From contig JAGHER010000109.1 of the NCBI GenBank assembly GCA_017889125.1, forward strand, positions 1-48,226: a stretch of 48,226 bases of DNA, given 5' to 3'. Positions 1-48,226 of the stretch are shown piece by piece. The notes below the pieces were generated by a model, which was given only the letters and a program-made list of their open reading frames with translations, was not told the DNA's origin and searched no databases. Both the position numbers and the translations under genes were made by a program. The stretch's first letter is position 1; every line of letters starts with the position of its first letter. The stretch is from Lachnospiraceae bacterium. GTDB taxonomy: Bacteria > Bacillota > Clostridia > Lachnospirales > Lachnospiraceae.

Positions 1-971
1 AGCATATTGAGTGGCTGAAACGATATCTTCAGGAGTATGAGAATGCCTTCATCCTGATTTCCCATGATATTCCCTTCTTAAACAGCGTGGTGAATATCAT
101 TTATCACATGGAAAATCAGCGGCTGGATCGGTATGTGGGCGATTATGAGAAATTCCAGGAGGTCTACCAGATGAAGAAGGCTCAGCTGGAGGCAGCCTAC
201 AAGCGGCAGCAGCAGGAGATTTCCCAGCTAGAGGATTTTGTGGCCAGAAATAAGGCCAGAGTTGCCACCCGGAACATGGCCATGTCCCGGCAGAAAAAGC
301 TAGATAAGATGGAAGTGATCGAGCTGGCCAAGGAAAAGCCAAAGCCGGAGTTTCATTTCCTTCTTGCCAGGACGCCGGGCCGGATGATTGTGGAGACAAA
401 GGGCCTGGTGATTGGCTATGATGAGGCATTGTCCAGGCCTCTGGATTTTACCGTGGAGCGGGGAGAGCGGGTAATCTTAAAGGGCGCCAACGGCATCGGA
501 AAGACCACCCTCTTTCGGACGATCCTGGGCCAGATCCCGCCTGTTTCAGGAACGGTGGAGCTGGGGGATTATCTGGAGATCGGATACTTTGAGCAGGAGG
601 CCGATCCCAACAATACCTCCACCTGCATCGAGGAGCTGTGGAAGGAATTTCCCTCCTACACCCAGTATCAGGTGCGGGCGGCTCTGGCAAAATGCGGCCT
701 GACTACCAAAAACATTGAAAGCCAGGTGCGGGTGTTAAGCGGCGGCGAGCAGGCCAAGCTTCGTCTGTGCAAGTTAATCAACCGGGAGAGCAATGTCCTT
801 TTCCTGGACGAGCCCACAAACCATCTGGATGCGGACGCCAAGGACGAGCTGAAGCGCGCCCTGAAGGAGTATAAGGGCACCATCCTTCTCATCTGCCATG
901 AGCCGGAGTTTTATGAGGATATTGCGACCCGGGTGCTGGATTGTTCCCAGTGGTCATTAAAGATTAATTAA
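1..971 (+). CDS. ABC-F family ATP-binding cassette protein, 5' truncated by window edge
   Basis: Frame 3 is open from the first bases (HIEWLKRYLQEYENAFILISHDIPFLNSVV...) into ORF 87..971; Walker A GANGIGKTT, signature LSGGEQAKLRL, Walker B VLFLDEPTNHLD; tandem ABC without membrane domains. Confidence 0.9.
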   Translation, partial: HIEWLKRYLQEYENAFILISHDIPFLNSVVNIIYHMENQRLDRYVGDYEKFQEVYQMKKAQLEAAYKRQQQEISQLEDFVARNKARVATRNMAMSRQKKLDKMEVIELAKEKPKPEFHFLLARTPGRMIVETKGLVIGYDEALSRPLDFTVERGERVILKGANGIGKTTLFRTILGQIPPVSGTVELGDYLEIGYFEQEADPNNTSTCIEELWKEFPSYTQYQVRAALAKCGLTTKNIESQVRVLSGGEQAKLRLCKLINRESNVLFLDEPTNHLDADAKDELKRALKEYKGTILLICHEPEFYEDIATRVLDCSQWSLKIN

Positions 972-1138
972 GGGATTGCAGGGCTGCGAATGTGTCAGAA
1001 CGGGATAAGCATTAGAATGGAAGAGATGCCAAAGTGCGGGAAGTCCCGGGATGCTGGGACGAAGGAAGGAATGACGCAGGAATGCAGAAGAACAGCGGGA
1101 AAGAAAGCTGTAGATTGAGGGAAAGGAGCGCGAAGAAC

Positions 1139-2638
1139 ATGAGCAGAGCATTTGATCAGTTGAAGCCCCATCTTAAGCGGGCGATGGCGTTAAATACGGC
1201 ACTGGTTTTATTTGAGTGGGATGATGCCACCCAGGCGCCGGAGCAGGCAGGGGCACTTACGGGAGATGTGATCGGCATTTTGTCCGGGGAGTATTTTCAG
1301 GCGGTAAATAATGAAGAGGTGGCCCGTCTGGCAGAGGCCTGCAGCCAAGAGACAGATCTTACGGAATCCGAGGCGGCTCAGGTGAAGGAGCTTTTACGGG
1401 AGATTGAGAAGCTGTCCAAGATTCCCCAGGAGGAGTATCAGGCCTTTGCCAAGCTGGTGTCGGAATCTACCCGAGTGTGGGAGGCGGCAAAGAAGGCCAA
1501 TGACTTCTCCAAATTTGCTCCGGTGTTAAAGCAGGTTATTGACTGGCAGAAAAAGTTTGCCGGATACCGGGCAAAGCCTGGACAGAAGAAGTATGATGTG
1601 ATGCTGGAGGATTACGAGCCGGGCTTTTCCATGGAGAAGCTGGATGAATTTTTCGCTATGGTGCGGCGGGAGATTGCGCCTCTTTTCCGTCAGGTGATGG
1701 AGAGCGGTGTGGAGATTGAGGACGGCTTCCTTTCCGGAGATTTTGATGACGAGACCCAGGAAAAGATCGGACGTTTCATTGCCGAGTATGTGGGCTTTGA
1801 TTTTCAGAAGGGCGTGATGGCGGTCAGCGCCCATCCCTTTACCACAAACCTGCACAATAAGGATGTTAGGATTACCACCCATTATACAGACCGGCTGGAC
1901 AGCTCTCTCTTTTCCATCATCCATGAGACGGGCCATGCGCTGTATGAGTTTGGCATCCGGGATGATCTGACCCAGACCATGGCGGGACAGGGGGCATCCA
2001 TGGGAATGCATGAGTCCCAGTCCCGGTTCTTTGAAAATATCGTAGGAAGAAGCGCAGGCTTCTGGAAGCCGGTGTACGGAAAGCTTCAGGAGGCCTTCCC
2101 GGAGAATCTGGGGCAGGTGAGCCTGGAGGAATTTGTCCGGGCGGTGAACAAGGCTTCAGCTGGGCTGATCCGCACGGAGGCGGATGAGTTAAGCTACAGC
2201 CTTCATGTGCTGGTTCGCTATGAGCTGGAGAAGGAGCTGATCGAGGGCGATCTTCAGGTGGAGAACCTTCCCGAGGCCTGGGCGGATAAGTATGAAGAGT
2301 ATCTGGGCATCCGTCCCGAAAATGTGCGTGAAGGTGTGCTTCAGGATATTCACTGGTCTCAGGGCTCCTTTGGATATTTTCCCTCCTATGCGCTGGGAAG
2401 TGCTTTCAGCGCGCAGCTGTATTACCATATGAAGAAAGAGATGGATTTTGAGGAGCTTCTGGAGGAGGGAAAGCTTTCGGTGATCCGGGAATACCTGCGG
2501 GAGCATGTGCATCAGTATGGAAAGATTAAGGACAGCCGTCAGATTTTGAAGGATACTACCGGCGAGGATTTCAAACCGGAGTATTACGTGCGGTATTTGA
2601 AGGAGAAATATCAGAAGCTGTATCAGTTGCCTCAGTAG
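1139..2638 (+). CDS. M32 family carboxypeptidase (carboxypeptidase Taq-like)
   Basis: HETGHALYE (HExxH), HESQSRFFEN and FSIIHETGHA motifs; ATG at 1139 preceded by gaaaggag; the upstream 35 codons of ORF 1034 look non-coding. Confidence 0.92.
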   Translation: MSRAFDQLKPHLKRAMALNTALVLFEWDDATQAPEQAGALTGDVIGILSGEYFQAVNNEEVARLAEACSQETDLTESEAAQVKELLREIEKLSKIPQEEYQAFAKLVSESTRVWEAAKKANDFSKFAPVLKQVIDWQKKFAGYRAKPGQKKYDVMLEDYEPGFSMEKLDEFFAMVRREIAPLFRQVMESGVEIEDGFLSGDFDDETQEKIGRFIAEYVGFDFQKGVMAVSAHPFTTNLHNKDVRITTHYTDRLDSSLFSIIHETGHALYEFGIRDDLTQTMAGQGASMGMHESQSRFFENIVGRSAGFWKPVYGKLQEAFPENLGQVSLEEFVRAVNKASAGLIRTEADELSYSLHVLVRYELEKELIEGDLQVENLPEAWADKYEEYLGIRPENVREGVLQDIHWSQGSFGYFPSYALGSAFSAQLYYHMKKEMDFEELLEEGKLSVIREYLREHVHQYGKIKDSRQILKDTTGEDFKPEYYVRYLKEKYQKLYQLPQ

Positions 2639-2670
2639 AAAAAAAGACATTGCCGGAATGGAGTGGCGCA

Positions 2671-2747
2671 GGCAGAAGAAGCAGGAGCTGGCGCAGGCAA
2701 AAGCAGCTGGCATCTGTGCAGGGCAGAAGAAGCAGGAGCTGGCGCAG
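2671..2747. repeat. Two exact 26-bp copies of ggcagaagaagcaggagctggcgcag (2671-2696 and 2722-2747), 51-bp period
   Basis: Read directly; lies between the M32 gene and the HAD start codon. Confidence 0.9.
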
Positions 2748-2795
2748 ATAGAAGTGACCGGTGCCTGCCCAGCGAGAAAAAGGAGAAGGATAATT

Positions 2796-3629
2796 ATGGG
2801 ATACGAGATGATTGTGCTGGACTTGGACGGCACGCTGACCAATCGGGACAAGGTCATTACACCAAGGACGAAGGCGGCCCTCATGGAGGCCATGGAGCAG
2901 GGGAAAAAGGTGGTGCTGGCTTCCGGCCGTCCCACCTACGGCGTCATGCCTCTGGCGCGGGAGCTTAAGCTGGCGGAGTACGGCGGCTATATTCTGGCTT
3001 ACAATGGCGGCGTGATTATGGACTGCCAGACAGAGGAGCTGGTATTCAGCCGGATGCTTCCCGTGGAGGCGAATCACCGGATCATCGAGCTGGCCCTTAA
3101 AAACCGGGTGGATTTCCTTACCTATGACGGGGAGGTGATTCTCACCAGCAATGAGGAAAATCCCTACGCAAAGATCGAGTCCGGCATCAATCATCTCCGC
3201 CTGCACCAGCTGGAAATCGATGAGTTTTTCGCCCGGGTGGATTTTGCCGTGCCCAAATTTCTGTTTGTGGATGATGGGGATTACCTGGCTTCTGTGGAGC
3301 CCAAGGTGAAGGCTGCTTTGGGAAAAAATTTCAGTGTGTACCGGTCGGAGCCCTATTTCCTGGAAATCCTTCCTCAGGGTGTGGACAAGGCCCAGAGCCT
3401 GGAGCGTCTTCTGGAGGTGACGGGGATCAAGCGGGAGGAGATGATCGCCTGCGGCGACGGCTACAATGACCTGTCCATGATCAAGTTTGCCGGTTTGGGC
3501 GTGGCTATGGAAAACGGCGTCCTTCCCGTGCGCAAGGCCGCGGATTATATTACTGCCTCCAACAATGAGGACGGCGTGGGTTTGGTAGTGGAGAAATTCA
3601 TGCTTGACGGTGAGGTGCAGGAGGCGTAA
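2796..3629 (+). CDS. Cof-type HAD-IIB family hydrolase
   Basis: MGYEMIVLDLDGTLTNRD motif I, LASGRPTYG, GDGYNDLSMIKFAGLGVAM motif IV; RBS aggagaagga before ATG 2796. Confidence 0.92.
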   Translation: MGYEMIVLDLDGTLTNRDKVITPRTKAALMEAMEQGKKVVLASGRPTYGVMPLARELKLAEYGGYILAYNGGVIMDCQTEELVFSRMLPVEANHRIIELALKNRVDFLTYDGEVILTSNEENPYAKIESGINHLRLHQLEIDEFFARVDFAVPKFLFVDDGDYLASVEPKVKAALGKNFSVYRSEPYFLEILPQGVDKAQSLERLLEVTGIKREEMIACGDGYNDLSMIKFAGLGVAMENGVLPVRKAADYITASNNEDGVGLVVEKFMLDGEVQEA

Positions 3630-3812
3630 GACCGGGAGGATGACTGATACAGGCAGTGCTTCTGCGTGCATGCGGTGCCTTTGCATGCAGCGGCGGCAAG
3701 ATGTAGGCGGGAAGACATGGAAAGATGAATGATTTCCTGCGCATTTTGCACAAAAACAACCCCGAAATAAGTCGGAAATATTCACGAAAATACATTTCTT
3801 TTGGAAAAACTG

Positions 3813-3842
3813 CTGACATTCTTTTTAAAAATCTGATAAAAT
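3813..3842 (+). promoter_or_regulatory. Putative promoter CTGACA-N18-TAAAAT
   Basis: Sigma-A-like hexamers in an A/T-rich intergenic stretch ahead of the 72-aa ORF. Confidence 0.45.
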
Positions 3843-3912
3843 AAAAAACAGGTAATGGAAATCAGCGGAAATGCGTTAATGTGCATTTCCCTAAGAAAGA
3901 GAGGATGCAGCA

Positions 3913-4131
3913 ATGAGGAGAATTTTAACGGCGTGTCTGCTCCAGACCATGCGTTTTGACACGGTCAAGGATGCGGATCCGCGGAAGGACTATGAATTGT
4001 ACTGCCAGCGCATGGAGAAAAGCGGCGTGAAATTTGCTGTTGATGAGGAGACGGTGGAGCCGGATGGTTCCATTGTGATTAAGGTGAGAAAGCAGTACAA
4101 TTCCTACAAAACCGACGGGTATCTTGACTAA
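3913..4131 (+). CDS. Small conserved-looking hypothetical protein (72 aa)
   Basis: RBS agaaagagagg upstream of ATG; promoter-like element before and hairpin after; no family recognised. Confidence 0.7.
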   Translation: MRRILTACLLQTMRFDTVKDADPRKDYELYCQRMEKSGVKFAVDEETVEPDGSIVIKVRKQYNSYKTDGYLD

Positions 4132-4148
4132 GCCGTTAACTGCAGCTG

Positions 4149-4187
4149 AGAAAGCCGCTTCACATTCGGTGTGTGGCGGTTTTCTGT
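4149..4187 (+). terminator. Rho-independent terminator-like hairpin
   Basis: gaaagccgcttcaca-ttcgg-tgtgtggcggttttc with wobbles, followed by tgtta. Confidence 0.5.
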
Positions 4188-4250
4188 TATGTGCGGCATT
4201 TTTCTGTGATGAAGAGTGCAGCACTTTTTCTGCTAGAAAGGAAGAAATGT

Positions 4251-4748
4251 ATGTTCAAAAAAGGCGACTATGTGATCTATGAGACCGCAGGCGTGTGCAG
4301 GGTTACCGACGTCAGTACTGTGGACATGAAGGGGATTGACCGGGAGAAGCTGTTTTATTTTCTGGAGCCTCTTCACATGAATGGAAACCGGCTTTACATC
4401 CCTGTAGAAAATCATAAAAGTTTTATGCGCCCGCTTCTTTCCAGCCAGGAGGCTGAAAGGCTTATGGAGGATGCGGGAAAGATCGGCGCCCTGCCTGTGG
4501 CGGACTACCGTCACCGGGAGGAGGATTATAAGGCGGCGTTAAAAAGCTGCGACTGCCGGGAGTGGCTGAAGATCATCCATACCCTTCGCCGGAAAAGAGT
4601 GGAGCGGACAGGCCAGGGGAAAAAGCTTCCCTCTATGGATGCCAGGTATCTGCAGATCGCGGAGGAGTGCCTTTACACGGAGCTTTCTCTGGCGATGGGT
4701 CTGCCGGAGGAGAAAATTGAATCGATGATTTCGGAGGAGCCGCATTAG
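4251..4748 (+). CDS. CarD-like transcriptional regulator
   Basis: MFKKGDYVIYETAGVCRVTDV...LYIPVENH; RBS gaaaggaagaa; CarD_CdnL_TRCF N-terminal pattern. Confidence 0.85.
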   Translation: MFKKGDYVIYETAGVCRVTDVSTVDMKGIDREKLFYFLEPLHMNGNRLYIPVENHKSFMRPLLSSQEAERLMEDAGKIGALPVADYRHREEDYKAALKSCDCREWLKIIHTLRRKRVERTGQGKKLPSMDARYLQIAEECLYTELSLAMGLPEEKIESMISEEPH

Positions 4749-4778
4749 GTTCCTCTTTTCACTTTGGCTCCTCTTTTT
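4734..4778 (+). terminator. Terminator whose 5' arm lies in the carD-like stop region
   Basis: gaggagcc (4734-4741) pairs perfectly with ggctcctc (4766-4773), then ttttt. Confidence 0.6.
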
Positions 4779-4887
4779 GCTGTATACTTGCACAACAAAT
4801 TGGCTTGACTGCCCAGTGGCTTCATGATAGAGTGAAGGCATAATCGGTGTTTTATACCCTTGATGCTGGAATGGAGTGTGGGAGATA

Positions 4888-6582
4888 ATGAGAAAAAAGC
4901 TTCCGGTTGGAATTGAAAACTTTGAAGAATTCACAGCGGAGAATTTCTATTATGTGGATAAATCTCTCTTTATTGCAGAGCTTTTGCAAAATTGGGGAAA
5001 AGTAAACCTGTTTACCCGCCCCAGACGTTTTGGGAAGACTTTAAATATGAGCATGCTGAAATGCTTTTTTGAAGTTGGGAGTGATCCGGCGCTGTTTGAC
5101 GGCTTAAAGATCATGCAGGAAAAAGAACTGTGTGAAAAATATATGGGAAAGTTTCCTGTGATTTCCATCAGCCTGAAAGGTGTGGACGGGCGGAGCTTTG
5201 CATCGGCTTCTGCGGCACTGCGGACGGCGATCGGGGATGAAGCCAGACGGTTTGGCTTTCTTCGTAAAAGTACGGTTCTCAATCAGGAGGAGAAGGACTC
5301 TTATCAGCGATTGATTAAAGTGGGCACAGACAGCCGTGCTCTCTATGATATGACAGAAGACGTAGCAGCGGCCAGTCTGAAAACCCTTTCCCAGCTTCTG
5401 CACAAGCATTATGGCCAGAAGGTCATCCTGCTGATCGATGAGTACGACGTTCCTCTGGATAAAGCGTTTCAGGCTGGTTATTACGATGAGATGGTAAGCC
5501 TTATCCGTAACTTGCTTGGGAATGCCCTAAAGACAAATGACAGTCTTTACTTTGCCGTCCTTACCGGATGCCTGCGGATTTCAAAGGAAAGTATTTTCAC
5601 TGGCCTTAATAACTTGAAGGTACACACCATTTCTGACGTCCGGTACGATGAGTTTTTTGGCTTTACCAATACAGATGTGGATGCGTTATTGGAATTTTAT
5701 GGCCTGTCTGATTATAAAAACACTATTCAGGATTGGTATGATGGATACCGTTTTGGAGATGTGGATGTATACTGCCCCTGGGATGTGATTAACTATTGTG
5801 ATGAACTGTTGGCAGCTCCAGAAGCTGAGCCGGAGAACTATTGGGCTAACACCAGCGGGAACGATCTGATCCGCCGCCTGTTAAAGAAGGCCAGCCAGAC
5901 CACACGAGATGAAGTTGAGCAGCTGATCAACGGCGAAACGATCATAAAAACTATCCGCCAAGAACTGACTTACCGGGACATTGAAGATTCTATCGATAAT
6001 ATCTGGAGCGTTCTTTATTCCACCGGATATCTGACTGGACGCGGCCGTCTGCCGGGAAAGCAGATGAAGCTGGCCCTTCCAAACTGGGAGGTACGTGATC
6101 TTTTTATTGACTTGGTAAAAGATTGGTTTGCGGAAATGACCCAGTCAGATTCCGAGAGGATTAACCGCTTCTGCGCGGCGTTCCCGGAGGGGAATATTGA
6201 AACGATTCAGGAAATGCTCCATGATTACCTCTGGGATTCCATCAGTGTGCGGGATACAGCAGTCCGCTCAAACATGAAAGAAAACTTTTACCATGGTATG
6301 CTGCTGGGACTCTTGAGGAGCCAGGGAAGCTGGCTGGTCAAGTCCAATGCGGAGACCGGGGAAGGGTATAGCGACATCTCCATCCAGACGCCAGATCGGA
6401 TTGGAATTGTAATTGAGATAAAGTATGCGGATGATGGAAATCTGGAGGCGGCCTGCAAAGAAGCATTAGCGCAGATTGAAGAAAAGAAGTATGCGGAAGG
6501 GTTAAAGCGCCGCGGCACGAAAAAGATGATCAAATATGGAATTGCGTTTTGGGAGAAGGAGTGTATGGTTGTGATTGCGTAA
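4888..6582 (+). CDS. AAA-ATPase-like protein with C-terminal PD-(D/E)XK nuclease-like domain (DUF1703 type)
   Basis: MRKKLPVGIENFEEFTAENFYYVDKSLFI, FTRPRRFGKTLNMSML (Walker A-like), LLIDEYDVPLDKA (Walker B), C-terminal YSDISIQTPDRIGIVIEIKYADD. Confidence 0.88.
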   Translation: MRKKLPVGIENFEEFTAENFYYVDKSLFIAELLQNWGKVNLFTRPRRFGKTLNMSMLKCFFEVGSDPALFDGLKIMQEKELCEKYMGKFPVISISLKGVDGRSFASASAALRTAIGDEARRFGFLRKSTVLNQEEKDSYQRLIKVGTDSRALYDMTEDVAAASLKTLSQLLHKHYGQKVILLIDEYDVPLDKAFQAGYYDEMVSLIRNLLGNALKTNDSLYFAVLTGCLRISKESIFTGLNNLKVHTISDVRYDEFFGFTNTDVDALLEFYGLSDYKNTIQDWYDGYRFGDVDVYCPWDVINYCDELLAAPEAEPENYWANTSGNDLIRRLLKKASQTTRDEVEQLINGETIIKTIRQELTYRDIEDSIDNIWSVLYSTGYLTGRGRLPGKQMKLALPNWEVRDLFIDLVKDWFAEMTQSDSERINRFCAAFPEGNIETIQEMLHDYLWDSISVRDTAVRSNMKENFYHGMLLGLLRSQGSWLVKSNAETGEGYSDISIQTPDRIGIVIEIKYADDGNLEAACKEALAQIEEKKYAEGLKRRGTKKMIKYGIAFWEKECMVVIA

Positions 6583-6599
6583 GACAAGGAGGTGTTTAC

Positions 6600-6761
6600 A
6601 TGGCAACTTCATCGATTGTTAAAGATTTTTATTGCAAAGATAAAAAAGCTTTCGAACAATTAAAAAAAGAATTAGATGGTAAGCCTATGTGCAGTGAAAT
6701 TGTTGAATCTCCTTCTCTGAAGAAAGGAAGAGAAAAATTAGCTACCTTTGTATTTCGTTAA
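6600..6761 (+). CDS. Small hypothetical protein (53 aa), antitoxin-like in size and context
   Basis: RBS aaggaggtg before ATG 6600; MATSSIVKDFYCKDKKAFEQLKKELDGKPMCSEIVESPSLKKGREKLATFVFR. Confidence 0.55.
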   Translation: MATSSIVKDFYCKDKKAFEQLKKELDGKPMCSEIVESPSLKKGREKLATFVFR

Positions 6762-6922
6762 GTGAATTAAAAGCGAGAGTATTGGATATCGAAGAATTTG
6801 ACAGATTATCTGATGCTCTCGATTCTTTTCGCTGTTGTAAGGATAAAGAAGGTTGGTGCTCTATATATTTGATTCAGAAGATACGCCTAAATCCAGAATT
6901 AAGAAAATCACAAGCGGATTAA
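6740..6922 (+). pseudogene. Possible remnant of a second small ORF overlapping the 53-aa ORF
   Basis: Frame reads ...SYLCISLSELKARVLDIEEFDRLSDALDSFRCCKDKEGWCSIYLIQKIRLNPELRKSQAD*; no longer ORF follows. Confidence 0.3.
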
Positions 6923-7130
6923 AAAAGATCAAATCAGTTAATTCCATGCAGATTTGTCCTTGTAGAATGCAGTGAAAAGGAAAAAGTACAGCAGGGATAT
7001 TATCTTTTATTCCCCGCCCGTTTATGGTATACTAATGGGAAGACAAACACGCGCGTTCAATGCCTGAAACTGAAGCTGCAGAGGCTTCAGCAGGGGTTTT
7101 GAGGGCGTTAAATATTAGGAGATGATTGAC

Positions 7131-7562
7131 ATGAAGCTTAAGGCTTACGAACACCAGACCCAGTACTATGAAACCGACCAGATGGGAGTTATCCATCATT
7201 CCAATTACATCCGCTGGTTTGAGGAGGCCAGAATCGACCTGATGCGGCAGATGGGCATTGGTTACGAGGAGATGGAGGCACAGGGGATTATCAGTCCGGT
7301 GCTTTCGGTGACCTGCGAGTATAAGTCCATGAGTCATTTTGGCGATACGGTGCTGATTATTCCCATCTTGAAATTTTATAATGGAATCCGGATGACTATT
7401 GAATATTCGGTGACGGACAGGGAGACCGGGGAGCTGCGGTGTGTGGGAGAGTCAAAGCATTGTTTCCTCACCCGGGACGGAAAGCCGGTGTCCTTAAAGA
7501 AGGGATATCTGGAGATGGATCAGATGTTCCAGAAGGCACTTCCGCAGAAGGACGAGATGTAG
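7131..7562 (+). CDS. Acyl-CoA thioesterase, hotdog fold (YbgC/4-hydroxybenzoyl-CoA thioesterase-like)
   Basis: YYETDQMGVIHHSNYIRWFEEARIDLM motif. Confidence 0.92.
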   Translation: MKLKAYEHQTQYYETDQMGVIHHSNYIRWFEEARIDLMRQMGIGYEEMEAQGIISPVLSVTCEYKSMSHFGDTVLIIPILKFYNGIRMTIEYSVTDRETGELRCVGESKHCFLTRDGKPVSLKKGYLEMDQMFQKALPQKDEM

Positions 7563-7579
7563 GGGCTGCTGATGAGGAG

Positions 7580-7640
7580 GCAGAAGTCTGGAAAGCCAGG
7601 AATCCGCTGCCGGAGCAGAAGTTAGGAAAGCCAGGAATCC
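7580..7640. repeat. Imperfect direct repeat of 26 bp, 35-bp period
   Basis: gcagaagtctggaaagccaggaatcc (7580-7605) and gcagaagttaggaaagccaggaatcc (7615-7640), 24/26 identical. Confidence 0.85.
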
Positions 7641-7764
7641 ACCGCTGAAACAGGATGCGGAAAAAGCGGAGAGGCAGGATTTCTCGGAAAAACGGGAAAA
7701 CTGGTAAAGACAGAAGCATAAAGTGAGAAAAGAGGCGCACTGAACGAGAAAGGATATTGAAAGA

Positions 7765-8751
7765 ATGAAATTAGGAGTGGTTGGAAACGGAATGATTGTG
7801 AAGCAGCTTCTGGAGGATGCGGCGCAGCTTGCGGATGTGGAGATCCGCGCACTCTGCGTCCGGGAGAAGAGCCTGGATCAGGGGCGGGAGCTGGCGGACC
7901 GTTATCACATCCGGGAGATTTATACGGAATACCCGGTTTTTCTTACCCGTACAGATATAGATACCGTATACATCGGCATCATCAGCAGTATGCATTATGA
8001 ATATGCAAAGGAGGCCCTGAAGGCCGGGAAGAATGTGATCTGTGAAAAGCCTTTTACCACAGAATATGACGAGGCCAGGGAGCTGATTGATCTTGCAAAG
8101 AAGAAGAAGCTGTTCTTGTGGGAGGCCTGCAAGATTCCCTATTCCCGGAATTTCCGTGCCGTCAAGGAGAACCTGGGGATGGTTGGGGCGGTGAAGCTGG
8201 TGCAGTGCAATTATTCCCAGTATTCCAGCCGCTACGATGCCTACCGGGAGCAGAAGGTGCTTCCGGCCTTTGACCCGGCGTTTTCCGGCGGCTGCCTGTA
8301 CGATATCAACATGTACAACATTCACTTTGTGGCGGCGCTTTTTGGACGGCCAAAATGGGTGCGCTATGCGGCAAATCTGGGATTTAACGGCATTGACACC
8401 TCCGGTATTGTGACCATGGGCTATGATGGCTTCCAGGCGGTTTGCTGCGGGGCAAAGGATTCAGAGAGTCCCGGCTTTGCCATGGTACAGGGAGAAAATG
8501 GCTGCCTGAGGCTGGAGGGACCGGTAAGTGCCAGCACAGAAGCCTGCTTTCTGCAAAAGGGAAGCCGCCGTCTTTTGTGCAGGGACAGCAGGCCATGGTC
8601 CCTGGAGCGGGAGATCAGTGAGTTTGCCAGACAGCTGAAGGCCCAGGATTATCCTTCCTGCTATGACATGCTGGGGCAGACCCTTCTGGTGATGGAGATT
8701 CTGGTGATGGCCAGAAAGGATGCCGGTATCGTCTTTGGCACGGATCTGTAG
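7765..8751 (+). CDS. Gfo/Idh/MocA family oxidoreductase
   Basis: MKLGVVGNGMIVKQLL Rossmann start, GKNVICEKPFTT, C-terminal fold pattern. Confidence 0.93.
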   Translation: MKLGVVGNGMIVKQLLEDAAQLADVEIRALCVREKSLDQGRELADRYHIREIYTEYPVFLTRTDIDTVYIGIISSMHYEYAKEALKAGKNVICEKPFTTEYDEARELIDLAKKKKLFLWEACKIPYSRNFRAVKENLGMVGAVKLVQCNYSQYSSRYDAYREQKVLPAFDPAFSGGCLYDINMYNIHFVAALFGRPKWVRYAANLGFNGIDTSGIVTMGYDGFQAVCCGAKDSESPGFAMVQGENGCLRLEGPVSASTEACFLQKGSRRLLCRDSRPWSLEREISEFARQLKAQDYPSCYDMLGQTLLVMEILVMARKDAGIVFGTDL

Positions 8752-8763
8752 GGGGCGGAGATT

Positions 8764-9306
8764 ATGGAGTTTTCAATTCTTTACTGGCTCCAGGGCCTTC
8801 ACGGTCCGGTGCTGGACCGGCTGATGACGGCGGTGACCTTTCTGGGAAACGGCGGCTGGTTCTGGATTGTCCTGGGCCTTGTGCTTTTGGCGGGAAAAAG
8901 AACCAGGAAGGTGGGGCTGGCTGTGTTGCTGTCTCTTCTCGGAGGTTTGATTATTGGAAATGTTTTCCTTAAAAATCTGGTCTGCCGCAGCCGACCCTGC
9001 TGGCTGGATCCATCGGTGCCCCTGTTAATCAGCAGCCCGCATGATTTTTCCTTTCCCTCCGGCCACACCCTGGCCAGCTTTGAGGGGGCGGTGAGCGTGT
9101 GGCTGTATCACCGCCGGTGGGGGACGGTTCTTTTGGTTTTGGCTGTGGTTATCGGTTTTTCCCGGCTGTATCTGTTTGTGCATTTTCCGACGGATGTGCT
9201 GGCGGGGGCGGTGTTTGGGACGCTGATTGCGGTGACGGTACATTGGGTGCTGGAGCGGCGCTGCGGCGCCAGGGAGAAGGCAGGTGGGAAAAGCTGCTCG
9301 ACATAA
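8764..9306 (+). CDS. Phosphatase PAP2 family membrane protein
   Basis: KNLVCRSRPC, FPSGHTLASFEGA, GFSRLYLFVHFPTDVLAGAVFG motifs. Confidence 0.93.
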   Translation: MEFSILYWLQGLHGPVLDRLMTAVTFLGNGGWFWIVLGLVLLAGKRTRKVGLAVLLSLLGGLIIGNVFLKNLVCRSRPCWLDPSVPLLISSPHDFSFPSGHTLASFEGAVSVWLYHRRWGTVLLVLAVVIGFSRLYLFVHFPTDVLAGAVFGTLIAVTVHWVLERRCGAREKAGGKSCST

Positions 9307-9400
9307 GCTGTATGACAAAATCTGTATGACAAAAAGTACTTGCTTTTTCTCCCCATTGGGTATACGCTTATTAGCGAAACAAAAAGTAAAACAAAATATA

Positions 9401-9540
9401 TGCAGAGTAGGTTTGTGTGCGTTAAGTGCCTGCTGAACAGGGAGTTGTCAGCGGGACGAAAAGATGGCGTCTGCCGCTGCCTGAGATGACGGAAGCAGGC
9501 GGCTGAGCATCTTGCGGTACGCAGACCGCATCCCGCTGCA
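9401..9540 (+). promoter_or_regulatory. Tetrahydrofolate (THF) riboswitch upstream of folT
   Basis: GAGUAG...GCGUUAAGUG...GGGAGUUGUCAGCGGGACGAA...GCGGU...ACCGCAUCCCGCU order matches the THF (folT) riboswitch pattern; P1 tgcag (9401-9405) / ctgca (9536-9540); next gene is a FolT-like S component. Confidence 0.85.
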
Positions 9541-9614
9541 ATTTGAGAGATTATCTTTTGAATGATTATCTCCTATTGTGGTTGAATGAGTTCTGCAAAG
9601 GAGGTAATTTTTTT

Positions 9615-10175
9615 ATGAAAAGATTAGCAACTTTGTTCACTCAGTCCTTCGAGGAAATCCAAAAGCCGCGCACCATCACCGTCTGCGCCATGTTTGCGGC
9701 GCTGGCAGTGGTCCTGGGGTATTTTACCATAGCTTTGGGGGACTATATTAAGATTGGCTTTTCCGGAATTCCCAATGTGCTGGTGGGGTGCCTTTTCGGG
9801 CCGGTGGCAGGAGGGTGCTTCGGCGGTCTTCTGGATCTTTTAAAGTACATTGTAAAGCCTACAGGCGCCTTTTTCCCCGGGTTTACGCTGAATGCCATCC
9901 TGGGAGGCATGATTTACGGCTGTGCTTATTATCGGAAATCAATCACCCTTTTCCGGGTTCTGGTTACCAAGCTTGTGGTTATCCTGATCTGCAATGTGCT
10001 GTTAAATACCCTGTGGCTGTCCATGCTTTACGGTCAGGCCTTTGCCGTCCTTCTGCCGGTGCGGCTGATGAAGAATCTCATCATGTGGCCGGTGGATTCC
10101 CTGATCTTTTTCACCATCGCCAGAACCTTTGAGGTGGCCGGGATTTTCCGGATGATCCGGGGCAGAGCGGCCTGA
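9615..10175 (+). CDS. folT: Folate family ECF transporter S component
   Basis: Hydrophobic S-component pattern TVCAMFAALAVVLGYFTIALGDYIKIGFSGIPNVLVGCLFGPVAGG; RBS aaaggaggt; THF riboswitch upstream. Confidence 0.88.
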   Translation: MKRLATLFTQSFEEIQKPRTITVCAMFAALAVVLGYFTIALGDYIKIGFSGIPNVLVGCLFGPVAGGCFGGLLDLLKYIVKPTGAFFPGFTLNAILGGMIYGCAYYRKSITLFRVLVTKLVVILICNVLLNTLWLSMLYGQAFAVLLPVRLMKNLIMWPVDSLIFFTIARTFEVAGIFRMIRGRAA

Positions 10176-10200
10176 GGCGGGAGCATCCGAGTGCCGATGC

Positions 10201-10242
10201 AGTCATGCCGGCAGTCCTTTTGCCGGTGCTGGACTTTTCTTT
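10201..10242 (+). terminator. Terminator-like hairpin after folT
   Basis: agtcatgccggca / tgccggtgctggact followed by tttctttt. Confidence 0.55.
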
Positions 10243-10258
10243 TCAGACGGCGTATAAT
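10230..10258 (+). promoter_or_regulatory. Putative promoter TGGACT-N17-TATAAT for the mrp operon
   Basis: Perfect -10, 4/6 -35, 17-bp spacer, overlapping the terminator 3' arm. Confidence 0.5.
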
Positions 10259-10301
10259 AACATTTATGCATTAAAGATTTTTTAAAGGAGAAACTTGTAA
10301 T

Positions 10302-11141
10302 ATGAGCGAGAATTGTACCCATGACTGCAGCTCCTGCGGGGAGAACTGCAGCAGCAGAACACAGGAACGGACCAGCTTTTTAGAGCCGTTAAATCCGGCC
10401 AGCTCGGTAAAGAAAGTAATCGGCGTTGTCAGCGGAAAGGGCGGTGTGGGCAAATCCATGGTGACCTCCATGATGGCCGTGGCCATGAACCGGAAGCATA
10501 AGAGAACGGCCATTCTGGATGCGGACATTACCGGTCCGTCCATTCCCCGGGCGTTTGGCCTGGACAGCGAGATGGCGGCAGTTACTCCTGACGGAAGCCT
10601 GATGATCCCGGCCCAGACCATGAACGGCATCCAGGTGATGTCTGCCAATCTGCTTCTGGATAATGTGACTGACCCGGTGATCTGGAGAGGCCCGGTGATT
10701 GCCGGTGCGGTAAAGCAGTTCTGGACGGAAACCCTGTGGCAGGATATTGATTATATGTTTGTGGATATGCCTCCGGGAACCGGCGATGTGCCCCTGACGG
10801 TATTCCAGTCTCTCCCTGTGGATGGAATCATCATTGTCACTTCTCCTCAGGAGCTGGTTTCCATGATCGTGGCCAAGGCGGTAAATATGGCCAAGAAGAT
10901 GGATATTCCGATTCTGGGCATTGTGGAGAACATGAGCTATGTGGTATGTCCCGACTGCGGGAAGAAGATTCCGATTTTTGGTGAGGGCCATGTGGAGAAG
11001 GCAGCCGCTGAGGCCGGAGTGAAGGTACTGGCGAAGCTTCCGATTAATCCGGAAATTGCCCAGCTGATGGATGCAGGAAAGATTGAATACCTGAAGGATG
11101 ACAGCCTGGCCGAGGTGGTAAAGGCTGTGGAGGAAATTTAG
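10302..11141 (+). CDS. Mrp/NBP35 family ATP-binding protein (Fe-S carrier)
   Basis: GVVSGKGGVGKSMVTS deviant Walker A, DADITGPSIPRAFG, VDMPPGTGDVPLT, CPDCGKKIPIFG. Confidence 0.94.
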   Translation: MSENCTHDCSSCGENCSSRTQERTSFLEPLNPASSVKKVIGVVSGKGGVGKSMVTSMMAVAMNRKHKRTAILDADITGPSIPRAFGLDSEMAAVTPDGSLMIPAQTMNGIQVMSANLLLDNVTDPVIWRGPVIAGAVKQFWTETLWQDIDYMFVDMPPGTGDVPLTVFQSLPVDGIIIVTSPQELVSMIVAKAVNMAKKMDIPILGIVENMSYVVCPDCGKKIPIFGEGHVEKAAAEAGVKVLAKLPINPEIAQLMDAGKIEYLKDDSLAEVVKAVEEI

Positions 11142-11151
11142 AAAGAATAAG

Positions 11152-11856
11152 ATGAGCAGCATGAACCCAAACAATGAATTGAGCCGGTTCATTGTCAACG
11201 GACCGGATGATATATCGGTTCCGGAAAGCTTGATTCATGTAGGCAGGCAGTTTCAGCAGATCATGATGATGTACAACTGCGCCATCCGCGAGGTGCGCAC
11301 CAAGCTGGAGGTGCTGAATGACGAGCTTTCCATACGGAACCAGAGGAATCCCATAGAGATGATTAAGGCCCGGGTGAAAAGGCCGGAGAGCATCGTGGAA
11401 AAGCTGAAACGCCGCGGTCTCCCCATCACTCTGGAGTCGGTGGTAAACAATCTGGACGATGTGGCGGGAATTCGCGTGATCTGTTCCTTTGTGGATGACA
11501 TTTACGAGGTGGCGGACATGCTCATCCGTCAAGACGATATCCATGTGGTGGCCATCAAGGATTACATCCGAAACCCTAAGGAGAACGGCTACCGCAGCTA
11601 CCACATGATCATCGAGGTGCCTGTATTTTTCTCCGACAGGAAGAAGAATATGCGGGTGGAGGTGCAGATCCGCACCATTGCCATGGACTTCTGGGCCAGT
11701 CTGGATCATCAGCTGAAATACAAGAAGGAATTAAGCGACGATCTGCACATCAGCGAGAAGCTGAAAAAGTGTGCCGATGTGATTGCCCAGACCGATGTGA
11801 TGATGCTGGATATCCGCAAGGAGATCGAAGCCCAGGGCGTGACTATACGGGAGTGA
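11152..11856 (+). CDS. GTP pyrophosphokinase family protein (small (p)ppGpp synthetase, RelQ-like)
   Basis: RelA/SpoT synthetase motifs VKRPESIVEKLKRRG, NNLDDVAGIRVICSFVDDIY, YIRNPKENGYRSYH, VEVQIRTIAMDFWASLDHQLKYKK. Confidence 0.92.
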   Translation: MSSMNPNNELSRFIVNGPDDISVPESLIHVGRQFQQIMMMYNCAIREVRTKLEVLNDELSIRNQRNPIEMIKARVKRPESIVEKLKRRGLPITLESVVNNLDDVAGIRVICSFVDDIYEVADMLIRQDDIHVVAIKDYIRNPKENGYRSYHMIIEVPVFFSDRKKNMRVEVQIRTIAMDFWASLDHQLKYKKELSDDLHISEKLKKCADVIAQTDVMMLDIRKEIEAQGVTIRE

Positions 11857-11889
11857 CGGAAGCAGGATGATGAAATAATGAAAAGAAGC

Positions 11890-11929
11890 AGGCGGAAATT
11901 GCGTGAAAAGACGCAGTTTCCGCCTGTTT
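11890..11929 (+). terminator. Rho-independent terminator
   Basis: aggcggaaattgcgt-gaaaag-acgcagtttccgcct, then gttt. Confidence 0.7.
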
Positions 11930-12008
11930 GTGTCATCGTAAAATGCCTGTTTCTACATGCTTAAAGTCATGATAAAATAGAAGAAAAGCAGTCTGGAGGT
12001 GCAATTTG

Positions 12009-12488
12009 ATGAATAAAAAAACGAAACAAATAGGAACATTAGTTATCATGCCCTTACTCTTATTGATGAGTTGTCAGAACGCAGAAACAGGCAGCAATAA
12101 AACAAATACGTTATGCGGATTTTTAAAAAGCATAGATGAAACAAGTGTTATGATCGATGAGGCTGAATATGTAACGCCAGAGGATAGCCAAAGAATTAGA
12201 GAATTAAATCTGACAGAGGAAGATTTATTGAGTGGATATTATATTTATAATCCGGAAGAAGAAACGAAAGAATATCGATTGACTTCTGATACGGTGTATA
12301 ATTTTATTGATTGGGAAAGAAATTTTACGGATTCAGATGATCCAGAGGAAGTCAATATTTCGACAACAGATATTGACAAGTTTATCAAATACATAAATAC
12401 CTACACAAACGCCCAGCCGGGTATGCCGTTTTTCTTTGAGATCGATGGAGAAAATATAGTAAGTATTACGGAAAAACCAATGGCATAA
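12009..12488 (+). CDS. Hypothetical lipoprotein
   Basis: MNKKTKQIGTLVIMPLLLLMSCQNAE signal peptide and lipobox; RBS ctggaggtg; markedly more A/T-rich than neighbours. Confidence 0.75.
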   Translation: MNKKTKQIGTLVIMPLLLLMSCQNAETGSNKTNTLCGFLKSIDETSVMIDEAEYVTPEDSQRIRELNLTEEDLLSGYYIYNPEEETKEYRLTSDTVYNFIDWERNFTDSDDPEEVNISTTDIDKFIKYINTYTNAQPGMPFFFEIDGENIVSITEKPMA

Positions 12489-12492
12489 GGGA

Positions 12493-12526
12493 ATTGAAAA
12501 GCCTGCCTGGGGTTTTCTTTTTTGCA
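12493..12526 (+). terminator. Terminator-like hairpin with T-tract
   Basis: gaaaagcctgcctggggttttc followed by ttttttg. Confidence 0.5.
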
Positions 12527-12603
12527 TGTCTGGTATGTTTTTTATTACACCTTCCGGAAATTCTTCCGCTAAAATAAGAGGAGATTATGATATCATAGAA
12601 GCA

Positions 12604-12648
12604 GTGTATGCATAAGCCGTGTATGTGTAAGCGGCGTATGTATAAATG
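12604..12648. repeat. Three imperfect 15-bp tandem units
   Basis: gtgtatgcataagcc gtgtatgtgtaagcg gcgtatgtataaatg just upstream of the response regulator. Confidence 0.7.
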
Positions 12649-12664
12649 CAGACGGGAGAGTTTT

Positions 12665-14248
12665 ATGGAATTACTAAAGCTGGTAATTGTGGATGATGAG
12701 CCGATTTTGCTTGAGGGCCTGATCCGCACCTATGACTGGGCGGGCATGGGATTTCAGGTGGCCGGGTCGGCCCAGAGCGGGGAGAAGGCCATTGAGGTGA
12801 TTAAAGAGGTGAAGCCGCATGTGGTGCTGACGGACATCCGGATGAAGCAGATTTCCGGCCTTATGGTGATGGAGGAAATCCAGAAGACGGATCTGGAGTG
12901 TCTTTTTGTGGTGCTGAGCGCCTATCGGGATTTTGATTATGCCCAGCAGGCCTGTGACCTGGGGGCATTTGCCTATCTGCTGAAGCCCATCGAGGATGAT
13001 AAGCTGCGGCAGACCATGCGAAGCGCCTATGCGGCCTGCATGGAGCGGATGGCCAATGAGGCCAGGTACGAGAGCTGGGAAAAGCTTCTGGTGGGGGATC
13101 AGGGCTTTCTGCAGGTAGTCATCCAGAGATATGTGCAGAACTGGATTCCCCAGGAGAAGGTGGAGGAGGTTTTTGCCATGCTGGGGGATGTGCCGGGGAA
13201 TGAGGAGCGGTTTATTGCCGTCTGCGTGGGCATTGACCTGGCCTATAAGATTACCAATTCCCTGGACTATGAGGCGGCCCGATTTGCCCTTATGCGGCAG
13301 CTGGAGGAGGAAGTGGGAAAACGATTCTTCTTCTGGCGGGTGGATGAAAAGAGCGGCAACAGCACCTTTATCATCCGGACAGACCGGAAAGATGCGGTTC
13401 AGGAGCTGAAACAGCTTTTGGAGCATGTGAAAAAGGAGGAGCAGAGTCCGGTGGTGGCATCGATCTCCCGGCCTTATAAAAAGATAGAGGGGATAAAGCG
13501 CAGCTGCCTGGAGGCTCAAAAGCTGTTTGATATGGCCAGCATATCCGGCGCCAGCGCCTTTACGGCCTCCGAGGAGGTGGAGGTAGCTCCGGCAGAGGAG
13601 ACAGGCTCCGATGCGGACAGCCTAATTATCGGTGCAGTGCGGAGAAACAGCCGGAAGGAATTAAAGGAAGCCTTTGTGCAGTTAATTTACAGCCTTCCCG
13701 ATGACGAGGAGAAGCAGTGCCGGTATCTCCACCGGATTATGCTGAAGGCGGAAATCATGCTGCAGGATTCCTGCGGGCTGACGGAGGAGATGAAGGAAAA
13801 ATTCCGCGGCTATTACGATAATCTGGAGAACCTCAATGCGGCCAGGGCGGTGGATGTGTGCTACCGGATTCTCTGCGACGCCATCGAAGCCCGGGAGCAG
13901 GAGACGGAAAAGGACGAGACCAGGTATTTTAAGGAGTATATGGCAGAAGCGGTGGCTTACATTGAGGAGCATCTTCAGGATGAGGAACTGTCCATTGTGT
14001 CTGTAGCGGCCCATATTTACCTGAATCCGGTGTATTTTGGCAGGGTGTTTAAGAATACTTTTCATATGACTTTTAAGAAATACCTTATGCAGCAGCGGAT
14101 GGAGAAGGCCAGGGAGTTTTTGGAGTCGGGGAACCAGAGCATCGGGGATATCTGCGATGCGGTGGGAATCCACAATCCTTCGTATTTTTCCCATCTGTTT
14201 AAGCAGTACACGGGAAAGCTTCCCAGCGAATACCGGAAGGAATTATGA
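12665..14248 (+). CDS. Response regulator with C-terminal AraC-type DNA-binding domain (YesN-like)
   Basis: LVIVDDEPILLEGL receiver, LTDIRMKQISGL, LLKPIEDD; C-terminal IYLNPVYFGRVFKNTFHMTFKKYLMQQRMEKAREFL...IGDICDAVGIHNPSYFSHLFKQYTGKLPSEYR. Confidence 0.94.
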   Translation: MELLKLVIVDDEPILLEGLIRTYDWAGMGFQVAGSAQSGEKAIEVIKEVKPHVVLTDIRMKQISGLMVMEEIQKTDLECLFVVLSAYRDFDYAQQACDLGAFAYLLKPIEDDKLRQTMRSAYAACMERMANEARYESWEKLLVGDQGFLQVVIQRYVQNWIPQEKVEEVFAMLGDVPGNEERFIAVCVGIDLAYKITNSLDYEAARFALMRQLEEEVGKRFFFWRVDEKSGNSTFIIRTDRKDAVQELKQLLEHVKKEEQSPVVASISRPYKKIEGIKRSCLEAQKLFDMASISGASAFTASEEVEVAPAEETGSDADSLIIGAVRRNSRKELKEAFVQLIYSLPDDEEKQCRYLHRIMLKAEIMLQDSCGLTEEMKEKFRGYYDNLENLNAARAVDVCYRILCDAIEAREQETEKDETRYFKEYMAEAVAYIEEHLQDEELSIVSVAAHIYLNPVYFGRVFKNTFHMTFKKYLMQQRMEKAREFLESGNQSIGDICDAVGIHNPSYFSHLFKQYTGKLPSEYRKEL

Positions 14249-14276
14249 AGCATAGAGGAAAAGGGACGGAGCTGCG

Positions 14277-16286
14277 ATGAAGAGCGAGAACTGGGAGACG
14301 GCGAGCCAGAAAAAGGCGAGCTGGGAGAAAGAGGGCCAGACAAAAGAGAGTCTGGAAGAAGTGAACCAGAAAAATGAGGGACAGAAAAGAGAAAGCCGGG
14401 AAAAAGAGAACTTGAAAAAGGATAGCCGGGAGAAAGAAGGCCAGGAAAAGAGCACCCTGGCGAAAAATATTGGTGTGAAGGTGTGCCAGAGATGGCCGGG
14501 AAGGGCGGCACGGCGGCGTTCAGGCATCCAGCGCAGGTATCTGCGCTACACCGGCGCCCTTCTAGGCCTTGCCCTCCTTCTGTCCAGCATGGGGGTGATC
14601 TTTATTGTGCGGGGCAGGCTTACCCGATCCATTATTGACAAATATCTGTTTATGACGGAACGGATGGGCATCGCCCTGGAAAATGCTTTTCACCGGACGG
14701 ACGAGGCCACTGCGGAATGTATCCTCTACGAGGATGTGCAGCAGAGCCTTCAGACAAAGGGGCTGGAGGATTTCCGGCATATTGCCCTCAGCAAATATTT
14801 TGCCTATACGGATTTGGATTACGTAGCAGATTACTGCTATGTGGATAATAAAGGGAATGTGTACAGCCGTTCTTATTCCGATGTGACCTGCCAGGAGGTG
14901 GAGGACAGCGGATTTGCGGCGTATCTGGGGGCGGATTATGCGAAAACCAGGTGGTTTTGGGCGAAAGATACCCTTTTTGGGACGGGGCAGGAGGCGCTTT
15001 TTATCGGCCGGTATGTGCGGAGCCTGGAGTACGCCCATGATCCGGGAATGCTTTTCTTTAAAATGGAAGATGGTTTTCTTAAGGAAATCGTGGGCATGAG
15101 CCCGGAGCTTTCCCAGGAGGCGGCTGTAGGGATTATCGATGGCGACGGCCGGGTCTGCCTGGCGGAAGCCCCGGGGGACTTTGCTGAGGAAGAGCGGGCG
15201 CCGGACGATATTGGAGAGAGGATTGTCCGAAGCCAGAAAGCGGGGATGGTTCTTGCTGGAGAGAAGGTGCCGGGAGGTGTGCTCAGCGCCTATCGGGATG
15301 AAAACAGCGGGCTGGCGGTCTTTTCCTTTGTCCCCAACCGGGTATTAAATCAGGCCCTTGTGCCGGTTTTCCTGGTTCTGGGGGGGATTTATCTGGTGGT
15401 CATTGCGATGGCTGTGGTGCTGAGTATTTATTTCTCCCGCCGGTTTACCAGTCCCATCCAGACGATCCGGGAGGCTATGGCAGAGTTTGACGGCAGCAAT
15501 TTCGACCGCACCATCCACCTGCACACCAACACGGAGCTGGATGAGATCGGTCATTCTTATAATGAGATGCTGGGCAATATCCAGAAGCTTTTGGCAGAGA
15601 TCAAGGAGCAGGAGCAGGAGCTTCGCACCACGGAGCTGAACATGCTGATTAACCAGATCAATCCCCATTTTTTGTATAATACCCTGGACACCATCTACAT
15701 GCTGGCCCGGATTAACGGGGAGGAAACCACCAAGCGGATGATCGAGGCCCTTTCCAAGTATCTGCGGCTGTCCTTAAGCAAGGGAAGGGACATTGTGACG
15801 GTGGAGGATGAGCTGGAAAATGTAAAGAGTTATATGGAAATCCAGCAGATCCGCAACCAGGATTTATTTACCTATGAGATCGACTGCCAGGTGGACGGGA
15901 AAGAGACTCGTGTGCTGAAGCTGATCCTTCAGCCGCTGGTGGAAAATGCAGTGAAGTACGGCTTTCAGGATATTTATGAGGGCGGCCGGATACGGATAAT
16001 CGTGAAGGAAGAGGACGGCGGCCTTTGTTTGCAGGTGGAAAATAATGGAAGGCCTGCGGACATAGACATGGCGGAGAAGATCAACGGGATGAATGAGCTG
16101 CCGGTTTCGGAGCTGAAAAACTGTTTCCCAGACAAGCGCCATGGCTACGGTGTGGTGAACATCCTCACCAGGCTGCGGCTGAAATACGGGGACGGGGCGG
16201 CATTCTTTTGTGAGCCTCAGGAGGAAGGCACCATATGCACCATAAGGATTCCCGGAGGGAGAGAAGACGATGAAGAGGAAGAATAA
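14277..16286 (+). CDS. Sensor histidine kinase (YesM-like: HAMP + His_kinase + HATPase)
   Basis: TM segments, HAMP region, INQINPHFLYNTLDTIYMLARI phospho-acceptor motif, LILQPLVENAVKYGF, GYGVVNILTRLRLKYG; N-terminal ~75 aa charged repetitive extension, so start uncertain. Confidence 0.92.
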   Translation: MKSENWETASQKKASWEKEGQTKESLEEVNQKNEGQKRESREKENLKKDSREKEGQEKSTLAKNIGVKVCQRWPGRAARRRSGIQRRYLRYTGALLGLALLLSSMGVIFIVRGRLTRSIIDKYLFMTERMGIALENAFHRTDEATAECILYEDVQQSLQTKGLEDFRHIALSKYFAYTDLDYVADYCYVDNKGNVYSRSYSDVTCQEVEDSGFAAYLGADYAKTRWFWAKDTLFGTGQEALFIGRYVRSLEYAHDPGMLFFKMEDGFLKEIVGMSPELSQEAAVGIIDGDGRVCLAEAPGDFAEEERAPDDIGERIVRSQKAGMVLAGEKVPGGVLSAYRDENSGLAVFSFVPNRVLNQALVPVFLVLGGIYLVVIAMAVVLSIYFSRRFTSPIQTIREAMAEFDGSNFDRTIHLHTNTELDEIGHSYNEMLGNIQKLLAEIKEQEQELRTTELNMLINQINPHFLYNTLDTIYMLARINGEETTKRMIEALSKYLRLSLSKGRDIVTVEDELENVKSYMEIQQIRNQDLFTYEIDCQVDGKETRVLKLILQPLVENAVKYGFQDIYEGGRIRIIVKEEDGGLCLQVENNGRPADIDMAEKINGMNELPVSELKNCFPDKRHGYGVVNILTRLRLKYGDGAAFFCEPQEEGTICTIRIPGGREDDEEEE

Positions 16287-17565
16287 ACGGAGAGCAGGAA
16301 GGCTTTTGGGAGCCGCCGCAGGGGCCCTTCTTTCCCTGGCTGCGGCGGGCTGTGCCCAGAGTACGGCTCAGACAGAGACTGGCGGAGATGAGGTATCCAT
16401 CCCCATTGTCCTGATCGTGGATTCCTCCACGGGAATCCGGAACGAGGAAGAGGTGATCCAGGCCTTTAATCAGCAGTATAAAGGCAGATGGCGGGCCGAT
16501 GTGGAGTGGATTATGGAGACGGAGGAGGCCTACCGGCAGAATCTGAAGCGGCAGAATGTGACGGATACCCTGCCAGCGGTGATTACCGACCTGCGGATGC
16601 TTCCGGCCTTTTATTATTTGATGATTGCGGACGGGCGGATCGAGGAGCTGTCCGATTATCTTTATACCGATGAGGAATGGCTGGCCATGATTGAGCCTGC
16701 CGTTTTGGAATCCTGCAGCGAGGAGGACGGAAGCATCTATCTGGGGCCGGTCAGCACGGCGGCCTTTTCCTGCTCCGGCATGTTCTGGAATGAGGAGCTT
16801 TTTGCCCAGGCGGGGATTACGGAATTTCCGGATACCTGGGAGGATTTCTGGGACTGCTGTGAGCGGCTGGAGGAATGCGGCATTACGCCCCTTGCCCTCC
16901 ACACGGAGGGGACAGGATGGGCGCCTATGCTGATTGCCACGGCGGAGGCTGCTTCTACAGCGGAAGGGGCTGCTTTTATGGAGGAATTTTACCCGGCTAC
17001 CTATCAGAATGAAAGCGGGCTGCGGATTGCTAAGACGCTGCAGAGTCTTTTTTCCTACACCACAGAGGATGCCCTGTATGTGGATTTTGATGTGGCTTAT
17101 GAAAACTTCTTTTCCGGGAAGGCGGCAATGATTCCCAATGGCTACTGGATGATGGACCAGATCCCGGAGGAGTGGCAGGATAAGGTGCGGTTCTCTGCAT
17201 TTCCCGAAAACCGGCTGATCTCCTCGCCGGAGACCTTTGGCTGGGCTATCGTGTCCGGCTACAGCGAGGAGGTGAAGGAGGGAGCGGCGGCCTTATTTAA
17301 ACTGCGCACCAAGTTAAATATGGAGAAGAGGCAGGAGCTTTTTGAAAAGGATCCGGCAGAGATGATCCCGGCGGAGCGGGACTACATTGCCGCCTATAAG
17401 TCCGGCCCGCAGCTTGTGCCTAATTACCAGGTAAAGTGGAATTCCATTCTCCAGGAGGAGATCCTGGGAGAAATTCTGCCTGCCCTGGCCCAGGGGAAGA
17501 TGAGCCCCGAGGAATTTACTGTCATGGAGGATGAGAGCATCCGGCGGTTTATGGAGGAGCAGTAA
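16270..17565 (+). CDS. Extracellular solute-binding lipoprotein encoded with the two-component system
   Basis: Signal peptide and lipobox LLSLAAAGCAQS; SBP family 1-like (NEELFAQAGITEFPDTWEDFWD...); overlaps the kinase 3' end by 17 bp. Confidence 0.88.
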   Translation: MKRKNKRRAGRLLGAAAGALLSLAAAGCAQSTAQTETGGDEVSIPIVLIVDSSTGIRNEEEVIQAFNQQYKGRWRADVEWIMETEEAYRQNLKRQNVTDTLPAVITDLRMLPAFYYLMIADGRIEELSDYLYTDEEWLAMIEPAVLESCSEEDGSIYLGPVSTAAFSCSGMFWNEELFAQAGITEFPDTWEDFWDCCERLEECGITPLALHTEGTGWAPMLIATAEAASTAEGAAFMEEFYPATYQNESGLRIAKTLQSLFSYTTEDALYVDFDVAYENFFSGKAAMIPNGYWMMDQIPEEWQDKVRFSAFPENRLISSPETFGWAIVSGYSEEVKEGAAALFKLRTKLNMEKRQELFEKDPAEMIPAERDYIAAYKSGPQLVPNYQVKWNSILQEEILGEILPALAQGKMSPEEFTVMEDESIRRFMEEQ

Positions 17566-17654
17566 CCCGATGAATCTGCCGCAGCCCAGGTATGATTTTT
17601 GGTAGTCCAGGTTTTCTATTTGTTACCGGTTAAGGGGCCCGGCCTGTTATAATT

Positions 17655-17698
17655 CCCTCAGAACCAAGGAAAACAAAAGGTTTTCAGAAAGATGAGGG
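17655..17698 (+). promoter_or_regulatory. Putative 5'-UTR stem overlapping the SBP Shine-Dalgarno
   Basis: ccctca (17655-17660) pairs with tgaggg (17693-17698), enclosing gaaaac-aaaag-gttttc. Confidence 0.5.
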
Positions 17699-17704
17699 AG
17701 AAAT

Positions 17705-19084
17705 ATGAAGAAAAAGAATGTAGTATCAGCAGTGCTGGCAGTATCTATGGCTGCAACGATGATGGCTGGATGCGGAAGCAGCTCCAGCTCCGAAAATCAG
17801 ACCACGAAAGCAGCAGAAAGTGCAGATGCAGGAAATGATGCCGCGGAAGCAGCAGACAGCAAGGCAGAGGAAACTGAAGGGGCAGCAAGCGGAGACGGCG
17901 AGGTTTATTATCTGAACTTTAAGCCTGAGGCAGATGAATACTGGCAGGAGCTGGCCGAGGTTTACACCGAGGAGACCGGCGTGCCGGTAACGGTGCTGAC
18001 GGCGGCTTCCGGAGAATATGAAAAGACTTTGAAATCTGAGATGGCCAAGACCAATGCCCCCACACTTTTCCAGGTAAACGGCCCGGTAGGACTGGCCAGC
18101 TGGAAGGATTACTGCTATGACCTGTCCGGATCGGCCATTGCCGGAGAACTTACCGATGACAGCTTTGCCCTGATGGACGGGGACAAGATGGCAGGCATCG
18201 CCTATGTTATTGAGAATTACGGAATTATTTACAATAAGGCCCTTTTGGAGGAGGCTGGCTACACCGCAGACGACATTACCAATTTTGACAGCTTCAAGGC
18301 AGTAGTGGAGGACATCACCGCAAGACAGGATGAGCTGGGCTTCTCCGCATTTACCTCCGCAGGTATGGACGGCTCCTCTGACTGGAGATTCAAGACCCAC
18401 CTGGCAAACCTTCCGATTTACTATGAGTATAAGGCAGACGGAATCAACAATACCGATGCCATCAAGGGAACCTACCTGGACAATTACCGTCAGATCTGGG
18501 ATCTGTACATCAACAACGCCACCTGTGCTCCCACGGAGATTTCCGTAAAGACGGCAGATGATGCAACGGCAGACTTTGTGACTGAGGAAGCTGTATTCTA
18601 CCAGAACGGCACCTGGGAGTACAATAATATTGCCGACATCGGCGATGAGAATCTGGGCATCCTTCCCATCTACATCGGCGTTGAGGGCGAGGAAAACCAG
18701 GGCGTGTGCACCGGAACCGAGAACTACTGGTGTGTAAATGCCAAGGCTCCTGAGGAGGATATCCAGGCTACCCTTGATTTTATGAACTGGTGCGTAACCT
18801 CTGAGGCTGGCGTTGAGGCAATGTGCAGGGACATGGGCTTTGTGATTCCCTTTACATCCAACTTAGAGTCTGAGAACACTCTTGTAAACGAAGCAAACAA
18901 GTATCTGGAAGAAGGCAAGACACCGGTTGCCTGGACCTTCTCTACCATGCCTTCTGAGGAGTGGAAGAATGGCGTAGGCTCCGCCCTTACCGCATACGCA
19001 GCAGATCAGACAGACGAGAACTGGGATAAGGTAGTGACTGCCTTCGTTGATGGATGGGCAGCAGAGGCAGCGGCAGCTCAGTAA
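17705..19084 (+). CDS. Carbohydrate ABC transporter substrate-binding lipoprotein
   Basis: MKKKNVVSAVLAVSMAATMMAGCGSSSSS lipobox; SBP family 1 sequence; followed by MalF/MalG-type permeases. Confidence 0.93.
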   Translation: MKKKNVVSAVLAVSMAATMMAGCGSSSSSENQTTKAAESADAGNDAAEAADSKAEETEGAASGDGEVYYLNFKPEADEYWQELAEVYTEETGVPVTVLTAASGEYEKTLKSEMAKTNAPTLFQVNGPVGLASWKDYCYDLSGSAIAGELTDDSFALMDGDKMAGIAYVIENYGIIYNKALLEEAGYTADDITNFDSFKAVVEDITARQDELGFSAFTSAGMDGSSDWRFKTHLANLPIYYEYKADGINNTDAIKGTYLDNYRQIWDLYINNATCAPTEISVKTADDATADFVTEEAVFYQNGTWEYNNIADIGDENLGILPIYIGVEGEENQGVCTGTENYWCVNAKAPEEDIQATLDFMNWCVTSEAGVEAMCRDMGFVIPFTSNLESENTLVNEANKYLEEGKTPVAWTFSTMPSEEWKNGVGSALTAYAADQTDENWDKVVTAFVDGWAAEAAAAQ

Positions 19085-19101
19085 GGCAGCAGTTAGCTGG
19101 A

Positions 19102-19138
19102 GAAAGGCGGCGGGTAAATGAACGCCGCTTTTCTTTGT
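19102..19138 (+). terminator. Intra-operon stem-loop between SBP and permease genes
   Basis: gaaaggcggcg-ggtaaatgaa-cgccgcttttc then tttgtt. Confidence 0.65.
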
Positions 19139-19178
19139 TCATGAGTACGTTTGTTCGTTTTGTAGAAGGGAGATTTTT

Positions 19179-20021
19179 ATGGAAAAGGCAATCCGGCGGT
19201 ACATGCCGATTTTTGTACTTCCCACGTTCTGCGCATTTATCCTGGGCTTTATCGTTCCGTTTATTCTGGGGATATGGCTGTCATTCTGTGAATTTACCAC
19301 AGTAACTGACGCAAGATTTGTGGGCCTGTCGAATTATGTGAAAGCGTTTCAGGATACGATTTTTCTGCACTCTTTCTGGTATACGGTGCTGTTTGCCATT
19401 GTGTCATTGGCAGTAATCAATGTCTTTGCCTTTGCCCTGGCTATGGCCCTGACCCAGAAGATGAAGGGAACTAATCTGTTTCGGACCATCTTTTTTATGC
19501 CGAACCTGATCGGCGGCATCGTGCTGGGCTATATCTGGCAGCTGATTTTCAACGGCGTTCTGGCAAAGTATAATACGGCTCTGGGACTGAGTGAGTGGTA
19601 CGGCTTCTGGGGCTTGATTATCCTGGTAAGCTGGCAGCAGATCGGTTATATGATGATTATTTACATTGCCGGCCTGCAGTCCATCCCGGGAGATGTGCTG
19701 GAGGCAGCGCAGATTGACGGGGCTTCCGGCATCCAGCGGCTTTTCAAGGTAACCATCCCCATGATGATGCCCTCCATTACCATCTGTGTATTCCTGTCCA
19801 TTACCAATGGCTTCAAGCTCTTTGACCAGAACCTGTCCCTGACGGCAGGCGAGCCCTCCAAGATGTCGGAGATGATGGCCCTGAATATTTACAATACCTT
19901 CTATGGGCGTACCGGCTGGGAAGGCGTAGGACAGGCGAAGGCCGTGATCTTCTTTATCATTGTAGTTGCCATCGGCATGATCCAGCTGCGGGCGACACGT
20001 TCAAAGGAGGTGCAGCAGTAA
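19179..20021 (+). CDS. Carbohydrate ABC transporter permease (MalF/UgpA type)
   Basis: Multiple TM helices; EAAQIDGASGIQRLFKVTIPMMMPS EAA loop. Confidence 0.94.
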   Translation: MEKAIRRYMPIFVLPTFCAFILGFIVPFILGIWLSFCEFTTVTDARFVGLSNYVKAFQDTIFLHSFWYTVLFAIVSLAVINVFAFALAMALTQKMKGTNLFRTIFFMPNLIGGIVLGYIWQLIFNGVLAKYNTALGLSEWYGFWGLIILVSWQQIGYMMIIYIAGLQSIPGDVLEAAQIDGASGIQRLFKVTIPMMMPSITICVFLSITNGFKLFDQNLSLTAGEPSKMSEMMALNIYNTFYGRTGWEGVGQAKAVIFFIIVVAIGMIQLRATRSKEVQQ

Positions 20022-20861
20022 ATGAAGAACAGAAAGAGTGTACTGAGTGCCATGGGCACGGTGATTTTTTCCATCCTGGGCCTGGTGTACATAACCCCCA
20101 TCCTCATCGTGCTGATTAACTCCTTTAAGAAAAAGGTTTACATCAATAAGGAACCATTTACGCTGCCCACGGAAAAGACCTGGAACGGCATTGAGAATTA
20201 CCTGACGGCCATTGACAAATACGATCTTTTACAGTCAGTGGGCTGGACGGTGTTTATCACCGTAGGCTCTGTGCTGGTGATTCTTTTGTGTACCTCCATG
20301 TGTGCCTGGTACATCACCCGGGTGCAGACCACCTTTACCAAGCTTTTGTACCTGCTGTGTGTATTCTCCATGGTGGTGCCCTTCCAGATGGTAATGTTCA
20401 CCCTCTCCCTGGTGGCGGACCGTACCCGGTTAAATACCCCCTGGGGAATCATCATCATTTATCTGGGTTTTGGAGCGGGCTTGGCGGTATTTATGTTCTG
20501 CGGCTTTGTGAAATCCATCCCCTTAGAGATCGAGGAGGCGGCCATGATTGACGGCTGTACGCCTCTCCAGACTTTCTTCAATGTGGTGCTTCCCATCATG
20601 AAGCCCACCTATATTTCCGTAGGCATCCTGGAAACCATGTGGATCTGGAATGACTTCCTGCTTCCGTATCTGGTGCTGGATCTGAATAAGTATAAGACCA
20701 TTTCTATCGCCATTCAGTATATGAAGGGAAGCTACGGACGGGTGGATATGGGCGCAATTATGGCGGCCTTGATTTTAGCGGTAATCCCGGTAATTATCTT
20801 CTACCTGTCCTGCCAGAAGCATATTATCAAAGGCGTGGCGGCAGGCGCGGTGAAGGGGTAA
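20022..20861 (+). CDS. Carbohydrate ABC transporter permease (MalG/UgpE type)
   Basis: EEAAMIDGCTPLQTFFNVVLPIMKPT EAA loop; immediately follows the first permease. Confidence 0.94.
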   Translation: MKNRKSVLSAMGTVIFSILGLVYITPILIVLINSFKKKVYINKEPFTLPTEKTWNGIENYLTAIDKYDLLQSVGWTVFITVGSVLVILLCTSMCAWYITRVQTTFTKLLYLLCVFSMVVPFQMVMFTLSLVADRTRLNTPWGIIIIYLGFGAGLAVFMFCGFVKSIPLEIEEAAMIDGCTPLQTFFNVVLPIMKPTYISVGILETMWIWNDFLLPYLVLDLNKYKTISIAIQYMKGSYGRVDMGAIMAALILAVIPVIIFYLSCQKHIIKGVAAGAVKG

Positions 20862-20921
20862 TTCAAGAGGTGTTGGTTTGCTGATGGTGATAGAGAAGGA
20901 ATAGAAGTGTAAAAAATTTTG

Positions 20922-20970
20922 CCCTTCTTGTCCGACGTTTTGCGATTGCGCCGGATAGGAAGGGTGTTTT
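20922..20970 (+). terminator. Terminator-like inverted repeat after the sugar ABC operon
   Basis: cccttcttgtccg / cggataggaaggg, then tgtttt. Confidence 0.5.
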
Positions 20971-20986
20971 GTGATTGCGCCGGATA
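20937..20986. repeat. 21-bp direct repeat, 29-bp period
   Basis: gttttgcgattgcgccggata (20937-20957) and gttttgtgattgcgccggata (20966-20986), 20/21 identical. Confidence 0.85.
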
Positions 20987-21021
20987 AGTCGGCGGTTATT
21001 CTGGCAAATGAATTCAATCTA

Positions 21022-21867
21022 TTAACCTTCCTCCGCAAGAGAATAAAGCTTGCGGACTGCTTTCATCACGATATTCCACTCTAGGTCAGCCGCATAAGAA
21101 AACTTTTTCCGATACGCTGTCCAGAGATGCTGCATTACCGGACTGTTCTCCACCTCGTCAAACCCTTCCCTTGCCTCAGCCAGATGGCCCTCTGTTTCCC
21201 GTTTTCGGGCGGTTGCCAACAGCGCATCATGGAGGATCTGTGCGCTCAGTGTACTTTCATGAAGCTGTGCCAGAATATAAATGTCGTAGAAATCCCTCAT
21301 ACGGGTATTGGTCGTCGCTCTGGTAATGATCGTCTCCAGTTTCTCGGCCAGTACGGTTTCCAAATTGTATGCCCAAAGGTCAATGAAACGGTCTTCCAGC
21401 ATCAGTTTAAAACGATAACGCACTTCCTTCGGTGTAATAGCATCCCCAGTAGAAATGTCAATCTTCAAGGGAGTTACTACTCCATCGAAAATAGTGGTCA
21501 TGCTTACGCGAATCCCCGAATATTCCGCTTCATCCATGATCTCTGAAACTTTATTGATCCGAAAGGTCACGCCGTCATCAATTGGGACTGAAACAATCTT
21601 CGCAATCAAATCGGCTACATCATCTACATTCACATTGACCCCTTTGACTGTTGCATCCAGATCCATGGTGGAACGAGCGTCCAGACCGACCATCGCAGCT
21701 ACCAGCATCCCGCCCTTCAAAACAAACTTATCCCGGTATTCCGAAAGGGAAATGCGCTCTAAAAAGCGCTCCATCATGTAGTTCCGCATCAAAATCTGTG
21801 CATTAGCAGACTTTTTCTTTGAGAGGTTGCGAATCAAATCTTTCAACTGTTTTGCGGTCTTTATCAT
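21022..21867 (-). CDS. AbiEii-type nucleotidyltransferase toxin (type IV TA)
   Basis: FVLKGGMLVAAMVGLDARSTMDLDATVKG nucleotidyltransferase motif (GG...DLD), LKIDISTGDAITP; paired with AbiEi-like gene. Confidence 0.9.
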   Translation of the reverse strand: MIKTAKQLKDLIRNLSKKKSANAQILMRNYMMERFLERISLSEYRDKFVLKGGMLVAAMVGLDARSTMDLDATVKGVNVNVDDVADLIAKIVSVPIDDGVTFRINKVSEIMDEAEYSGIRVSMTTIFDGVVTPLKIDISTGDAITPKEVRYRFKLMLEDRFIDLWAYNLETVLAEKLETIITRATTNTRMRDFYDIYILAQLHESTLSAQILHDALLATARKRETEGHLAEAREGFDEVENSPVMQHLWTAYRKKFSYAADLEWNIVMKAVRKLYSLAEEG

Positions 21868-22457
21868 AGCAATACCTCCAAATATTGTCGCAAAATTTTC
21901 TCTACCCGAAACAGTTTTGCATAACGCATCAACATCCGCAGATTCTTATCCTTTCTTTTGGCATACATTTTGAGCGCCCCCTGGAACGTCTGCATCTCCA
22001 TCCGATTTCGGCTTCGTAACAGGTCGCAGATCGTCCGCTCCATATCATAAACCGGCACAGTATGCCCAAATGGAGTCTGCAGTGTTGTCAATCCTATATC
22101 ATGCAGATCTGTCTTGATGGTAAAGACCTGAACCCCTTCTGCTTTCAGTCTGGTCGGGTTGTAGCCAGTCTTTACTGTAACCGTGTATTCGGTTGGCTCA
22201 CGGTCTGTCAAATCGTGAAAAAAAAGGGCTGTCTCGTGAGAAAATACTGCCTGTTCAAACCGCAGATGGATGAGGTACATCGCATCTATCCAGGAATCCT
22301 TGGAAAGATAAATGCCGTGTGCCACCCGTTCCAATTCCCGATCCCGCACATAATGATAGAAAACCGGTTTGGTAATCCCGGCAGATACCGCCTGAGCAGT
22401 TTGCAGCATTCCGTCCTGAGCGGCTAGCATACGGTCTAGCTGTTCATATTGTCTCAT
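21864..22457 (-). CDS. AbiEi-type antitoxin / transcriptional regulator (type IV TA)
   Basis: HTH-like N-terminus ISAGITKPVFYHYVRDRELERVAHGIYLS; 4-nt overlap with toxin gene; RBS aaaggaag before ATG 22457. Confidence 0.9.
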   Translation of the reverse strand: MRQYEQLDRMLAAQDGMLQTAQAVSAGITKPVFYHYVRDRELERVAHGIYLSKDSWIDAMYLIHLRFEQAVFSHETALFFHDLTDREPTEYTVTVKTGYNPTRLKAEGVQVFTIKTDLHDIGLTTLQTPFGHTVPVYDMERTICDLLRSRNRMEMQTFQGALKMYAKRKDKNLRMLMRYAKLFRVEKILRQYLEVLL

Positions 22458-22475
22458 AATGTCACTTCCTTTCAT

Positions 22476-22499
22476 GCTAATATTATATGCAATATTAGT
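22476..22499 (-). promoter_or_regulatory. Inverted repeat in the AbiE promoter region, candidate autoregulatory operator
   Basis: ctaatatt-atatgc-aatattag, perfect 8-bp arms; reverse strand contains TATAAT. Confidence 0.55.
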
Positions 22500-22662
22500 A
22501 TGAAAATAAAGTATGTTCGTCTGAAAATTTTATAAGTATTCCAGCATCTTCCCAATTTCCTCATCTATGCAGACAGAACGTTTTGCAATCTCCTGTGGGG
22601 CGTATGCCTCCCCTGCATTTACACAGGAATACACCGAGAGAGGGCTGCAAAGCACAAAACGG

Positions 22663-23649
22663 TTAACAATAATTGTGGTAAGACAGGGTTTTGGTAATCC
22701 GAAACCCTGTCTTTTTGTATAAAGACAGGGCCGCAGTGTTTTCGGAGGATACCTGAAGGATGACCTGAGTATCCTCGGGCAGACTGGCCAGCACGGCGTG
22801 AAGGAGGCTTCGGCCCAGGCCATATCCACGATAATCCGGGATAATTTCCAGATGGTAGAGGTAGAACCGGCCGCCGCCGTAGGGGAGAAGGCGGCAGGTG
22901 CCTGCGCAGCGGGGACGGTTAGCGAGAGGTTTTGGCTGCCGGGAAGGTGGTTGGGGCAGGCTTGCGGGAGGCATTTGACCTGGTGCCTGTGTCGGGGCTG
23001 ATGCCTGTACCGGAGCTGCTGCTTGTGCTGTTCCTGCGGGTTTTCTGGCGGCGGGGGAGAGGAAGGCCAGATAAAGCCAGCTTTCCATGCCCTGGTCAAA
23101 GAAGCGGCGGCGGATGAGGCGGAGGGGGCGTGCCGTGCCTGTGCTGGAACCGGTCAAATCCAAATCCTTTATGCAGGCTTCCATTTGATGTTCCGAATAC
23201 CACAGCTCCAGACCCATGGCCTCTAATGCTGCCTGCCCCTGGGGACTTTGCCCGTCAGAGAGAAAGACCAGTTCCGGCTCCTGGCCGGAGGCCTCTCCTT
23301 TCGTTTCGGCCAGCTGGAGGGCCTTCTGGTAAAGCTGGGTAAAAAGCCCCTGCCTCCGGCAGTCCGGGCGGGTGAAGGCATAGCACTCCCACAGGTCAGG
23401 GCCTGCAGGACAGAGAATCAGGCAGGCGGCAGGTGTTTCGCAGGAGTTTGAGATTTCACCGGAGCCTTCGGCTGAGGCAGAAATGGAGGGCGCGCTGGAA
23501 ATGGAGGGGCCGCCGGAAATCCACAGATGATACCGCCCATCCTCCGGCAGAGACAGGGAGATGGGCTCTGCCTGGCGGCAGGCATGAATTAACGCTTCTA
23601 ACAGTTCTTTAAGCCTTGGGGTAAGGCCTTCTTCACAGTGAATAACCAT
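22663..23649 (-). CDS. GNAT family N-acetyltransferase with Pro/Ala/Gln-rich linker
   Basis: C-terminal LEIIPDYRGYGLGRSLLHAVLASLP...NTAALSLYKKTGFRITKTLSYH; N-terminal half also GNAT-like (RPDCRRQGLFTQLYQKAL). Confidence 0.85.
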   Translation of the reverse strand: MVIHCEEGLTPRLKELLEALIHACRQAEPISLSLPEDGRYHLWISGGPSISSAPSISASAEGSGEISNSCETPAACLILCPAGPDLWECYAFTRPDCRRQGLFTQLYQKALQLAETKGEASGQEPELVFLSDGQSPQGQAALEAMGLELWYSEHQMEACIKDLDLTGSSTGTARPLRLIRRRFFDQGMESWLYLAFLSPAARKPAGTAQAAAPVQASAPTQAPGQMPPASLPQPPSRQPKPLANRPRCAGTCRLLPYGGGRFYLYHLEIIPDYRGYGLGRSLLHAVLASLPEDTQVILQVSSENTAALSLYKKTGFRITKTLSYHNYC

Positions 23650-23754
23650 GGATGAAAATAGTCCTTTCTGTTTCTGTCTAATATTTTCTGATCCGTATGG
23701 TAAGTATAGTAAATAAAAATGGGAAAAACAAGGAAAATTTATCGCAATTCTTCC

Positions 23755-23784
23755 TTGCCGGGAAACCGCAGGCGGTGGTAGAAT
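23755..23784 (+). promoter_or_regulatory. Putative promoter TTGCCG-N18-TAGAAT upstream of lrgA-like gene
   Basis: Sigma-A-like hexamers and spacing. Confidence 0.4.
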
Positions 23785-23853
23785 AAGCAGTGAATTTTAC
23801 TTCCGGGCTTTCTGCGGCAAAGCGCGGAATCCAGAGAAAGGAGAGAGGGAAAG

Positions 23854-24231
23854 ATGAAAATCGCAAAGGAGTTGAGCCTGATTCTGGGGATTTCCATGAT
23901 TGGCGAGATGCTAAACCAGGTGCTTCCCCTTCCGGTTCCCGCCGGAGTGTACGGGCTTTTTCTTATGCTGCTTCTGCTTTGCTCCGGCATAATCAAGCTG
24001 GAGGATGTGGAAGGGACGGGAAATTTCCTCCTTGACAATATGACGCCTATGTTCATTCCGGCCGGTGTGGGAATTATCCGCTACATGGACCAGGTGATGC
24101 AGGTAGGCATTCCCTATCTGGTGATTAACGTACTTTCCACAGCGGCAGTATTCGTGGTCACCGGGAAGGTGGCCCAGTATGTCATGGTGCGTACCCAGAA
24201 GAATGAGGACAAGGAGGGAGAGAAGGCATGA
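23854..24231 (+). CDS. CidA/LrgA family protein
   Basis: LPVPAGVYGLFLMLLLLCSGIIKLEDVE, LLDNMTPMFIPAGVGIIRYM. Confidence 0.9.
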   Translation: MKIAKELSLILGISMIGEMLNQVLPLPVPAGVYGLFLMLLLLCSGIIKLEDVEGTGNFLLDNMTPMFIPAGVGIIRYMDQVMQVGIPYLVINVLSTAAVFVVTGKVAQYVMVRTQKNEDKEGEKA

Positions 24232-24920
24232 AGGAGATCCTGGAAAACAGTATATATTTTGGCTTTTTTGTTACAATAGGAGCATATCTGGCAGGGCTTT
24301 TCATCAAAAAGAAGTTAAAGCTTGCCATCTTTAATCCCCTGATGCTTGCCATCTTTTTGGTGATGGGAATTCTTGCGGCAACAGGGGTGGATTATGAAGC
24401 CTACGAAAAAGGCGGGCAGTTTGTCAGCGGCCTGCTTACTCCGGCCACCGTCTGCCTGGCCATTCCCCTTTACAAGCAGCTGCATCTGCTGCGGAAACAC
24501 GGACTGGCGGTGGCTGTGGGCATTACCTCCGGGGTAGTGACCAGCGCGGTCTGCATATTCCTTTTGTGCAAGGTCTTTGGGCTGGGCCATCAGCATTACG
24601 TGACCCTGCTGCCCAAGTCCATCACCACCGCCATCGGTATGGGCGTCAGTGAGGAGGCCGGAGGCATTGTGACCCTGACGGTAATGTCCATTGTGATAAC
24701 GGGAATTGTGGGAAATATGTGCGCCGAGGTGTTCTGCAAGCTGGCGCGGATCACCCATCCGGTGGCAAAAGGCCTGGCCATCGGCACCAGTGCCCATGCC
24801 CTGGGAACGGCAAAGGCCCTGGAGTTAGGAGAAGTGGAGGGGGCCATGAGCAGCCTTTCTATAGCTGTGGCGGGGCTGATGACGGTAATTGTGGTTCCCT
24901 TGGTGTCTGGATTGATATGA
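24228..24920 (+). CDS. LrgB family protein
   Basis: LTPATVCLAIPLYKQ, LLPKSITTAIGMGVSEEAGGI, GTSAHALGTAKALELGE; 4-nt overlap with the lrgA-like gene. Confidence 0.92.
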   Translation: MKEILENSIYFGFFVTIGAYLAGLFIKKKLKLAIFNPLMLAIFLVMGILAATGVDYEAYEKGGQFVSGLLTPATVCLAIPLYKQLHLLRKHGLAVAVGITSGVVTSAVCIFLLCKVFGLGHQHYVTLLPKSITTAIGMGVSEEAGGIVTLTVMSIVITGIVGNMCAEVFCKLARITHPVAKGLAIGTSAHALGTAKALELGEVEGAMSSLSIAVAGLMTVIVVPLVSGLI

Positions 24921-25027
24921 TGCCGGAGGCAGAAGGTATTTTACCCTTGGCATTTTGATGCAAGGAAAGCTTAGGGCAAGGAGAGCCGGATGTAAGGAAT
25001 GGCTTAATATAGGAAGGAGAGACGGAT

Positions 25028-26821
25028 TTGCGAAAACGAAATGAGATTCCCGCCGCCGACACCTGGCGGCTGGAGGATATGGTAGAGAGTGATGAAAAAT
25101 GGGAGGAGCTGTTTTCCCAGGCAAAGGAGGAGGTGGCCGGATACCGGAAGCGGAAGGGCCAGGCTGGAGTTTCAGCTGATGCCCTCTATGACTGCCTGGT
25201 ATTTGACGAGGAGATCTCCCGGAAAATTGAGCTGCTGTATGTCTACGCCCGGATGCGCTCCGACCAGGACACGGGGAATCAGAAGTATCAGGAAATGTTT
25301 GGCCGGGCGGAGTCTCTCTCCTGTGAGGCAGCCAGAGAGGGCTCCTTCCTGGTGCCGGAGATCCTGGAGATTCCTGCAAAGAAGCTGGCAGAATACATGA
25401 AGGCGGAAAATGGCATCGGCCATTATAAGCGGGTGCTGGAGCAGCTCTTGGCAAAGAAGCCCCACACCTTAAGCGCCTCAGAGGAGGAGCTTTTAGCGGG
25501 TGCCGCTGAGGCCACCCAGGGGGCGTCGCGGATTTTCAACTTGTTTAATAATGCCGATATCCAGTTCCCCTCCATCCGGGACGGAGAGGGCGATACGGTG
25601 ACTATCACCCATGGGAATTTTATTGCCCTGATGGAAAGCCGGGACAGACGGGTGCGGGAGAATGCCTTCCGGGGCCTTTACAGCGTGTACCGTCAGTACC
25701 GGAACACGGTGGCGGCCATCTACAGCGCCCAGGTAAAGCAGGCGGTCTTCTACGCCAGAGCCAGAAATTACGCCTCCAGCCGGGCACATTCCCTGGCGGA
25801 AAATGAGGTGCCGGAGTCCGTTTACGATAACCTGGTGGAGACTGTGCGCAGCCGTCTTCCCCTTCTGCACCGGTATGTGGAGCTGAGGAAAAAGGCCCTG
25901 GGGCTTTCGGAGATTCACATGTATGACCTGTATGCGCCCATGGTAGAAGGTGTGCACTGCTCCTATTCCTTTGAAGAGGCAAAGGAGATGGTAAAAGAAG
26001 GCCTTGCCCCTCTTGGGGAGGAGTATCGGGACCTTCTGGAGGAGGGCTTTGCCAACCGCTGGATCGATGTTTATGAAAATGAGGGCAAGCGCAGCGGCGC
26101 TTATTCCTGGGGGGTTTACGGCACACATCCCTACGTGCTTTTAAATTTCAACGGCACCCTGGATCACGTGTTCACCCTGGCCCATGAGATGGGTCACGCC
26201 ATCCATTCCAGCTGTTCTGACCGGGGCCAGTCCTACACCTACGCCGGTTACAAGATTTTTGTGGCCGAGGTGGCTTCCACCTGCAATGAGGCCCTGCTGA
26301 TCCGCCATCTGATGGAGAAGAGCAAGGATCCCCAGGAGAAGCGGTATCTGATTAACCATTTCCTGGAAAGCTTCCGGGCCACACTTTTCCGTCAGACCAT
26401 GTTTGCGGAATTTGAGGCCATGGCCCACCGGAAAGCCGAGGCAGGAGAGACGCTGACGGCCATGGGGCTTTGCCAGATGTACCATCAGCTGAATGCAGAT
26501 TATTTTGGCCCTGCCATGGAGGTGGATGAGGAGATCGATTATGAATGGGAGAGGATTCCCCATTTCTATACGCCCTTCTATGTGTACCAGTATGCCACTG
26601 GCTTTTCTGCGGCAGTGGCCATTGCTGACCGGATTCTTAAGGGCGAACCCGGAGCTCTGGAGGGCTACCGCCGTTTCTTAGGAAGCGGCTGCACCATGCC
26701 GCCCATTGAACTGCTGAAACTGGCAGGGGTAGATATGGCCTCTCCGGAGCCGGTAAAAGCAGCGTTAGCTGTGTTTGAAAATCTTCTGGATGAATTTGAA
26801 CGCCTTTCTGAAACAGTATAA
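25028..26821 (+). CDS. pepF: Oligoendopeptidase F (M3B)
   Basis: TTG start with ggaaggagag RBS; HVFTLAHEMGHAIHS zinc site; EVASTCNEALL. Confidence 0.94.
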   Translation: MRKRNEIPAADTWRLEDMVESDEKWEELFSQAKEEVAGYRKRKGQAGVSADALYDCLVFDEEISRKIELLYVYARMRSDQDTGNQKYQEMFGRAESLSCEAAREGSFLVPEILEIPAKKLAEYMKAENGIGHYKRVLEQLLAKKPHTLSASEEELLAGAAEATQGASRIFNLFNNADIQFPSIRDGEGDTVTITHGNFIALMESRDRRVRENAFRGLYSVYRQYRNTVAAIYSAQVKQAVFYARARNYASSRAHSLAENEVPESVYDNLVETVRSRLPLLHRYVELRKKALGLSEIHMYDLYAPMVEGVHCSYSFEEAKEMVKEGLAPLGEEYRDLLEEGFANRWIDVYENEGKRSGAYSWGVYGTHPYVLLNFNGTLDHVFTLAHEMGHAIHSSCSDRGQSYTYAGYKIFVAEVASTCNEALLIRHLMEKSKDPQEKRYLINHFLESFRATLFRQTMFAEFEAMAHRKAEAGETLTAMGLCQMYHQLNADYFGPAMEVDEEIDYEWERIPHFYTPFYVYQYATGFSAAVAIADRILKGEPGALEGYRRFLGSGCTMPPIELLKLAGVDMASPEPVKAALAVFENLLDEFERLSETV

Positions 26822-26920
26822 AAAAGGAAATAATCGGTAAATTTCACGGAAAAATCTGCTGAAATCAGGAAGAAGACCGGGGGAAAATTGTAAGGAATTA
26901 ACAGTATCGCTTTCCTGCGG

Positions 26921-26949
26921 TTGACAAAACAAAAATGGCGGACTATAAT
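26921..26949 (+). promoter_or_regulatory. Exact-consensus sigma-A promoter TTGACA-N17-TATAAT
   Basis: ttgaca 26921-26926, 17-bp spacer, tataat 26944-26949. Confidence 0.85.
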
Positions 26950-27046
26950 TCCAGAGGATACGAAATACGGCATTTTACATCAGTGGATTTACAATATGAC
27001 AGCAAAGAAAAATGCAGATAGTTCATTTATGAGGAGGAACAGTATT

Positions 27047-27451
27047 ATGCCCAGAAAGAGCACTACAGCAAAGACTACCGCTAAGACTACCGCAGCAAAG
27101 ACTGCTGCAGCTGCAGCGGTAAAGGAAACCGTAAAGCCGGTTGAAGCCGCAGAAGTAAAGGAGACCGTAAAGGCAGCTGAGACTGCAGCAAAGGCTCCCG
27201 CAGCTGAGACCAAGAAGGCTCCGGCCAAGAAGGCCGCCGTTAAGGCAGAGCCCACCACCTCCGTATTCTTCGAGTACGACGGCGTGCAGATCGTGGCAAA
27301 GGATCTTTTAGCCAAGGCCATGAAGGCATTCCAGGAAGCACACAAGGATGTGGAGATGAAGGACGTGCAGCTGTACGTAAACGGAAACGAAGGCTTCGCT
27401 TACATCGTTGTGAACGGGACCGAGTATCCGGAGGATAAGATCGCATTATAA
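27047..27451 (+). CDS. DUF6465-like protein with Lys/Ala-rich histone-H1-like N-terminal tail
   Basis: RBS gaggagg before ATG 27047; tail with KKAPAKKAAVKAE followed by SVFFEYDGVQIVAKDLLAKAMKAFQ...VKDVQLYVNGNEGFAYIVVNG-type domain. Confidence 0.75.
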   Translation: MPRKSTTAKTTAKTTAAKTAAAAAVKETVKPVEAAEVKETVKAAETAAKAPAAETKKAPAKKAAVKAEPTTSVFFEYDGVQIVAKDLLAKAMKAFQEAHKDVEMKDVQLYVNGNEGFAYIVVNGTEYPEDKIAL

Positions 27452-27642
27452 TTCAAGAGAGCTTGGCAAAAGGCCGCTGCTTTGGCTGCAGCCGGGAGAT
27501 CTGATGGGTTCAGAGGTTCCGGCGGGCAGCGGGCAGGGGCTTTTTTGTTATTTAAAAGCTGGGGAAGCCAGAGGAACGCTTTCCAACAAAGTGCCTGGCC
27601 GACCAGCTGATACAGAGATAAGAGAAGAAAAAGGAGAAGGAT

Positions 27643-29142
27643 ATGCGGGAGTTGCCGGAGCTTTTTTTGAAACGAATGGAAGAAATGCTGGGGGAGGAGT
27701 ACGGGGCATTTCTGGACAGCTTCAATCGCCCCAGAGTACAGGGACTGAGGATTAATGGACTAAAGGGAGAGACCGGGGAGATTCTGGCGCTGTGCAGGCG
27801 GTATTTTCATCTGGAGCAGGTGCCCTGGGCGGAAAATGGGTACTATTACGAGGCCCAGGACCGGCCGGGAAAGCATCCCCTCCATGAGGCGGGGGCGTAT
27901 TATATTCAGGAGCCCAGCGCCATGGCGGCGGCCTGCCTCTTAGCGCCGGAGCCGGGAGAGCGGGTTTTGGATCTGTGCGCCGCCCCCGGCGGGAAGAGCA
28001 CCCAGCTGGCGGCGATGATGAAGGGGCAGGGGATATTGGTGTCCAATGAGATCCATCCGGCCCGCTGCCGCATCCTTTCTCAGAATGTGGAGCGGATGGG
28101 CATCGCCAATGCCCTGGTCACCAATATGGACAGCGCGGGGCTGCGGCAGTATTTTCCGGAATATTTCCACCGGATCCTGGTGGATGCGCCCTGCTCCGGG
28201 GAAGGGATGTTCCGGAAGGATGAGGAGGCCTGCGGGGAGTGGAGCCCAGATAAGGTAGTTCTCTGCAGCAGCCGACAGCAGGAGATCCTGGATAATGCCG
28301 CCGCCATGCTGCAGCCGGGAGGACTGCTCCTCTACTCCACCTGCACCTTTGCGCCGGAGGAGGATGAGGGCACGGTGGAGCGGTTTTTGCAGGCGCATCC
28401 GGAATTTTGCGTGGAGAGGGCTGGCGGATATGCCGGGTTTTCTCCGGGACGGCCAGAGTGGGTGACGCCTGGGCCGGGAAGAGATTCCCTTAAGGATACT
28501 TACCGGATCTGGCCCCATAAGGTTGACGGAGAAGGGCACTACATGGCTTTGCTGCGGAAGGCCGGGGGCGAAGGCTCAGGGAGAAGCGGCGTGCCAGGCG
28601 AAGGCTTGGCAGGAGATGATGGGGCAGGCAAAGGTTTGGCAGGCGGCGTCAGGGGCAATGACCGCAGAGGAAAAAGCTTTCCCGCAGATAAGGCAGAGAA
28701 GGAAAGCTTTCTGGCCTTCTGCCGGGAAACCTTTAAGGACGCCGGGAAAAATGGAGAAGGGAATCTCCCCTGGGAGCGGGAAGAGGGACAGTACCTGCTT
28801 TTTGGCGAGCAGCTGTATTACGGCCCCTTAAACAGCGAGCAGCTGAAAAAAATCCGGGTCTTACGGCCCGGACTGCAGCTTGGAACATTTAAAAAGGGAC
28901 GTTTTGAACCCTCCCACGGGCTGGCCCTGTATCTGAAAAGAGAAGATGCCCTGCAGACTGCCGATTTCCCGGCAGACAGCAGCCAGATCATCAGCTACCT
29001 GCGGGGCGAGACCCTTCCTGCGCCGGAGGGAATGAAAAAGGGCTGGGTGTTAGTGACGGCAGAGGGACTCAGCCTGGGCTGGGCCAAGGCCGCAGGAGGG
29101 GTGCTTAAAAATCATTACCCCAAAGGCTTAAGGTGGTTTTAA
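27643..29142 (+). CDS. RsmF/RsmB-family rRNA (cytosine-C5)-methyltransferase
   Basis: VLDLCAAPGGKSTQLAAMM SAM motif, VDAPCSGEGMFRK, LLYSTCTFAPEEDEG; C-terminal PUA-like region. Confidence 0.92.
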   Translation: MRELPELFLKRMEEMLGEEYGAFLDSFNRPRVQGLRINGLKGETGEILALCRRYFHLEQVPWAENGYYYEAQDRPGKHPLHEAGAYYIQEPSAMAAACLLAPEPGERVLDLCAAPGGKSTQLAAMMKGQGILVSNEIHPARCRILSQNVERMGIANALVTNMDSAGLRQYFPEYFHRILVDAPCSGEGMFRKDEEACGEWSPDKVVLCSSRQQEILDNAAAMLQPGGLLLYSTCTFAPEEDEGTVERFLQAHPEFCVERAGGYAGFSPGRPEWVTPGPGRDSLKDTYRIWPHKVDGEGHYMALLRKAGGEGSGRSGVPGEGLAGDDGAGKGLAGGVRGNDRRGKSFPADKAEKESFLAFCRETFKDAGKNGEGNLPWEREEGQYLLFGEQLYYGPLNSEQLKKIRVLRPGLQLGTFKKGRFEPSHGLALYLKREDALQTADFPADSSQIISYLRGETLPAPEGMKKGWVLVTAEGLSLGWAKAAGGVLKNHYPKGLRWF

Positions 29143-30116
29143 GGAAATGACATTCCTTCCGGCAGAATCCACTGCATATCCGGGGGCAGGGGCGCGGTGA
29201 AGGACAGCTCCTGCCCGGTGAGGGGATGGCGGAAGCAAAGGCGGAAGGAATGGAGGGCCTGACGATTCATGGCGGCTGGATTTTCCTCACACATGGCAGC
29301 TGGATTTTTCTTACCGGTGCCCAATAAAGAGTCCCGCCTGGCAAGGTGAGCAAAGTCCGGATTGTACAGAAAATCCCCATACAGGGGATGGCCAATATGG
29401 CTCATGTGCACCCGAATCTGGTGGGTGCGCCCGGTCTCCAGCTTAAGCTGCACCAGGCTGGCGTCTAGGTCAGGCCGGTAGAGAAGTCTCCGGCAGTGGG
29501 TGACAGCCATATCCCCCTCCTGGAAATCCACCTGCCGCTTGATGGCGGAGCCGGGGACGCGGCCGATGGGGGCGTCAATCCGTAAGGCTTCCGGCACCAT
29601 ACCGGCAGCCGCCGCCAGATATTCCCGGTAGATTTCCCGCCGGGCTGCCATATCGGAGAGCATGCAGGCGCTTAAGCTGTGGCGTGCCAGAATCAGGAGC
29701 CCTGTGGTGTCCCGGTCCAGCCGGTTGATCACCCGAAAGACGAAGGGCTCCTTTTTCTCTGCAAAATACCAGGCGGCAGCATTGGCCAGGGTATTCTCAT
29801 GGTTCCCCTGCGAAGGATGGATGGGCATACCGGCAGGCTTATTGATGACCAGCAGATCCGCGTCTTCATAAACTACAGGAAAGGGCAGAGGCCGGGGAAG
29901 AATCTTTTCCGAGGATTCCTCCTCCTTAAGCTGAATCTCCAGGGTTTCCCCGGCTGAAAGGCGCCGGGGAGTGATGGCGGGAATGCCGTCCACCTGGATG
30001 CCGCCTTCCCGCAGCCGCACGATCATCCGCTGGGAGAAGCCGCGGTTTCGCAGAAAATCCCGGATGGTTGCACCTGCGTCTTCGGGGGCAATGGTAAAGG
30101 TAAGGCGGCGAATCAT
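29139..30116 (-). CDS. RluA family pseudouridine synthase
   Basis: S4-like N-terminus, VINRLDRDTTGLLILAR catalytic motif, LETGRTHQIRVHMSHIGHPLYGD. Confidence 0.94.
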   Translation of the reverse strand: MIRRLTFTIAPEDAGATIRDFLRNRGFSQRMIVRLREGGIQVDGIPAITPRRLSAGETLEIQLKEEESSEKILPRPLPFPVVYEDADLLVINKPAGMPIHPSQGNHENTLANAAAWYFAEKKEPFVFRVINRLDRDTTGLLILARHSLSACMLSDMAARREIYREYLAAAAGMVPEALRIDAPIGRVPGSAIKRQVDFQEGDMAVTHCRRLLYRPDLDASLVQLKLETGRTHQIRVHMSHIGHPLYGDFLYNPDFAHLARRDSLLGTGKKNPAAMCEENPAAMNRQALHSFRLCFRHPLTGQELSFTAPLPPDMQWILPEGMSFP

Positions 30117-31360
30117 GATTTTCCTCCCAGATGTTTTTTCTTTCCCACCGCATGGTCTACGATGGAGTCATTTGCTAAGAAGCTGGCGCGGCGGATGCTG
30201 TCCGTGCCAAATTTGCTTCGAATGGCGTCTACGGTTTTCTCCATTTCTTTCTTTTTCTCCATAACCGGATCGGAAAACAGGCTCAGCTGGCTGTATTCCT
30301 CCTCTAAAAGCTTTCCGCCCCGGACGCCGATCAGGCGCACCGGCGTCAGATCCCAGAATTCCTTAAGCAGTCGACAGGATGTTTCATAAAGCACGGCGGT
30401 AGAGTCTGTAGGTTCTTTTAAATTAACCTGATGGGAATGGGTGCGAAATTTCCAGTCTTTAAGCTCCACACACACATTCTGGCAGCGCATGCCGGAGGCA
30501 CGGAGCCTGGCCCCTACCGTCTCGCAGAGGGAGAGGAGCACATGGCAGGCCGTGTCATAGTCGCTTACATCCCGGGACAGGGTAATGCTGTTCCCGCAGC
30601 CCTTGCTGGCCGCTTCCTTTGGAGCCACCGGTGAATTGTCAATGCCGTTGGCATACTGGTGGAGAGTCTGGGCATACTTTTCTCCCAGCTGGGCCTTTAA
30701 TATAGAAAGATCGCAGGCGGCCACCTGACCGATGGTGTAAAGCCCCATGCGCTCTAACTTTTTCTGGGCGGATTCTCCCACCATAAACAGCTCCCGGATG
30801 GGAAGAGGCCACATTTTGGCGGGGACCTCTTCCGGGAAAAGGGTGTGGCATTTATCCGGCTTTTCAAAGTCTGAGGCCATTTTTGCCAGGAGCTTATTGG
30901 AGGAAATTCCCACATTGACGGTAAAGCCCAGCTCATCCCGGATCCGGTTCCGGATCTGATTGGCCGTGTCCATGGGTGTACCGAAAAGGTGGATGGTGGA
31001 GGTCATGTCCAGGAAGGTCTCGTCAATGCTGAATTTTTCACTGTCCGGGGTGTAATCGGACAGAAGGGCCATCATATTCCGGGAACATTGGATATAATAA
31101 TCAAAGCGGGAGGGAACCACCGTAAGCTGAGGACATTTTTTCAATGCCTGGGTCAGGGGCTCGCCGGTGGTCACACCGAAGCGCTTGGCAGGGGTGGACT
31201 TGGCCAGGATGATTCCGTGGCGGCTGGCTGTGTCACCGCCTACCGCAGAGGGGATCGTGCGCAGATCCAGGGCATCCGGATCCCTGGACAGCCGGTATAC
31301 GGACTCCCAGCTTAAAAACGCGGAATTTACATCGATGTGAAAGATCAGACGGTTTTTCAT
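30113..31360 (-). CDS. dinB: DNA polymerase IV (Y family)
   Basis: IFHIDVNSAFLSWESVYRL, SIDETFLDMTSTIHLFG, FTVNVGISSNKLLAKMASDFEKPD. Confidence 0.94.
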   Translation of the reverse strand: MKNRLIFHIDVNSAFLSWESVYRLSRDPDALDLRTIPSAVGGDTASRHGIILAKSTPAKRFGVTTGEPLTQALKKCPQLTVVPSRFDYYIQCSRNMMALLSDYTPDSEKFSIDETFLDMTSTIHLFGTPMDTANQIRNRIRDELGFTVNVGISSNKLLAKMASDFEKPDKCHTLFPEEVPAKMWPLPIRELFMVGESAQKKLERMGLYTIGQVAACDLSILKAQLGEKYAQTLHQYANGIDNSPVAPKEAASKGCGNSITLSRDVSDYDTACHVLLSLCETVGARLRASGMRCQNVCVELKDWKFRTHSHQVNLKEPTDSTAVLYETSCRLLKEFWDLTPVRLIGVRGGKLLEEEYSQLSLFSDPVMEKKKEMEKTVDAIRSKFGTDSIRRASFLANDSIVDHAVGKKKHLGGKS

Positions 31361-31445
31361 GGTGCCTCCTTTCGTGAATTAAACAGCACAAGTATAGCAC
31401 AGACCAGGAGACAACGCCATGGATTTTCTTTTCTGCCATCCGATC

Positions 31446-31474
31446 TTGTGAGGGAGGGCAAATTGTGATAAAAT
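31446..31474 (+). promoter_or_regulatory. Putative promoter TTGTGA-N17-TAAAAT
   Basis: Sigma-A-like hexamers and spacing in the dinB/lipoprotein divergent intergenic region. Confidence 0.45.
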
Positions 31475-31521
31475 ATGCCGAAAGAAGGAAGGCGCCAGTA
31501 TGGGGAAAAGGGAGAAACGAG

Positions 31522-32952
31522 ATGAAAAAATGGGTGATTGCGCTGCTTCTGGCTATGACCGTTTCCGGATGCCGCCGGTATGAGCCGGTTACAGAGCTGC
31601 CGGGAGTGGAAGCGGAGGCAGGGGAAGGTACAGAAGAGACGGGCGAATATGCAGCAGATGGGGTTTCTGATCAGGGCCAGGATGGGCAGGTGAGAGACGG
31701 AGCCGCCAGTCAGAGCCAGGACGGACAGTCAGGAGACAGCGCCGGTGGTTTGGGACAGGACGGGCAGTCAGGAGACAGCGCCGGTGGTTTGGGACAGGAC
31801 GGGCAGTCAGGAGACAGTGTCTCCGGTCAGGCGCAGGACGAATATGCGGCGGACGAAATCTTCATTACCACTCTTCCGGAGCGGACGCCGGTAAAGGTCA
31901 AGGGAATTTACGTGTCCGCCTATGTGGCCGGAACCAAAGCCCGGATGGATGAGCTGATACAGCTTCTGGACGAGACGGAGCTGAATGCGGTGGTCATCGA
32001 TGTGAAGGATGACAACGGCCGGATTACCTTTGCCATGGATTCGCCCCAGGCCCAGGCCATCGGCGCCTGCGAAAATTACATTCCCGATATTGAGGAGCTG
32101 TCCAGGACGCTGAAGGAGCACGGCATATACATGATTGCCCGCATCCCGGCATTTCGGGACCCTTATCTGGCGGAGGCTAAGCCGGAATGGTGCCTTAAGC
32201 TGGCAGACGGCTCGGTATTCCGGGACAGGAATAAGCTGGCCTGGGTAAATCCCTACAAGGAAGAGGTATGGGATTATCTGGTGGAGATCGGGAAAAAGGC
32301 CGGAGAGGCCGGGTTCGATGAAATCCAGTTTGACTACATCCGCTTCTGCACAGAGAAGGGGATGGATCAGGTGGTCTTTGAGCCGGAAGAGACAAAGGGC
32401 AGAAGCCGACAGGATATTATTTTGGAATTTGTCCGGTATGCCTATGAGGAGCTGCGCAAGGAAGGCCTTTTCGTGTCCGCCGATGTGTTTGGGGCGGTAA
32501 TCGGCGGCGGTCAGGATGCGGAGACGGTGGGCCAGGAGTACAGCGCCATGGCTGCGGAATTGGATTATATCTGCCCCATGATTTATCCCTCCCATTATGC
32601 CGATGGAAATTTCGGCCTTGAACACCCGGATACCCAGCCTTATGAGACCATACTGGCGGCTTTGGGGGATTCTGCGGAGGATTTAAGCACTGTTTGGACT
32701 GCCGGAGGCACTACTGGAACGGTGCGTCCGTGGCTGCAGGCCTTCACCGCCAGCTACCTGAAAACCTATATTCCCTACGGGCCGGAGCAGATCCGCCAGC
32801 AGATTCAGGCGGTGTATGATGCTGGCTGCGAGGAATGGATATTGTGGAACGCCTCTGTGCGGTATGATTCCGGCGGACTGCTGACAGAAGAGCAGGGTCA
32901 GGCGGAAGCGGCGGCCAGGGAGGCGGCCGCACAAAACATGCAGCCAGAGTAG
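31522..32952 (+). CDS. Putative glycoside hydrolase lipoprotein (DUF4015-like)
   Basis: Lipobox TVSGCRR; VKGIYVSAYVAGTKARMDELIQLLDETELNAVVIDVKDDNGRITF, FDEIQFDYIRF, PMIYPSHYADGNFG. Confidence 0.88.
   Translation: MKKWVIALLLAMTVSGCRRYEPVTELPGVEAEAGEGTEETGEYAADGVSDQGQDGQVRDGAASQSQDGQSGDSAGGLGQDGQSGDSAGGLGQDGQSGDSVSGQAQDEYAADEIFITTLPERTPVKVKGIYVSAYVAGTKARMDELIQLLDETELNAVVIDVKDDNGRITFAMDSPQAQAIGACENYIPDIEELSRTLKEHGIYMIARIPAFRDPYLAEAKPEWCLKLADGSVFRDRNKLAWVNPYKEEVWDYLVEIGKKAGEAGFDEIQFDYIRFCTEKGMDQVVFEPEETKGRSRQDIILEFVRYAYEELRKEGLFVSADVFGAVIGGGQDAETVGQEYSAMAAELDYICPMIYPSHYADGNFGLEHPDTQPYETILAALGDSAEDLSTVWTAGGTTGTVRPWLQAFTASYLKTYIPYGPEQIRQQIQAVYDAGCEEWILWNASVRYDSGGLLTEEQGQAEAAAREAAAQNMQPE
31720..31836. 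repeat. 39-bp tandem repeat, two near-identical copies plus a diverged third
   Basis: gacgg(a/g)cagtcaggagacagcgccggtggtttgggacag; encodes DGQSGDSAGGLGQ in the lipoprotein linker. Confidence 0.92.
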
Positions 32953-32976
32953 TCCTATAAAAGGAGATGAGGATAA

Positions 32977-33537
32977 ATGAGACCCAAACCAAGAGCCGGA
33001 GAAATATACCGGCATTTTAAAAATCGCCTGTACCAGATTATCACCGTGGCTCAGCACACAGAAACCGGGGAGGAACTGGTGATTTACCAGGCCCTTTACG
33101 GAGATTTCCGGTGTTACGCCCGGCCTCTTTCCATGTTTATGAGTCCTGTTGACCGGGAAAAATATCCCGATGCGCCCCAGGAGTACCGGTTTATGCTGGT
33201 ACAGCCATCAGGAGGCACGGGAGAAAACGGTGAGAACCGCAGAGCCGGTGAAGGCGGCCAGACCTGCGAAACCGGCTGGACAGGCAACAGTACATCCTGG
33301 GAAGCGGCAGAGGAAACCATAAACCCATGGCTGGAGCAGTTCCTTGACGCCGAAGGATACGAAAAGCAGCTGGAGGCCTTAAGCCGCATGCGGGGAAAAG
33401 TTGGCCAGAAGGAGTTAGACAGCCTGTACCTGATTCTGGACATTCAGCCGAAAGCAGGCGACCCGGACAGCCAGCTTATACGCATCATCAAAGATATGGA
33501 GACCAGAAAGCGCTATGACGGCAGCCGTCTCCGGTAA
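32977..33537 (+). CDS. DUF1653 domain-containing protein
   Basis: GEIYRHFKNRLYQIITVAQHTETGEELVIYQALYGDFRCYARPLSMFMSPVD; aaaggagatga RBS. Confidence 0.88.
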   Translation: MRPKPRAGEIYRHFKNRLYQIITVAQHTETGEELVIYQALYGDFRCYARPLSMFMSPVDREKYPDAPQEYRFMLVQPSGGTGENGENRRAGEGGQTCETGWTGNSTSWEAAEETINPWLEQFLDAEGYEKQLEALSRMRGKVGQKELDSLYLILDIQPKAGDPDSQLIRIIKDMETRKRYDGSRLR

Positions 33538-33576
33538 AGAGCAGAGAGGCAGCAGAATAAAGAGGAGGCAGAGTGG

Positions 33577-35541
33577 ATGGAGGAAAAAGAAAATATTGAG
33601 ATAGCAGAACCCGAAGAGGACCAGGAAACGTTGGACGCCCATCTGAAGGATGTCCGCCGCTCCCCCCTTGGTGCCTTTGACGTAGAAGCTGAACTGAAAA
33701 AGCTTCCGGCAAAGCCCGGCGTTTACCTGATGCATGATGCCAGGGACGAGATCATCTACGTGGGAAAGGCCATAAATCTAAAGAACCGGGTGCGGCAGTA
33801 TTTTCAGAGCAGCCGGGACAAGACGGCCAAGATCCGGCAGATGGTATCCCGGATTGCCCGTTTTGAATACATCATCACCGACTCAGAGCTGGAGGCGCTG
33901 GTGCTGGAGTGCAATCTCATCAAGGAACACCGTCCCCGCTACAACACCATGCTGAAGGATGATAAAACCTACCCATACATCAAAGCCACGGTATATGAGG
34001 ATTTTCCGCGGCTTCTTTTTTCGCGGGAGCTTAAGAAGGACAAGAGCCGGTACTTCGGCCCCTATTCCAGCGCCGGGGCGGTGAAGGATACCCTGGAGCT
34101 GATGCACAAGCTGTACCAGATCCGCACCTGCAATCGGAACCTTCCTCGGGATATCGGGAAGGAAAGACCCTGTCTGAATTACCACATCCGCCAGTGCGGC
34201 GCCCCCTGCCAGGGGTATGTGAGCCGGGAGGAGTACGGGAAAAGCTTCCAGAAGGCCCTGGATTTTCTGGGAGGCAGCTACGGCCCGCTGATTGGCGAGT
34301 TGGAAAGCCGGATGCAGGAGGCCTCCGACGCCATGGAATTTGAAAAGGCCATCGAGTACCGGGAGCTTTTATCCAGCGTAAAGCAGATCGCTCAGAAGCA
34401 GAAGATCACCAGCAGCGGCATGGAGGATCGGGACATTATCGCCATGGCCAAGGAGAATGAGGATGCGGTGGTGCAGGTCTTTTTCGTCCGGGAGGGAAGG
34501 CTTATCGGCCGGGATCATTTCCATGTGCGCACTGCCATGGCGGAGAATGACAGCCAGATTCTCACCAGCTTTGTGAAGCAGTTTTACGCGGGAACGCCCT
34601 TTATCCCCAGGGAGCTTCTGGTGCAGATTCCTCTGGAAGATGAGGAGGTGATCGCCCAGTGGCTTACGGCCAAGCGGGGCCAGAAGGTGCATATTGCCAG
34701 CCCCAAAAAGGGCGAGAAGGAGCGGCTTGTGGAGCTTGCGGCCCGCAATGCCCGCATGGTCTTAGATCAGGATAAGGAAAAGCTTAAGCGGGAGGAGCTG
34801 CGCACCATCGGCGCCATGAACCAGATCGGGGACTGGATCGGCCTTAAGGGCATCCGCCGCATTGAGGCCTACGATATCTCCAATATCAGCGGCTTTGAAT
34901 CGGTAGGCTCCATGATTGTCTACGAGGATGGGAAGCCCAAGCGCAGCGATTACCGGAAATTCCGCATCCGCTCCGTCCAGGGCCCCAATGACTACGCCTC
35001 CATGGAGGAGGTGCTGACCAGGCGTTTTACTCACGGCATCGAGGAGGAGGAAAAGCTCCGCAGACAGGGCATGGACGCGGCCTTTGGAAGCTTTACCCGC
35101 TTCCCCGACCTGATTATGATGGACGGCGGCCGGGGACAGGTCAATATCGCCCTGGCAGTTCTTGATAAACTGGGGCTTTCCATCCCGGTCTGCGGCATGG
35201 TGAAGGATGACAATCACCGCACCAGAGGCCTGTATTATCAGAATGTGGAGATTCCCATTGACCATCATTCCGAGGGCTTCCGGCTGATTACCCGCATCCA
35301 GGACGAGGCCCACCGGTTTGCCATCGAATATCACCGGAGCCTGCGGAGCAAGTCTCAGGTGCGCTCCATTCTGGATGATATCCCCGGCATCGGACCGGTG
35401 CGGCGCAAGGCCCTGATGCGCCATTTTAAGAGCCAGGAGGCCATCCGGGAGGCCGGATTAGAGGAGCTTGCCGCCGCGCCGGGGATGAATCAGGGGGCGG
35501 CCAGACAGGTGTACCAGTTCTTTCACGGGAAAAAGGAATGA
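33577..35541 (+). CDS. uvrC: Excinuclease ABC subunit UvrC
   Basis: [40 protein letters not shown] motif; RNase H-like domain [38 protein letters not shown]; Hh[16 protein letters not shown]. Confidence 0.97.
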
Positions 35542-35646
35542 CAATCCCAGGAAGTTGTGCTACTATAGCTTTAAGCAGCGGCCCCATGCCCAAGGGCAGC
35601 GGCCCATTGCTGCGCGTGAAGGTTTGGGATTAAGGAGAGAAGAAAC

Positions 35647-36576
35647 ATGCATGGAATAACGGTTACAGAAATGATTAAAAAGATGAAACTGGAGAACAAG
35701 ACCCCTGAGCTGAATACCGACAATACTGTTCTGCCCCATCCGGAGGTGAACCGTCCGGCGCTGCAGCTGGCGGGCTTTTTTGAACATTTTGACAGCGAGC
35801 GGGTGCAGATCATCGGCCGTGTGGAGCGGGCCTACGTATCCACCCTGTCTCAGGCCAGAAAGCTGGAGATTTTTGACCGGCTTCTTTCCAGCAAGATTCC
35901 CTGCCTGGTGTACTGCCATGATATGGAGCCGGATGAGGATATCCTTGCCCTGGCCATTCATTACAGCGTGCCGGTGCTGGTTTCCAAAAAGACCACTTCC
36001 GACTTTATGGCAGAGCTAATCCGGTGGCTGAAGGCCAAGCTGGCCCCCTGCATCAGTATTCACGGTGTTTTGGTGGACGTATTCGGTGAGGGCGTGCTGA
36101 TTATGGGTGAGAGCGGCATCGGAAAGAGCGAGGCAGCTTTAGAGTTAATTAAGCGCGGCCACCGTCTGGTTACGGATGATGTGGTGGAGATCCGCAAGGT
36201 CAGCGACGAGACTCTGGTGGGAAGCGCGCCGGATATCACCAAGCATTTCATCGAGCTGCGGGGCATCGGCATTATCGACGTGAAGGCCCTGTTCGGTGTG
36301 GAGAGCGTAAAGGATACTCAGTCCATCGACATGGTCATCAAGCTGGAGGACTGGAACAAGGATAAGGAATACGACCGGCTGGGTCTGGAGGATCAGTACA
36401 CGGAGTTTCTCGGGAACCAGGTGGTATGCCATTCCCTGCCCATCCGTCCGGGACGGAATCTGGCAGTCATCGTAGAGACGGCGGCCATCAATTACCGCCA
36501 GAAGAAGATGGGCTACAATGCCGCCCAGGAGCTTTACAACCGGGTACAGGCAAACCTGAATAAACGGAGCCTCTAA
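35647..36576 (+). CDS. hprK: HPr kinase/phosphorylase
   Basis: GVLVDVFGEGVLIMGESGIGKSEAALELIKRGHRLVTDDVVEIRK; IELRGIGIIDVKALFG. Confidence 0.96.
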   Translation: MHGITVTEMIKKMKLENKTPELNTDNTVLPHPEVNRPALQLAGFFEHFDSERVQIIGRVERAYVSTLSQARKLEIFDRLLSSKIPCLVYCHDMEPDEDILALAIHYSVPVLVSKKTTSDFMAELIRWLKAKLAPCISIHGVLVDVFGEGVLIMGESGIGKSEAALELIKRGHRLVTDDVVEIRKVSDETLVGSAPDITKHFIELRGIGIIDVKALFGVESVKDTQSIDMVIKLEDWNKDKEYDRLGLEDQYTEFLGNQVVCHSLPIRPGRNLAVIVETAAINYRQKKMGYNAAQELYNRVQANLNKRSL

Positions 36577-36616
36577 AGGATAAGATAGAGAAGAATGATG
36601 CAGGAGAGAAGTGCGT

Positions 36617-37540
36617 ATGAGCAGGCAGTTAGATGAAGTGTTGCGGGGCATCCTGGGAAATGACCGGGTGCTGCGGGATGAACCCATGAAGAATCACACC
36701 ACATTCCGCGTAGGAGGGCCTGCCAGGTATTTCGTTTCCCCAAAAGACAGCCGGGAGCTGGCGGCGGTGCTGGATGCCTGCCGAAGGGACGGCTCTCTCT
36801 GGTTTATCCTGGGAAATGGAAGCAATCTTTTAGTCAGCGACCGGGGCTTTTCCGGCACGGTGGTGGATATGGGAAAGGGCTTTACCTCCATTCGGGTGGA
36901 GGGGGAGCGGATCTTTGCCGGAGCAGGCCTTCTGCTGTCCCAGATCGCCCGAAAGGCTTTAGAGGCCGGGCTTTCCGGCCTGGAATTCGCTGCCGGTATT
37001 CCCGGAAGCCTGGGAGGCGCTGTGGTGATGAATGCAGGCGCTTACGGCTCGGAGATGAAGGATGTGCTGGAGTCTGTCCTTGTGCTTACCCCGGAAGGGA
37101 AGGAGCAGGAGATTTCCGCCGGAGAGCTGGAACTTGGCTATCGCACCAGTGCGGTGCTTAAGCGGGGCTATGTGGTCCTTGGGGCCTCCTTCTTTCTTAA
37201 GCCTGCGCCCAGGGAGCAGATCCGGGCCAGGATGGATGAGCTGGCTGCGGCCAGGCGGGAAAAGCAGCCCTTGGAATACCCCAGCGCCGGAAGTACCTTC
37301 AAGCGGCCGGAGGGGTATTTTGCCGGAAAGCTGATCCAGGATGCGGGCCTTAAGGGCTACCGCCAGGGAGACGCCCAGGTTTCCGAAAAGCACAGCGGCT
37401 TTGTCATCAATCGCGGGCAGGCCTCTGCCGCCGATGTGATGGGCGTCTGCCGCCATGTATCCGACACGGTTTATGCCCAGACCGGCGTAAGGCTGGAGAT
37501 GGAATTAAAGACCCTGGGCGATTTTTCTGAGGAATCATAA
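36617..37540 (+). CDS. murB: UDP-N-acetylmuramate dehydrogenase
   Basis: NHTTFRVGGPARYF, LGNGSNLLVSDRGF, GLEFAAGIPGSLGGAVVMNAGAYG, PSAGSTFKRPEGYFAGKLIQDAGLKG. Confidence 0.96.
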   Translation: MSRQLDEVLRGILGNDRVLRDEPMKNHTTFRVGGPARYFVSPKDSRELAAVLDACRRDGSLWFILGNGSNLLVSDRGFSGTVVDMGKGFTSIRVEGERIFAGAGLLLSQIARKALEAGLSGLEFAAGIPGSLGGAVVMNAGAYGSEMKDVLESVLVLTPEGKEQEISAGELELGYRTSAVLKRGYVVLGASFFLKPAPREQIRARMDELAAARREKQPLEYPSAGSTFKRPEGYFAGKLIQDAGLKGYRQGDAQVSEKHSGFVINRGQASAADVMGVCRHVSDTVYAQTGVRLEMELKTLGDFSEES

Positions 37541-37561
37541 GACAGCCGGAGGGACAGTAAG

Positions 37562-38422
37562 ATGAAGCTTGTGATTATAACAGGAATGTCAGGGGCGGGG
37601 AAGACCCAGGCCTTAAAGATGCTGGAGGATATGGGCTATTACTGCGTGGATAATCTTCCCATTCCCCTGGTGGATAAATTTGCGGAGCTGATTCAAAGCA
37701 GCACCGGCGATATTCAGAAGGTGGCTCTGGGCATCGATATCCGCAGCGGGGAGGAGCTTCCCCAGCTGGAGGATGTGCTGGAGCGGTGGAAGGCAGAGGC
37801 AGTGCCCTTTAAGGTGCTGTTTCTGGACGCCTCCACGGAGGTGCTCATTAAGCGCTACAAGGAGACCAGGAGAAAGCATCCCCTGGCCGGTGCAGGCCGG
37901 ATCGAGAGGGGGATCGAGCTGGAGAGAGAACGGCTAATCTTTCTGAAAAAATCTGCCGATTACATTATCGATACCAGTCATCTGCTTACCAGAGAGCTTC
38001 GCCAGGAGTTAGAGAAGATCTTTGTGGATAACCAGGAATACCGGAACCTTTACATAACGGTTTTGTCCTTTGGATTCAAGTACGGCATTCCCTCCGATGC
38101 AGATCTGGTCTTTGATGTGCGCTTCCTTCCCAATCCCTACTATGAGGAGGCGCTGCGGGCCAGAACCGGGGAGGAAAAGGATGTGCAGGACTTTGTGAAG
38201 CAGGGCGGCACGGCAGAGATTTTCCTGGAAAAGCTTTACGATATGCTGGAATTTCTCATCCCCAATTATATCCTGGAGGGGAAGAATCAGCTGGTTATCG
38301 CCATTGGCTGCACAGGAGGAAAGCACCGGTCCGTAACCATCGCCAGAGCCATTTATGAGCGGCTTCTGGCTCATCCGGAGTACGGCATCAAGATCTTCCA
38401 CCGGGATATTGAAAACGGATAA
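37562..38422 (+). CDS. rapZ: RNase adapter RapZ / YvcJ-type nucleotide-binding protein
   Basis: LVIITGMSGAGKTQALKMLEDMGYYCVDNLPIPLV; FDVRFLPNPYYEEALRARTGEEKDV; AIGCTGGKHRSVTIA. Confidence 0.96.
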   Translation: MKLVIITGMSGAGKTQALKMLEDMGYYCVDNLPIPLVDKFAELIQSSTGDIQKVALGIDIRSGEELPQLEDVLERWKAEAVPFKVLFLDASTEVLIKRYKETRRKHPLAGAGRIERGIELERERLIFLKKSADYIIDTSHLLTRELRQELEKIFVDNQEYRNLYITVLSFGFKYGIPSDADLVFDVRFLPNPYYEEALRARTGEEKDVQDFVKQGGTAEIFLEKLYDMLEFLIPNYILEGKNQLVIAIGCTGGKHRSVTIARAIYERLLAHPEYGIKIFHRDIENG

Positions 38423-38441
38423 GCGGAAAGGATGGAAAGCT

Positions 38442-39401
38442 GTGTCATATGCCTCAAAGGTGAAGGATGAGCTGTCGCGGCAGGTGCCTGCCGCAAGGCA
38501 CTGCCAGATTGCGGAGATTGCGGCCATTATCAGCATGTGCGGCCGGATTTCCATTTCCGCCGACAACCGGTACGGGATCAAAATCCATACGGAAAATGTG
38601 GCAGTTGCAAGAAAGTACTTTACATTATTGAGAAAAACATTTAATATAGTTACGGACGTTTCGATCCGGCAGAATTCATATCTGAAGAAAAGCCGGACAT
38701 ATTCTGTGGTGATAAAGGAGCACGAGGACGCCCTGCGTGTCCTTATGGCTGCCAAGCTGATCGGGGAAGACGGAGAGGTTGGGGAAAATCTTTCCGTGAA
38801 GAAGAATCTGATCGTGAAGCAGGCCTGCTGCCGGCGCGCGTTTATCCGCGGCGCCTTTCTTGCAGCCGGCTCCATCAGCAATCCCGAGAAATCCTACCAT
38901 TTTGAAATAACCTGCGCTACAGAGGAGAAAGCCAGACAGCTGCAGGCCATCATCGGTACCTTTGGCCTGGATGCCAGGATTGTAGTACGGAAAAAGTATC
39001 ACGTAGTCTACATGAAGGAAGGCAGCCAGATCGTGGATATCCTCAACGTAATGGAGGCGCCGGTTTCCCTGATGGAGTTAGAGAATGTGCGGATTCTGAA
39101 GGAGATGCGGGGGCAGGTGAACCGCCAGGTGAACTGCGAGACAGCCAATATCAATAAAACCGTTTCAGCCGCCGTAAAGCAGCTGAAGGATATTGAATAC
39201 ATCCGTGACACCATAGGTCTTTCCAAACTGCCGGAAGGTCTGGAGGATATGGCCAGGCTGCGGCTGGAAAGACGCGAAGCAACGTTAAAGGAGCTGGGAG
39301 AGGCGCTTGACCCTCCCGTAGGGAAATCCGGGGTGAACCACCGGCTGAGGAAGCTGAGTGCCATCGCTGAGGCCCTGCGCGAAAAAGATATGGAAGGGTA
39401 A
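38442..39401 (+). CDS. whiA: DNA-binding protein WhiA
   Basis: GTG start (VSYASKVKDELSRQ); LAGLIDADG-like N-terminal, RRAFIRGAFLAAGSISNPEKSYHFE; C-terminal HTH LKELGEALDPPVGKSGVNHRLRKL. Confidence 0.95.
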   Translation: MSYASKVKDELSRQVPAARHCQIAEIAAIISMCGRISISADNRYGIKIHTENVAVARKYFTLLRKTFNIVTDVSIRQNSYLKKSRTYSVVIKEHEDALRVLMAAKLIGEDGEVGENLSVKKNLIVKQACCRRAFIRGAFLAAGSISNPEKSYHFEITCATEEKARQLQAIIGTFGLDARIVVRKKYHVVYMKEGSQIVDILNVMEAPVSLMELENVRILKEMRGQVNRQVNCETANINKTVSAAVKQLKDIEYIRDTIGLSKLPEGLEDMARLRLERREATLKELGEALDPPVGKSGVNHRLRKLSAIAEALREKDMEG

Positions 39402-39415
39402 AGAGGAGGATAATT

Positions 39416-39670
39416 ATGATTAAGAAGACGGTTGTGGTTGAACTCTCGTCCGGTTTGGAGGCTAGACCCATTGCGATGCTGGTGCAGGTAGCCAGCCAGT
39501 ACGAAAGCAAGATTTACGTGGAATGCGATTCCAAGCGGGTAAATGCCAAGAGCATCATGGGCATGATGACTCTGGGCCTGGCAGCAGGAGAGGAGCTGGT
39601 GATCACTGCTGACGGCAGCGATGAGCAGCAGGCCATTTCTGATATTGAAAAATATTTAAAGAATAATTAA
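39416..39670 (+). CDS. HPr family phosphocarrier protein, His15-to-Glu variant (Crh-like)
   Basis: MIKKTVVVELSSGLEARPIAMLVQ...VNAKSIMGMMTLGLAAGEELVI; E15 in place of catalytic His, S46 retained. Confidence 0.93.
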   Translation: MIKKTVVVELSSGLEARPIAMLVQVASQYESKIYVECDSKRVNAKSIMGMMTLGLAAGEELVITADGSDEQQAISDIEKYLKNN

Positions 39671-39698
39671 AGGCGATTGCCTGAAAAGGTTATGAGGT

Positions 39699-39747
39699 GA
39701 AAAGGGGCTGCCGCGGCGTGCAAACGTCTGCGGTGCAGCCCCTTTTT
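39699..39747 (+). terminator. Rho-independent terminator
   Basis: aaaaggggctgc ... gcagcccctttttcc. Confidence 0.8.
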
Positions 39748-39778
39748 CCAACAGAACCTGTATACGAGGAGGGAAGGT

Positions 39779-42700
39779 ATGGCGTTTACGCATCTGCATG
39801 TCCATACGGAGTACAGCCTGTTGGACGGATCCAGCAAGATTAAGGAGCTGACCGCCCGGGCAAAGGAGCTGGGGATGGACAGCCTGGCCATTACCGATCA
39901 CGGCGTCATGTACGGCGTGATTGATTTTTATAAGGCCGCCCGGGAAAACGGCATCAAGCCCATTATCGGCTGCGAGGTGTATGTGGCTCCTGGCTCCCGG
40001 TTTGACCGGGAGAATGTCAGCGGCGAGGACCGCTACTATCATCTGATTCTTCTGGCAGAAAATAATACCGGCTATCAGAATCTGATGAAGATTGTCTCAA
40101 AGGGCTTCGTGGACGGCTTTTACTATAAGCCGCGGGTGGATTATGAGGTGCTGTCCGCCTACCATGAGGGCATTATCGCCTTAAGCGCCTGCCTGGCTGG
40201 TGAGGTCCAGCGGAATCTGGAGCGTGGGCTTTACGAGGAGGCGAAAAAGTCGGCCCTCCGGTACGAGGAGATCTTTGGAAAGGGGAATTTCTTCCTGGAG
40301 CTGCAGGATCACGGGATTCCGGCCCAAAGATTAGTGAACCAGGGTCTGATGCGCTTAAGCCGGGAGCTTTCCATGGAGCTGGTGGCGACCAATGACTCTC
40401 ACTACATTTACGCGGACGATGCCCAGGCCCATGACATCCTTCTCTGCATCCAGACGGGAAAAAAGGTCACCGATGAAAACCGGATGCGCTACGAGGGGGG
40501 CCAGTATTACCTGAAATCCGAGGAGGAGATGCGCAGCCTCTTCCCCTATGCGCCCCAGGCTCTGGAGAATACGGCAAAGATTGCCGCCCGCTGCAATGTG
40601 GAGATCGAATTCGGCGTGACGAAGCTGCCGAAATTCCAGGTGCCGGAGGGAGAAACCTCCTGGTCCTATTTAAACCGCCTTTGCTTAGAGGGTCTAAACC
40701 GCCGCTATCCTCAGGATGACGGCACCTTAAAGGCCAGGCTGGATTATGAGCTTGACGTTATCCATACCATGGGGTATGTGGATTACTTTCTGATTGTGTG
40801 GGATTTCATCCATTTTGCCCGGTCACAGGGGATCCCTGTAGGGCCGGGAAGAGGCTCTGCGGCGGGAAGCATCGTGGCCTACTGTCTGGAGATCACCAAT
40901 ATCGATCCTGTACGCTATGACCTTCTTTTTGAGCGTTTCCTGAACCCGGAGCGGGTGTCCATGCCCGATATCGACATTGACTTCTGCTTCGAGCGGCGCC
41001 AGGAGGTAATCGACTACGTGGTGCGCAAGTACGGGAAGGATCAGGTGGTGCAGATCGTCACCTTCGGTACCCTGGCGGCCAAGGGCGTAATCCGGGATGT
41101 AGGGCGGGTGCTGGACATGCCCTACGCTCAGTGCGACTCCATCGCAAAGATGGTGCCCAATGACCTGGGAATGACCCTTGACCGGGCCTTAAAGGAAAGC
41201 CCTGACCTGCGGAACGCCTACAACAATGACAGCCAGGTAAAGTACCTGATTGACATGTCAAAGCGCCTGGAGGGCCTTCCCCGGCACACCTCCATGCACG
41301 CTGCAGGGGTGGTCATCAGCCGTACCTCGGTGGACGAATACGTTCCCTTAAGCCGGGCGGCAGACGGCACCATTACCACCCAGTTTACCATGACCACCTT
41401 AGAGGAGCTGGGCCTTCTTAAGATGGACTTCCTGGGCCTTCGGACGCTGACGGTAATCAGCAATGCGGTCCGCCAGGTGGAAAAAAATCACGGTGTCCAT
41501 CTGGACATGGATCACATTGATTATGACGATAAACAGGTGTTGGAATCCATCGGCACGGGAAAGACCGAGGGCATCTTCCAGTTAGAAAGCGGCGGCATGA
41601 AGGCCTTCATGAAGGAGCTTAAGCCGGAGAATCTGGAGGATGTCATTGCCGGAATTTCCCTCTACCGCCCCGGCCCTATGGACTTTATCCCCAAGTACCT
41701 GAAGGGGAAAAATGACCGCAGCTCCATCACCTATGACTGCCCCCAGTTAGAGCACATCTTAGGCCCCACCTACGGCTGCATCGTCTATCAGGAGCAGGTT
41801 ATGCAGATCGTCCGGGATCTGGCTGGCTATACTATGGGCCGAAGCGATCTGGTGCGCCGGGCTATGTCCAAGAAGAAGGCCTCGGTGATGGAAAAGGAAC
41901 GGCAGAATTTCGTCTACGGAAACCCGGAAGAAGGGGTGGCCGGATGCATTGCCAATGGCATTGATGAGAAGACGGCCAATACCATTTATGACGAGATGAT
42001 TGATTTCGCCAAGTACGCCTTCAATAAGTCCCATGCCGCCTGCTACGCGGTGGTGGCTTACCAGACGGCTTACTTAAAATACTATTATCCCCTGGAATTT
42101 ATGGCGGCGCTGATGACCTCCGTCATGGACAATGCAGGGAAGACGGCAGAGTATATCCTTACCTGCCGCCAGATGGGCATATCCATCCTGCCCCCGGATA
42201 TCAATGAGGGAGAGAGCGGTTTCTCCGTATCCGGCGGGGCTATCCGCTACGGTCTGTCCGCCATCAAGAGCGTAGGCACCTCCGTGGTAGATGCCATCGT
42301 GACGGAGCGGCAGCAAAATGGGCTGTTCACCTCCCTGGAGGATTTTGTGGAGCGGATGACCAATAAGGAAGCCAACAAAAAGACCATGGAGAATTTCATT
42401 AAATCCGGCGCCCTGGATTCCCTTCCGGGAAACCGCCGCCAGAAGATGTTCGTGATGCCGGAGCTTTTAGAGCAGAAGAATAAGGAGAAAAAGACCTCTA
42501 TGGCCGGGCAGATGAGCCTTTTTGACTTTGCCGACGAGGAAACAAAGGATGATTTCCGCATCACCATGCCTAACGTGGCGGAATACCCCAAAGACGAGCT
42601 TCTTGCCTTTGAGAAGGAGACTCTGGGCATCTACGTCAGCGGCCATCCCATGGACGCCTACGAGACCATGTGGCGGAAGAATATCACTGCCACTACGGCA

Positions 42701-43261
42701 GACTTTGTGGTGGATGAGGAGACGGACCGGGCGGCGGTGACAGACGGCACCTACGTCACCGTGGGCGGCATGGTAGCAGGAAAGGTGGTAAAAACCACCA
42801 GAACCGGCCAGATGATGGCCTTCATTTCCCTGGAGGATATGCTGGGCTCCGTGGAGGTGCTGGTTTTCCCGAAAATTTACGAAAGCCGCCGGGAGGTCTT
42901 TGCCCAGGACGAAAAGCTCTTTATCCAGGGAAGGGTTTCCTTGGGGGATGAGCCGGTGGGGAAGCTGATCTGCGAGCGGGTGATTCCCTTCCGGGAGGTG
43001 CCCAGGGAGCTGTGGCTCCAGTATGAGGATCTGGAGCATTACCGGGCAGGGGAGGCCGCGCTCTTAACCCTGTTAAAGGAAAAGGAAGGCAGGGATACGG
43101 TGGTCATTTATCTCAAGAAAGAAAAGGCAAAGAAAGTACTTCCAGCCAACTGGAGAGTGGAAGCAGACGGAGAGCTGTTGGATAAGTTGACGAAAATACT
43201 TAGTGAAAAAAATATCAAGCTGGTAGAAAAAGGTATTGAAAAGCAAAAGAAAATGATATAA
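39779..43261 (+). CDS. dnaE: DNA polymerase III subunit alpha
   Basis: PHP domain FTHLHVHTEYSLLDGSSKI; PGRGSAAGSIVAYCL; PDIDIDFCFERR; C-terminal OB-fold; 1160 aa. Confidence 0.97.
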   Translation: MAFTHLHVHTEYSLLDGSSKIKELTARAKELGMDSLAITDHGVMYGVIDFYKAARENGIKPIIGCEVYVAPGSRFDRENVSGEDRYYHLILLAENNTGYQNLMKIVSKGFVDGFYYKPRVDYEVLSAYHEGIIALSACLAGEVQRNLERGLYEEAKKSALRYEEIFGKGNFFLELQDHGIPAQRLVNQGLMRLSRELSMELVATNDSHYIYADDAQAHDILLCIQTGKKVTDENRMRYEGGQYYLKSEEEMRSLFPYAPQALENTAKIAARCNVEIEFGVTKLPKFQVPEGETSWSYLNRLCLEGLNRRYPQDDGTLKARLDYELDVIHTMGYVDYFLIVWDFIHFARSQGIPVGPGRGSAAGSIVAYCLEITNIDPVRYDLLFERFLNPERVSMPDIDIDFCFERRQEVIDYVVRKYGKDQVVQIVTFGTLAAKGVIRDVGRVLDMPYAQCDSIAKMVPNDLGMTLDRALKESPDLRNAYNNDSQVKYLIDMSKRLEGLPRHTSMHAAGVVISRTSVDEYVPLSRAADGTITTQFTMTTLEELGLLKMDFLGLRTLTVISNAVRQVEKNHGVHLDMDHIDYDDKQVLESIGTGKTEGIFQLESGGMKAFMKELKPENLEDVIAGISLYRPGPMDFIPKYLKGKNDRSSITYDCPQLEHILGPTYGCIVYQEQVMQIVRDLAGYTMGRSDLVRRAMSKKKASVMEKERQNFVYGNPEEGVAGCIANGIDEKTANTIYDEMIDFAKYAFNKSHAACYAVVAYQTAYLKYYYPLEFMAALMTSVMDNAGKTAEYILTCRQMGISILPPDINEGESGFSVSGGAIRYGLSAIKSVGTSVVDAIVTERQQNGLFTSLEDFVERMTNKEANKKTMENFIKSGALDSLPGNRRQKMFVMPELLEQKNKEKKTSMAGQMSLFDFADEETKDDFRITMPNVAEYPKDELLAFEKETLGIYVSGHPMDAYETMWRKNITATTADFVVDEETDRAAVTDGTYVTVGGMVAGKVVKTTRTGQMMAFISLEDMLGSVEVLVFPKIYESRREVFAQDEKLFIQGRVSLGDEPVGKLICERVIPFREVPRELWLQYEDLEHYRAGEAALLTLLKEKEGRDTVVIYLKKEKAKKVLPANWRVEADGELLDKLTKILSEKNIKLVEKGIEKQKKMI

Positions 43262-43346
43262 GATATTCATGTATGAAAGTTCGAACAAGATTTCAGGCAG
43301 CCGATATTTGTAATAAAATAGATTCTCACTTCAGGAGGGTAAAGCT

Positions 43347-44321
43347 ATGGCAAAGTCAGTAAAAACCATTGGCGTTTTAACTAGCGGCGGAGATGCGCCG
43401 GGTATGAACGCTGCGATCCGGGGAGTTGTGCGTACAGCGATTCACCAGGGATTAAAGGTGAAGGGAATTATGCGTGGTTACGCAGGACTTCTTCAGGAAG
43501 AGATCGTGGATATGGACAGCACCAGCGTATCGGATATTATCCATCGGGGCGGAACCATTCTTTACACTGCCAGATGTATGGAATTTACCACGCCGGAGGG
43601 CCAGGAGCAGGGCGCAGAGATCTGCCGCAAGCACGGCATTGACGGTATCGTGGTTATCGGAGGAGACGGTTCCTTCCGCGGCGCAGGAAAGCTGGCTGCA
43701 CTGGGAATCAACACCATTGGTGTTCCCGGCACCATCGATCTGGATATTGCCTGCACCGATTACACCATTGGCTTTGATACGGCAGTAAATACGGCCATGG
43801 AAGCCATCGATAAGATCCGTGATACCTCTACCTCCCATGAGCGCTGCTCTATCATTGAGGTTATGGGACGGAACGCAGGCTACATTGCCTTATGGTGCGG
43901 TATCGCAAACGGCGCGGAGGATATCCTTCTTCCGGAGCGCTATGACGGCGATGAGCAGGCCCTCATCAACCGGGTAATCGAGAACCGGAAGCGGGGCAAG
44001 AAGCACAACATTATCATCAATGCGGAGGGCATTGGCCACTCTGCTTCCATGGCCAGACGAATCGAGGCGGCTACAGGCATCGAGACCAGAGCCACCATCT
44101 TAGGCCACATGCAGCGGGGCGGTACGCCTACCTGCAAGGACAGAGTATACGCCTCCATCATGGGCTCCAAGGCAGCTCTCCTTCTGGCTGAAGGAAAGAG
44201 CAACCGCCTGGTAGCCTATAAGAATGGCGATTACGTGGATTTCGATATTCAGGAAGCGCTGAATATGAAGAAGGATATTCAGGAAGATCAGTACGAGATT
44301 GCCAAGATGCTGGTTCGGTAA
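43347..44321 (+). CDS. pfkA: ATP-dependent 6-phosphofructokinase
   Basis: KTIGVLTSGGDAPGMNAAIRGVVR; GGDGSFRGAGKL; IEVMGRNAGYIALWCGIANGAE. Confidence 0.97.
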   Translation: MAKSVKTIGVLTSGGDAPGMNAAIRGVVRTAIHQGLKVKGIMRGYAGLLQEEIVDMDSTSVSDIIHRGGTILYTARCMEFTTPEGQEQGAEICRKHGIDGIVVIGGDGSFRGAGKLAALGINTIGVPGTIDLDIACTDYTIGFDTAVNTAMEAIDKIRDTSTSHERCSIIEVMGRNAGYIALWCGIANGAEDILLPERYDGDEQALINRVIENRKRGKKHNIIINAEGIGHSASMARRIEAATGIETRATILGHMQRGGTPTCKDRVYASIMGSKAALLLAEGKSNRLVAYKNGDYVDFDIQEALNMKKDIQEDQYEIAKMLVR

Positions 44322-44402
44322 AGCGGGTAAGTGGCTTTTGGAAGCCAATGGCTTGCGAAATGCCGGAGCTAAACGGCGAAGGATTTAAGAGACGCAGGAC
44401 GC

Positions 44403-44445
44403 GGGATGCTGCAGAAGGAAATGACTTTTGCAGCATCCCTTTTGC
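44403..44445 (+). terminator. Rho-independent terminator
   Basis: gggatgctgcagaag-gaaatga-cttttgcagcatccctttt. Confidence 0.85.
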
Positions 44446-44546
44446 GCTGCCTGCGGGGCAGAAAGTGAAGGACGCTGCGGCGGCCGGCAGCGTGAGGCTG
44501 ATTGGCCGGTTCAGAGGGCCAGACAAAGAGAAGATAGGAGAGAGGT

Positions 44547-45047
44547 ATGGCAGAAAACAGGGAAAGAGAAGCTGGACGAAAGGATGCAGGCGAAGGACAA
44601 AGCCCAGAGCCGGTGGTGCTGTGCGGCGCCAATTCCTACCAGCAGAAATATTATTTTAACCGGGATTTTGAGCGGCTGCCGGAGAGCATCCGGCAGGAGC
44701 TGCAGATCATGTGCGTGATGTTTACGGAGGATATCGGCGGCGTGCTGATGCTTCAGTTTACGCCTGAAGGAGAGCTGGAGTTTAAGGTGGAGGCCGACGA
44801 GAGCGACTACCTTTTCGATGAGATCGGCAGCGGGTTAAAGATCCGCCAGTATCAGCGGGAGAAGCGGGAGCTTTTAGAAAGCCTGGAAATGTTTTACCGG
44901 GTCTTCTTCCTGGGGATGGACAGGGATGCCCTTCTGGCGGCTTATGAGGAAAGTGACGGCGAGGACAGTGAAAGCGGCATTGGCAGTGCGTGCGGCGGGA
45001 ACGGCGAGAACCGCGGAAGTGGCGAGGAATACGGAGAGCATACATGA
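44547..45047 (+). CDS. Conserved hypothetical protein (DUF6145-like)
   Basis: GANSYQQKYYFNRDFERLPESIRQELQIMCVMFTEDIGGVLMLQF; ATGA overlap with dusB. Confidence 0.7.
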   Translation: MAENREREAGRKDAGEGQSPEPVVLCGANSYQQKYYFNRDFERLPESIRQELQIMCVMFTEDIGGVLMLQFTPEGELEFKVEADESDYLFDEIGSGLKIRQYQREKRELLESLEMFYRVFFLGMDRDALLAAYEESDGEDSESGIGSACGGNGENRGSGEEYGEHT

Positions 45048-46021
45048 AGAAGCTGAAAATCGGAAATGTGGAGCTGGAGAATAACCTGATCCTGGCCCCC
45101 ATGGCCGGGGTTACCGACCTGCCCTACCGGCTGATCTGCCGGAAGATGGGCTGCGGGATGGTGGTCACGGAAATGGTCAGTGCCAAGGCGATTCTCTATA
45201 AAAATAAGAATACAAAGACCCTTCTGGAGGTGCGGGAAGAGGAGCGCCCGGCAGCGGTACAGCTTTTCGGCTCTGACCCGGAGATCATGGGCGAGATCGC
45301 GGCACAGATCGAGGATGGCCCTTACGATATCATTGATGTAAACATGGGCTGCCCGGTGCCGAAGATCGTGGGAAACGGCGAAGGCTCCGCACTGATGCGC
45401 GATCCCAAAAAGGTAGAGCAGATCATCACCTCCATGGTGCGCCATGTGAAAAAGCCGGTGACGGTAAAATTCCGCAAGGGCTTTAATGACGCTTCCGTCA
45501 ATGCCGTGGAGATTGCCCGGATTGCCGAGGGCTGCGGGGCGGCCGCGGTGGCTGTCCACGGGAGAACCAGGGAGCAGTATTATTCCGGAAAGGCTGACTG
45601 GGACATTATCCGCCAGGTAAAGGAGGCGGTGAAAATCCCCGTCATTGGAAACGGGGACGTGTTTGGCCCGGAGGATGCCAAGGCCATGCTGGAGGAGACG
45701 GGCTGCGACGGGGTGATGATCGCCCGGGGCGCCAAGGGAAATCCCTGGATCTTTTCACGGACCCTTCATTATCTGGAAACGGGGGAAGTGCCGCCGGGGC
45801 CTTCCGTGAAGGAAATCCGGGACATGATCCTGTACCACGGCCGCCTTCTCGCCGAATATAAGGGCGAAAATATGGCTATGCGGGAGATGCGCAAGCACAT
45901 GGCCTGGTACACCGCAGGACTTCCTCATTCGGCCGCCCTGCGCAATGAAATCAATCAGATTGAAACCCTGGAAGAGATGGAGCAACTTTTGGAAAGCCGG
46001 TTGACAATCAGGGCACTTTAA
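45044..46021 (+). CDS. dusB: tRNA dihydrouridine synthase
   Basis: LAPMAGVTDLPYRLICRKMGCGMVVTEMVSAKA; DVNMGCPVPKIVGNGEGSALM; VHGRTREQYYSGKADWDII. Confidence 0.95.
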   Translation: MKKLKIGNVELENNLILAPMAGVTDLPYRLICRKMGCGMVVTEMVSAKAILYKNKNTKTLLEVREEERPAAVQLFGSDPEIMGEIAAQIEDGPYDIIDVNMGCPVPKIVGNGEGSALMRDPKKVEQIITSMVRHVKKPVTVKFRKGFNDASVNAVEIARIAEGCGAAAVAVHGRTREQYYSGKADWDIIRQVKEAVKIPVIGNGDVFGPEDAKAMLEETGCDGVMIARGAKGNPWIFSRTLHYLETGEVPPGPSVKEIRDMILYHGRLLAEYKGENMAMREMRKHMAWYTAGLPHSAALRNEINQIETLEEMEQLLESRLTIRAL

Positions 46022-46029
46022 GCTATAAT
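46001..46029 (+). promoter_or_regulatory. Exact-consensus sigma-A promoter TTGACA-N17-TATAAT for greA
   Basis: ttgaca 46001-46006 within dusB 3' codons, tataat 46024-46029 after the stop. Confidence 0.85.
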
Positions 46030-46081
46030 ACGTTGAATGCAGGCGGGGAGTCTGAAGTAATAGTAAGGAAGGTATTTTGAA

Positions 46082-46567
46082 ATGGCAGAGAAGAAAAACA
46101 TTTTAACTTACGCTGGTTTGAAGCAGTACGAAGATGAGCTGCATAATTTAAAGGTTTTTAAACGGAAAGAAGTCGCACAGAAGATCAAGGAAGCCAGAGA
46201 GCAGGGAGACCTTTCTGAGAACGCAGAGTATGACGCTGCCAAGGATGAACAGAGAGACATCGAGCTTCGGATCGAGGAGCTGGAGAAGCTGTTGAAGAAT
46301 GCCGAGGTTGTAGTAGAGGACGAGGTCGATTTAGATAAAATCAGCATTGGCTGCCGTGTCAAGGTATATGATATGGAATTTGACGAGGAGATGGAGTTTA
46401 AGATCGTGGGCTCCACAGAGGCAAACAGCCTTCAGGGCCGCATTTCCAACGAATCTCCCGTAGGCCACGCGCTTCTTGGAAAGCAGGTAGGCGATGTGGT
46501 AGAGGTGGAGACCCAGGTGGGCCCCATCCAGTACAAGGTTATGGATATTCAGCGTGTAAACGATTAA
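46082..46567 (+). CDS. greA: Transcription elongation factor GreA
   Basis: LTYAGLKQYEDELHNLKVFKRKEVAQKIKEAREQGDLSENAEYDAAKDEQ; GKQVGDVVEVETQVGPIQYKV. Confidence 0.97.
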   Translation: MAEKKNILTYAGLKQYEDELHNLKVFKRKEVAQKIKEAREQGDLSENAEYDAAKDEQRDIELRIEELEKLLKNAEVVVEDEVDLDKISIGCRVKVYDMEFDEEMEFKIVGSTEANSLQGRISNESPVGHALLGKQVGDVVEVETQVGPIQYKVMDIQRVND

Positions 46568-46602
46568 TTCGTTACAGTTCACGCTGCATGCGAACTGCAA
46601 CG

Positions 46603-46646
46603 GAATCCAGCCCATTCTAAATCACCTGCGGCGATGGGGCTGGATT
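46603..46646 (+). terminator. Hairpin downstream of greA
   Basis: aatccagcccat / atggggctggatt followed by cttt. Confidence 0.55.
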
Positions 46647-46685
46647 CTTTGAACAGTAATATTAATTCCCCATAGGTGACACTGA

Positions 46686-46744
46686 GCAGGAAACACTTTC
46701 GGATCAGGCCGGCAGGCCGGCTGCCGTAAGTGTTTTCCTGCCTT
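46686..46744 (+). terminator. Long inverted repeat between greA and lysS
   Basis: gcaggaaacactttcgg / ccgtaagtgttttcctgc with internal gccggcaggccggc. Confidence 0.55.
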
Positions 46745-46787
46745 TACAGGAATAAAGCGAAATCAAAGAGATGAAGGAGTGGAAGAA

Positions 46788-48226
46788 GTGGCAGGAGAGA
46801 ATCAGAACCAGAAGAAGGGGCAGGAGGACTTAAATCACGTGCTTCAGGCCCGCCGGGATAAGCTGGCGGAGCTTCAGGCAGCAGGAAAGGATCCCTTTAC
46901 CATTACAAAATATGACGTTACGGTACACAGCACGGACATTAAGAATCATTATGAGGAGCTGGAGGGGAAAGAAGTATCCCTGGCCGGCCGGATGATGTTT
47001 AAGCGGGTGATGGGCAAGGCCTCCTTCTGCAATGTGCAGGACAGAGAGGGCAGCATCCAGGTTTACGTGGCCAGAGACAGCATCGGCGAGGAGCCCTACA
47101 AGGACTTTAAGAAGATGGATATCGGCGATATCGTGGGCGTTAAGGGTACGGTATTTACCACCAAGACCGGAGAGATTTCCGTACACGCAGAGAGTGTGAT
47201 TCTTCTGTCTAAGAGCCTTCAGGTTCTCCCGGAGAAATTCCACGGCCTTACGGACACGGATACGCGCTACCGTCAGCGGTACGTGGATCTGATTATGAAT
47301 ACCGATGTGCGGGATACCTTTGTGAAGCGTTCGAAGATCCTGGCTGCCATCCGCAAGTATCTGGGCGAGCAGGATTTCATGGAGGTGGAGACGCCCATGC
47401 TGGTGTCCAATGCAGGCGGCGCAGCAGCAAGACCCTTTGAGACCCATTTTAATGCCCTGGACGAGGATTTCAAGCTTCGGATTTCCCTGGAGCTGTATTT
47501 AAAGAGACTGATTGTGGGCGGACTGGAGAGAGTGTACGAGATCGGCCGCGTATTCCGCAATGAGGGCCTGGACACCCGTCATAATCCGGAATTTACCCTG
47601 ATGGAGCTGTATCAGGCTTATACCGATTATCACGGCATGATGGATCTGACAGAGAATCTGTACCGGTATGTGGCTCAGGAGGTGCTGGGCACCACCACCA
47701 TTGTGTACAATGGCGTGGAGATGGATCTGGGCAAGCCCTTTGCCCGCATGACCATGGTGGATGCGGTAAAGAAGTACTCCGGCGTAGATTTCAACGAGAT
47801 TCACAGCCTGGCAGAGGCCAGAGCCATTGCCAAGGAGAAGCATGTTGAGTTCGAGGAGCGCCATAAGAAGGGCGATATCCTGAATCTCTTCTTCGAGGAG
47901 TTCGTGGAGGAGCACCTGATCCAGCCTACCTTTATCATGGATCATCCTGTAGAGATCTCTCCGCTGACCAAGAAGAAACCGGAAAATCCGGAGTACGTAG
48001 AGCGTTTTGAGTTCTTCATGAACGGCTGGGAGATGGCAAACGCATACTCTGAGTTAAACGATCCCATCGACCAGAGAGAGCGCTTCCGGGCACAGGAGGA
48101 GCTTTTAGCCCAGGGCGACGAGGAGGCAAACCACACCGACGAGGATTTCTTAAATGCTCTGGAGGTAGGTATGCCGCCCACAGGCGGAATCGGCTTCGGC
48201 ATCGACCGGATGTGCATGCTGCTGAC
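46788..48226 (+). CDS. lysS: Lysyl-tRNA synthetase (class II), 3' truncated by window edge
   Basis: GTG start with aaggagtgg RBS; VAGENQNQKKGQEDLNHVLQARRDKLAELQAAGKDPF; RYRQRYVDLIMN; RVFRNEGLDTRHNPEFTLMELYQAY; FMNGWEMANAYSELNDP; GIGFGIDRMCML; open to the window end. Confidence 0.95.
   Translation, partial: MAGENQNQKKGQEDLNHVLQARRDKLAELQAAGKDPFTITKYDVTVHSTDIKNHYEELEGKEVSLAGRMMFKRVMGKASFCNVQDREGSIQVYVARDSIGEEPYKDFKKMDIGDIVGVKGTVFTTKTGEISVHAESVILLSKSLQVLPEKFHGLTDTDTRYRQRYVDLIMNTDVRDTFVKRSKILAAIRKYLGEQDFMEVETPMLVSNAGGAAARPFETHFNALDEDFKLRISLELYLKRLIVGGLERVYEIGRVFRNEGLDTRHNPEFTLMELYQAYTDYHGMMDLTENLYRYVAQEVLGTTTIVYNGVEMDLGKPFARMTMVDAVKKYSGVDFNEIHSLAEARAIAKEKHVEFEERHKKGDILNLFFEEFVEEHLIQPTFIMDHPVEISPLTKKKPENPEYVERFEFFMNGWEMANAYSELNDPIDQRERFRAQEELLAQGDEEANHTDEDFLNALEVGMPPTGGIGFGIDRMCMLL

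Follow-up and report, generated by a model that had tools for sequence, protein, structure and literature searches.

In B. subtilis, both CcpA and methylglyoxal synthase (MgsA) are targets of the HPr-like protein Crh (PMC4591507; PMC10714963), which controls the latter enzyme and whose gene, crh, shares one operon with whiA (PMC10714963). Crh homologues accompanied by HprK have also been reported in Clostridia, namely in T. saccharolyticum and in C. cellulolyticum (Ccel_0806), where the homologue occurs without a PTS HPr; the available portions of these reports give neither residue 15, nor whiA linkage, nor a Glu15 clade (PMC3526391; PMC3656788). According to the T. saccharolyticum study, unphosphorylated His15 of HPr contributes directly to CcpA binding, which is blocked by His15 phosphorylation, and an HPr carrying Asp15 relieved repression, an effect for which the authors expect disturbed CcpA binding (PMC3526391). 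For C. difficile, authors have suggested that HPr may not be the sole substrate of HprK (PMC9674922).

The present analysis concerns an HPr-family gene from the draft genome of a Lachnospiraceae bacterium (G000), carried on a stretch of 48,226 nucleotides, hereafter referred to as the window. We regard its product as probably a Crh-type, PTS-incapable regulatory HPr, predicted to be a substrate of HprK and to be read out via Ser46.

The HPr gene and its genomic context

The features of the window relevant to this protein are the following:

35647..36576, + strand: hprK, the presumed Ser46 kinase (Pfam PF07475 and PF02603)
36611..37540, + strand: murB (Pfam)
37562..38422, + strand: rapZ (yvcJ), followed by whiA without glmR (Pfam PF03668 and PF22740)
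38442..39401, + strand: whiA, directly upstream of the HPr gene (Pfam PF02650, PF14527 and PF10298)
39404..39409, + strand: AGGAGG, Shine-Dalgarno site of the HPr gene (sequence)
39416..39670, + strand: Crh-type HPr of 84 amino acids with Glu15 and Ser46 (sequence, relatives, AlphaFold2 model, fold match and Pfam)
39458..39460, + strand: codon 15, GAG (Glu), where the PTS histidine is expected (sequence)
39551..39553, + strand: codon 46, Ser, the HprK phosphorylation site by homology, within NAKSIMG (sequence; Ser in every scored whiA-linked relative)
39779..43261, + strand: dnaE, downstream of the HPr gene (read from the ORF translation)
43347..44321, + strand: pfkA (Pfam PF00365)

A gap of 14 bp separates the stop codon of whiA from the HPr gene, and positions 39416-39670 (+) translate to MIKKTVVVELSSGLEARPIAMLVQVASQYESKIYVECDSKRVNAKSIMGMMTLGLAAGEELVITADGSDEQQAISDIEKYLKNN, followed by the stop. 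Glu15 (GAG, 39458-39460) and Ser46, both pointed out in the original prediction, are seen in this translation, and the active-site loop reads SSGLEARP; His15, which PtsH requires to receive phosphate from EI, is absent from this protein. The match to PF00381 reaches 103.9 bits (Pfam), and the AlphaFold2 model (mean pLDDT 95.4) follows the strand and helix order of HPr, with residue 15 lying directly before helix 16-26 and residue 46 directly before helix 47-51.

The gene order uvrC-hprK-murB-rapZ-whiA-HPr-dnaE-pfkA, as originally proposed, was borne out by Pfam for hprK, murB, rapZ, whiA and pfkA, and by ORF translations for dnaE and for uvrC, which is also a neighbour in the cluster; hprK is located three genes upstream of the HPr gene. 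The pfkA product makes FBP, an activator of HprK in B. subtilis. Among Lachnospirales relatives, whiA was present in the fetched stretch for 105 of 106 HPr loci, and dnaE was found 3' of HPr in 41 of the 72 relatives with full flanks. The cluster departs from the crh locus of B. subtilis, in which glmR (yvcK) lies directly upstream of whiA, in that it includes hprK, murB, dnaE and pfkA and in that no glmR was found between rapZ and whiA in the window (38422-38442); the corresponding gap is likewise short in 74 of 75 relatives, the remaining locus having 1178 bp. Regarding the suggestion that the cluster links carbon signalling to the cell envelope and WhiA, the gene order is indeed shared, which does not in itself constitute evidence of interaction.

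Among solved structures, the best matches were to B. subtilis Crh by both fold (TM 0.96) and sequence (E 4e-20), the closest relatives including the CcpA-Crh complex 1zvv. The two proteins have in common the HPr fold, the lack of His15 and a Ser46 within NAKSIMG, as well as a single HprK, a separate ptsH and a gene directly 3' of whiA. They are about 44% identical and differ at residue 15, where the window protein has Glu and Crh has Gln, a residue found in 2 of 106 Lachnospirales loci and in 6 of the 21 loci of the class-wide sample described below; moreover, unlike in B. subtilis, no convincing CcpA was identified in this genome or in close relatives. NF010354 (PRK13782, Crh) was the best-scoring NCBIfam equivalog, but with 99.3 bits against a cut-off of 123. 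Since the protein lacks Gln15, falls below the nearest NCBIfam cut-off and has no convincing CcpA partner in its genome, it is described here as Crh-type and is not formally classed as Crh. A tree of HPr sequences including Bacillus Crh (83 columns) was poorly resolved and open at its base, and it does not prove orthology with Crh; constraining the 56 Lachnospirales rows to one clade was compatible with the data (p-AU 0.52), without proving such a clade.

Eight PF00381 matches, including the window protein, were detected in this draft of 266 contigs. A ptsH gene encoding an HPr with His15 (GLHLRPA) and Ser46 is located directly upstream of ptsI, the only EI gene, and a second His15 HPr is also encoded (canonical HPrs at C132:21090 and C128:18669). 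The existence of another, His15-bearing HPr, which had been proposed as a check, was therefore confirmed. EIIA and EIICB genes are present too, the genome is PTS-positive, and the possibility that the window protein is its last remaining HPr was ruled out by the separate ptsH-ptsI pair. A single HprK was found, the one encoded in the window. The canonical HPrs share with the window protein the fold, the GL-x-x-RP loop and Ser46, but have His15 in place of Glu15 and, as helix-2 motif, AKSVLSV or AKSVLNV in place of AKSIMGMM; the window protein, in turn, is not encoded beside ptsI. Three short HPr-like proteins of the genome keep Ser46 and have no GLH.

Two further matches were of a different kind. 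The HPr of an antiterminator-EIIA-HPr-EIICB operon (L004, C159:4079-4306) carries His15 but Asp46 (GKDIME); judging from its residues, it is the reverse of the window protein, a putative phosphocarrier that lacks the HprK site. A diverged HPr-like protein (L006, C262:3492-3686) keeps neither phosphorylation site: RSARPLP replaces the loop, and NAKDYNQ stands where Ser46 would be.

Residue 15 and Ser46 among Clostridia

Residue 15 was aligned, as the original prediction had proposed, across HPr proteins adjacent to whiA. In 106 Lachnospirales HPr loci, collected from a search of named genomes and from relatives, with some species in both sets, it was E in 101, D in 3, Q in 2 and H in none, while residue 46 was Ser in all 106. 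Reduction to a non-redundant set of 79 rows (<92% identity) gave E 74, D 3 and Q 2, with Glu encoded by GAG in 37 rows and by GAA in 37; the residue being kept while its codon drifts, Glu15 is under purifying selection. Glu15 is regarded as lineage-fixed in Lachnospirales. In the same loop, Arg17 and Pro18 are retained as well, which argues for a preserved surface. Glu15 was also observed in the whiA-linked HPrs of G012 and G015.

In a survey of the class Clostridia, 130 whiA places were inspected, and an HPr gene was found directly downstream in 21, of which three belong to Lachnospiraceae. Residue 15 was mixed in these 21 proteins (Q 6, H 5, E 3, K 2, together with T, S, Y, R and N), whereas Ser46 was present in 21 of 21. 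As a control, the best HPr-profile matches were taken from 30 genomes of the class in which no HPr adjoins whiA; 27 of these matches have His at residue 15, two have Tyr and one has Arg. His15 therefore characterises 27 of 30 HPrs not linked to whiA against 5 of 21 linked ones (Fisher p 3e-6, kinship ignored), indicating that whiA linkage accompanies the loss of His15, with Ser46 unchanged. The free variation of residue 15 outside Lachnospirales makes it unlikely that an acid is needed generally, and what matters more generally seems to be a residue other than His.

The presence of the PTS was examined in a set of 55 genomes, almost all of which encode a whiA-linked HPr; no EI was detected in 23, and HprK was present in 53. 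Five Lachnospirales genomes (G115, G030, G031, G032 and G034) have a whiA-linked HPr and HprK with no EI detected. In G031, no other HPr match was found, and the loop of the whiA-linked protein has decayed to DHEFEL, with NAKSIMGMM intact; in G034, the aligned position 15 is Ile and the loop carries an indel. G030 is a less clean case, as a His15 HPr is still present. The persistence of a whiA-linked HPr and HprK where EI is undetectable is as expected for an HprK substrate that does not depend on the PTS. In G029, which is 80% complete, both EI and HprK were undetected, and in G036 neither HPr nor HprK was found.

Other EI-negative genomes offered separate observations. The whiA-linked HPrs L179 (G067), L136 (G070) and L184 (G119) retain His15 although EI was undetected. 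In G014, also with no EI detected, the ptsH-type HPr (L427) reads GLQMHPAG, with Gln for His15, and an unlinked HPr (L428) combines a decayed loop with NMKSIMGM; the sequences of these two proteins suggest that His15 was lost after EI.

Output partner and meaning of Glu15

The original proposal of a Crh-like regulator in place of a PTS phosphocarrier is supported by the separate ptsH-ptsI pair, by the lack of His15 in whiA-linked relatives throughout Lachnospirales and by the persistence of some of these in genomes where EI is undetected. A protein acting just as Bacillus Crh does, with P-Ser46 serving as corepressor of a CcpA-type LacI regulator, would agree with the closest solved relative being Crh, including the 1zvv complex, and with the many LacI-family genes of G000 (18), but we consider it unlikely. 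None of the 27 genomes searched with TIGR01481 has a protein reaching its 442-bit cut-off, which was set for Bacilli and could miss a divergent CcpA; the best LacI-family match scored 180 bits in G000 and 295 in the best clostridial genome, and G137 and G034, both with a whiA-linked HPr, had no match whatever to this model. The CcpA C-terminal motif, for which one CcpA sequence served as reference and was used for this motif only, was absent from the five LacI proteins read of the 18 in G000. These searches suggest that canonical CcpA is absent from this genome; with no convincing CcpA present, the Bacillus mechanism is not simply transferable, and co-evolution at the CcpA contact site was set aside, there being no convincing CcpA to compare with. 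In addition, Glu15 itself is expected to weaken CcpA binding, because unphosphorylated His15 contributes directly to CcpA binding, and the Asp15 effect described in the T. saccharolyticum study is consistent with a protein for which CcpA is no longer a partner (PMC3526391).

Homologues of mgsA are present in this genome. In Lachnospirales, mgsA accompanies the whiA-linked HPr in 32 of 32 genomes, compared with 2 of 5 without it (p 0.001, kinship ignored, the genomes lacking both being small), whereas across the class the figures are 13 of 18 and 51 of 80 (p 0.59). As the association vanishes class-wide, MgsA was ruled out as a universal partner; its distribution makes it a fair candidate partner in Lachnospirales and not a general one.

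Three readings of Glu15 remain: a mimic of phosphohistidine, a residue of the helix start or fold, or part of a binding surface. As a permanent mimic of His15 phosphate, a reading raised in the original prediction, Glu15 would always signal an idle PTS to partners recognising His-P-HPr and leave Ser46 phosphorylation as the sole switch; the dominance of acidic residues in Lachnospirales (E 101 and D 3 of 106), the conservation of loop residues Arg17 and Pro18 and the use of Asp15 as a phosphomimetic in T. saccharolyticum (PMC3526391) are compatible with it. Nevertheless, this reading appears improbable, considering that other whiA-linked HPrs of Clostridia have Q, K, R, T, S, Y or N at this position, that His-P-HPr is known to act mostly by phosphoryl transfer, impossible for Glu, and that the protein persists without detectable EI, where no His-P-HPr would exist. 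A structural role is a good deal easier to accept, though still short of an even chance: once histidine had become dispensable, helix 16-26 would be stabilised by an acidic residue at its beginning, fixed by descent in Lachnospirales with no role of its own. The modelled position of residue 15 directly before this helix, the occurrence of Asp and Gln there and the wide variability outside Lachnospirales speak for this reading; against it, Glu occupies ~94% of rows despite divergence of up to half of the residues elsewhere in them, G13, L14, R17 and P18 are kept alongside it, suggesting a preserved surface, and the rest of the loop decays in the EI-less G031 and G034. A sequencing error, a pseudogene or a still active PTS phosphocarrier, to which the draft state of the genome (266 contigs) might lend some room, is extremely improbable: Glu15 occurs with both Glu codons in independent genomes, which rules out a sequencing or assembly error at codon 15, and in named isolates, the reading frame is uninterrupted and preceded by a Shine-Dalgarno site, and a complete His15 ptsH-ptsI pair is encoded elsewhere in the genome. 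With histidine no longer required, the most likely function of Glu15 is in a binding surface or at the beginning of helix 1.

For the Crh-type regulatory protein that we favour, HprK, stimulated by FBP, would phosphorylate Ser46 at high glycolytic flux and dephosphorylate it at low flux, and the phosphorylated and unphosphorylated forms would bind different partners. The lack of a convincing CcpA makes classical CcpA repression an improbable output, although this step is less certain. Control of methylglyoxal synthase, as by Crh of B. subtilis, would be a plausible but tentative output; another partner may be involved instead.

Candidate Ser46-only HPr proteins in Clostridia

A family of mini-HPrs of ~75-85 amino acids was found to be widespread in Clostridia (L385-L422 in other genomes), with three members in this genome:

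C258:9083-9265: mini-HPr L005
C130:8500-8604: mini-HPr L007
C180:10717-10854: mini-HPr L008

The active-site Gly-Leu-His is deleted in 41 of 41 mini-HPrs, and K45, S46, I47 and G49 are invariant, making them candidate PTS-incapable HprK substrates. A search of open-licence papers did not bring up any description of a Glu15 HPr from Lachnospiraceae or of a Glu15 clade, of free variation at HPr residue 15, or of loop-deleted mini-HPrs. This suggests that these three observations are new relative to the literature found, while Crh homologues in Clostridia were already known.

Lachnospirales are dominant fermenters of the gut, and their sensing of glycolytic flux is poorly known. Clostridia may possess a PTS-independent and largely CcpA-independent HprK network with several Ser46-only HPr outputs, comprising the whiA-linked HPr and the mini-HPrs, a proposal that we advance with some reserve. 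If it is true, one HprK in this genome would serve four or more HPr-like proteins that have Ser46 but no His15, each with its own partner. The contrast between a variable residue 15 and an invariant Ser46 shows the two functions of HPr separated by nature, and the linkage with whiA and rapZ bears on why whiA adjoins a carbon-flux protein in both Bacilli and Clostridia. An HprK substrate that outlives the PTS, with no obvious CcpA, would provide a direct route to the real targets of HprK in Lachnospirales.
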